This document shows, piece after piece, positions 1 to 32,448 of a stretch of 32,448 nucleotides of DNA. The notes beneath the pieces were generated by a model, which saw nothing but the letters and a program-made list of their open reading frames with translations, ran no database searches and was not told the origin of the DNA. Each line of letters opens with the position of its first letter. Position 1 is the first letter of the stretch. The stretch comes from an uncultured Lentisphaerota bacterium (GTDB lineage: Bacteria; Verrucomicrobiota; Kiritimatiellia; CAIQIC01). The translations under genes were made by a program, and so were the position numbers. The stretch covers positions 1-32,448 of the forward strand of contig CAISWQ010000117.1 in assembly GCA_903889245.1 (NCBI GenBank), written 5' to 3'.

Positions 1-17
1 CCAATGAAATAAGAGCC

Positions 18-43
18 GGGAGGGCGAGCGTACCCGCGAGCCG
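18..43. repeat. Dispersed repeat, left copy of an inverted pair
   Basis: This 26-bp stretch reappears in inverted orientation at 2495-2520 with one mismatch (C/T at position 34). The two copies flank the FAD oxidoreductase gene at 129-1958. It is GC-rich with an inner GCGAGCG/CGCGAGC-like symmetry. No transposase or target-site duplication is visible, so it is best read as a dispersed intergenic repeat rather than the end of an insertion element. Confidence 0.6.
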
Positions 44-122
44 TTTCCAAGGCTTGGAAAACAAAGCGCGGAATTTTCCAGGGCTTGGAAAAAATCAGCG
101 GAAAATTTCCAAGCCTTGGAAC
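44..122. repeat. Phased palindrome array, cluster 1 (3 copies)
   Basis: Three copies of the odd palindrome TTCCAAG-N-CTTGGAA have their centres at about 52, 83 and 114, so both spacings are 31 bp. Copy 2 has a mismatch (CCAGGG). Each palindrome is flanked by T and A tracts, and the spacers carry a short GC core (CAGCGG in the second). The array ends just after the stop codon of the FAD oxidoreductase on the minus strand. Bases 1-43 hold no gene. Confidence 0.85.
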
Positions 123-128
123 AGTGAT

Positions 129-1958
<1,830 letters not shown>

Positions 1959-1997
1959 GCTTTCCTCGCAGGTATGGAGTTCACGAAAACCGGCGCG

Positions 1998-2026
1998 ATT
2001 CTGCGGCAAGAGCCCGGAGAGTCAAA
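1998..2026 (-). promoter_or_regulatory. Sigma-70-like promoter of the FAD oxidoreductase
   Basis: Read on the minus strand, -35 TTTGAC (2021-2026) and -10 CAGAAT (1998-2003) are separated by exactly 17 bp. The expected start of transcription is near 1991, giving a leader of about 33 nt with a GAGGAAA ribosome binding site. The same geometry occurs before the ExbB gene and the SGNH hydrolase. Confidence 0.5.
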
Positions 2027-2073
2027 CGGATATTTCCCGGCGGAGGATGATGAGGTGTTTGCCGGGTGCTCCC

Positions 2074-2109
2074 ATGGACACGATGGACGGAATGGACAGC
2101 ATGGACGCG
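2074..2109. repeat. 9-bp tandem repeat (ATGGACNNN x4)
   Basis: ATGGAC starts at 2074, 2083, 2092 and 2101, a strict 9-bp period with three variable bases per unit. It lies in the 685-bp intergenic region 1959-2643 upstream of the FAD oxidoreductase promoter. Open frames through it encode repetitive MDGMDSMD-like peptide and are not genes. Confidence 0.7.
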
Positions 2110-2304
2110 AGAAGCGAATCGTCCGTGGTGTCCATTCAGTCCGCAAAATTTTCCGGCCGACGTTCAGGGGCTTTGTTGAAGTTGGGCTTGGGTACGGACA
2201 GGTCGGGTAGGACGGGCGCGCCGTCGCCCGCCGGGTCGGGATGGTTGTGGGGTGGGTTGTGGTTGGTTTGTCTGGCGGCGCGCACGGCGTGCGCGCCCTA
2301 CCAG

Positions 2305-2414
2305 TTCCAAGCCTCGGAAAAATCCGCGCGAAAATTTCCAGGCCTTGGAAAAAATTTCGCGAGATTTTCCAAGGCTTGGAAAAAACACCAGGTTCGGTTT
2401 CCAAGCTTTGGAAA
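2305..2414. repeat. Phased palindrome array, cluster 2 (4 copies)
   Basis: Four TTCCAAG-N-CTTGGAA-type palindromes are centred at about 2312, 2343, 2374 and 2406 (spacings 31, 31, 32 bp). Individual copies carry one or two arm changes (CTCGGAA in copy 1, CAGG in copy 2). The array lies in the long intergenic region between the FAD oxidoreductase start and the coiled-coil protein stop, just after a GGCGCGCAC...GTGCGCGCC hairpin at about 2277-2297. Confidence 0.85.
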
Positions 2415-2494
2415 AGCGCGCGTCGCACACCGCGCGACGCTGGCTGCGACAGACCTCACGCTCCTCATGATTTTGTGAAACTCCGAAAGCCGGG

Positions 2495-2520
2495 CGGCTC
2501 GCGAGTACGCTCGCCCTCCC
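2495..2520. repeat. Dispersed repeat, right copy of an inverted pair
   Basis: This is the inverted partner of 18-43 with a single mismatch. Together the two copies bracket the FAD oxidoreductase and palindrome clusters 1 and 2. Confidence 0.6.
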
Positions 2521-2531
2521 ATTTGTTTCGT

Positions 2532-2578
2532 GCCAAGGACGCGAAGCCCGCCAAGTGTTTTGCCTTGGCGTCCTTGGC
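2532..2578. repeat. Inverted repeat GCCAAGGACGC / GCGTCCTTGGC
   Basis: Perfect 11-bp arms at 2532-2542 and 2568-2578 enclose a GCCAAG-rich loop, and further CTTGGCG words follow to 2590. It sits about 65 bp beyond the stop of the coiled-coil protein on the minus strand and could form a long hairpin at that transcript's 3' end. There is no clear U tract. Confidence 0.55.
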
Positions 2579-2643
2579 GAGCTTGGCGCGAACCCTCCCA
2601 CCTGGTTACGGCGTCAGCCGTGACAAGGTGCTCGCCCGGCCGG

Positions 2644-5130
2644 TTACTTCAGCGCGAGGACGAGCGAGAACTGCGTGCCGTGCCAGCCGTTCTCGACGCG
2701 ATAGAGGATACGGTTCAGCCCCTGCTTGAAGTGGACCTTGCGGAACCCCTCGTCAGCGCGCCAGCTCTTGAGCTGCTTGCCGCTGGACCAGATGAGTTGG
2801 TCCTCGACCCAGATCTTGGAATAGTCGTCGCTGCCCACGGCGACCCAGAGGTCGCACGCCTGCTCGAAGTGGAGTTCGGTGTAGGCGTAGTAGATGATGT
2901 ATTCGAGGCCGCGGGTTTCGCAATCGGTCTCGCGGTTGGGCCGCTTGAGGTGCGGTTTAAAATGGTCGAAGGGCGGCACGATCATGGCCTCCGGCGACTG
3001 GAAGAATTCCCAGCGGATCGGGTTGTTTTCCTTGCCCAGGTAGGTGGCGTTGAGGTCCACGACGGTCTCCGGCGGGAACTTCTTCTCGATGTTCTCGCGG
3101 CGCGCGTTGTCGAAGGGGCCGATGATGTACCAGCTATCCACGAACAACCAGCCGGTGGAGGAGGCGGTGGTGTTGACCTTGCGGCCGGGCAGGGCCTTCA
3201 TGTGCTTGGGCATCGTGGGCGGGCCGCCGCCGTAACCGGGCAGGCCCGTCCGGCCCGGCTGTCCGCCGGGCAGAACGCCGCCACCCGCGACCTGGCCCTT
3301 GCCGAAGACCGCCGCGCCCGCCTGCATCGCGGCGGAGAGGTCCTTCGCGCGCTGGTTATCGTCCTCGGCGGCGAGGCCATCCATCTTCGCGACCTGCGCG
3401 CTCATCGCCTTGATGTCGGCGAGCGTGATCGTCGCACCCTCCGCGCCGCGCGAGGTGCCGCGGTTCAGCCCCTTGGCCTGCATGAGCAGCGAGGCGCCGA
3501 GGTTGACCATCGCGTTGATCTCGGCGCCGGCGGTCTGGACGGCCTCGCGTAACGCGGGGACATCCTCGCCGGACTGCGCCTTCGCCTGTAGCGCTTTCTT
3601 CAAATCGGGACGCACGGCCTTGGCGACATCGGTCAGCTCCATCGCACGCTGGAGCGGAATCTCGCGGAGCATCGCCAGCTCGGTGGCGCGGATCTTTTTG
3701 TAGATTTCCGTCAGCTCCTGCTCGGTGCCGACGGCGGACTGATAGAGCTCGGCGAGGTTCATGCCGGCAACGTCCGGCATGGCACGCGGCGGCGGCCTGA
3801 CGGCGACCGGCGGCAGGTTCGTCATGGCAATGAGCGTGTTGCTCGCCGCATTCAGGCGCGCGGTGGCGAGCGCGATGCGCGCCTTGTTCTGCGCCTGCAA
3901 CGCCTCGGCCTGCAACTTTCGCGCGGCTTCCTGCGTCTCGACCATCTTCGTTTCCTGCGCGTCGGCCTTGGTCGCGGCCTGGGCGACCTCGCTCTGCAAC
4001 TGTTCCGCTTTGGTCTTGGTGGTGGCCAGACGGTTCTCCGCGGATTTAATCGAGTCGGTGGCGCGGTCGGCCTTACGCTGCAACTCGTCGGCCTTCCGCT
4101 TGGTCGTGGCGAGTTTGCTCTCGGTCGTGGTCACCGTCGCGGCAGCTTTCTTCGCGCGGTCCGAGGCTTGCGTGGCCAGTTCCTTCGCCGCCTTCTTGTC
4201 GGTGCCCTTGCCGGGGATGCGGTCAGCGTTGGCCTTCGCCTGCGCGGCCTCGGTCTTCATCTTCTCCGACTCGGTGCGCGCCGTGGCGGCGGTCGCCTGT
4301 AGCTCCTGCATCTCCTTCTGGGTGGCGGCCAGGTCGTCGCGATACTTGCCGGCGTTCTCCTTGGCCGTGGCCAGGTCGGTCGTCGCCTTCTTGATGCTCT
4401 CCTGTGCGCGCTCGGTCTCGCGTTGCTTGGATTCGGAGTGGTGGCGCGCGGAGGGCGTTTCCTCGCGGACCGCACTGGCTTCGAGCTGCGCCTGCTCGGC
4501 CTTCCGCTGGATTTCGTTCGCGTCGGCCTGTGCCTTGCGGGCGGGCTCGAACGTGGCGTCGCTCATCGCCAGTTCTTGCAACGCCCGGTCCATCGGCTGG
4601 CTGGCGCGGGTCTGTGCGCTGCTCGCGGTCTGCTGCGGTACGTTGGCGGCCTGCGTATCTTCCTTCGCCTTGCTCTGCCGCGCCTTGGTGACGGCCGTCA
4701 TGGCCTCCTGCTGCGCGGCGAGCGCATCGGCCTGCGCCTGCATGGCGGCGGCCTGGTTTTGCTCCGCCATGCTCGGCGCGTTGGTCGCGAACTCGGCGGC
4801 GAAGTTGGTGAACTCCATCTGCTTGGCCGCCTCCAGCTCCTGCAGCTCGCGCTGGATTTCTTGCAACGTGCGCACATCCTCGGAGAGCTTTTCGGCCTGG
4901 ACCACGCGGACCTGGTCCATCACTTCCTGGATTTTTTCCGTGCCCGCGGTGAACTCGGCCTTGGCGCGTTCGAGGTTGATGATGCGGATCGGCGAGAAGA
5001 AGACCAACCAGCCGAGGACGAGCGTGTGGAAGGCGGCCGACATGAGCCACCAGACGGGGATCACCTTCCGCCGTGCGCGCTGCGCTTCGTCAGCGGTCGC
5101 CCGGGTTTTTTCTGGTATGGAGTCCGACAT
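2644..5130 (-). CDS. Inner-membrane-anchored coiled-coil protein with C-terminal beta domain, ExbBD partner
   Basis: An 828-residue protein. Residues 1-22 are polar and basic, and residues about 23-48 form a single membrane helix, so the bulk should be periplasmic. Residues about 55-420 are Ala/Lys/Glu/Gln-rich coiled coil. A second helical part covers about 455-600. A Gly/Pro linker lies at 612-640, and a tryptophan-rich beta domain at about 658-828 (WYIIGPFDN, DLNATYLGK, VGSDDYSKIWVEDQLIW, LNRILYRVENG) resembles PA14-like or glycosidase-associated jelly-roll modules. There is no TonB C-terminal domain. The start at 5130 overlaps the ExbD gene end by 41 bp and has GAAGGGC upstream. Position and topology suggest the third, force-transmitting subunit of an ExbBD motor, replacing TonB/TolA. 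The target is unknown and no named family was recognised. Confidence 0.85.
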   Translation of the reverse strand: MSDSIPEKTRATADEAQRARRKVIPVWWLMSAAFHTLVLGWLVFFSPIRIINLERAKAEFTAGTEKIQEVMDQVRVVQAEKLSEDVRTLQEIQRELQELEAAKQMEFTNFAAEFATNAPSMAEQNQAAAMQAQADALAAQQEAMTAVTKARQSKAKEDTQAANVPQQTASSAQTRASQPMDRALQELAMSDATFEPARKAQADANEIQRKAEQAQLEASAVREETPSARHHSESKQRETERAQESIKKATTDLATAKENAGKYRDDLAATQKEMQELQATAATARTESEKMKTEAAQAKANADRIPGKGTDKKAAKELATQASDRAKKAAATVTTTESKLATTKRKADELQRKADRATDSIKSAENRLATTKTKAEQLQSEVAQAATKADAQETKMVETQEAARKLQAEALQAQNKARIALATARLNAASNTLIAMTNLPPVAVRPPPRAMPDVAGMNLAELYQSAVGTEQELTEIYKKIRATELAMLREIPLQRAMELTDVAKAVRPDLKKALQAKAQSGEDVPALREAVQTAGAEINAMVNLGASLLMQAKGLNRGTSRGAEGATITLADIKAMSAQVAKMDGLAAEDDNQRAKDLSAAMQAGAAVFGKGQVAGGGVLPGGQPGRTGLPGYGGGPPTMPKHMKALPGRKVNTTASSTGWLFVDSWYIIGPFDNARRENIEKKFPPETVVDLNATYLGKENNPIRWEFFQSPEAMIVPPFDHFKPHLKRPNRETDCETRGLEYIIYYAYTELHFEQACDLWVAVGSDDYSKIWVEDQLIWSSGKQLKSWRADEGFRKVHFKQGLNRILYRVENGWHGTQFSLVLALK

Positions 5131-5521
5131 TCTTCAGCCCTTCAAACTGGCAGAGGTCCACGATATGGACGATGTCCTCGAAGCGGGCGTTGCGGTCGCC
5201 ATCAATCCGCACGCGCTGGTTCGGGTTGAGCTTGGCGGCGGCGCGCAGGCGCTGGTGGAGCCGCTCGGTATCCACCGGCTCGATCAGGTCGCCGGAGCCG
5301 AGGAAGGTGCGGCCGTCCTTGCCGATGCCGATGATCAGCAGGTCCGGCGGCTGCTCGATGTTCAGCGCGGCGGCGGATTCCGGCAGGTCCAGCGGCAGCT
5401 CCTTGGCGCGGTTCTTCAGCGTCGTGGCGACGAGGAAGAAAATGATGATGACCAGCATGCAGTCAATCATCGGGATGAGCATGATCTCGAACGGCTCTTC
5501 TTCGGGTTTCTTGGTGCGCAT
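5090..5521 (-). CDS. exbD: ExbD/TolR-family biopolymer transport protein
   Basis: A 143-residue protein of normal ExbD/TolR size. It has a short cytoplasmic N-terminus and one membrane helix (IPMIDCMLVIIIFFLVATT, about residues 17-35) carrying the conserved aspartate used for proton passage. A periplasmic domain follows (LPLDLPESAAAL, LLIIGIGKDGRTFL, VRIDGDRNARFEDIVHIVDLC) that matches the ExbD/TolR fold. It begins 9 bp after the ExbB stop and overlaps the start of the coiled-coil gene, so the three are translated from one transcript. Whether it works in nutrient uptake (Exb) or envelope integrity (Tol) cannot be told from sequence, because no TonB, TolA, TolB or Pal gene is nearby. Confidence 0.9.
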   Translation of the reverse strand: MRTKKPEEEPFEIMLIPMIDCMLVIIIFFLVATTLKNRAKELPLDLPESAAALNIEQPPDLLIIGIGKDGRTFLGSGDLIEPVDTERLHQRLRAAAKLNPNQRVRIDGDRNARFEDIVHIVDLCQFEGLKNVGLHTRKNPGDR

Positions 5522-5530
5522 GGCCGTGCC

Positions 5531-6346
5531 TTATTTCGTGACGTCGCGGCGCATCAGCCACTCGCTAAGCAGGCTGGTCACTTCCTCCTCCAGCAGCGCG
5601 CCGAAGCCGTTGGTCTTGTGCTTGAAGATGTGGTAGAGCGCGAGGAACGGGATTGCGATCGCCAGGCCGAGGCCGGTGGTGACCAGCGCCTCCGAGATGC
5701 CGCCCGCGAGCTGCGTCGCGTCGCCTAGTGCGCCCGCGAGCGCGACGGTCTCGAAGGTGGAGATCATGCCGAGGATCATACCCAGCAGCCCGAGCAGCGG
5801 CTCCAGCGTCGCGACGATGCCGAGCGGATAGGCCTGCTGATAGTGCGTCGCCAGTTCGCGCGTGACGAGGTCGCCACAAACCTCGGAGACCTCGACCATC
5901 GGCGACGTACGGTTCTTGACGATGAAGGAGATGACGCGCGCCAGCGTGCTCGGCTCGGTCTGGCCGAGCTTTTCGAGCGCCTCGAACTGGCCCGCCTTCC
6001 ACAGCGCGCGCGCGCGGTCCGCGAGCCCCTCCGGCACCACGTACTTGCGCCGAAGGCGGAATAGCCGCTCGAAGATAAAGCCCGCGCCGAAGACCGAGAG
6101 GCCGAGCTGGACGAGCGCGGTCGTACCGCCCTCCTTGAGCTTCTGGCCCCAGCCGCTGGTGTACTTCACGTTGGCCGCGGCGTTGGTCCCGCCGGTGGCG
6201 TTGGCAAGGTTGGTGCCCGTGAGATTGGTGGCGGCCGCGAGTTGGGGCGCGGTGAGCGGTTTGGGCTTTTCCGGCGCCGCCAGCAGCGGGGACATGAAGC
6301 AGGACAGCAGCGCCAGACTGACCGCACCCACGAATAATTTTCTCAT
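5531..6346 (-). CDS. exbB: MotA/TolQ/ExbB proton channel protein
   Basis: A 271-residue protein. The start at 6346 (MRKLFVGAVSLALLS) has GAGGACATC upstream and gives a cleavable signal peptide ending near LLAAPEKPK. Many PVC ExbB proteins have such an extra N-terminal signal and linker. A membrane helix lies at about residues 70-90 (ALVQLGLSVFGAGFIF). The MotA/ExbB core is at about 165-255, with paired helices (ATLEPLLGLLGMILGMISTFETVA and EALVTTGLGLAIAIPFLALYHIF). It should form the pentameric stator channel around ExbD. It is first in the exbB-exbD-coiled-coil operon, behind a TTTGAC-N17-CACAAT promoter. Confidence 0.9.
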   Translation of the reverse strand: MRKLFVGAVSLALLSCFMSPLLAAPEKPKPLTAPQLAAATNLTGTNLANATGGTNAAANVKYTSGWGQKLKEGGTTALVQLGLSVFGAGFIFERLFRLRRKYVVPEGLADRARALWKAGQFEALEKLGQTEPSTLARVISFIVKNRTSPMVEVSEVCGDLVTRELATHYQQAYPLGIVATLEPLLGLLGMILGMISTFETVALAGALGDATQLAGGISEALVTTGLGLAIAIPFLALYHIFKHKTNGFGALLEEEVTSLLSEWLMRRDVTK

Positions 6347-6388
6347 GATGTCCTCACACACTTGGTGGTTACGCACAAACGCCGCGGC

Positions 6389-6417
6389 ATTGTGCGCAAA
6401 GACGGCGCAGAGTCAAA
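6389..6417 (-). promoter_or_regulatory. Sigma-70-like promoter of the ExbBD operon
   Basis: On the minus strand, -35 TTTGAC (6412-6417) and -10 CACAAT (6389-6394) are 17 bp apart. Transcription would start near 6382, giving a leader of about 36 nt. Confidence 0.5.
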
Positions 6418-6456
6418 CGCTGTTTTTCTGTCCACTCGTTTTGGGGTTGGAACAGG

Positions 6457-6487
6457 GAAGACGGGAAGAGGGGCGCTTCCCGTCTTC
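6457..6487 (-). terminator. Hairpin after the SGNH hydrolase gene
   Basis: A perfect 12-bp stem (GAAGACGGGAAG / CTTCCCGTCTTC) with a 7-nt loop lies about 45 bp beyond the hydrolase stop and upstream of the ExbB promoter. It lacks a strong U tract on either strand, so it is a terminator-like hairpin rather than a certain intrinsic terminator. Confidence 0.4.
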
Positions 6488-6530
6488 GCGCCGTCGCTGT
6501 TGATCTCCTCTGCTTCCGTTCAGCCGGCCA

Positions 6531-8177
6531 TCACTTGGCCGTGGCATAGACCTCGACTTCGGTCGTGAAGGCGAAGACGCGCGGGTAGTTCACGTCCTCG
6601 TCATAGCGGTCGGCGTAGATCAGACGGACGAAGCGGGCGGTGGCGGAGGGGAAGGCGACCGTGGCGCGCTCCTCCTTGCGCAGTTGGAACTGGTGGCTGC
6701 CGACCTCGGAGAAAGTCTGGCCGTCGGCGCTGATGGCAACCTTGATGGTCTTCGTCGAGCCGAACGGCGGCACGCCGAGCGTCACCGTCCCGACGCGCGC
6801 GGGCTGCCCCAGGTCAAGCGTCACGTGCTTCGGGAAGTTGGGCGCGTCGCCGGTGGCGAAGCAGTGCTGCGACGTGGCGTCCCAGCGGCCATCGGTCAGG
6901 CCGCCGATGCCCCAGTTATATTTGTTCTCGTCGCTGCACACATAGCGTTTGCCTTGTGCGAGGTTCGGGCCTTCCGGCGCGGCGGTCAGGGTGAAGGTGC
7001 CTTTCGCCAGCGGCGCGGCGAGGTTGTGGATTACCGTCTGGTAGCCCTCGTCGGCGGCCATCAGGCCCTCCACGATCTGCTGGCTGCCGGCGATGTCGGC
7101 GAGCGGCAGGCGGACCTGACGCCACGCGGTGTAATAGCTGTCCTCCTTGCGCTGGATCAAATCATGGAGCCGCTGCGCGGGCGCGAACGTGTTGCCCGCG
7201 ACGCCGACGCCGGCGGCAAGCTCGTCGGCGGAGAACTTGCCGCAGTCGGCACCGTTGAGGGCCAGCTTGTAGTAGCCGGCGGCGAGGCCCTTGACCGTCA
7301 GCTTGCCGGACGCCATCGCAAGGAAACCGGAATCGCGCATCACCGCGAGCGAGCCGCCCTCGAACCAGAACGGCAGGTTCATCGGCCGCGTGGTCTCCAG
7401 CACCACCTGCGCGGGTTGCTGGCTGACGACGCGCAGGCCGTCGCCCGCGCCGCCCTTCAGGTCAAGCGCGCCAAGCGGCGGCATCGGCTCGGCGCCGAGG
7501 CCCTTCAACATCTCCTGCGCCATCATCAGGTGGCCCGGCCCGTTGGGATGCACGGCGTCGGGGATGATGGTGAAGCCGGGCTGCTTCGCCTTCTGCGCGG
7601 TTTGGAACGTGACCATCGGATGGAAGACATCGGCGTGCGGCAGTTCATAGTGCTGCGCCAGTTCCAGCGCCGCCTTGCCGAGCGATTCGAGGTTGTCGTT
7701 GTAGTTGCACTCGCCGAGTTTTTTCTGGCGGTCGTAGTCCACCGCGCCCGGCGTATAAACCACGACGCGCACACCCTTCGCCTTGAGCGCGGTAATGATT
7801 TTCTCCTCGTTGCGCTTGAAGTTGGCGGTGATGCCCGCGTCCATCGGCCGGTAGCCGCCATCGTTCATGCCGAAGAACAGCGTGACCACCGTCGGGTTCA
7901 GCAGCAGCACATCGCGTTCGAGCCGGTTGAAGCCGCCGCCCGCGGTGTCGCCGCTCCAGCCCGCGTTGTAGAATTTCACCTTCAGTTCGGGATAGCGGCA
8001 CTGGATATACTGCTGCACGAAGCGCGAGTAGAGCCGCTGCTCGGTGATGCTGTCGCCGTAGAGGACGACGCGGTCGCCGGCCTGGAGCACCGGCGCGGCT
8101 TGCGCCGCCCCACTTGCCAGGACGAAACACGCGGCGGCCGCCGCGCGCCAACGGAGAGCGAGGAGGGAGATTTTCAT
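6531..8177 (-). CDS. Secreted SGNH/GDSL hydrolase with C-terminal discoidin-like domain
   Basis: A 548-residue protein. A signal peptide covers about residues 1-28 (ending SGAAQAAP). SGNH blocks are clear: block I GDSITE at 41-46 with nucleophile Ser43, block III GMND at 103-106, and block V DAVH with Asp207 and His210. The family comprises esterases that often remove acetyl groups from plant or algal polysaccharides. A middle domain at about 215-400 is unassigned. Residues about 410-548 look like an F5/8 type C (discoidin) carbohydrate-binding module (NLAQGKRYVCS, GGLTDG, VTLDLGQPARVGTV). Polysaccharide deacetylation outside the cytoplasm is the likely role. It has its own promoter and may be leaderless. 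Confidence 0.9.
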   Translation of the reverse strand: MKISLLALRWRAAAAACFVLASGAAQAAPVLQAGDRVVLYGDSITEQRLYSRFVQQYIQCRYPELKVKFYNAGWSGDTAGGGFNRLERDVLLLNPTVVTLFFGMNDGGYRPMDAGITANFKRNEEKIITALKAKGVRVVVYTPGAVDYDRQKKLGECNYNDNLESLGKAALELAQHYELPHADVFHPMVTFQTAQKAKQPGFTIIPDAVHPNGPGHLMMAQEMLKGLGAEPMPPLGALDLKGGAGDGLRVVSQQPAQVVLETTRPMNLPFWFEGGSLAVMRDSGFLAMASGKLTVKGLAAGYYKLALNGADCGKFSADELAAGVGVAGNTFAPAQRLHDLIQRKEDSYYTAWRQVRLPLADIAGSQQIVEGLMAADEGYQTVIHNLAAPLAKGTFTLTAAPEGPNLAQGKRYVCSDENKYNWGIGGLTDGRWDATSQHCFATGDAPNFPKHVTLDLGQPARVGTVTLGVPPFGSTKTIKVAISADGQTFSEVGSHQFQLRKEERATVAFPSATARFVRLIYADRYDEDVNYPRVFAFTTEVEVYATAK

Positions 8178-8184
8178 GCGCGGG

Positions 8185-8213
8185 ATTCTTCCCGCCGCCG
8201 CGGCGGAGTCAAG
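8185..8213 (-). promoter_or_regulatory. Promoter of the SGNH hydrolase, possibly leaderless
   Basis: On the minus strand, -35 CTTGAC (8208-8213) and -10 AAGAAT (8185-8190) are 17 bp apart. The ATG at 8177 follows the -10 box by only 7 bases, so transcription would begin at or next to the start codon. The same 7-base arrangement occurs at the BamD-like gene. Confidence 0.45.
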
Positions 8214-8225
8214 CGCCGAGTGTGG

Positions 8226-9848
8226 TCAGGTGGATGGGGAAGGGCCTTGCGGCATCTCCAGCACATTGTGCCGGTTGAGCAGTAGCAGGGGATCGAGGGC
8301 GCGTTTGCAGTTCAGAAGCTGGTCGGCGGCGGCCGGGCCGTAGCACCGGAGGAAATCCTTCCGCTTGCGCTTGCCGGTGCCGTGCTCGCCGGAATACACG
8401 CCGCCCAACTCGGCGGCACGCGCGATGATCCGGTCATAAAGTTCCACACCGAGCTCCAGATCTTTCTTCTCCGGCAGCAGCGTGAAGTGCAGGTGGCAGT
8501 CGCCCAAATGGCCGAAAGCCAGGTAGTCCATGCCTGCGTGGCGCAACAGGCCGTGCGTGAAATCCAGGAACTCGCCAAAGCGCTCCGGGGGCACGGCGGC
8601 ATCGGTCATGATGGTGAACGTGCCGCGGTGCTGGACAACTTCGAGCGCGTTGGCGGGCAGCGAATGCCGCGCCTCCATGAACAGCTTCCAGCTTGGCTCG
8701 TTGTCGAGCAGCAGGATCGCCTCGGGATCAATATGACAAGCGGACTCCTCCAGCAGGCCGAGCCATTCGGCGGCGGCATCCTCGAGCGCCTGTCCCTGCG
8801 CAGGCGCTTGCAGATAGATCGCCACCTGGTTGTCGCCGCGGAACAGGGCGGTCTCGTGCTTCATGTAGCGGCGGGAGTTGAGCCCGAAATATTCCAGCGC
8901 GCCAAGTTGGTCGAGCCGGCCCTGCAACCGGGCGCGGATGAAGTCGAGAAATTTCAGTGCGTCGGCTTCGCCCGGCAGCGGGAAGAACAGATCCAGCAGC
9001 GCCTCCGGCTTGGGCTTGAGCCGCAGTGTGCAGGCGGTGGCGAGACCGAAGAGGCCCTCGCTGCCGATGACGAAATCCAGAAAGTCCATGGCGCCATCGG
9101 GTTTGGAGAACGGGCCGCCGGCATTCTTGATTGTCGGGCGCGGATAGGTCGGCACCGGCACCTCGGTGGCGCGGTCCCCGTCAGCGAATAGGAAACGGCC
9201 CCCCTGTGAAACGTACTGGCCGTGCTCGGCGCGGATGAAACTGCCATCGGGCAGGAGAAAGTCGAGCGCGGCCACCCAGTCGCGTGTCGCACCCTGTGCG
9301 CCGGGGACGAAACCGGAGGCGTTGCAGGCCAGGGTGCCCCCGACGCTGGCCTCGGCACGGCTCGTTGGGTCCACCGGGTAGATCAGCGTCTCGTGGCTTT
9401 GGTTGCGGACCGCCTTGCGCAAATCTTCGAGCAACATACCCACCGGCGCGGTCACCAGCTTGTGAGTCAGGTCCACGGCTGGCGCGGGGGCCAGCATCCG
9501 CGCTGTCGAGAGTACCACGCCATCCTGCGGCGTGGCGCTGCCGGTCAGATTGGAGCGGCCACCGGAGATGGTCAGCGGAAGTTGTGCGCCGTGACAGGCG
9601 CACATGATGACCGCACACTCGCGGGCCGTCACCGGCCGCGCCAGCGCCTGCGCTCGGCCGGGGAGGTTGGATTGGTCGGTGGCGTAGCCGCGGACGATGT
9701 CCGGATCCAAGACCAGGTCCACGGCAAAGCTGACCTGCAAAAAGTTGGCGAGCGCCGGCAGGTCACGGCCGGGTGTGCAGAAAGCATCGAGCGCGGCGCG
9801 TTCTTCGGCGGTCAGGAGGTGCTGAATGGTCAGCCGGTTGGTGCTCAT
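8226..9848 (-). CDS. FAD-linked oxidase, GlcD / D-lactate dehydrogenase-like
   Basis: A 540-residue cytoplasmic flavoprotein with no signal peptide. The PCMH-type FAD-binding domain covers about residues 65-245 (PVTARECAVIMCACHGAQLPL..ISGGRSNLTGSA, then PVDPTSRAEASVGGTLACNASG, TRDWV). The FAD-oxidase C-terminal domain covers about 265-530, with the hallmark FGHLGDCHLHF and SGEHGTGKRKRK motifs, the latter near residue 486. Relatives oxidise D-2-hydroxy acids such as glycolate or D-lactate. The sequence does not fix the substrate. There is no attached iron-sulfur or DLD C-terminal region. GAGAAC lies just upstream of the ATG. It is a single gene between the SGNH hydrolase and palindrome cluster 3. 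Confidence 0.9.
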   Translation of the reverse strand: MSTNRLTIQHLLTAEERAALDAFCTPGRDLPALANFLQVSFAVDLVLDPDIVRGYATDQSNLPGRAQALARPVTARECAVIMCACHGAQLPLTISGGRSNLTGSATPQDGVVLSTARMLAPAPAVDLTHKLVTAPVGMLLEDLRKAVRNQSHETLIYPVDPTSRAEASVGGTLACNASGFVPGAQGATRDWVAALDFLLPDGSFIRAEHGQYVSQGGRFLFADGDRATEVPVPTYPRPTIKNAGGPFSKPDGAMDFLDFVIGSEGLFGLATACTLRLKPKPEALLDLFFPLPGEADALKFLDFIRARLQGRLDQLGALEYFGLNSRRYMKHETALFRGDNQVAIYLQAPAQGQALEDAAAEWLGLLEESACHIDPEAILLLDNEPSWKLFMEARHSLPANALEVVQHRGTFTIMTDAAVPPERFGEFLDFTHGLLRHAGMDYLAFGHLGDCHLHFTLLPEKKDLELGVELYDRIIARAAELGGVYSGEHGTGKRKRKDFLRCYGPAAADQLLNCKRALDPLLLLNRHNVLEMPQGPSPST

Positions 9849-9892
9849 GTTCTCGGGCGGACGTTAGCACAGCCCGGCGGCCCGTGAAATGT

Positions 9893-9941
9893 TTTCCAAG
9901 GCTTGGAAAAATCAGCGGAAAAATTTCCAAGCCATGGAAAA
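9893..9941. repeat. Phased palindrome array, cluster 3 (2 copies)
   Basis: Two palindromes are centred at about 9901 and 9932 (31 bp apart). They fill most of the 94-bp gap between the ribokinase stop and the FAD-linked oxidase start. The second copy ends 2 bp beyond the ribokinase stop codon. The spacer (AAAATCAGCGGAAAAA) is nearly identical to one in cluster 1. Confidence 0.85.
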
Positions 9942-9942
9942 G

Positions 9943-10872
9943 TCAGCGGGCGCGCAGGAACTTCGCGATGTCGCGGCGGAGTGGGGCGGAGGGCTGCGCG
10001 CCGAGCTTCGTCACCGAGAGCGCGGCGGCGGCGTTGGCGAAGCGGACGGCGGCGGGTAGTGCCTGGCCCTCGGCGAGGGCGACGGCGAGCGCGCCGTTAA
10101 AGATGTCGCCCGCGGCGGTGGTGTCCACCGCCTTTACCTTGAAGCCCGGCACAAGTTTTTCGCCGCTGGCGTCGGCGATGAACGCGCCGCGCGCGCCGAG
10201 CGTAAGTATGACCGTCGCCACGCCGCGGGCGCGCAGCTTCGCGGCGGCTTTCGAGGCGGTCGCGGTGTCGGTCACCTTGATGCCGGTCAGCAACTCGGCC
10301 TCGGTCTCGTTCGGCGTGAGGATGCTGACGCGCTTCAGGAGTTTGTCCGGCAGCGGGCGCGCGGGCGCGGGATTGAGGATGACGCGCACGCCGGCTTTGG
10401 CGGCGAGCTCGGCGGCGGACTGCACAGTGGCGAGCGGCGTCTCCAGTTGCATGACGACGACTGCCGCCTTGGCAAAGAGCGCGGCAGCTTTTTTCACGTC
10501 GGCAGGAACAAGGCGGCCGTTCGCGCCGGAGGCGACGGCGATGGAATTCTCGCCATCCTTGGCGACGAAGATCAGCGCGACGCCGGAGGGCGCGGCCGCG
10601 TCGCGGACGATATGCGCGACGTTGATGCCATCCTTGACGAAGCCGGCGACGGCTTGTTCGCCGAACATATCGCGGCCGACGCGCGCGATGAACGTGACGC
10701 TGCCGCCGGCGCGCGCGGCGCCGACGGCCTGGTTCGCGCCCTTGCCGCCGGCAGCGGTGGTGAACTCGCCGCCGAGAATTGTTTCGCCGGGCCGAGGGAT
10801 ACGGTCAAGACGGATGATCATGTCGGTGTTGGAACTGCCGACGACGAGGATGGAAGGAGCGGTTGTGTTCAT
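9943..10872 (-). CDS. rbsK: Ribokinase, PfkB family
   Basis: A 309-residue protein of standard RbsK length. It has the N-terminal VVGSSNTDMI strand, the substrate-binding loop GGKGANQAVGAARAGG (42-57), the NPAPARPLP and TPNETEAELLTG segments, and the PfkB signature DTTAAGDIFNGALA (250-263) in which Asp256 is the expected catalytic base. The AAGD form is as in E. coli ribokinase. It phosphorylates ribose to ribose-5-phosphate with ATP in the cytoplasm. The upstream minus-strand neighbour is a sugar/ureide-type permease, so the pair probably imports and activates ribose or a nucleoside breakdown product. The 193-bp gap between them, with inverted repeats, makes one transcript uncertain. AAGG precedes the ATG by 8-9 bases. 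Confidence 0.93.
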   Translation of the reverse strand: MNTTAPSILVVGSSNTDMIIRLDRIPRPGETILGGEFTTAAGGKGANQAVGAARAGGSVTFIARVGRDMFGEQAVAGFVKDGINVAHIVRDAAAPSGVALIFVAKDGENSIAVASGANGRLVPADVKKAAALFAKAAVVVMQLETPLATVQSAAELAAKAGVRVILNPAPARPLPDKLLKRVSILTPNETEAELLTGIKVTDTATASKAAAKLRARGVATVILTLGARGAFIADASGEKLVPGFKVKAVDTTAAGDIFNGALAVALAEGQALPAAVRFANAAAALSVTKLGAQPSAPLRRDIAKFLRAR

Positions 10873-10925
10873 GGCGATTACCTTGGGTTATGGGGGAGCG
10901 TGGGAAAAGAGGGCGCGCAGGGAAC

Positions 10926-11053
10926 TGGAGTGCTGGAGTGGTGGAGTGATGGGGGAATGCGATGTGGTGTTTTGGAGGGCCACGCTCTGTCGTGGCCGCT
11001 AAAGTTGAGACTGCCTGCCATCACTCCATTACTCCAATTCTCCATCACTCCAG
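10926..11053. repeat. Inverted pair of 8-bp tandem repeats with central hairpin
   Basis: TGGAGTG recurs every 8 bp at 10926, 10934 and 10942. The complementary ACTCCA recurs every 8 bp at 11023, 11031 and 11047, with a variant at 11039. Between them GGCCACG-CTCTGT-CGTGGCC (10978-10997) forms a perfect hairpin. The structure fills the gap between ribokinase and the transporter and could fold as one large stem in their transcript. Confidence 0.7.
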
Positions 11054-11065
11054 CTCCCCCTCTCT

Positions 11066-12076
11066 TCACAGCTTGGAGGCGATCAGCACGCCGAGGCCGA
11101 GCAGGTAGAAGAGGAACATCGCGGCGAGCAGTTTGCCGGTGCCGGCGGGCGCGCCCTTGAATTCCTTCCAGATGAACACGCCCCAGAACGCGCCGACCAT
11201 CGTCGCGCCCTGGCCGAGGCCGTAGGAGAGCGCGGGGCCGGCGGCGGTGCTGGCGATGATGCTGAAGCTCATGCCGATGTTCCAGATGATGCCGCCGAGG
11301 ATGCCGATGGCATGGAGGCGCGCGTTGCCCTTGGTGAAATAGTCGCCGAACGGCACGGGCGCGCCGGTGAACGGCTTGATCATCATGAGGCTGTTCCAGA
11401 TGAAGTTCGAGGCGAGCAGGCCGGCGCTGAACAGGACGATCGCGGTGTAGGGCGAGAGCTTGCCCGCTTCGAGCGCGTGCGTCACAGGATCAACCTTGCC
11501 CATCGCCTGCGCGACGAAGCTGTAGAACCAGCCCATCAGCAGGCCGGCGGCGATGGAGATGACGATGCCCTTGACCGGCGTCTTCTGGCCGGCGGCGGCG
11601 AGGCGCTTGTAGGCGAGCGCGTCGAGCAGGATGGCGAACATCACGCCGATGACGCCCGCGGCGAGCATCGGCACGTTGCCTTCCGGCTGGGCGACATAGG
11701 TGGTGATGACGCCGAGCACGAGCGCGAGGCCGACGCCGACGGGGAACGCGACGGCGAGGCCGGCGATGTCAATCGCGGCGACGAGCAGGATGTTGGAGAG
11801 GTTGAAGATCACGCCGCCAAGAAAAGCGGAGCCGAGCCATTTGGCGTCGGCCTGCTGGAGATCGGCGATGAAGCCGCGGCCCGCGCCGCCGAAGCTGCCG
11901 AGCGTGAACGCGAGCACCAGCGCCAGCAGCAGCACGCCGATGGCGTAGTCCCAGTAGAAGAGTTGGAAGCGCCATTCCTTGCTCGCGAGCTTTTGCGTGT
12001 TCGCCCACGAACCCCAGCACAGCATCGTGACGACGCACATCAGCATCGCCACCGGATAGGACTCGACCAATACCAT
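11066..12076 (-). CDS. DMT-superfamily sugar/ureide permease-like transporter
   Basis: A 336-residue integral membrane protein with about ten hydrophobic helices. The N-terminal segment (CVVTMLCWGSWANTQKLASKEWRFQLFYWDYAIGVLLLAL) and the internal GVGLALVLGVITTYVAQPEGN resemble the ureide permease (PF07168) and glucose/ribose porter (GRP) families. The next gene is ribokinase, which favours ribose or a nucleoside as cargo; this is inference. I chose the ATG at 12076 because AGAGGAG lies 8 bases upstream. The longer frame from 12127 adds an Arg/Cys-rich piece without family resemblance. The region upstream runs into a heptamer repeat array at 12141. Confidence 0.85.
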   Translation of the reverse strand: MVLVESYPVAMLMCVVTMLCWGSWANTQKLASKEWRFQLFYWDYAIGVLLLALVLAFTLGSFGGAGRGFIADLQQADAKWLGSAFLGGVIFNLSNILLVAAIDIAGLAVAFPVGVGLALVLGVITTYVAQPEGNVPMLAAGVIGVMFAILLDALAYKRLAAAGQKTPVKGIVISIAAGLLMGWFYSFVAQAMGKVDPVTHALEAGKLSPYTAIVLFSAGLLASNFIWNSLMMIKPFTGAPVPFGDYFTKGNARLHAIGILGGIIWNIGMSFSIIASTAAGPALSYGLGQGATMVGAFWGVFIWKEFKGAPAGTGKLLAAMFLFYLLGLGVLIASKL

Positions 12077-12140
12077 AACGCGCTCCTCTCTGCGGTCGCC
12101 GCCGCAACGCGGCGCACGATAGAACAAGCCGCGCGAAGAA

Positions 12141-12430
12141 GAAACCTGAAACTGAAGAAGAAACCTGAAACGTGAGACCTGAAACCTGAAACCGGAAACC
12201 TGAGACCTGAAACCTGAAACCGGAAACCTGAAACCTGAAGCCGGAAAGCAGAAAGCAGAGACCGGAAAGCTGAAAGCAGAAACCGGAAACCTGAAACCGG
12301 AAACCTGAAACCTGAAACCGGAAAGCTGAAAGCGGAGACCGGAAAGCTGAAACTTGAAACCTGAAACCTGAAACGTGAGACCTGAAACCGGAAAGCTGAA
12401 AGCAGAAACCGGAAACCGGAAACCTGAAAT
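12141..12430. repeat. Heptanucleotide tandem repeat array (GARASCN)
   Basis: After two units and a 5-base break, 38 uninterrupted 7-bp units run from 12160 to 12425, ending in a partial unit. The consensus is GAAACCT/GAAACCG with frequent GAAAGCT/GAAAGCA variants and some GAGACC. One strand is purine-rich throughout. All frames are open across it because 7 is not a multiple of 3, giving repetitive FRFLLSAF- or ETGKLKAE-like translations that are not genes. It separates the permease promoter region from the duplicated gene tail at 12443. Confidence 0.95.
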
Positions 12431-12442
12431 AAAGGGGTGGTC

Positions 12443-12509
12443 ACTCGGTAAACGCCTGCAACTCGGCGCAGGAGGAGAAGGCTTGAGTCGGGTTATCGCC
12501 GCCGATGGA
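12443..12509 (-). pseudogene. Duplicated C-terminal tail of the ADP-ribosylglycohydrolase-like gene
   Basis: On the minus strand this encodes GGDNPTQAFSSCAELQAFTE and a TGA stop. The intact gene at 13934 ends CGDNPQQAFSSCAELQAFGE. From GDNP to the final Glu, 17 of 19 residues match, and 20 consecutive bases are identical. Upstream the frame stays open for about 40 codons but becomes Gly/Ala/Val-rich without resemblance to the intact protein. It has no convincing start, so it is read as a decayed paralogue end or a mobilised tail. It lies just downstream of attC site A, where a third cassette would begin. Confidence 0.6.
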
Positions 12510-12630
12510 ACCCACGGCGACTGGCAAGCCGCCGACTATAGCGCCTGGAGCGACCCCACCAGCCACCGCTGCGCCTGACCTTCCTCCGCCAACCACCCCA
12601 GGCCGGAACCAACCCCGGCCTGCTTTTCAT

Positions 12631-12701
12631 GGAGAACGTCACGCCTCACCGGATTCCGAACCCGCTGCGGGTGAGGAATACGGTGCAGGCGATGGTTGGG
12701 C
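12631..12701 (-). other. attC recombination site A of an integron-type cassette array
   Basis: Read on the minus strand, this 71-bp site begins with R'' GCCCAAC (12701-12695) and ends with an R' core G^TTCTCC (12637-12631). Between them are imperfect inverted arms and a central hairpin ACCCGC-T-GCGGGT (12660-12672). It shares a 19-bp identical core with site B. R'' is complementary to the TTGGGC that opens the same cassette at 13205-13200. The R' tail TTCTCC does not match GTTRRRY well, as expected when it belongs to a different or decayed next cassette. Confidence 0.75.
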
Positions 12702-12703
12702 TT

Positions 12704-13189
12704 TCATTTTCTTATGAAGAAACACACCAAATCATCCTGACGCGGGAGTGCATTCAGTTGAACCTTGAACTTTCTCACGTCGTCCCACTTTATGATGTGA
12801 CTCTTTCCGCTCTGCTTGACAGCATTCTGAGCGTCCTGAATGGGTATTTTGTAGAATTCCTCCAAGAACAAATCGCTGGTGAAGGCGATGATTATCAGCT
12901 CATCGAAATTCTGAAGTGTCGCTTTGACGTTTGTCCATCTTGCGTTGTTACCTTCGCCCTTGGCATGAGCTTTCACCTGTAGCTTTGCAGTCGTGGTCTT
13001 AACATCCCAGTCAGGCTGCGTTGTTGTTGCTGCTCGTGTGCCGCCATACAACTCGGCAACAAACCACTCGCCGATTTCACCTGTAGTCCTTTCAGACCGC
13101 AGCACGTCCAGTTGCCGCAGAAACTGCTTCGCACCGATCATCTGGTTGAGGCTATTGCGCACAACCGCGTTGTCTGATTTCGTATTCAT
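12704..13189 (-). CDS. Cassette gene: PD-(D/E)XK nuclease-like hypothetical protein
   Basis: A 161-residue protein encoded in an integron-type cassette (12637-13205). It contains TGEIGEWFVAELYGG followed by PDWDV...LQVKAHAKG. That pattern is typical of the PD-(D/E)XK fold: a Glu in the first helix, an acidic residue on the second strand, and Q-x-K in place of E-x-K. Such folds occur in restriction enzymes and other nucleases; activity here is unproven. The ATG lies 16 bases inside the cassette boundary and the stop 3 bases before R'' of attC A, the usual compact packing of a cassette. The region is clearly AT-richer than its neighbours, which supports horizontal origin. Confidence 0.8.
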   Translation of the reverse strand: MNTKSDNAVVRNSLNQMIGAKQFLRQLDVLRSERTTGEIGEWFVAELYGGTRAATTTQPDWDVKTTTAKLQVKAHAKGEGNNARWTNVKATLQNFDELIIIAFTSDLFLEEFYKIPIQDAQNAVKQSGKSHIIKWDDVRKFKVQLNALPRQDDLVCFFIRK

Positions 13190-13199
13190 TGTCTTTGAA

Positions 13200-13271
13200 G
13201 CCCAACGTTACGGCTGACCGGACGGCGAACCCGCTGCGGGTGAGCCGTACGGTCCGGCCGATGGTTCGGGC
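13200..13271 (-). other. attC recombination site B of an integron-type cassette array
   Basis: A 72-bp site on the minus strand with R'' GCCCGAAC (13271-13264), inverted arms GGCCGGACCGTACGGC and GCCGTCCGGTCAGCC with unpaired bases, the central hairpin ACCCGC-T-GCGGGT (13229-13241), and R' G^TTGGGC (13206-13200) matching GTTRRRY. R'' is exactly complementary to the TTCGGGC that opens cassette 1 at 13725-13719, as required if the cassette once closed into a circle. Confidence 0.8.
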
Positions 13272-13711
13272 TTCCTTTTCTTCGCCGGTCCATCGAAGTG
13301 GCCGACTTCCACTTTTGCCAATCGCCCATTGCGATAGTAGAGCATCAGACATCCCCTGGCTCCGGGCTCCTCCCCAATCCAGTATCCCATTTGGTGTTCC
13401 ATCTCGAAACCCGGCGTGCCGAGAAGGGCCATCGTCTGACTCCGAGTGAGGTGGATTGCATTGGTAGGAACAGCCCGCCCCGATCGGAAACGATTAAGGA
13501 AATCGGAGATCACCCGCGCTTCGGCCAGTCGATTCGTCTGCGGGAGCTCCGAGAAACGCGAAGCGGCGGCTCGTATATCGGCTGGCCACTGCGCGCACGG
13601 CGGAACGCGAAGTAATTCCTTCGGTATGTTCTCGGGCACTCGCGAGCAGGCGACAAAGAGCGCTGACATCGCAACTGTGGATACCACGATTCCGATAATC
13701 TTCTTCATCAT
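13208..13711 (-). CDS. Cassette gene: small lipoprotein, BamE/SmpA-like
   Basis: A 167-residue protein. Residues 1-22 are a lipoprotein signal peptide ending ALFVAC with Cys22. The mature part contains HLTRSQTMALLGTPGFE and, after a variable stretch, LMLYYRNGRLAKVEVG, the pattern of BamE/SmpA-like lipoproteins (a helix followed by a beta hairpin). The Ser/Gly/Pro-rich C-terminus (from about PEPSAGPYG) is encoded by attC site B itself, so the cassette gene reads into its recombination site. The start is 14 bases inside the cassette boundary. The tandem ATGs at 13711 and 13708 are equivalent, and AGGCAG is a weak ribosome binding site. An envelope role is inferred. Confidence 0.8.
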   Translation of the reverse strand: MMKKIIGIVVSTVAMSALFVACSRVPENIPKELLRVPPCAQWPADIRAAASRFSELPQTNRLAEARVISDFLNRFRSGRAVPTNAIHLTRSQTMALLGTPGFEMEHQMGYWIGEEPGARGCLMLYYRNGRLAKVEVGHFDGPAKKRKPEPSAGPYGSPAAGSPSGQP

Positions 13712-13730
13712 TCTGCCTGCCCGAACATAG

Positions 13731-13778
13731 TGCTATACGGCTGTCCGCCTATTATAATAGGCGGACAGCCGTATAGCA
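13731..13778. repeat. Perfect 48-bp palindrome
   Basis: Two 24-bp arms (left arm TGCTATACGG...GCCTATTA) are exact reverse complements with no loop. It lies 5 bp outside the upstream boundary of cassette 1 (G^TT at 13726/13725). The centre reads TATTATAATA. A second 12-bp perfect palindrome, ATCTGTACAGAT, follows at 13786-13797. It could be an attachment-type site, a palindromic miniature element, or a bidirectional hairpin. Bases 13798-13933, up to the next stop codon, hold nothing I recognise. Confidence 0.9.
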
Positions 13779-13933
13779 TCTTTATATCTGTACAGATTCA
13801 CCTGCGGCCATGCTAGGACGCGGCTGTGGCGGTGTCAAGTGTGGTGGTGGATTGTGCCACCTGTGCTGCGCACCTATCTACTCGGCGAACCTCTCCGAAA
13901 CTCGGTGGTTCAATCTGCTTCTGCTGGCGCGGC

Positions 13934-15616
13934 TCATTCGCCGAACGCTTGCAGTTCGGCGCAGGAGGAGAAGGCCTGCTGCGGGTTGTCGCCACAGGCG
14001 GGGACGCCGAGGACGCGGACGGCGACGGCCTTGACCGGCGCCGGCAATTTCAGCGTGAAGGTCTGGCCGGGTTGGAGGCCCTGGTGGTCGGTGGCGGTGG
14101 TGGCGGGATAGTCGGTGAGTTCACCGATCGTCTCCCACGCCCCGCCAAGTTCGCGCTGGATTTGCACCTGGGGCTTACCGACGAACCAGCCGCCGTCGTG
14201 GAAGCTGTTGCCGTGGGCGAAGACGATGCGGCGCACATGCATCGGCTTGGCGAGCGGGATGGCGAACCAGTCCGCCTTGGCGTTCTTACCGTTGAACGTG
14301 ACGACGTAGGTGTCGCGGCGGCCGTCGCAGATCGAGCCTTCGCGATTGCCCTGGCGGGAGCGGCTCTCCTCGCGCTTGAGGGTGGCCAACTCTTCCGCTG
14401 TGAACCTGGAGTTGGCGATGGGGCCGGGCGCCCAACTGCGTTCGAGCGCGCTGGGCCGCGGCGTCTGCACCGGGATGACGAGCACCTCCACGCCCGCGGC
14501 ATCCTTCTCGATGCGACCGCCGGCGCGCAGCACCGCCTGCCGCGCGAGCTGCTCGCTGACGGCATAGACCTGCGGCACCGTGTAGTCGGTGAAGCTGAAC
14601 TTGCGCTGCGGGTCGAGTTTTTCGGTGTAGTGCTTCTCGATCTTGGCGGCGCCCAGCGCCGCGAACAGCACGCCGGCGGCGTTGGCGGGATTGCAGTCGC
14701 TGTCCTGCCCGCAGCGGCAGGCGATGGCGATGGTCCGGGCGGGGTCGCCCGCGCCGTAGAGCAGGCCCATGATGATGTAGGCGCCGTTGAGTTTGGCATC
14801 AATGCTGAACGCGTCCTTACCGCCGGGCTTCGAGCAGAAGGGGTGCGTGTAGTGCGGGTCCCGGTGATACTTCGCCTCGACGAGTTCCCACGTCTTGGTC
14901 CAGTCGGAATTTTCGCGGCACCACGTGAGCAGGTCGCGGATCATCTCCGCATACTGGCTCTCCGGCGGCACGCAGGCGAGGCCGGCGGCGACGAGCTTCC
15001 ACGGATCGGATTCAAAGTAAGCCTCGGCGTACATGCCGCCGACGAACTGGCCGGCGTAGAGGCCGTCGCCATAGTTCATGAGCCGGCCGAATTTTTCGCC
15101 GAGCGCGATCACCTGATTCGGCAGACCCGGCGCGATGATGCCGGAGAAGTCGGCCTCGATCTGGTAGTCAATGTCGTCGGCGTGCTCGTTGAACTGGGGA
15201 TGGCCGCTATCCGGCGGCGCGATACCGCGGCGGAGATTGTCACGCCCGGCCTTGTTCGCGTGCCAAAGCGGGTAGCCGCTGTTGGCGAAGTCGAGGCCCG
15301 CCTGCTTGAGCGCGGCGTCGAAGCCGTACAACTCCAGCGTGCGCAGGAAGGTCATCTCGACGTAGCAATCGTCGTTGCCGTGTTGGTTGATCATCTCCGG
15401 CTTCCACGCCGGCATCTGGCTTTCCGGGATGATCGCGCCCTTGACCTTGAATTCGGTCGGCGCGCCCCAGCCGACGCCGATCATCTGACCGAGCCACGCG
15501 CCCTGCATCTTGTCCACAAACACCGGCAGCGGCAGCCGCCGGACCGGCGCCTCGGCGGCGCGCAAGCCGAGGCAGCAGCCCAGACACAAAACCAGGAGGC
15601 AGCGGAGTGTTTTCAT
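13934..15616 (-). CDS. Secreted ADP-ribosylglycohydrolase-family protein with discoidin-like C-terminus
   Basis: A 560-residue protein. A signal peptide covers about residues 1-21 (MKTLRCLLVLCLGCCLGLRA). The ADP-ribosylglycohydrolase (PF03747) fold covers about 35-345, with DKMQGAWLGQMIGVGWGAPTEF near the start, HGNDDCYVEM at 79-88 and RCGQDSDCNPANAAGVLFAALGA at 301-323, which supplies the metal-binding aspartates. Residues about 400-555 look like a discoidin-type module. Secreted members of this family are common in PVC bacteria next to sugar enzymes, and their substrate is uncertain. The start at 15616 is chosen for its signal peptide and AAAGGAA upstream. A longer frame to 15847 only translates the palindrome array. 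Its last 19 codons recur at 12443. Confidence 0.88.
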   Translation of the reverse strand: MKTLRCLLVLCLGCCLGLRAAEAPVRRLPLPVFVDKMQGAWLGQMIGVGWGAPTEFKVKGAIIPESQMPAWKPEMINQHGNDDCYVEMTFLRTLELYGFDAALKQAGLDFANSGYPLWHANKAGRDNLRRGIAPPDSGHPQFNEHADDIDYQIEADFSGIIAPGLPNQVIALGEKFGRLMNYGDGLYAGQFVGGMYAEAYFESDPWKLVAAGLACVPPESQYAEMIRDLLTWCRENSDWTKTWELVEAKYHRDPHYTHPFCSKPGGKDAFSIDAKLNGAYIIMGLLYGAGDPARTIAIACRCGQDSDCNPANAAGVLFAALGAAKIEKHYTEKLDPQRKFSFTDYTVPQVYAVSEQLARQAVLRAGGRIEKDAAGVEVLVIPVQTPRPSALERSWAPGPIANSRFTAEELATLKREESRSRQGNREGSICDGRRDTYVVTFNGKNAKADWFAIPLAKPMHVRRIVFAHGNSFHDGGWFVGKPQVQIQRELGGAWETIGELTDYPATTATDHQGLQPGQTFTLKLPAPVKAVAVRVLGVPACGDNPQQAFSSCAELQAFGE

Positions 15617-15677
15617 CGGAGGCGTTCCTTTAGGCGGAGTGAGGGTGTGGCGCTGGTGCGCGGGGTGGGCTGGGGGC

Positions 15678-15697
15678 GCGGGAGCTGTAGCTCCCGC
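15678..15697. repeat. Hairpin GCGGGAGCT-GT-AGCTCCCGC
   Basis: A 20-bp palindrome with 9-bp arms and a two-base centre lies upstream of the ADP-ribosylglycohydrolase-like gene, between its leader and palindrome cluster 4. It has no U tract and no clear promoter relation. Confidence 0.5.
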
Positions 15698-15714
15698 CCA
15701 CAAGTTGGGAGAGC

Positions 15715-15858
15715 TTTCCAAGGCTTGGAAATTTTTGGACGGATTTTTCCGGGGCTTGGAAAAATTCCGGCGAGATTTTCCAAGGCTTGGAAAAGTTAGC
15801 GGTAAGTTTTTCCAATCCTTGGAAAAACAGGGTGTCGCGGTTTCCAAGCATTGGAAAA
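15715..15858. repeat. Phased palindrome array, cluster 4 (5 copies)
   Basis: This is the longest array. Five TTCCAAG-N-CTTGGAA-type palindromes are centred at about 15723, 15754, 15785, 15817 and 15849 (spacings 31, 31, 32, 32 bp). Copies 1 and 3 are near-perfect; copies 2, 4 and 5 carry one to three arm changes. It lies between the LptE stop (15872) and the ADP-ribosylglycohydrolase-like start (15616). Confidence 0.9.
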
Positions 15859-15871
15859 CCTCCGGCGGCGC

Positions 15872-16387
15872 TCACCAGACTTCGGTGACTTTCTGGACGA
15901 TGTCGTGCGCGAGATCTTTGGCGGCCTTGGGCAGGCCGATGCGCTTGGAGGAGGAGAGGTCGCCGACGACGGTGAAGGTACCTTCGCCGTAGCAGCGCGG
16001 GTTTTCGGCGAGGACCTTGCCATCGCGCTTGCGGGTCAGGACGATGGAGGCGTAGAGCGTGATGCGGTATTCAAGCGCGGCGGTAGGGCGGTCGGTATCG
16101 TATTGCAGAGGGGTCAGCTTGTAGTCGGTCAGCCGGACTTGCAGGATGGCGTCCGCTGCGTCGGCGGGTGCGAATTTGAGCGAGCCATCCTTCTGGAATT
16201 CCTGCAACGCGAAGCGGGTGGTATCAAGTTCGAGTTGCGGCTCGGCCGTCTGGTTGATGAAGGTGGGCACATGGACGGTCTTGATCTCCGGCGGCAGCAT
16301 GGAGCCGAGCCGGTAGCCGACGCAGCCGGGCAACAACGCCAAGGCGAGTGCGGCGCACGCGAGCAGGTTAGGGCTTGGTTTGGTCAT
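15872..16387 (-). CDS. lptE: LptE-like LPS-assembly lipoprotein
   Basis: A 171-residue protein with a lipoprotein signal peptide ending LLPGC (Cys22), followed by VGYRLGSMLPPEIKTVHVPTFINQT. That opening and the later RFALQEFQKDGSL, AILQVRLTDYKLTPLQYD and YRITLYASIVLTRKRDGKVL segments match the LptE family (PF04390). LptE plugs the LptD barrel and helps insert lipopolysaccharide into the outer membrane. Its start overlaps the end of the BamD-like gene by 20 bp, so the two are cotranscribed and both belong to outer-membrane assembly. Palindrome cluster 4 follows. Confidence 0.85.
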   Translation of the reverse strand: MTKPSPNLLACAALALALLPGCVGYRLGSMLPPEIKTVHVPTFINQTAEPQLELDTTRFALQEFQKDGSLKFAPADAADAILQVRLTDYKLTPLQYDTDRPTAALEYRITLYASIVLTRKRDGKVLAENPRCYGEGTFTVVGDLSSSKRIGLPKAAKDLAHDIVQKVTEVW

Positions 16388-17420
16388 GGTTTTCTCTGGC
16401 CACCAGCGGGGCGAGCTGTTCTATACGTTTTTGCGCCTCGGCCGTCCAGTCCGATTGCGGGAAGAGCCGGACAAAATCGCGGTACTCCAGCAGCGCGGCC
16501 TTGGGTTTTTTGGCGATGGTGTCGTAGTAGCGGGCGCGGTGGTACGCGAGCTGGGCGCGGCGACGCTGGAGGTCGTCGCGCAGTGTGGTGATGGCCGGCA
16601 GATGTTCCGATTGGGGATAGCGGGCGGCGTATTGGTGCATCGCGGTCCAAGCCTCGTCGAGCGTGGCCTCGTTGTTCGGCTCGGAGGCGGCCAGATGTTC
16701 GAGACACAGGGCGCGGTGATAGGCGGCCTGCTCGGCAAACGGGGAGTTGGGGTAACGGACGAGCGTGGTGAGATAGGCGGCGATGGCGAGTTCGTAGGCG
16801 TAGCCGAACTCGTGGGCGCGGCCGATGAGGAACTGGCACTCCGGCGCCTTATCCCATTCCGGGCCGTGTTCCAGGATTTTTTCGAACAACGGAATGGCGC
16901 GATCGGGCGCCTTGAAACCGGGCAGGAACAGAAATTTGCCCTTGCGTGTGACCATTACGGTCTCGGCGATCTCGAACATGCGCTGGAGGATTTCGGTGTA
17001 CGGGAAGGTGCCGGGATAGTGCTCGATCAGGTAGGTGTATTCATCGAACGCGTCCTGCCACTTCTGGCGGGCATCGAGGGCACGGGCATAGGCGAGCTGG
17101 GCCTTGGGTGCTTCGGGTGCCTGCGGCCAGAAAACAGTCAGCAACCGATACTCCTTGCCGGCGGAGCGTAACGAGCCGTTGGTCCGCAGGCCTTCGGCAT
17201 AGGCAAATTGGGCGGCCGGGGTGTCCTTGGCCGGGCGGATGAAGAAGTTGTACCAGTGGCTGCGGGCCTCGGTGACCTCATAGCGCCGGCCTGGTTTGAC
17301 GTCGTCCTTGGCGGCGGTGAGGCGCTGCTCGGCTTCCCGCGCCGGGCCAAGGGTCGGCGCTGCTTGGGCCGCGAGCCAACCGCCGGTTAGCAGCAGGAAC
17401 ATGGGCAAACGCAACATCAT
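16368..17420 (-). CDS. BamD-like TPR protein
   Basis: A 350-residue protein with a signal peptide (MMLRLPMFLLLTGGWLAAQA) but no lipobox cysteine, unlike classical BamD. Several TPR-like units follow (FAYAEGLRTNGSLRSAGKEYRLL, AYARALDARQKWQDAFDEYTYLIEHYPG, IAAYLTTLVRYPNSPFAEQAAYHRALCL, LLEYRDFVRLFPQSDWTAEAQKRIEQL). The P-x-S-x-x-A spacing in the later repeats is BamD/YfgL-like. It probably acts in outer-membrane protein assembly or as a periplasmic TPR scaffold. I chose the start at 17420 because a TTGACC-N17-TACTTT promoter ends 7 bases before it and no ribosome binding site is visible, so the mRNA may be leaderless. It is first in an operon with lptE. Confidence 0.8.
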   Translation of the reverse strand: MMLRLPMFLLLTGGWLAAQAAPTLGPAREAEQRLTAAKDDVKPGRRYEVTEARSHWYNFFIRPAKDTPAAQFAYAEGLRTNGSLRSAGKEYRLLTVFWPQAPEAPKAQLAYARALDARQKWQDAFDEYTYLIEHYPGTFPYTEILQRMFEIAETVMVTRKGKFLFLPGFKAPDRAIPLFEKILEHGPEWDKAPECQFLIGRAHEFGYAYELAIAAYLTTLVRYPNSPFAEQAAYHRALCLEHLAASEPNNEATLDEAWTAMHQYAARYPQSEHLPAITTLRDDLQRRRAQLAYHRARYYDTIAKKPKAALLEYRDFVRLFPQSDWTAEAQKRIEQLAPLVARENHDQTKP

Positions 17421-17427
17421 GGGCGCG

Positions 17428-17456
17428 AAAGTAAGCGGGGCGGCCTGATGGGTCAA
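17428..17456 (-). promoter_or_regulatory. Promoter of the BamD-like/lptE operon, probably leaderless
   Basis: On the minus strand, -35 TTGACC (17451-17456) and -10 TACTTT (17428-17433) are 17 bp apart. The -10 box ends 7 bases before the ATG at 17420, and there is no Shine-Dalgarno sequence. Confidence 0.5.
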
Positions 17457-17475
17457 GCCGGAAGAAAAATCAAGA

Positions 17476-17503
17476 TTGCAAAAGTGAGAATCCGGCTTAC
17501 ACT
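17476..17503 (+). promoter_or_regulatory. Promoter of the sigma-54 activator gene
   Basis: -35 TTGCAA (17476-17481) and -10 TACACT (17498-17503) are separated by 16 bp. The leader would be about 31 nt, with AGGGGG before the ATG at 17541. It is divergent from the BamD-like promoter within a 120-bp region. Confidence 0.45.
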
Positions 17504-17540
17504 GCGTTCGTGTTCGGTGAAAAATTCAGGGGGCCAAGCC

Positions 17541-18920
17541 ATGTCGAAAGTGCTGATTGTGGATGACGAGCCCAGCATATTGAGTGTGCTGGGGACATTG
17601 TTGAAGGCGCAAAGCCATGATGTTACACCTGCCCGCAGTGGTGAGGCCGCGCTGGAAATCCTACAGCAGAAGTCCTTCGAGTTGATGATCTCTGATATTC
17701 GCATGGGTGGCATGGATGGGATGCAACTGCTCCGTCAGGTGCGGCGCGATTACCCGGCGATGGCGGTGATCATGTTGACCGCCTACGGCACTGTGGAAAC
17801 CGCGGTCGAGGCCATGAAGGAAGGGGCCTTCGACTATGTGACCAAGCCGTTCAAGGTGGACGAACTGCTCCTCACCGTGCAGCGGGCGGTGCAATATCAG
17901 AATCTGTTGACCGAGAACAAGGCTCTCAAGGATGAATTGGCCGGCCGCTATCAATTCGAGAATATCGTGGCCGAGAGCCCCGGCATGCGCAAGGTCTGCG
18001 AGATGATCGAGCGTGTCGCTCCGACTGATACCACCGTGCTTGTGCTCGGCGAGAGCGGTACGGGCAAGGAGTTGGTGGCCAAGGCGCTTCACGCCCATAG
18101 CACGCGCAAGACCCAGAAATTCCTGCCCATCAACTGCGCCGCGTTGCCGGAGCCCTTGCTGGAATCGGAGATGTTCGGCCACGTCAAGGGCGCGTTCACT
18201 GGCGCCACGGTGCACAAAGAGGGCCTTTTTGAGGCCGCGAACGGCGGCACGATCTTCCTTGATGAAATCGGCACGATGCCCCTGGCCATCCAGGCCAAGC
18301 TGTTGCGCGTCCTGCAGGACCGCGAGATCCGGCGCGTCGGGAGCACGGAAAATATTCCCATCAACGTGCGCGTACTCGCGGCGACGAACGACCGGCTGGA
18401 GAACCTGATCGCGCAGGGCAAGTTCCGCGAGGACCTCTACTACCGCTTCAGCGTCATCACCATCCAGATCCCACCGCTCAAAGACCGGCCCGAAGACATT
18501 CTCCCGCTCGTTCAGCACATTCTGCGGCGTGAGTTGGGCAAGGATAAGGCCCTGCCCGCGCTTGAGCCGGAGGCGCAACGCATTTTGGAAACCTATACCT
18601 GGCCGGGCAATGTCCGCGAACTGGAAAATGCCATTCGTCACGCGCTGACGTTCGCTGCCAACAACCTGATTACCAAGGAGGTCCTGCCGGCCAAGGTGTT
18701 GGAAGCCACGGCAAGTGGCCTCGGCGCCGGGGTGGCGTCCCCGGTCTCTGGCCCCGAGGATTTCCGCGGTAAATCCTTGAAGGCCTTCCTCCGCAAGAAG
18801 GAACAGGAATACCTGATCCAGATCATCAACTCGATGGGTGGCGATAAGGAAAAAGCCGCCAAGGCGCTTAAAATCAGCCTTGCCACCCTCTATCGCAAAA
18901 TCCCCGCCACGCCGGAGTGA
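17541..18920 (+). CDS. NtrC-family sigma-54-dependent response regulator
   Basis: A 459-residue protein. The receiver domain covers about residues 3-115, with phosphoacceptor Asp52 (FELMISDIRMGG), the DDE acidic pocket and Lys102. The AAA+ sigma-54 interaction domain covers about 140-375, with Walker A GESGTGKE (170-177), the sigma-54-contacting GAFTGA loop (217-222), Walker B GGTIFLDEIG (235-244) and WPGNVRELEN (354-363). A Fis-type helix-turn-helix is at about 434-453 (KEKAAKALKISLATLYRKI). No histidine kinase lies in the window. I chose the start at 17541 because AGGGGG precedes it and the receiver domain begins there. The next gene, a pilin, has a sigma-54 promoter, so a PilR-like role is likely but inferred. 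Confidence 0.93.
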   Translation: MSKVLIVDDEPSILSVLGTLLKAQSHDVTPARSGEAALEILQQKSFELMISDIRMGGMDGMQLLRQVRRDYPAMAVIMLTAYGTVETAVEAMKEGAFDYVTKPFKVDELLLTVQRAVQYQNLLTENKALKDELAGRYQFENIVAESPGMRKVCEMIERVAPTDTTVLVLGESGTGKELVAKALHAHSTRKTQKFLPINCAALPEPLLESEMFGHVKGAFTGATVHKEGLFEAANGGTIFLDEIGTMPLAIQAKLLRVLQDREIRRVGSTENIPINVRVLAATNDRLENLIAQGKFREDLYYRFSVITIQIPPLKDRPEDILPLVQHILRRELGKDKALPALEPEAQRILETYTWPGNVRELENAIRHALTFAANNLITKEVLPAKVLEATASGLGAGVASPVSGPEDFRGKSLKAFLRKKEQEYLIQIINSMGGDKEKAAKALKISLATLYRKIPATPE

Positions 18921-19024
18921 TTTTTGCGAATCTGACAAGAAAGGCGGCCTGTCGGTGGTGTTGTGCTCGCAGGATGACGACTGTTTGGTCCCAAAGTGGT
19001 GAGAACAGGGCATGCCGGCTTCGG

Positions 19025-19040
19025 TGGCATGGATGCTGCT
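19025..19040 (+). promoter_or_regulatory. Sigma-54 (-24/-12) promoter of the pilin gene
   Basis: TGGCATG-GATG-CTGCT matches the consensus TGGCACG-N4-TTGCW, with GG (-24) and GC (-12) at the required distance. Transcription would start near 19050, about 80 nt before the pilin ATG. It lies 105 bp after the stop of the NtrC-family activator, whose GAFTGA loop shows it acts on sigma-54. The rest of 18921-19130 holds no gene. Confidence 0.6.
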
Positions 19041-19130
19041 AAAAGACTGTCGTACTGAACATCAGTTCCGGCCGTAACTTGGTGTGTTGCCAGGTCGGCG
19101 GGGATTGTTAAAAAAAGAAAACAAAGAGAG

Positions 19131-19466
19131 ATGAAAATGAAGAAGCAGAAAAAGGGGTTCACCCTGGTTGAAATCATGATCGTGGTGGCGATCATCGCGT
19201 TGCTCGCGGCGATTGCGGTCCCGTCGTTCATGAACGCGCGCACCAAGTCCATGACCAGCTCCTGCCAGAACAACCTGCGCCTGATTGATGGCGCGGTGCA
19301 GCAGTACGCGCTGGACAACTCCAACGCGTTGGCGGGTTCGATGGCCGTGCTCGTCGGCACGAACTCCTACATCAAGGACACGCCGGTCTGCAAGGGTGGT
19401 GGCTCCTACACGTTGCCGGCCAGCCTCGGCGGCAAGACCTCCTGCAGTTCCCACGGCACGCTCTAA
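19131..19466 (+). CDS. Type IV pilin-like / pseudopilin protein
   Basis: A 111-residue protein. It has a short basic leader (MKMKKQKKG), then prepilin peptidase cleavage before FTLVEIMIVVAIIALLAAIAVPSF, with the conserved Glu at +5. It is methylated and assembled by a type IV pilus or type II secretion system in related proteins. The small globular part (CQNNLRLIDGAVQQYALDNSNA, VCKGGGSYTLP, HGTL) contains cysteines able to form a disulfide. A paralogue of identical length lies at 29948-30283. AAAGAGAG lies directly before the first ATG. The second ATG at 19137 has better spacing and is an equally plausible start. It is followed by a strong intrinsic terminator, so it is a single-gene transcript. 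Confidence 0.9.
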   Translation: MKMKKQKKGFTLVEIMIVVAIIALLAAIAVPSFMNARTKSMTSSCQNNLRLIDGAVQQYALDNSNALAGSMAVLVGTNSYIKDTPVCKGGGSYTLPASLGGKTSCSSHGTL

Positions 19467-19487
19467 TCCTTCGGGAAGCGTGTTGCC

Positions 19488-19516
19488 AAGCCCCGCTCCG
19501 GCGGGGCTTTTCGTTT
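19488..19516 (+). terminator. Intrinsic terminator after the pilin gene
   Basis: A 9-bp stem AAGCCCCGC / GCGGGGCTT with a TCCG tetraloop is followed by TTTCGTTTT. It lies 21 bp after the pilin stop and abuts palindrome cluster 5. Confidence 0.85.
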
Positions 19517-19626
19517 TCCAAGGCGTGGAAAAATTCACGACGGACTTTCCGGGGCTTGGAAAAGTGGCGCGCGAAAGTTTCCCAACCCCGGAAAAAGAAC
19601 TTGCAGCGTTTCCCATCCTTGGAAAA
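19514..19626. repeat. Phased palindrome array, cluster 5 (4 copies)
   Basis: Centres are at about 19523, 19554, 19586 and 19617 (31, 32, 31 bp). Copies 2 and 3 are degenerate (CCGGGG, CCCAACCCCGG). Copy 4 sits inside a 32-bp segment (19600-19631) that recurs exactly at 23910-23941. It lies between the pilin terminator and the start of the MTHFR fusion gene. Confidence 0.85.
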
Positions 19627-19668
19627 GATGCCGCGCCGTTGCGTGGTGATGACGAAAGGGCTGACGCG

Positions 19669-22062
19669 ATGAAATTGCTGCAAGCTGTCCGCGAAGGGTT
19701 CTTCTGTGTCTCGCTGGAGTTCACGCCGCACTCCGCCGCCGAGGTCCGCAAAATCGCGCGCCTCGCGCAGGCGCTGCCGGAGCTGAACCGGAAATTCGCC
19801 GCGCACCGCGTCGCCATCCCGGCGATCACGCTGACGCAGAATCCCGGCGGCAACCTCACCTACGAACATAACGCGACGCTCGCCCTCCTGCGCGACGCCG
19901 GCTTCCCGGCGGAGCTCGAGATCGTCCCGCACGTCACCGGCAAGGACATGAACAGCGACGCGCTGCGGACGCTGCTGCGCTCGCTGGCCGATGGCGGCCT
20001 CACCACGCTGCTCGCGCTTACCGGCGATGTGCCCGCCGGCCGCGGCGTCTTTGAACTCGACTCGCTCGGCCTGCTGCAACTGATCGGCCGCATCAACGTG
20101 GAAATCCTGAAGCAGGCGAAGGACTACGCCGCGTTCACATCGCTGCCGCAACTGGCGGCGGGCGCGGCGGTCTCGCCGTTCAAGTACACGCCCGGCTCGC
20201 TCGCGATGCAGTACATCAAGGCCGCGAAGAAGGTGCGCGAGGGCGCGGCCTTCCTCGTCTGCCAGTCGGGCTGGGACGCCGATCGCTCGGAAAAACTCGC
20301 GCAGGAGCTTGCCGCCGAAAAAGTGGCGCTGCTCGGCAACGCGATGGTCATCAACGAGCCCGCCGCGCGCTACATGCAAAAGTTGCCCGGCTGCGTCGTC
20401 ACCGATGCGCTGCTCAAGCGCCTGCACGGCGAGAGCGCCGATGCCGCGCTGACGCGCGCCGCGCAGCAGCTCGCGATGTTCCGCGCGCTCGGCTACGCGG
20501 GCTCCGACCTCGGCAAGCCCGGCGACTTCGAGTCGGCGGCGGAGGTCGAGAAGGTGCTCGAACGCTTTGTGGCCATCCGGGATTGGCGCGAGTTCCGCGA
20601 CAACCTCACCTTCGCGCCGCCGGAGAATCCGCCGCCCAAGGTCAGCCAGTCGGCCGGCCTCTCGTGGACGGTCCATCACGCCATGTTCGAGGAGGGCGGC
20701 GCGCTGCGCGGCCTGACCAAGGCGCTGCTCAAGCCGTTCAACAACTCGGCCGCGCACGATGGCGCGCTCTACCGCGTCTTCAAAACACTCGAGGGTTTCG
20801 GCAAGACCGCCGGCTATGAATGCGAGCACTGCGGCGATTGCTTCCTGCCGGAGAACCAATACATCTGCTCGCTCGGCGGCTGCGAGAAGGGCTTGAGCAA
20901 CATCCCCTGCGGCGACGCCGACCCGGCCGGCCACTGCGGCAACAACGCCGACCGCGTGTGCATCGGCGAGCGCGTCTATGCCCGCGCCCTGCACCGCCAC
21001 GCGCTGGAGCAGTTCAAGCAGCTCACGCTGCCGGCGCGCGACCCGAAGCTGCGCAACACGGCGTCGGTGCTGAACAACTTCTTCGGCCGCGACCATACCG
21101 CGCACGCGCATCCGCTCGCCGGCAGCGGGCTGATCCAGATCGCCGAGCTGATCCACGCCACGCTGACCTTCGCGGGCGCGGCGATGCAGGATCTACTCGC
21201 GCAGGGCGCGGATGGTTTTGTAAAGCCCAGCCGCGGCCGCGCGGCCATCGCCGAGTTGATCCGCGCGCAGGCCGCGGAGGGCGCCGACTATATTGACCTC
21301 AACGTGGATGCGCTCAACGCGCCGGACGCGCCGGGTTTCATGCGCCAGATGGTGCGGCTCGTCCACCGTTACGGCAACGGCACGCCGCCGTGCGTGGATA
21401 GCTCCGACCCCGCCGTGCTCGAAGCCGGGCTCGATGAGTGGCTCGGCCTCGGCCCGCACCTGCGCAAGCCGCTGGTCAACTCCGTCACCTTCTGCGAGAC
21501 CGAGCGCTACGCGGCGTTGCTCGCGCGGCGGCGGCGGCGCGCGTTCAGCGCGGTGTGCCTGCTCGTCGGCAAGCAGGGCCCGCTGAAGAGTACCGGGGAA
21601 ATGATCGCCGCCGCGCAGCAGATGCACGCGCGCGCCGCCGCCGAGGGCTTCAAGAACGACGAGCTGCTCTTCGATACCGTTACGCTCGGCATCGGCACCG
21701 ATGGCTTCATGGACCCCGAAGGCAACCTCAAGAGCTCGCACACGCGCAACAGCTTCCACGCCATCCAGGCGATTCGCAGCGACCCGCAGATGCTGGGCGT
21801 CCACGCGTTGCTCGGTGTCTCCAACTGGGTCTATGGCGCGCGCAAGCGCCGCATCGGCCACCTGCGCGCCTTCATCGAGGTGGCGATGAGCTACGGCCTC
21901 GACGCCGTCATCGCCGCCACCGACAAAGGCTTCGGCAAACAACCGGCCCCGACCGAACTCGCCGACTTCGTCCGCATGTTTGTGGCGCTCGACGGCAGCG
22001 AGGCCTCGATGGACCTCTACACCGACGGCATGGCCAAAGCCCGCGAGGAAGAATGGGTCTAG
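19669..22062 (+). CDS. MTHFR / MTHFR zinc-type C-domain / pterin-binding methyltransferase fusion
   Basis: A 797-residue cytoplasmic protein with three modules. Residues 1-305 are a MetF-type methylenetetrahydrofolate reductase (FFCVSLEFTPHSA, PAITLTQNPGGN, LALTGD, FLVCQSGWD). Residues about 325-435 match the MTHFR C-terminal domain (PF12225, MetV-like), with Cys385, 388, 391, 400, 405, 414, 423 and 431 (CEHCGDC, then CSLGGCEKG and IPCGD), likely binding metal. Residues about 480-790 are a pterin-binding TIM barrel like the AcsE/MtrH methyltransferases (YIDLNVDAL, CVDSSDPAVLEAGL, PLVNSVTF, LLFDTVTLGIGTD, LGVSNWVYGAR). The protein could reduce methylene-THF and pass the methyl group to a corrinoid carrier, which is inference. 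GAAAGGG lies upstream of the ATG. The stop overlaps the convergent STAS-like gene by 4 bp. Confidence 0.88.
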   Translation: MKLLQAVREGFFCVSLEFTPHSAAEVRKIARLAQALPELNRKFAAHRVAIPAITLTQNPGGNLTYEHNATLALLRDAGFPAELEIVPHVTGKDMNSDALRTLLRSLADGGLTTLLALTGDVPAGRGVFELDSLGLLQLIGRINVEILKQAKDYAAFTSLPQLAAGAAVSPFKYTPGSLAMQYIKAAKKVREGAAFLVCQSGWDADRSEKLAQELAAEKVALLGNAMVINEPAARYMQKLPGCVVTDALLKRLHGESADAALTRAAQQLAMFRALGYAGSDLGKPGDFESAAEVEKVLERFVAIRDWREFRDNLTFAPPENPPPKVSQSAGLSWTVHHAMFEEGGALRGLTKALLKPFNNSAAHDGALYRVFKTLEGFGKTAGYECEHCGDCFLPENQYICSLGGCEKGLSNIPCGDADPAGHCGNNADRVCIGERVYARALHRHALEQFKQLTLPARDPKLRNTASVLNNFFGRDHTAHAHPLAGSGLIQIAELIHATLTFAGAAMQDLLAQGADGFVKPSRGRAAIAELIRAQAAEGADYIDLNVDALNAPDAPGFMRQMVRLVHRYGNGTPPCVDSSDPAVLEAGLDEWLGLGPHLRKPLVNSVTFCETERYAALLARRRRRAFSAVCLLVGKQGPLKSTGEMIAAAQQMHARAAAEGFKNDELLFDTVTLGIGTDGFMDPEGNLKSSHTRNSFHAIQAIRSDPQMLGVHALLGVSNWVYGARKRRIGHLRAFIEVAMSYGLDAVIAATDKGFGKQPAPTELADFVRMFVALDGSEASMDLYTDGMAKAREEEWV

Positions 22063-22436
22063 CCGTAGCGGAAAACCAGCCACTGCCGCGCTTCCTGCTC
22101 GTCACCAAAGGCCAGCACCTGCGTGCAGGAAGGATCCACCGCCATGGCCGTTATCTGGGTGGGCACGCTTAGGCCGGCCGTGGTGTTGAGGAGGGCGATG
22201 CGGCCGGTGAATTTCTGCCGCAACAAGCGCAGGTGTTCAATGATCTCGCACAGTTCCGCATAGGAGGGCTCGAGGGCGCTGCCGCTGACGTTGATCAGGA
22301 GGCGATAAGAGGCGTCCACGGAAGCCTCCGCCAGCAACCGCTGCACGGACGCGGCAATCTCATCCAAGGATGCCGCGCCGTTGTCCCGCACGGTGATTAG
22401 TTTTTGCGCGTGATCAATATGATGTTCAATCGGCAT
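22059..22436 (-). CDS. STAS/SpoIIAA-like small protein
   Basis: A 125-residue soluble protein without signal or membrane segments. The alternation of short strands and helices (KLITVRDNGAASLDEIAASVQRLL, YRLLINVSGSALEPSYAELCEIIEHLRLL, GRIALLNTTAGL, TQVLAFGDEQEARQWL) fits the SpoIIAA/STAS-like fold seen in many hypothetical regulators. No phosphorylatable serine of the anti-anti-sigma type can be assigned, so a regulatory role is a guess. It ends 4 bp inside the MTHFR fusion gene on the opposite strand. AGGAAAG lies about 13 bases before the ATG. Confidence 0.7.
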   Translation of the reverse strand: MPIEHHIDHAQKLITVRDNGAASLDEIAASVQRLLAEASVDASYRLLINVSGSALEPSYAELCEIIEHLRLLRQKFTGRIALLNTTAGLSVPTQITAMAVDPSCTQVLAFGDEQEARQWLVFRYG

Positions 22437-22498
22437 GCTGCTGTTTCGCTTTCCTGTTCCTGGGCATTAGGCTCCGTAAAGTTTTTTTAGCGGACAAG

Positions 22499-22536
22499 GC
22501 GGGCGGCCGTGGCAGCGGCGGCCGCCCGCGTTTTTT
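22499..22536 (+). terminator. Strong GC hairpin with T6 tract
   Basis: An 11-bp perfect stem GCGGGCGGCCG / CGGCCGCCCGC with a 9-nt loop is followed by GTTTTTT on the plus strand. It directly abuts the stop codon of the minus-strand hypothetical gene at 22536. As a plus-strand terminator it could catch readthrough from the MTHFR fusion. On the minus strand it gives a stem preceded by A6 and not followed by U residues. Confidence 0.6.
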
Positions 22537-23357
22537 CACGGGGCGACGGTGACCTTGGCGAGGTCGGTCCAGTCGCCGTTCGGGGTGCCTTTGTCCCAGT
22601 AGCGCAGGCGGTACTCGCGCACTTCCGGCTGGCCGGCGGTCAGCAGCGGGCGCTCGTCCTGGTAGGGCGACTCGGTGTCAATGCCGAGGAACTCGAACGC
22701 GCCCGCGCCGCGGCGGCTCTCGATATAGACGCCCATGTGGCCATACTTGGTGAAGTTGATCTTCACATTCTGGTGGCCGTCGCCGTCGAGCAGTTCCAGT
22801 TTGACCACGGGGACGGGATGGTCGCTGGTGTCTTCGGGCGCGATGATGCCGAGGTCTTCGCCAATGATCGGCGTGTAGCCCGCGGCGTCCTTGATCCGTT
22901 GCACGAGATCAAAAAGACGGGTGAGCACGCCGGGCGGGACGGAGGCGACCTCGGTGGGCAGCGCCGGCGCGGTGAACGCGGGCAACACGACCGCGGTGGG
23001 GCCTTCGCCGCTCATCAGGATATCCACCGTTTCGGTCGCCGCCTGCCCGAACGCGCGGACGGGCGCGAGCCACTGGCTCAACACATAGATGGCGTAACGG
23101 CACGAGGCCACGCACGCGTCCACGTCGGCCCCGACCAGGCCCAGCGTGGTTTCGTAGCCCGGCAACTTCGTACGGAAGTTTTCGAGCCACGGGATTTGGT
23201 CGCTGATGCGACTGGGATACCATCTCTGTCTTTTCATGGGCAGCTTCCTTGTGGGTTGCAACCTGGCAGCTTCAAGTTCGGCCGCGGTTGGCCAGGTCCA
23301 GCCACGGTCAAAGCGGACAGCGGGATCGCCCCAGTGGGGCAGCCACGGATTCGGCAT
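22536..23357 (-). CDS. Hypothetical protein of a type seen in Verrucomicrobiota
   Basis: A 273-residue protein with no signal peptide. The N-terminus is MPNPWLPHWGDPAVRF, followed by MKRQRWYPSRISDQIPWLENFRTKLPGY. A helical middle follows (CRYAIYVLSQWLAPVRAFGQAATETVDIL, LTRLFDLVQRIKD). The C-terminal 90 residues form a fibronectin-III-like beta domain (VVKLELLDGDGHQNVKINFTKYGHMGVYIESR, YRLRYWDKGTPNGDWTDLAKVTV). I recall similar hypothetical proteins in verrucomicrobial genomes but know no function. I chose 23357 because GGAGAAGG precedes it. A second start at 23237 (MKRQ) with a weaker GGAAGC is possible, and the gene may in fact be two coupled frames fused. Confidence 0.7.
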   Translation of the reverse strand: MPNPWLPHWGDPAVRFDRGWTWPTAAELEAARLQPTRKLPMKRQRWYPSRISDQIPWLENFRTKLPGYETTLGLVGADVDACVASCRYAIYVLSQWLAPVRAFGQAATETVDILMSGEGPTAVVLPAFTAPALPTEVASVPPGVLTRLFDLVQRIKDAAGYTPIIGEDLGIIAPEDTSDHPVPVVKLELLDGDGHQNVKINFTKYGHMGVYIESRRGAGAFEFLGIDTESPYQDERPLLTAGQPEVREYRLRYWDKGTPNGDWTDLAKVTVAP

Positions 23358-23803
23358 GGGGACCTTCTCCACGCCCAGTTGCGGGCGGTTTTTGCGGTTT
23401 TCGGCCTGTTTTCGAGGTTTTCGGCCTTGTCCCCAACGGTTGGAGACAAGCGCAGACTCCCGCGGGATAGGTCCCCCGCGGCGCGGTACAGGGCCCAACT
23501 CCGCTGGGACATGGGGCCGGCCGTTACGGTACAGGTGTTGAAACCTTTGGGACGCCGTGCAAAACCTTTGGGGACACGGCTCGCGACGTGCGGGACCGGT
23601 CGCGCGGCAAAGGGGACACCGTACAAAACCGTGCGGGGCCTGTACCGAAGGCCACGAGACATGTACCCAGAGCGGGAAACGAGCGAGGTTGGGCTACGGC
23701 TTGGGGCGCTGGGGCGCTGGGTGAAGGTGCTTCATAACCTACGCATACTTTTGAAGCGCCGCCGCAAGCGCGTCAAGACATTAAACTATCAAAATTCCGA
23801 TAG
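23358..23803. other. Non-coding stretch with short modular repeats
   Basis: There is no convincing gene here. Short words recur: AAACCTTTGGGAC and AAACCTTTGGGGAC about 25 bp apart (23541-23575), CGTGCAAAACC and CGTACAAAACC, several GTAC-containing words (GTACAGG, TGTACCG, TGTACCC), and TTTTCGGCCTG / TTTTCGGCCTTG near 23398-23430. Open frames here on both strands are low-complexity Arg/Gly/Pro and unsupported. Confidence 0.5.
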
Positions 23804-23936
23804 TTCCAAGGCTCGGAAAAAAGGCGCAAAAAAGTTCCGAGGCCCGGAAAGCTGATGGCTGAAAGCTGATAGCTGACCGCCATCTTTTTCCCATCCTTGG
23901 AAGATTGGGCTTGCAGCGTTTCCCATCCTTGGAAAA
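23804..23936. repeat. Phased palindrome array, cluster 6 (4 copies, interrupted)
   Basis: Palindrome centres are at about 23811, 23842, 23895 and 23927 (31, 53, 32 bp). The 53-bp interval contains an enlarged spacer carrying GCTGATG-GCTGAAA-GCTGATA-GCTGA, that is, three or so 7-bp units like those of the array at 12141. Removing 21-22 bp restores the normal 31-32 bp period. Copy 4 belongs to the 32-bp segment shared with 19600-19631. Confidence 0.85.
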
Positions 23937-24005
23937 GATGCGGCCGCGCGTTGAAATAATCCGGCACGCGCTGCGTTGATGGGCCTGACTCGCAGGAGTA
24001 GCAGC

Positions 24006-24944
24006 ATGATGAAGCATCTGGGTGTGTGTCTATTGATGAGCGGCAGCCTGGCGGCGACGGCGGCCGGCGTCGCCAAGTTCACCGACGCCGACGGCAAGGT
24101 GCGCGTGGAAATCGGCGGACAGCTTTTCACGGAATATCACTACCAGGACGTCGCGCGGCCCTACCTCTACCCGATCCTCGGACCCGGCGGCGTGGGGATG
24201 ACGCGTAACTGGCCGATGCAGAAGACGACCAACGAGCCGACCGACCACGTCCACCATAAGGGGCTCTGGTATTCGCACGGCAACGTCAACGGCGTGGACT
24301 GCTGGTCCGAGCAGAAGACGTTCGGCAAGACGATCCACAAAAAGTTTTTGGGCCTGACCGGGAACTCGATCAGCGAGGCGTGCGAGTGGGTGGACCACGA
24401 GGGCCGGCCGCTGTGCTCCGACGAGCGGACGATCAGCTTCCACGCCGGCGATAATCCGCGCCTCCTGGATTTCGAGATCACGCTGATCGCGTCGCACGGG
24501 CCGGTGACGTTCGGCGAGACGAAGGAAGGCTCGCTGGGCATCCGCCTGCCCGTGACGATGAGCGTCAAGGGCAAGGGCGCGCAGGGCCACATCATCAACA
24601 GCGCGGGGCTGCGCGACGCGGCGGCGTGGGGCCAGCCGGCGGCGTGGGTGGATTATTTCGGGCCGGTCGCGGGCCAGGTGGTCGGCGTCGCGATCTTCGA
24701 CTCGCCCAAGAATCCGCGGCATCCGACGACGTGGCACGTGCGCGACTACGGCCTCTTCGCGGCGAATCCGTTCGGCCTCCACGATTTCGACAAGAGCAAG
24801 CCCAAGGGCGCGGGCGATCTCAAGCTCGCGGCGGGCGAGCGCGCGACGTTCAGCTATCGGTTTGTGTTCCATACCGGCGACGAGAAGGAAGGCCGTGTGG
24901 CCGAACTCTATAAGGCATACGCCGCCGGACAGGGCGCGAAGTGA
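24006..24944 (+). CDS. Secreted DUF6807 (PmoA-like) protein
   Basis: A 312-residue protein with a signal peptide (MMKHLGVCLLMSGSLAATAAG). The mature part is typical of DUF6807, often annotated PmoA-like although unrelated to methane monooxygenase activity: RPYLYPILGPGGVGMTRNWPM, DHVHHKGLWYSHGNVNGVDCW, RLLDFEITLIAS, GSLGIRLP, VVGVAIFDSPKNPRHPTTWHVRDYGLFAANPFG. The conserved His pair in DHVHHKG suggests a metal or catalytic site; the activity is unknown. Such proteins usually neighbour Gfo/Idh/MocA oxidoreductases, as here (24-bp gap), pointing to sugar metabolism. The start is set by GGAG 7 bases upstream. Confidence 0.88.
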   Translation: MMKHLGVCLLMSGSLAATAAGVAKFTDADGKVRVEIGGQLFTEYHYQDVARPYLYPILGPGGVGMTRNWPMQKTTNEPTDHVHHKGLWYSHGNVNGVDCWSEQKTFGKTIHKKFLGLTGNSISEACEWVDHEGRPLCSDERTISFHAGDNPRLLDFEITLIASHGPVTFGETKEGSLGIRLPVTMSVKGKGAQGHIINSAGLRDAAAWGQPAAWVDYFGPVAGQVVGVAIFDSPKNPRHPTTWHVRDYGLFAANPFGLHDFDKSKPKGAGDLKLAAGERATFSYRFVFHTGDEKEGRVAELYKAYAAGQGAK

Positions 24945-24968
24945 ATGGCGAAACCAAAAGGAGCAAGT

Positions 24969-26492
24969 ATGAACCAGATCAGTCGTCGTAGTTTCCTGCA
25001 GACCACCGGCCTCGCCGCCGCCGCGCTGGCGGCGCCGCGCTGGACCTGGGCCAAGCCGGAGGGCGCGAACAGCGATATCCGCGTGGCCGTCGTCGGCTTC
25101 CGCGGCCGCGGCGCCTCCCACATCAGCGGCTTCCGCGGCCTCCCCGGCGTGCGCGTCGTCGCGCTGTGCGATGTGGATGCGAAGGTGCTCGCCAAGGGCG
25201 TCGCCGACTTCGAGAAGAAGCAGCAGAAAGTCGCCGCCTACACCGACATCCGCAAGCTGCTCGAGAGCAAGGAAATTGACGTCATCAGCACGGCGACGCC
25301 GAACCACTGGCACGCGCTGGCAACCGTGTGGGCCTGCCAGGCGGGCAAGGATGTGTACGTCGAGAAGCCCGTCTCGCACAACGTGTGGGAAGGCCGCCAG
25401 GCGGTGAAGGCCGCCGAGAAATATCAGCGCATCGTGCAGGCCGGCATGCAGTGCCGGTCGAGTCCGGGCATCCGCGCCGGCATCGAGTTCCTCCACAAGG
25501 GCGGGCTCGGCAAAATCCTCATCTCGCGCGGCCTCTGCTACAAGCGGCGCGACAGCATCGGCAAGACCACCGGCCCGCAGCCGATCCCCGAAGGGCTCGA
25601 CTATGACCTCTGGTGCGGCCCCGCGCCGAACGACCCGCCGCGCCGCAACGGCAAGCAGGGCTCGGTGCACTACGACTGGCACTGGATTTGGGCGACCGGC
25701 AACGGCGACCTGGGCAACCAGGGCATCCACCAGATGGACCTCTGCCGCTGGGCGCTCGGCGCGGGCGAGCTTTCGCCGCGCGTGATGAGCCTCGGCGGAC
25801 GGTTCGGCTACGATGACGATGGCGAGACGCCGAACACGCAGATCGCCTTCCACGACTACGCCGGCGCGCCGCTGATCTTCGAGGTGCGCGGCCTGCCGGA
25901 GAAGACCGGCGCCAAGAACATGGATAAGTTCCTCGGCGCGGGCGTCGGCTGCATCATCCACTGCGAGCACGGCTACATGGTCATCCCCGACTACAGCAAG
26001 GCGATCGCCTACGACAAGGACGGCAAGGTGCTGCAGGAGTTCAAGCCCGGCAAGGCCAAGAAGGCGGCCTCGGGCGCGGGCGGCGCCGCCTCCGGCGTCG
26101 TGATGGATTTCCAGGAGGACAGCAACCACTTCGGGAACTTCATCAAGGCCGTCCGCAGCCGCAAGGTCTCCGACCTCAACGGCCCGCTCACCGAGGGGCA
26201 CCTCTCCAGCGCGCTCTGCCACACGCCGAACGTTTCGTACCGGCTCGGCCAGCGCGCCGCGCCCGGCGCGATCCTCGATCAGATCAAGGGCTGCCGCGAC
26301 ATGGCCGAGACCTTCGGCCGGTTCAAGGAGCACCTCGCCGCCAACGGCGTCAATATTGATGAGACCAAGGCCGTGCTCGGCCCGATGCTCACGATGGATA
26401 CCAAGACCGAGCTGGTGGTCGGCAACGAAGCCGCCAACGCGCTCGTGAAGGAAAAACAGCGCGCCCCCTTCGTCGTCCCCGACGAAGTCTGA
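24969..26492 (+). CDS. Tat-exported Gfo/Idh/MocA-family oxidoreductase
   Basis: A 507-residue protein. A Tat signal with ISRRSFLQTTG at residues 4-14 and an Ala-rich stretch ends near APRWTWA. The Rossmann motif VAVVGFRGRGASHI is followed by VVALCDVD and the family signature DVYVEKPVSHNVWEG. The C-terminal domain includes YDWHWIWATGNGDLGNQGIHQMDLCRWALG. Members use NAD(P) to oxidise or epimerise sugars and cyclitols; Tat export suggests the cofactor is loaded before translocation. The GKAKKAASGAGGAAS segment (about residues 365-380) is a flexible insert. I chose the start at 24969 because AAAGGAG precedes it and the Tat signal follows. It is the last gene of a two-gene operon with the DUF6807 gene and is followed by a terminator. 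Confidence 0.93.
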   Translation: MNQISRRSFLQTTGLAAAALAAPRWTWAKPEGANSDIRVAVVGFRGRGASHISGFRGLPGVRVVALCDVDAKVLAKGVADFEKKQQKVAAYTDIRKLLESKEIDVISTATPNHWHALATVWACQAGKDVYVEKPVSHNVWEGRQAVKAAEKYQRIVQAGMQCRSSPGIRAGIEFLHKGGLGKILISRGLCYKRRDSIGKTTGPQPIPEGLDYDLWCGPAPNDPPRRNGKQGSVHYDWHWIWATGNGDLGNQGIHQMDLCRWALGAGELSPRVMSLGGRFGYDDDGETPNTQIAFHDYAGAPLIFEVRGLPEKTGAKNMDKFLGAGVGCIIHCEHGYMVIPDYSKAIAYDKDGKVLQEFKPGKAKKAASGAGGAASGVVMDFQEDSNHFGNFIKAVRSRKVSDLNGPLTEGHLSSALCHTPNVSYRLGQRAAPGAILDQIKGCRDMAETFGRFKEHLAANGVNIDETKAVLGPMLTMDTKTELVVGNEAANALVKEKQRAPFVVPDEV

Positions 26493-26513
26493 CGCCACCG
26501 GCGCGTGGACGCC

Positions 26514-26551
26514 AAACCACGGAGCGGCTCCGCCGCTTCGTGGTTTTTCTT
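26514..26551 (+). terminator. Intrinsic terminator after the oxidoreductase operon
   Basis: A long stem (AAACCACG-G-AGCGGC / GCCGCT-T-CGTGGTTT) with a 3-nt loop ends in TTTTTCTTTT. It lies 22 bp after the oxidoreductase stop, between convergent genes, and runs into a single copy of the TTCCAAG palindrome. Confidence 0.85.
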
Positions 26552-26567
26552 TTCCAAGGTTTGGAAA
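26551..26567. repeat. Single TTCCAAG palindrome (cluster 7)
   Basis: One copy (TTCCAAG-G-TTTGGAA) is centred at about 26559, between the terminator and the DUF4266 stop at 26577. It is the only solitary copy in the window. Confidence 0.75.
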
Positions 26568-26576
26568 GACGGCGCG

Positions 26577-26807
26577 TCAGTTACAGCCGCAGCCGCCGCC
26601 GCCAACGCCGCGGCCGCCGGACGCGGCCTCGCGGGTGAAGTAGATGTGCTCGGAATAGAGGTCGCCCAGCGGGTCGCGGTCGGGCCGCATGGTGTAGTCG
26701 GCGAGCTTGCCGCGCTGCCACGGCTTGACGTTGGCGCAGCCGGCGCCGCCGAGCGTCAGCAGCGTCGCGACCAGCAGGAGCAAAACGAGGGCCTTCATGC
26801 GGTTCAT
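26577..26807 (-). CDS. DUF4266 small lipoprotein
   Basis: A 76-residue protein with a lipoprotein signal ending LTLGGAGC (Cys24). The DUF4266 core follows: VKPWQRGKLADYTMRPDRDPL, then EHIYFTREAASGG and the invariant Gly/Cys tail GGGGCGCN at the very C-terminus. Function is unknown. The ATGA overlap with the TlpA stop (26804-26807) shows translational coupling. The operon also carries ApbE and DUF3570, the usual partners of this family. The cysteine tail could be a metal or cofactor attachment site (inference). Confidence 0.88.
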   Translation of the reverse strand: MNRMKALVLLLLVATLLTLGGAGCANVKPWQRGKLADYTMRPDRDPLGDLYSEHIYFTREAASGGRGVGGGGCGCN

Positions 26808-27322
26808 TTCCCGGCGAGCACTTTCTCGATCTCTTCCGTGAGCTGCTTGATCGTCTCCGCGCCGCGGAAGCCGGTGTGCTGGAAGCGGATCACGCCCTTG
26901 GCATCCACCAGCACGCTGGTCGGCATGGACTCGACACCGGCGGCGGCGACGAGCTTCTGCTTGGCGTCGCGGACGACGGGGAAGGTGACGGGATGATCCT
27001 TGAGGAAGCTGGCCATCTCGTCGGCCTTCTCGTCCACGTTGATGGCGAGGATGACGAGGCCCTTGTCCTTGTAGGCCTGCTGGAGCTTGTCGAGTTCGGG
27101 GAACGACTTCTTGCACGGGCCGCACCACGAGGCCCAGAAGTCGAGCAGCACGACCTTGCCGGCGAGCGCGGGCAGGTTGCCTTCGAGGCCGAAGCCGTCG
27201 AGCTTCGGCAGGGCGTCGCCGCTCTTCCACGCCAGCAGCGGCAGCGCGCACAACGCGACCACCGCGACGGCGCTGAGACGGCGGATGCGTTCAAGCACTG
27301 ATGGGGATGTTTTGGATTTCAT
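26804..27322 (-). CDS. TlpA-like thioredoxin-fold protein
   Basis: A 172-residue protein. An N-terminal membrane/signal segment (about residues 16-33, LSAVAVVALCALPLLAW) places the domain in the periplasm. The active site is WASWCGPC with Cys67 and Cys70, followed by LVILAINVDEKADEMASFL and the cis-proline region ESMPTSVLVDAKG, as in TlpA/ResA thiol-disulfide reductases. It may keep the DUF4266 cysteines reduced (inference). I chose the start at 27322, which overlaps the ApbE gene end by 32 bp. A longer frame from 27397 would lie further inside ApbE and adds an unrelated Arg-rich piece. Confidence 0.9.
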   Translation of the reverse strand: MKSKTSPSVLERIRRLSAVAVVALCALPLLAWKSGDALPKLDGFGLEGNLPALAGKVVLLDFWASWCGPCKKSFPELDKLQQAYKDKGLVILAINVDEKADEMASFLKDHPVTFPVVRDAKQKLVAAAGVESMPTSVLVDAKGVIRFQHTGFRGAETIKQLTEEIEKVLAGK

Positions 27323-28265
27323 ATTTCTGGAATCTCCGGGATTGGAACAGGCCCTGGTCCGACCAGATACAGCCGGCCGCACCGGGCGTCTGCTCAAAAA
27401 GTTTTTCGCCGCCGGCGAGGCCGAGCAGGCAGGCCGCGGTCGTCAGGATGCCGGCCTCGGTGCAGGTGGGCGCGATGGCCCAGACCGCATGGACGCCGTT
27501 CACGGCGGGCCGGCCGGTGCGCGGGTCCACGAGGTGGCGGCCGCGGCGATAATCGCCGGAGCAGCAGAGCGCGGCGTTGGTCAGCGCGACGCCGCCCCAG
27601 CACGCGTCGGGCTGCTGGGGATGTTCCAGGCCGAGCCGCCAGTCGCCGCCTTCGGGCGGTCTGCCGCAGACGCGCAGGTCGCGGCCAAAGTCAATCAGCA
27701 GGTCGGTGATGCCGTGCCGCTGCGCGAGCGCGAAGACCTGGTCCACCGCGTACTCCTTGCCGATGCCGCCGAGGTCGAGCTGCATTCCGGCGCGCGGCAG
27801 GCGGGCCCGGCCGGGCGCGCGCTCCACCTTGGCCCAGCCGACGAGTTCGAGCGTGGCGGAAAGTTCCGCGTCGGTCGGCGCGCGGCCGGACGTGGCGCTC
27901 CACCAGCGCGCCGCCGCAGCGACCGTGGGATCGAAGATGCCGCCGGTCTTCCAGTGGAACCAATCGCAGAGCGCGAACAATTCCTGCGCTGCGGCCGGGA
28001 GCGTGTGCCAGTCGCCGTTACCCGCGGTCGCGTTCAGGCGGCCGACGAGGCTTTCCGGGATGAAGCGCGAGAACTGCGCCTCGAATTCCGCCAGCCACAG
28101 CAGCGCGGCGCGGCGGAAAGCCTCCGCGGCGGCGGCGTGCGGTGCGCGGCAGAGCAGCGCGTTCTGCGTGCCCAGCGCCGGGAAAGCCACGCGCACGTAG
28201 TCGCCGTGGCGTTCCGGCGCGGCGGCGCTCATGCGGGCGAGCAGCTCGTGGACGGTCAGAGCCAT
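27291..28265 (-). CDS. apbE: ApbE-family FAD:protein FMN transferase
   Basis: A 324-residue protein. Hallmarks are ALGTQNALLC near the start, FDPTVAAAARWW, the Mg/FAD site LDLGGIGKEYAVD, the conserved DPRTGRP and the TTAACLLG segment near the end. ApbE cleaves FAD and attaches FMN to Ser or Thr of target proteins outside the cytoplasm. No signal peptide or lipobox is evident at this start, which is unusual for an exported ApbE, so it may be cytoplasmic. It overlaps DUF3570 by 10 bp upstream and TlpA by 32 bp downstream. No canonical flavinylated FMN-bind target is present in the window. Confidence 0.9.
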   Translation of the reverse strand: MALTVHELLARMSAAAPERHGDYVRVAFPALGTQNALLCRAPHAAAAEAFRRAALLWLAEFEAQFSRFIPESLVGRLNATAGNGDWHTLPAAAQELFALCDWFHWKTGGIFDPTVAAAARWWSATSGRAPTDAELSATLELVGWAKVERAPGRARLPRAGMQLDLGGIGKEYAVDQVFALAQRHGITDLLIDFGRDLRVCGRPPEGGDWRLGLEHPQQPDACWGGVALTNAALCCSGDYRRGRHLVDPRTGRPAVNGVHAVWAIAPTCTEAGILTTAACLLGLAGGEKLFEQTPGAAGCIWSDQGLFQSRRFQKYEIQNIPISA

Positions 28266-29671
28266 AGCGTGACTCCCGCCATCACGATGGTCGCGCCGGG
28301 GTAGGCATCGGGTGCGGTGACGCCGTCACGTCCGCGCTGCTCGTAGCGCTCCACGTCCACGTCGAACGAAAGCGACTTGGTCGGCTTCCAGATCAGCTTG
28401 AGCCCGTAGCCCACCGCCGTCAGTTCCGAGAGGCGATAGTCGGCCGAATAGACCTCCGGCGCGCCGCTGAAGCGGACGGCGTAGAAATCCGCCGCGCCCT
28501 GCTGGTAATAGCGGAACATCGGCCGCAGGATCCATTGCGGAGTGAGCTTCTGATACCACGCCAAGCTGAACGTGTTGGCGGCGCTGCCGAACGAGTCGTG
28601 ATAGAAGCGGTAGCTCACTTCGGCGCCGCCTTCCATGCTGTCGAAGTAGCGGTTGAGGGCCACATAGGCGATCTGCTTGGTCCGCTCCTCCGGGCGCTTC
28701 TCCGGGATGAGCGTTCCGTTGAGCTCCACCACCTTGTAGGGATCGGTCAGGTACCCCTGCGCGCGGCCGAGCGTGAAGTTGACCGTCAGGAGCGTGTTGG
28801 GATCGAGGACTTGCGTCAGGCCGATCATGCCGTCCAGGGTGTTCTTCGCCGTCGCGTCGGGCTGATAGTAGCCCTGCACCATATCGTGGTTCAGCGACGC
28901 GCCCACCAGCAGCGTCGTGTTCTTCTGGTTGAAGTCTATCGCGTCGCGCAGGGCGAGGCCCTTGGAGTCATAGTCGGACTCCGTGCTGTAGGCGAGTTGG
29001 ATGCCGAACGTGTGCGAGGCCCACTGCTTGTTCAACTCAAGCACCAACCCGTACCGTTCGTCGCTGGAGTTGGCGGTCGGCACCTTGTTGTCGGTGCCCG
29101 CCGCCGGCGCGGCGGTTGTGGCGGAACTGGAGGAGGCGGTGGTCGTGGTGGCGCCGCCGCTGGAGGGTGCCGGCGTCGGGGCTGGCGCGGGTGTCGGCGC
29201 GGGCGTCGCGCCGGCCTTTGCCCACGGGCTCAAGCGCAGGGCCTTCATCCGCGCGACGTTGTTCAGCCGTTGCATCCGGCGGTCATCGTCGCGCTCATCA
29301 TCGTCATGGTCGTAATTCCCCGAAGGAGGCGGCGCCGTGTAGGAGCTGGCCCCGGCGGAAACCGTGCTGCCGCTCGCGGACTTGGCAGGCGATGCCGCCG
29401 GCGGCGCGCCTGTCGGCGTCGCGCCGGAGATGGAATTGTAGATGCCCTGAATCTTGATCGTCAGGGTGGGGTTGATTTCCTTCTCGAAGTTGACCGAGGG
29501 CGCGAAGACCTGCATCCGGTTGCCGTCTTCCTTATAGTAGAGCGTCTTGAAATCCAGCCGCTCCTCGCCGCCCGCCCTCCGGACCGGCAACAGCGGCAGC
29601 AGCGCCGCCAACGCCAGGGAATGCTTCCGCGAAATCTTCATCCAGTTACTATCGGCACGCCACTTCGTCAT
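28256..29671 (-). CDS. DUF3570 outer-membrane beta-barrel-like protein
   Basis: A 471-residue protein. A signal peptide (LALAALLPLLPVRRAGG) is followed by LDFKTLYYKEDGNRMQVFAPSV, the opening of DUF3570. Residues about 75-210 are a low-complexity insert: an Asp/Arg-rich patch (DHDDDERDDDRR), an Ala/Pro/Thr stretch and poly-Thr/Ser. The rest shows alternating amphipathic beta strands with aromatic girdles and ends in VTLWL, as expected of a barrel. It is first in the DUF3570-ApbE-TlpA-DUF4266 operon. The start is uncertain: 29671 has GGGG upstream and a promoter ending about 22 nt before, while 29641 (MKISRKH) gives a shorter signal peptide but no ribosome binding site. Confidence 0.85.
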   Translation of the reverse strand: MTKWRADSNWMKISRKHSLALAALLPLLPVRRAGGEERLDFKTLYYKEDGNRMQVFAPSVNFEKEINPTLTIKIQGIYNSISGATPTGAPPAASPAKSASGSTVSAGASSYTAPPPSGNYDHDDDERDDDRRMQRLNNVARMKALRLSPWAKAGATPAPTPAPAPTPAPSSGGATTTTASSSSATTAAPAAGTDNKVPTANSSDERYGLVLELNKQWASHTFGIQLAYSTESDYDSKGLALRDAIDFNQKNTTLLVGASLNHDMVQGYYQPDATAKNTLDGMIGLTQVLDPNTLLTVNFTLGRAQGYLTDPYKVVELNGTLIPEKRPEERTKQIAYVALNRYFDSMEGGAEVSYRFYHDSFGSAANTFSLAWYQKLTPQWILRPMFRYYQQGAADFYAVRFSGAPEVYSADYRLSELTAVGYGLKLIWKPTKSLSFDVDVERYEQRGRDGVTAPDAYPGATIVMAGVTLWL

Positions 29672-29699
29672 TCAGTACCCCGTTAAAAAAAAGTGGGGC

Positions 29700-29727
29700 A
29701 ATGTACGGGGGCTTGATGGAATTGCAA
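29700..29727 (-). promoter_or_regulatory. Putative promoter of the DUF3570 operon
   Basis: On the minus strand, -35 TTGCAA (29722-29727) and -10 TACATT (29700-29705) are 16 bp apart, placing the transcript start near 29693. Confidence 0.4.
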
Positions 29728-29774
29728 GCGACGCGCTGGAATTAGACCCGCGGCGCGCCGCTGCCCTCGCAGGA

Positions 29775-29882
29775 GGTAACGAAGCAACGCAGAAAAAACC
29801 GCAGAGGGACGCAGCCTGCCAGCCTCCAGTCACAGAGTTCACGGAGTCTGCGGCCTCGGAGTGTTCTGTGTTCTCTGTGGCG
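29775..29882. repeat. Intergenic repeat-like segment (GCAGAGG / CTCTGTGG words)
   Basis: The 276-bp gap 29672-29947 has no gene. It contains ACGCAG, CCGCAGAGG, CACAGAG and TCTGTGTTCTCTGTGG words in partly inverted arrangement, resembling dispersed short repeats often seen between genes in such genomes. No second copy occurs in the window, so this call is tentative. Confidence 0.35.
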
Positions 29883-29947
29883 AACGCTGCCTCCGCCCGG
29901 CCGCCTTTCTCCAAACCTCGTCAAAGCTCTTCTTCGTTACCTTCTGT

Positions 29948-30283
29948 TCACAGCGTGCCGTGCAGGTTGCAGGCGGGTTTGCCGCCGAGGGTGGTGGGCA
30001 GGGTGTAGACGCCGCCGCCTTTGCAGACCGGGAGGTCCCGGAAGTAGGGGTTCTCGCCCATCAGGTCGGTCATGGCCGTGGGCAGGGCGTTGCTGTGGTC
30101 CAACGCAAATTGCTGCAGCGCGCCATCTATCACCCGCAGATTGTTCTGACAAAAGCCGGCTTGCGATTTGTGGCGCGCACTGATGAAGGAGGGAATCGCC
30201 AGGCCCGCCACCAGCGAAATGATCGCCACCACGATCATGATTTCCAGCAGGGTGAAGCCCCGCGCTGTGGATGAGTTGTACAT
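29948..30283 (-). CDS. Type IV pilin-like / pseudopilin protein, second copy
   Basis: A 111-residue protein, the same length as the pilin at 19131. It has the leader MYNSSTARG and then FTLLEIMIVVAIISLVAGLAIPSF with Glu at +5. The globular part is clearly paralogous (FCQNNLRVIDGALQQFALDHSNA, LPVCKGGGVYTLPTTLGGKPACNLHGTL). Its leader is less basic than that of the first copy. The start is 18 bp after the stop of the upstream TPR/deacetylase gene, so it is cotranscribed rather than under its own sigma-54 promoter. AAAGGAAAGG lies upstream of the ATG at a slightly long distance. Confidence 0.9.
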   Translation of the reverse strand: MYNSSTARGFTLLEIMIVVAIISLVAGLAIPSFISARHKSQAGFCQNNLRVIDGALQQFALDHSNALPTAMTDLMGENPYFRDLPVCKGGGVYTLPTTLGGKPACNLHGTL

Positions 30284-30301
30284 GTGAGTCGGGCCTTTCC
30301 T

Positions 30302-32448
30302 TTACCGTAAGGGATTGCGCAGGTCGCGGAGGCCGCCGCGGCCGCTGTCCTCGCTGGCGCGCGGGGTGGCGCGCTTGGGCAGGGCGTTGGTGGCAACGGG
30401 TTCCGGTTCCTCGCCACCTGCGGGCCGCGCGGGTACAAATAGCGGGGCGTTGGCGGCGGGCGGTGGGTGGGTGACCGGCCCGCTCGCGGGCACAGGCGGG
30501 GCGGCGGGCTGGGGTATCGGCATGGTCGGCGGTGGCGGGGCGGGCGGGGCTGTTGCCCGCGCGGCGGGGGCATCCTCCGACGTGGGCAAGGCGAACTTCC
30601 GGCCGAGCAGCCGCTCCAGGTTGGCGTGCAGTTTGGCCAGGGACTCGGCGGGATAGCCATCGCGCACGAGCAGCGCGAGCATGTCCAGCATGCCGCGCCG
30701 CTTGTCCTGCTGCGCGTAGATTTCGGCGCGCAGGCGGCGGGCGAGGTTCACCGGGTGATTTTCGAGGACGCGGCGGATGACGTCCGCGCCGGTGTCGGCG
30801 CGGTCGGGCTCGAAGCGCTGGTAGAGCAGGGGCTGGTCGGTGGCCAGCGCGTAACCGAACTGGGTCTGGATGAAGCCGCAGGCATAGGCCTGGCCGCAGG
30901 CCGCGAGGTTTTTCGCCGGGGCGTCCTTGTCGTTGCTGCGCGTGAGCTGGCCGAGGTCGCCGAAGGGATAGGCGAAGAAGTTGCACTCGCTGGCGCGGCC
31001 CAGTTCCCTGGCGATCGCGCGCTGGCAGGCGCCGTATTCGCGTGCGAGGCGCGCGGCATATTCCTCGTCGCTTTCCAGCCGGCCCTGGGAGGTCAGCCAG
31101 ATATGGTTGGGCAGCGCGAAGCCCGTGCGGCGCTGGTCGTCAATGGCGGTGCGCTCGTGCGCGTCCCACGAGTGGCCGCCGAAGACCCAGCAGCCGGCCT
31201 TCTGGTAGTCGCGCAGTTGGTCCCACGTGCAGATGAACGGATGCCGGCCCTCGACATAGCCGACGGGGACGTGCATGGAGAAGCGGACTCTCTCGGCCTG
31301 GCCGACCGGCGTGCCGTAGCGCAGCGAGTCGCGGCGGGCGTCATCGAAGGTCACGCAGACCTCGCGGTCGAGCGTGCCGTTGCGCAGGCCGGCGGTCTGC
31401 TCGGCGTCGCGCGCGAGCAGCGCGGGGAGCTGGTGGGCATCCACGAAGCGGAAGCCGGCGGCCTTGAGCGCGCGGATGTGCTCGGCGAGGCGGCTGGCGG
31501 GGAGGACTTCGCCGTGGTCGCTGCTGGAGAGGCCGTGGTAGAGCAGGACGGCGATGGCGCCGCGCGCGCCCTCGGCTTCGAGCTGGTCCACTTCTTCGAG
31601 TGCCTTGGCGAAGCGGGTCTGGTCCAGGTGCCAGCGGGCGCGGTAATAGTGGCGGTAGGGGTCGCGGGGATTAAAGCTGAACAGGCGTTCCAAAAACTGC
31701 CCGGCCTCGGCCTGCTGGTCCTCGGCCAGGGCAATCTCGAACAGGTTGCGCAGGGCGCGGATGTTGTTTTTGTTCAGGTGGTCGAGCACCCACTGGAACT
31801 GCTCGCGTGCGGCGGCGTATTGATGCAACGCCAGGTGGAGTTCGCCGAGCGCAAGGCGGACATCGGCATCCTGCGGATCGTTTACCACCAGGCGCGCCAG
31901 CAGGCCGGCGGGCCGCTCCAGGGGATAGCTGGCCGGATCCACGCCCCACATGCGGTCATAGAGGGCCACGTAGCGCAGGGTGAGTTGTCGCTGGCGCGCG
32001 GGCTTCTCGGTCAGCGCGGCCATCTGGATCAGCACTGGCAGCGCATCCTCCGGCGTGGCACTGAAGAATTGCGCGTGGTCGGCCTTGATGCCGAGTGCGT
32101 CCATCTGCGCGGGATCCTCCTTCAGCACCTCGTTTGCGCCGGCGAGGGCCTCGGCGGGCCGGCCGGTGTGCAGCAGCGCGACGGCCTCCTTCGCCTTGAA
32201 CAGCAGGTTGGTCGGCTCGCTGGCACGCAGCTTTTGCCAGAGCGGCAGCGCCTCCTCGTATTCGCGGTTCGAGGTGAGCGCGCTGGCGAACTCGCGGGCG
32301 ATGTCGAGGCGGTCGGGCTTGGCCTGCGCCATGGGGCGGAGCAGCTTGATGGAGTCCTCGAGCGCGCCGCTCCAGCGCAGTACGCGGCCGAACTGGAGGT
32401 CTTCATCGTGCAACGGCTGGCTCATGGCCAGGCTTTTGGCGTACGCGG
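30302..32448 (-). CDS. TPR / polysaccharide deacetylase protein (5' end beyond the window)
   Basis: About 714 residues are visible. The frame stays open to the right edge (AYAKSLA before the first Met at 32425), so the N-terminus, and any signal peptide, are outside the window. The first 280 visible residues are TPR-like helices. A NodB-type deacetylase domain follows at about 290-590, with VLLYHGLSSSDHG, VCVTFDDARRD, GGHSWDAHE and NFFAYPFGD, giving the Asp and His residues of the metal site. The arrangement recalls PgaB-type deacetylases of beta-1,6-glucosamine polymers. The C-terminal 80 residues are Pro/Ala-rich. A role in exopolysaccharide modification is inferred. A pilin gene follows within 18 bp. 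Confidence 0.85.
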   Translation of the reverse strand, partial: AYAKSLAMSQPLHDEDLQFGRVLRWSGALEDSIKLLRPMAQAKPDRLDIAREFASALTSNREYEEALPLWQKLRASEPTNLLFKAKEAVALLHTGRPAEALAGANEVLKEDPAQMDALGIKADHAQFFSATPEDALPVLIQMAALTEKPARQRQLTLRYVALYDRMWGVDPASYPLERPAGLLARLVVNDPQDADVRLALGELHLALHQYAAAREQFQWVLDHLNKNNIRALRNLFEIALAEDQQAEAGQFLERLFSFNPRDPYRHYYRARWHLDQTRFAKALEEVDQLEAEGARGAIAVLLYHGLSSSDHGEVLPASRLAEHIRALKAAGFRFVDAHQLPALLARDAEQTAGLRNGTLDREVCVTFDDARRDSLRYGTPVGQAERVRFSMHVPVGYVEGRHPFICTWDQLRDYQKAGCWVFGGHSWDAHERTAIDDQRRTGFALPNHIWLTSQGRLESDEEYAARLAREYGACQRAIARELGRASECNFFAYPFGDLGQLTRSNDKDAPAKNLAACGQAYACGFIQTQFGYALATDQPLLYQRFEPDRADTGADVIRRVLENHPVNLARRLRAEIYAQQDKRRGMLDMLALLVRDGYPAESLAKLHANLERLLGRKFALPTSEDAPAARATAPPAPPPPTMPIPQPAAPPVPASGPVTHPPPAANAPLFVPARPAGGEEPEPVATNALPKRATPRASEDSGRGGLRDLRNPLR

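Follow-up and report, generated by a model that had tools for sequence, protein, structure and literature searches.

The 32,448-nucleotide stretch analysed here (the window) corresponds to contig C117 in a metagenome-assembled genome of 125 contigs (G000; 5.26 Mb, 96.6% complete). A reading made from the letters alone had picked out within it two integron-type gene cassettes with matched attC sites and no integrase. Are these genuine cassettes, and if so, what brought them to a place where no integrase gene is found? The region is AT-richer than its surroundings, as that reading had stated, with a GC content of 51-58% compared to 65-70% in the DNA around it. An Rfam search of the window gave no match, and none was obtained in plasmids by blastn of the cassette region or tblastn of its second open reading frame (ORF2).

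We built a covariance model (R1) from 21 attC sites lying beside intI at other loci (19 in relatives and 2 on contig C16 of the same genome), leaving both window sites out of the training set. The training sites were chosen by hairpin and core criteria, so that the model's own pair counts are not independent, whereas the window sites are. R1 recovers about 20 regularly spaced sites adjoining intI in each of two relatives, which indicates that the model works; a folding scan of our own design lacked specificity when used alone, and the covariance model took its place. The cassette ends and ORFs described earlier are where that reading put them, and so are the two sites it proposed at 13200-13271 and 12631-12701, both of which R1 finds in the window:

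13199-13271, plus strand (the bottom strand lies on plus): attC site of cassette 1; held-out model score 45.2 bits (E = 9.2e-11); forms a hairpin.
12630-12702, plus strand: attC site of cassette 2; held-out model score 34.5 bits (E = 9.1e-8); forms a hairpin.

The covariance search, on which the sequence-only reading had made its claim depend, thus recovers both sites. Searched genome-wide, they have E-values of 1.5e-8 and 1.5e-5, and the next R1 match in the window is noise (E = 0.34). As single-stranded DNA both form long hairpins (z about -4.1 to -4.6, with no shuffle equally stable), and the more stable strand at both is the window's plus strand, the recombining (bottom) strand relative to the cassettes. 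The hairpins predicted for that strand were therefore found, as was the proposed 19-bp core common to both sites, CTCACCCGCAGCGGGTTCG. Each site combines inverted RYYYAAC and GTTRRRY boxes, a two-block hairpin, unpaired bases and a covariance-model match; the outer core of the cassette 2 site, GTTCTCC, comes from the flank and departs from RRRY, as expected there.

The cassettes delimited by these sites, and the reading frames within them, are as follows:

13206-13725, minus strand: cassette 1; 520 bp long, beginning with TTCGGGC and ending with the G that precedes cassette 2; complementary ends GTTCGGGC / GCCCGAAC.
12637-13205, minus strand: cassette 2; 569 bp long, beginning with TTGGGC and ending with the last G; complementary ends GTTGGGCTT / AAGCCCAAC.
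13208-13711, minus strand: ORF1; 167 aa, belonging to no family, with a lipoprotein-like start and a 3' end that enters the attC site.
12704-13189, minus strand: ORF2; 161 aa, weakly similar to DUF6998 with a score under the gathering cut-off.

On the minus strand, cassette 1 starts at G|TTCGGGC (13726-13719) and has its R'' box, GCCCGAAC, at 13271-13264, while cassette 2 starts at G|TTGGGCTT (13206) and has the R'' box AAGCCCAAC. The 5' core is complementary to the cassette's own R'' over 8 bp in cassette 1 and 9 bp in cassette 2, so that the exact complementarity claimed for each pair of ends holds. The two ends within one attC site are not complementary (GTTGGGC versus GCCCGAAC). Complementarity between a cassette's own ends that is absent within a single attC is the trace expected of circular cassettes; as a measure of chance, only 11 of the window's 416 AAC boxes are preceded, at a distance of 200-1200 bp, by a GTT whose complementarity extends over 5 bp. 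Each cassette holds one compact ORF in cassette orientation. Neither ORF had a match in 95 relatives, and the possibility that they are fixed chromosomal genes, which the earlier reading had itself named as fatal to its case, was rejected. The held-out search and the absence of the ORFs from relatives support the core of that reading, two integron cassettes whose attC sites lack a local integrase, and both are confirmed as genuine integron gene cassettes.

The further statement that no intI gene is present holds for the window but not for the genome. None lies beside the window array, and all intI-family matches of the genome fall on other contigs; a search elsewhere, as the earlier reading had advised, turns up an intact integron integrase on contig C16 (449 aa, TIGR02249, about 357-359 bits against a cut-off of 265) with two attC-bearing cassettes directly adjoining it. 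A complete integron, in which intI adjoins attI and cassettes, is therefore found at C16 and not in the window, where two attC sites without a neighbouring intI constitute a CALIN (a cluster of attC sites lacking an integron integrase, defined in IntegronFinder by at least two attC sites; PMC9024848). Further attC sites lie on contigs C66, C70, C103 and C23. The suggestion that such a cluster is rarely reported in this type of bacterium fails, because intI scores above the cut-off in 109 of 388 genomes sampled from the phylum, the Verrucomicrobiota already figure among known carriers of integrons (PMC8618304) and CALINs occur frequently (PMC9668308, PMC9024848).

Two observations concern other integron loci of this genome. 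Between the C16 intI gene and its first cassette (L007, 13553-13763), AAGTTGTCTTTATA / TATAAAGACAACTT is repeated in both orientations, possibly as integrase-binding or repressor sites, and at the matching position the family's other intI genes have repeats of different sequence. On C23, a 5.7-kb phage-like contig with a terminase, three attC sites lie at 3059-5520 (L101); about four cassettes are marked by matching cores, and their DNA-methyltransferase genes point the opposite way to the cassettes. CALINs carrying methyltransferases have been described in phages (PMC9892861); the reversed ORFs of C23 are notable.

The most informative feature of the locus was missed by the sequence-only reading and lies outside the interval it described. 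It is an element at the head of the array, directly upstream of cassette 1:

13724-13790, minus strand: head element, attI-like; about 65 bp, recurring on C66, C70 and C102 and in sister genomes.
13786-13780 (TATAAAG), 13778-13731 (48-bp palindrome), then a spacer and the crossover G|TT with its G at 13726, minus strand: parts of the head.
13798-13817, minus strand: outer conserved stretch CCTAGCATGGCCGCAGGTGA, present in the window, on C66 and in two G002 copies.

The head consists of TATAAAG, a perfect 48-bp palindrome and ACTATG, immediately before G|TTCGGGC of cassette 1, which it joins exactly at the G|TT crossover. The copies on C70, C66 and C102 were found with the string TAGCATCTTTATAT, allowing up to two mismatches, and they align with the window up to the crossover and diverge past it. 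On C66 an array of three cassettes with matching ends starts right at the head (the third, whose degenerate attC falls below the model threshold, was read by eye), and on C70 a single such cassette does so. The head thus ends at the G|TT where the first cassette joins and is conserved between arrays, as an attI does. On C102 (L113, 1742-2153) the copy stands directly before a small PEP-CTERM-type ORF, and no attC was detected after it; this may be an empty head, one with a decayed cassette, or one with a promoter role. Two simpler identities for the palindrome were dropped: it is not a mere terminator of the preceding gene, since the same element heads other cassette arrays, nor an attC, since it has no RYYYAAC box on its 5' side.

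A second model (R2), built from the four head copies of this genome, refinds these and detects copies in G002 and G001 (same genus) and weaker ones in G005 (same family); in this genome and its sisters the head usually stands directly before cassettes. G003 and G004 have no copy above threshold. Neither at C16 nor close to the intI genes of more distant relatives does R2 match anything, so this type of head seems confined to the family. Across 84,980 species genomes, a collection from which the window's own genome may be absent, the exact head pattern was found only in the G002 copy. The stem sequence differs in the G005 copies yet is still palindromic. When pairs were counted over the aligned copies, 88% of the cells were paired and nine pairs had changed on both sides, well above the slid controls; the alignment had been fitted to the structure, and 4 of its 12 rows repeat palindromes of other rows, read on the opposite strand. 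The C70, C66 and C102 copies show only moderate folding as single strands, so that a protein-binding palindrome is as possible as a hairpin.

At three loci in two sister genomes, the head element adjoins integrase remnants. It is divergent from a decayed intI on G001 C65 (tblastn segments of 41-58% identity, best E about 1e-17), from an intact IntI N-terminus that then stops on G005 C261 (score 126, shuffled maximum 38-40) and from a frameshifted integrase N-terminal remnant on G005 C138 (score 54, same shuffled maximum). A position divergent from intI is that of attI, which is why we call the head attI-like. No integrase remnant was detected beside the window head, where the comparison stayed at control level, or beside the C66, C70 and C102 copies.

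First-cassette starts were examined systematically in five family genomes, which yielded further head families, with no start assigned for several arrays. Family I, GTTCGTTCAATAAyACTG|TT, is the attI beside intact intI at C16 and G002 C41, and it recurs without intact intI at G003 C52, G002 C8, G002 C94, G005 C451, G005 C362 and G004 C153; G002 C94 retains a deletion relic of intI (residues 1-55, then 394-434). Family III, ATATTTTTGAAGCCTAATATGATG|TT and variants, adjoins intI remnants at G003 C13 and G002 C173, and at four other loci no intI remnant was detected. Thus, two other attI-like head families behave like the window's head, and one of them, family I, is shared with intact integrons.

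The surroundings of the array were also compared. About 145 bp separate the end of the resident ADP-ribosylglycohydrolase gene from the head element. Two congeneric genomes have a related cluster of a glycohydrolase-type gene, a permease and pfkB in the same order; their permease lies directly behind the first gene, and the whole segment that holds the array is therefore lineage-specific. A second, diverged glycohydrolase 3' end (window 12447-12550 and 13934-14030; ...AFSSCAELQAF.E stop) lies past the cassettes and before the permease, and may stem from a duplication or be what is left of a paralogous gene. A low-complexity tract of GAAACCTGAAACC-like units (12121-12430) lies between the array and the permease gene, and a tract of this kind is also found upstream of the C66 array (L103, 5220-5450). 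On G002 C57 an lptE-flanked copy is arranged differently. Owing to the duplicated 3' gene end, the repeat tract and this different arrangement, no clean empty site was obtained. Elsewhere in the window, an interspersed palindromic repeat, TTTCCAAGGCTTGGAA-like, occurs at gene ends (15600-15850, 2390-2480 and 23780-23850) and is read through as FPSLGK / FSKAWK / FQGLE, with more than 15 other places in the genome matched via the glycohydrolase ORF. Two similar short type IV pilin-like genes (GFTLVEIMIVVAII...; 19131-19466 and 29948-30283) lie about 10 kb apart on opposite strands.

How, then, did the array arise? We consider it probable that the window region is a two-cassette CALIN with an attI-type head at its 5' end, whose own intI was lost and whose head and cassettes were kept. 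The dispersed arrays likewise suggest integrons minus the integrase, with the landing site retained. The cassettes would have been inserted one by one at the G|TT of the head by an integron integrase, after which the array's own integrase gene would have been lost and the head (the recombination site, probably with a promoter) and cassettes would have stayed. In the family as a whole, integrons of several attI types may have entered or arisen, their intI decaying and their attI and cassettes persisting, and the window would represent the end stage of this decay. On this reading the head would serve as an active recombination site and the locus would once have had its own intI; the C16 IntI could presumably still move the window cassettes in trans. 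In favor of integrase loss, the family I attI found beside intact intI recurs at arrays lacking intI, one of them with a deleted intI. Counting against it are the lack of remnants beside the four heads of this genome and the C16 integrase's own attI, which differs in sequence from the window head; because no integrase trace remains at the window, the loss step there is one that we infer. A further caveat is that every genome compared is a metagenome assembly.

That the C16 IntI instead put circular cassettes off target into an ordinary G|TT (attG-type), at a locus that never had its own integrase, is unlikely. An intact IntI is present in trans, the window array has no remnant near it, and in E. 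coli insertion at attG has been reported (Loot 2024, cited in PMC12444791), but the attG consensus is very short and has no conserved flank, whereas here conservation reaches some 65 bp upstream from the crossover at several loci and the head adjoins intI remnants in sister genomes. Equally doubtful is a distributed integron, in which one chromosomal integrase would act in trans on scattered orphan landing sites with small arrays and the palindrome would be a functional part of a new attI type.

A head that spread or was copied through the genome without intI, so that a single integrase would act in trans on several orphan landing sites, is quite improbable. It would fit the four copies in this genome, which stand close behind unrelated resident genes with no integrase remnant, and the recurrence of family I heads without intI in several genomes; no spreading mechanism was seen, however, and relatives show intI decaying beside heads. 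We give similarly little credence to the head being a promoter plus operator, or a 5' leader, that drives the cassettes and is not a recombination site. The TATAAAG or TATAATG motif is similar to a -10 box, the palindrome could act as an operator or form an RNA stem, and a promoter role is possible since the C102 copy precedes an ORF without attC; a promoter would not, however, require homology to stop exactly at the recombination point, as it does at many loci. The two roles are compatible and may coexist. Finally, chance hairpins or interspersed repeats in place of attC sites retain practically no probability, for all the palindromic interspersed repeats of this genome, being refuted by the covariance search (held-out E of 9e-11 and 9e-8), the exactly complementary ends, the canonical ORF placement and the recovery by R1 of long arrays beside intI.

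Integrase loss thus remains our preferred reading, and it bears on a debated question, as CALINs have been attributed to off-target insertion, integrase loss or rearrangement (summarised in PMC8618304). The family offers a series that starts with the complete integron, passes through pseudogene, deletion relic and attI with array, and ends with a short attI with array, and because this decay series is readable, the integrase-loss route becomes directly testable. It also supplies sequence models of attI-like sites outside the well-studied integrons; according to IntegronFinder, attI is poorly described beyond class 1 (PMC9024848).

Compared with known systems, the window array resembles other CALINs in its two attC sites in one orientation, its cassettes and its lack of a neighbouring intI (PMC9024848), and differs in having a conserved attI-like head and in belonging to a genome with an intact integron elsewhere. 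The Xanthomonas CALINs off the ilvD integron similarly occupy several chromosomal loci apart from intI, with no head element reported in the accessible part of the source (PMC12444791), whereas several head families occur here. Insertions at attG also place cassettes outside a standard attI, at a very short consensus only (Loot 2024, cited in PMC12444791), unlike the conserved flank at the window array. Cassettes of the deltaattI type carry attI pieces outside the platform, but these replace the cassette's attC, while the window head lies upstream of the first cassette (PMC12901181). Pseudogenes are common among intI genes, making up nearly a third and attributed to decay (PMC2426708); in the accessible part of that study, the attI and cassettes left after intI loss, which are traced here, are not followed. 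The CALIN of Shewanella prophage M16-3 likewise begins with an attI and lacks an integrase, and the genome it lies in carries a complete integron as well (PMC9892861). There the same attI heads both arrays, whereas the window head differs from the attI of the intact integron, has a long palindrome and recurs at several chromosomal loci. In the open-licence literature we found no paper on an "orphan attI" and no description of a palindrome-bearing attI type or of dispersed attI-headed CALINs in which integrase loss has reached different stages. Already known are CALINs as such, the decay of integrases (PMC2426708) and a single CALIN headed by an attI (PMC9892861), while the palindrome-bearing attI type and the decay series of attI-headed CALINs look new.

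Follow-up and report, generated by a model that had tools for sequence, protein, structure and literature searches.

A DUF3570-ApbE-TlpA-DUF4266 operon with a signal-less variant ApbE as a candidate flavin-based redox device of the outer membrane

Gene clusters that combine DUF3570, ApbE, a thioredoxin-like protein and DUF4266 have been described by Meheust et al. (2021) as the 'DsbD system', in which DUF3570 is the flavin acceptor and DUF4266 carries a C-terminal CXC (PMC8238504). For the DUF3570 protein of Chlorobium luteolum, flavinylation by the cognate ApbE has been demonstrated, and 316 clusters of this type have no adjacent DsbD (PMC8238504). The accessible part of that paper makes no mention, for these clusters, of a signal-less ApbE, an active-site change, barrel topology or Ig-domain partners. 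Most ApbE enzymes act in the periplasm, and cytosolic ones are also known (PMC12052999). An Asp residue belongs to the proposed catalytic triad of ApbE, which comprises three conserved active-site residues (PMC12052999), and is included in the metal ligand table for the E. coli enzyme (PMC4767422).

The window considered here, a stretch of 32,448 nucleotides from an uncultured Lentisphaerota bacterium, carries the same four families on its minus strand between positions 26577 and 29671 (Table 1). The genes follow one another as DUF3570, ApbE, TlpA and DUF4266, and all four overlap. The overlaps of 10 bp (DUF3570 and ApbE), 32 bp (ApbE and TlpA) and 4 bp (TlpA and DUF4266) that the original prediction gave were reproduced from the ORF coordinates. 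DUF3570 (250.6 bits, cut-off 25), ApbE (189.2, cut-off 25.6) and DUF4266 (80.8, cut-off 27) domains thus lie in one cluster, each above its Pfam cut-off. The TlpA product matches Redoxin and AhpC-TSA with 84.2 and 74.5 bits (cut-offs about 26) and Thioredoxin_8 also well over its threshold, whereas PF13899, the thioredoxin family of the published clusters (PMC8238504), reaches 19.3 bits against a cut-off of 27. In a set of 387 genomes from the phylum, 41 have DUF3570 and 41 have DUF4266, with 40 in common, and all four genes stand in the same order and on the same strand in 55 of 80 named loci, which makes the association more than chance and bears out the earlier expectation that these families co-occur. 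Taken as a combination of genes, this is an operon of a known kind; the accompanying remark that no function was established is overtaken by PMC8238504, where DUF3570, ApbE, thioredoxin-like and DUF4266 proteins are put in one group and attention is drawn to the CXC tail. No conserved partner adjoining the operon was recognised in Kiritimatiellia-type loci.

Table 1. Features of the operon, with positions numbered along the window.
Feature	Positions	Strand	Basis
DUF3570 outer-membrane 16-strand beta-barrel (predicted)	28256..29671	-	Pfam PF12094 E 3e-74; AlphaFold2 model
DUF3570 start; the second, with MKISRKHSLALAALL signal peptide, likelier	29671 or 29641	-	sequence
Predicted flavinylation site S82-G83-A84-T85, acceptor T85, in NSISGATPTG	29417..29428	-	motif as in PMC8238504
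112-residue disordered loop, strands 3-4, directly after the site	29078..29413	-	pLDDT mostly < 50
ApbE-fold FMN transferase, variant subfamily, no signal peptide; ATG start	27291..28265	-	PF02424 E 1.4e-55
ApbE Glu171 (GKEYAVD); Gly in ordinary ApbEs	27753..27755	-	alignments
ApbE Gly272 (TEAGILTT); Asp metal ligand/triad residue in ordinary ApbEs	27450..27452	-	alignments
TlpA/ResA-like exported thioredoxin, WCGPC; ATG start	26804..27322	-	PF08534/PF00578/PF13905
Alternative earlier TTG start of TlpA, less likely	27397	-	start list
DUF4266 lipoprotein, lipobox ...GGAGC, about 50 residues past lipid Cys; ATG start	26577..26807	-	PF14086 E 1.4e-22
DUF4266 C-terminal CGCN tail	26580..26591	-	copies of DUF4266 compared

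According to its AlphaFold2 model, the DUF3570 protein is an exported, even-stranded closed barrel in which short and long connections alternate. The model has 16 strands with a barrel pLDDT of about 98, and the connections after odd strands sum to 188 residues, compared with 23 after even strands. Its VIA Z scores are 21.2 for PelB, 18.2 for CymA and 17.8 for OmpG. Foldseek matched many different barrels (396, E up to 0.001), and assignment to one specific barrel family was rejected. In the modelled barrel, strand 3 ends with the SGAT motif, on the side of the long loops. In outer-membrane barrels the long-loop side is usually the outside, so the site would face outwards. The loop that follows contains both an Asp/Arg-rich and a TTTT/SSSS stretch. 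This is the insert that had been singled out as an oddity; it is real, but it belongs to a fast-changing loop, whose median length among DUF3570 relatives is 19 by a crude parse.

This barrel very probably carries a covalently attached flavin. The predicted site is well supported by motif comparison and by the model: of 120 distinct DUF3570 rows, 110 have the motif, and all 110 carry S or T as the acceptor, whereas S, A, T and V all occur three residues earlier, and the strict pattern [S/T]GA[S/T] fits just 65 of the 110. The published clusters have two sites in DUF3570 (PMC8238504), whereas the window protein has one, a nearby TGAP failing the strict pattern; the presence of one site of two was counted against the five-step model set out below. 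Asn occupies the Asp position of the published motif, as in 15 of 110 relatives, which also counts against that model. The original prediction had seen no usual target in the operon and had named DUF4266 or DUF3570 as candidates. The operon indeed holds no Pfam FMN_bind domain, but DUF3570 is itself a published ApbE substrate (PMC8238504), and its candidacy agrees with both the C. luteolum case and the SGAT of the window protein; DUF4266 contains no [S/T]GA[S/T] in its sequence and is not supported as a target. An FMN_bind protein elsewhere in the genome, which had been put forward as another way to account for the ApbE, was rejected as its target: the one match in the genome is on contig C16, which carries none of the genome's three ApbEs, the two beyond the operon being on contigs C71 and C58.

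In Opitutales-type relatives there is a further candidate acceptor: the products of a fifth gene are Ig-domain proteins, and their N-terminal module, absent from Pfam and NCBIfam, ends in an ApbE-like [A/S]GAT. The 24 genomes with this module all belong to the 35 (of 387) that have strong matches to the variant ApbE described below, and each of these 35 has DUF3570. The module was not found in the window's own genome or class, and the lack of this second substrate there was counted against the five-step model. The motif lies directly past a hydrophobic stretch. Signal peptidase cuts after A-x-A, a rule that [A/S/V]GAT with the cut before T would satisfy, and it is quite possible, although short of even odds, that the motif is such a cleavage site and no flavin site. 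Speaking against this, conservation within the module is among the highest at the middle Gly and at the T/S after it, the motif uses the same letters as the DUF3570 site, and its variable letter covaries with that of DUF3570 (partial Mantel r 0.16, p 0.0015; raw match 42/69). This covariation is weak, and shared ancestry may remain in it; in the closest identity bin (0.6-0.93) it is reversed (0.74 against 0.88). At two Verrucomicrobiaceae-type loci the protein after DUF4266 has a cytochrome-c-like CITCH segment instead, which, on the wider proposal given below, would make flavin and haem interchangeable.

The remaining two proteins carry conserved cysteines. The CxxC of TlpA is kept in 108 of 108 related copies, and the DUF4266 tail reads CGC followed by N (96), Y (4) or F (1) in all 101 distinct copies; the tiny lipoprotein with a cysteine tail was correctly recognised from the start, the window copy ending in ...GVGGGGCGCN. 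In genome G371, where the tail is GGGGCN, DUF3570 and ApbE were not found beside DUF4266 and TlpA is fragmentary. On a Vibrio plasmid, TlpA, DUF4266, DUF3570, ApbE and DsbD are adjacent. No DsbD was found in the window operon or its contig, the genome's DsbD_TM matches being on contigs C32 and C96, and this position outside the operon was also counted against the five-step model. The invariant tail fits redox and metal use equally, and it might instead bind a metal, with the barrel as a pore for metal uptake or export and the flavin reducing the metal on its way. Acidic loop runs (at least 6 acidic residues in 10) in 9 of 15 Kiritimatiellia-type DUF3570 proteins would suit such a pore, as would the VIT1 iron transporter found in 25 clusters (PMC8238504). 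None of the 95 other relatives has such runs, however; the ORF lists show no recognisable metal transporter beside the operon, and the operon TlpA suggests thiol redox, which makes metal transport unlikely.

The ApbE itself departs from the described enzymes. Its model (pLDDT 93.7) shares the fold of canonical ApbE/Ftp proteins from E. coli, V. cholerae, T. pallidum and Listeria (FmnB), with Z scores of 32-36.5 (VIA Z 36.5 for T. pallidum Ftp and 34.5 for V. cholerae ApbE). Ser and His are kept as S236 and H244, whereas the Asp is replaced by G272 and a neighbouring Gly by Glu. The Glu/Gly combination is present in 107 of 107 readable operon ApbE rows, compared with Gly/acid in 37 of 37 ordinary controls. 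No export signal, lipobox or in-frame hydrophobic start was detected in the window ApbE, and a strong N-terminal hydrophobic stretch occurs in none of 91 variant rows with an upstream Met, compared with 32 of 36 ordinary ones. The cytosolic ApbE of Klebsiella pneumoniae likewise lacks a signal peptide, but its target is a soluble cytoplasmic fumarate reductase (PMC12052999), whereas the target proposed here is exported. Judged by its sequence, the variant appears to be a cytosolic enzyme whose metal site has been rearranged.

Because the lost Asp is both a triad member and a metal ligand, the variant may be altered or inactive. It could then be no FMN transferase at all, with DUF3570 flavinylated by one of the two other ApbEs of the genome or never. 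This is improbable, since a dead enzyme should drift, whereas the exchange of the two residues is reciprocal and has become fixed; Ser and His at the aligned positions, the fold and the place in the operon are also kept, and the DUF3570 acceptor is still S or T. Equally improbable is an ordinary periplasmic reaction of the published DsbD type by an ApbE exported without a recognisable signal: the periplasm is the usual site of action, and in the group-2 DUF3570 operons (L082-L085) and in Hymenobacter the ApbE N-termini look like signals and the active sites are ordinary, but the hydrophobic start is absent from the window protein and its 91 relatives, and the Vibrio copy is signal-less with the same swap. 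The DUF3570-linked, signal-less ApbE subfamily with the Glu/Gly swap and the Ig-domain fifth gene of Opitutales-type relatives are new within the literature searched, which lay outside most subscription journals and preprints. The claim of a single origin for the variant was dropped: the tree counts more than one change, but this count is unsure, the 'canonical' rows L110 and L146 within the clade being gapped at the columns and Vibrio and L174 forming long branches.

The reading preferred here, to which a probability of about 60% is given, is that the operon specifies an outer-membrane redox device based on flavin, working by a five-step model. The cytosolic ApbE, with its relocated metal carboxylate, would transfer FMN from FAD to T85 while the DUF3570 precursor is still unfolded and inside the cell; the flavinylated chain would next have to pass Sec, a point counted against the model. 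DUF3570 would then form its 16-strand barrel in the outer membrane, and the FMN would lie either at the extracellular rim or slightly beneath it in the lumen. DUF4266 would sit on the periplasmic side of the barrel, its glycine-rich tail reaching in and bringing the terminal Cys-x-Cys to the flavin. A DsbD-type membrane protein would reduce TlpA, which would keep the DUF4266 Cys pair reduced, and electrons would pass from TlpA through DUF4266 and FMN to a surface acceptor, in Opitutales-type relatives probably the second flavin-bearing Ig-domain protein. The flavin site, the barrel, the long-loop-face position, the missing signal peptide, the active-site change and the conserved tail are supported by sequence comparison and modelling; from these we infer cytosolic flavinylation, a lipoprotein inside the barrel, and the direction and acceptor of the electrons.

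The MtrCAB porin-cytochrome conduit, with a barrel, a redox partner inside it and carriers at the surface, serves as a working analogy. The window operon differs in having flavin and thiols and no haem, and no sequence relation is claimed. The wider proposal, of a haem-free electron route over the outer membrane in which a rewired cytosolic ApbE flavinylates the barrel, and in Opitutales-type relatives surface Ig proteins, before export, with DUF4266 feeding the electrons, is rather unlikely as a whole and is offered tentatively.

A functional variant ApbE would mean that the active site known from textbooks is one of two workable designs, and that exported proteins can receive their flavin inside the cell. 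Searches for flavinylation would change as well, because filters based on signal peptides and on the strict [S/T]GA[S/T] motif would miss many cases. With the Ig-domain module, ApbE substrates would gain a new class. Cytochrome-free extracellular electron transfer would become directly testable if a flavin sits at the barrel's outer rim.

As a gene set, the window operon is an ordinary member of the DUF3570-ApbE-thioredoxin-DUF4266 kind, and the four genes and overlaps of the original prediction match the sequence coordinates and Pfam matches. Judged from its sequence, the part that had gone unrecognised is the ApbE variant, which carries Glu171/Gly272. The window's own assembly comprises 5.26 Mb, and the designation "Kiritimatiellia-type" rests on the labels (Verrucomicrobia, Lentisphaerae or Kiritimatiellales) of its nearest named kin, which are uncultured assemblies. 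Clusters represented by a response regulator are found in the neighbourhood in 29 loci, and those represented by a histidine kinase in 27.

Structure comparison assigns the ApbE fold to the window ApbE model. In the alignment, G272 falls opposite D280 of E. coli ApbE and E171 just after the E169 position, a correspondence that also leans on what we take to be the E. coli motif. D280 is described as a ligand of metal 1 through side chain and backbone, and E169 as a ligand of metal 2 (PMC4767422); a review places the D280-equivalent Asp in a proposed Asp-Ser-His triad (PMC12052999). The Glu/Gly pair is found in 107 of 109 group-1 operon rows, which include copies fetched twice, the other two being unreadable. 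It also occurs in a Vibrio plasmid ApbE, while Gly/Asp is carried by the ApbEs of four group-2 operons, by the window genome's two other ApbEs and by a Hymenobacter copy. Among 39 control ApbEs, hand-picked from the listed matches of the variant-ApbE search, 37 have Gly, paired with Asp (36) or Glu (1). Two are Glu/Gly: a group-1 ApbE of genome G283 located away from its operon, and a second one 8 kb from the DUF3570 operon in the same genome. In a tree of 146 ApbE rows, a single branch (support 100) holds 98 of the 100 variant rows, together with L110 and L146, both gapped at the diagnostic columns.

The variant also differs in predicted export signals. Rows were scored only if a Met lay within 60 residues upstream of the core, which excluded 19 variant and 8 ordinary rows; the hydropathy threshold of 1.9 was reached by 0/91 variant rows versus 32/36 ordinary ones, and a value of 1.6 by 2/91 variant rows. 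On a cruder measure (at least 1.6), the counts were 102/107 for TlpA, 113/113 for DUF4266 and 11/105 for ApbE, the last mixing variant and ordinary kinds.

Among 387 genomes of the phylum, DUF3570 and DUF4266 each occur in 41, with 40 common to both (raw counts, kinship ignored); G371 has DUF4266 without DUF3570. The variant ApbE (E up to 1e-60) was detected in 35, every one within the 41 DUF3570 genomes, and a wide gap separates its matches from the next ApbE (207 bits vs 139).

In C. luteolum, the cognate ApbE was shown to flavinylate two [S/T]GA[S/T] motifs of DUF3570, and a conserved CXC end of DUF4266 is described in the same source (PMC8238504). The window DUF3570 has SGAT at residues 82-85. 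Across the fetched loci, [D/N]x[I/V/L]xG[A/S][S/T]PxG is present in 110 of 120 distinct DUF3570 rows, with S or T as acceptor in all 110, though the search expression also admitted A. Three positions upstream of the acceptor, the residue varies among S, A, T and V, and 65/110 match strict [S/T]GA[S/T]. Of the ten rows lacking the motif, four are fragments and five are group-2 proteins (L081-L085); the tenth, L146, reads ISGFTPTG at that place. Elsewhere, the DUF3570 of locus L178 is annotated as two genes.

The DUF3570 model, built from 48 sequences, has 16 strands (pLDDT about 98) plus a disordered loop, and its structural neighbours are general outer-membrane barrels. Its connections total 188 residues after odd strands vs 23 after even ones. 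Known barrels of this kind have both ends in the periplasm; since the putative flavin site lies at the end of strand 3, it is predicted to face outside, by a rule applied to a prediction.

Coordinates of features in the window and in fetched loci of relatives (L)
Location	Feature	Remark
Window 27530-27550	ApbE without about 8 residues of the hairpin before the active-site His	present in congeners
Window 29948-30283	prepilin-like gene upstream of operon	type II secretion pseudopilin-like
L152:4754-6569; L116:6321-9317	prepilin-like genes upstream of operon	examples from many relatives
L174:540-1643 / L213:273-1376	second Glu/Gly ApbE, 8 kb from DUF3570	opposite strand; distant from operon clade
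L176:4437-5803	ApbE split over two frames, DUF4266 tail out of frame	Hymenobacter volaticus plasmid; suggests decay or sequencing error
L052:6079-7490 (same as L103)	DUF3570 scattered over several frames	perhaps broken or misassembled
L283:2707-3266	operon remnant: TlpA piece and DUF4266 with shortened tail GGGGCN	G371
L053:8828-13522	gene after DUF4266 with CITCH near N-terminus	G234
L104:12303-17330	gene after DUF4266 with CITCH near N-terminus	

Relatives have a fifth gene: of the 124 loci examined, some of them duplicates or ending early, 56 encode an Ig-type protein whose start lies <=400 nt downstream of DUF4266 and on its strand; L053 is among the 56, with the module absent. The N-terminal module spans about 98 positions, ends in [H/D/N]xx[A/S]GA[T/S] and gave no match in Pfam or NCBIfam. 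Of 81 same-strand downstream ORFs picked by the first helix only, 77 have an [A/S/V/T][G/A]A[T/S]-type ending, three end in PAAG, VGAN or TGSS (the last in L157), and L097 is a false match. The module (E up to 3e-18) occurs in 24/387 genomes, all among the 35 with variant ApbE; another two matches, with E near 1e-3, were not counted. It is missing from 11 variant-ApbE genomes, namely G234 and ten from the window's class, among them the window genome itself. In L053 and L104, the haem-like CITCH segment occupies the place of the flavin-like module of Opitutales-type loci; the L053 protein additionally contains Ig and cadherin-like domains, while none of its cytochrome matches reaches the Pfam cut-off.

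DsbD may be linked to the operon, because it directly follows ApbE both in the Vibrio plasmid and in clusters described in PMC8238504. Electrons would pass from DsbD to TlpA and, by steps that we infer, through the DUF4266 Cys-x-Cys and FMN on DUF3570 to a surface acceptor. The Ig-type module of the relatives is probably a new class of ApbE substrate.
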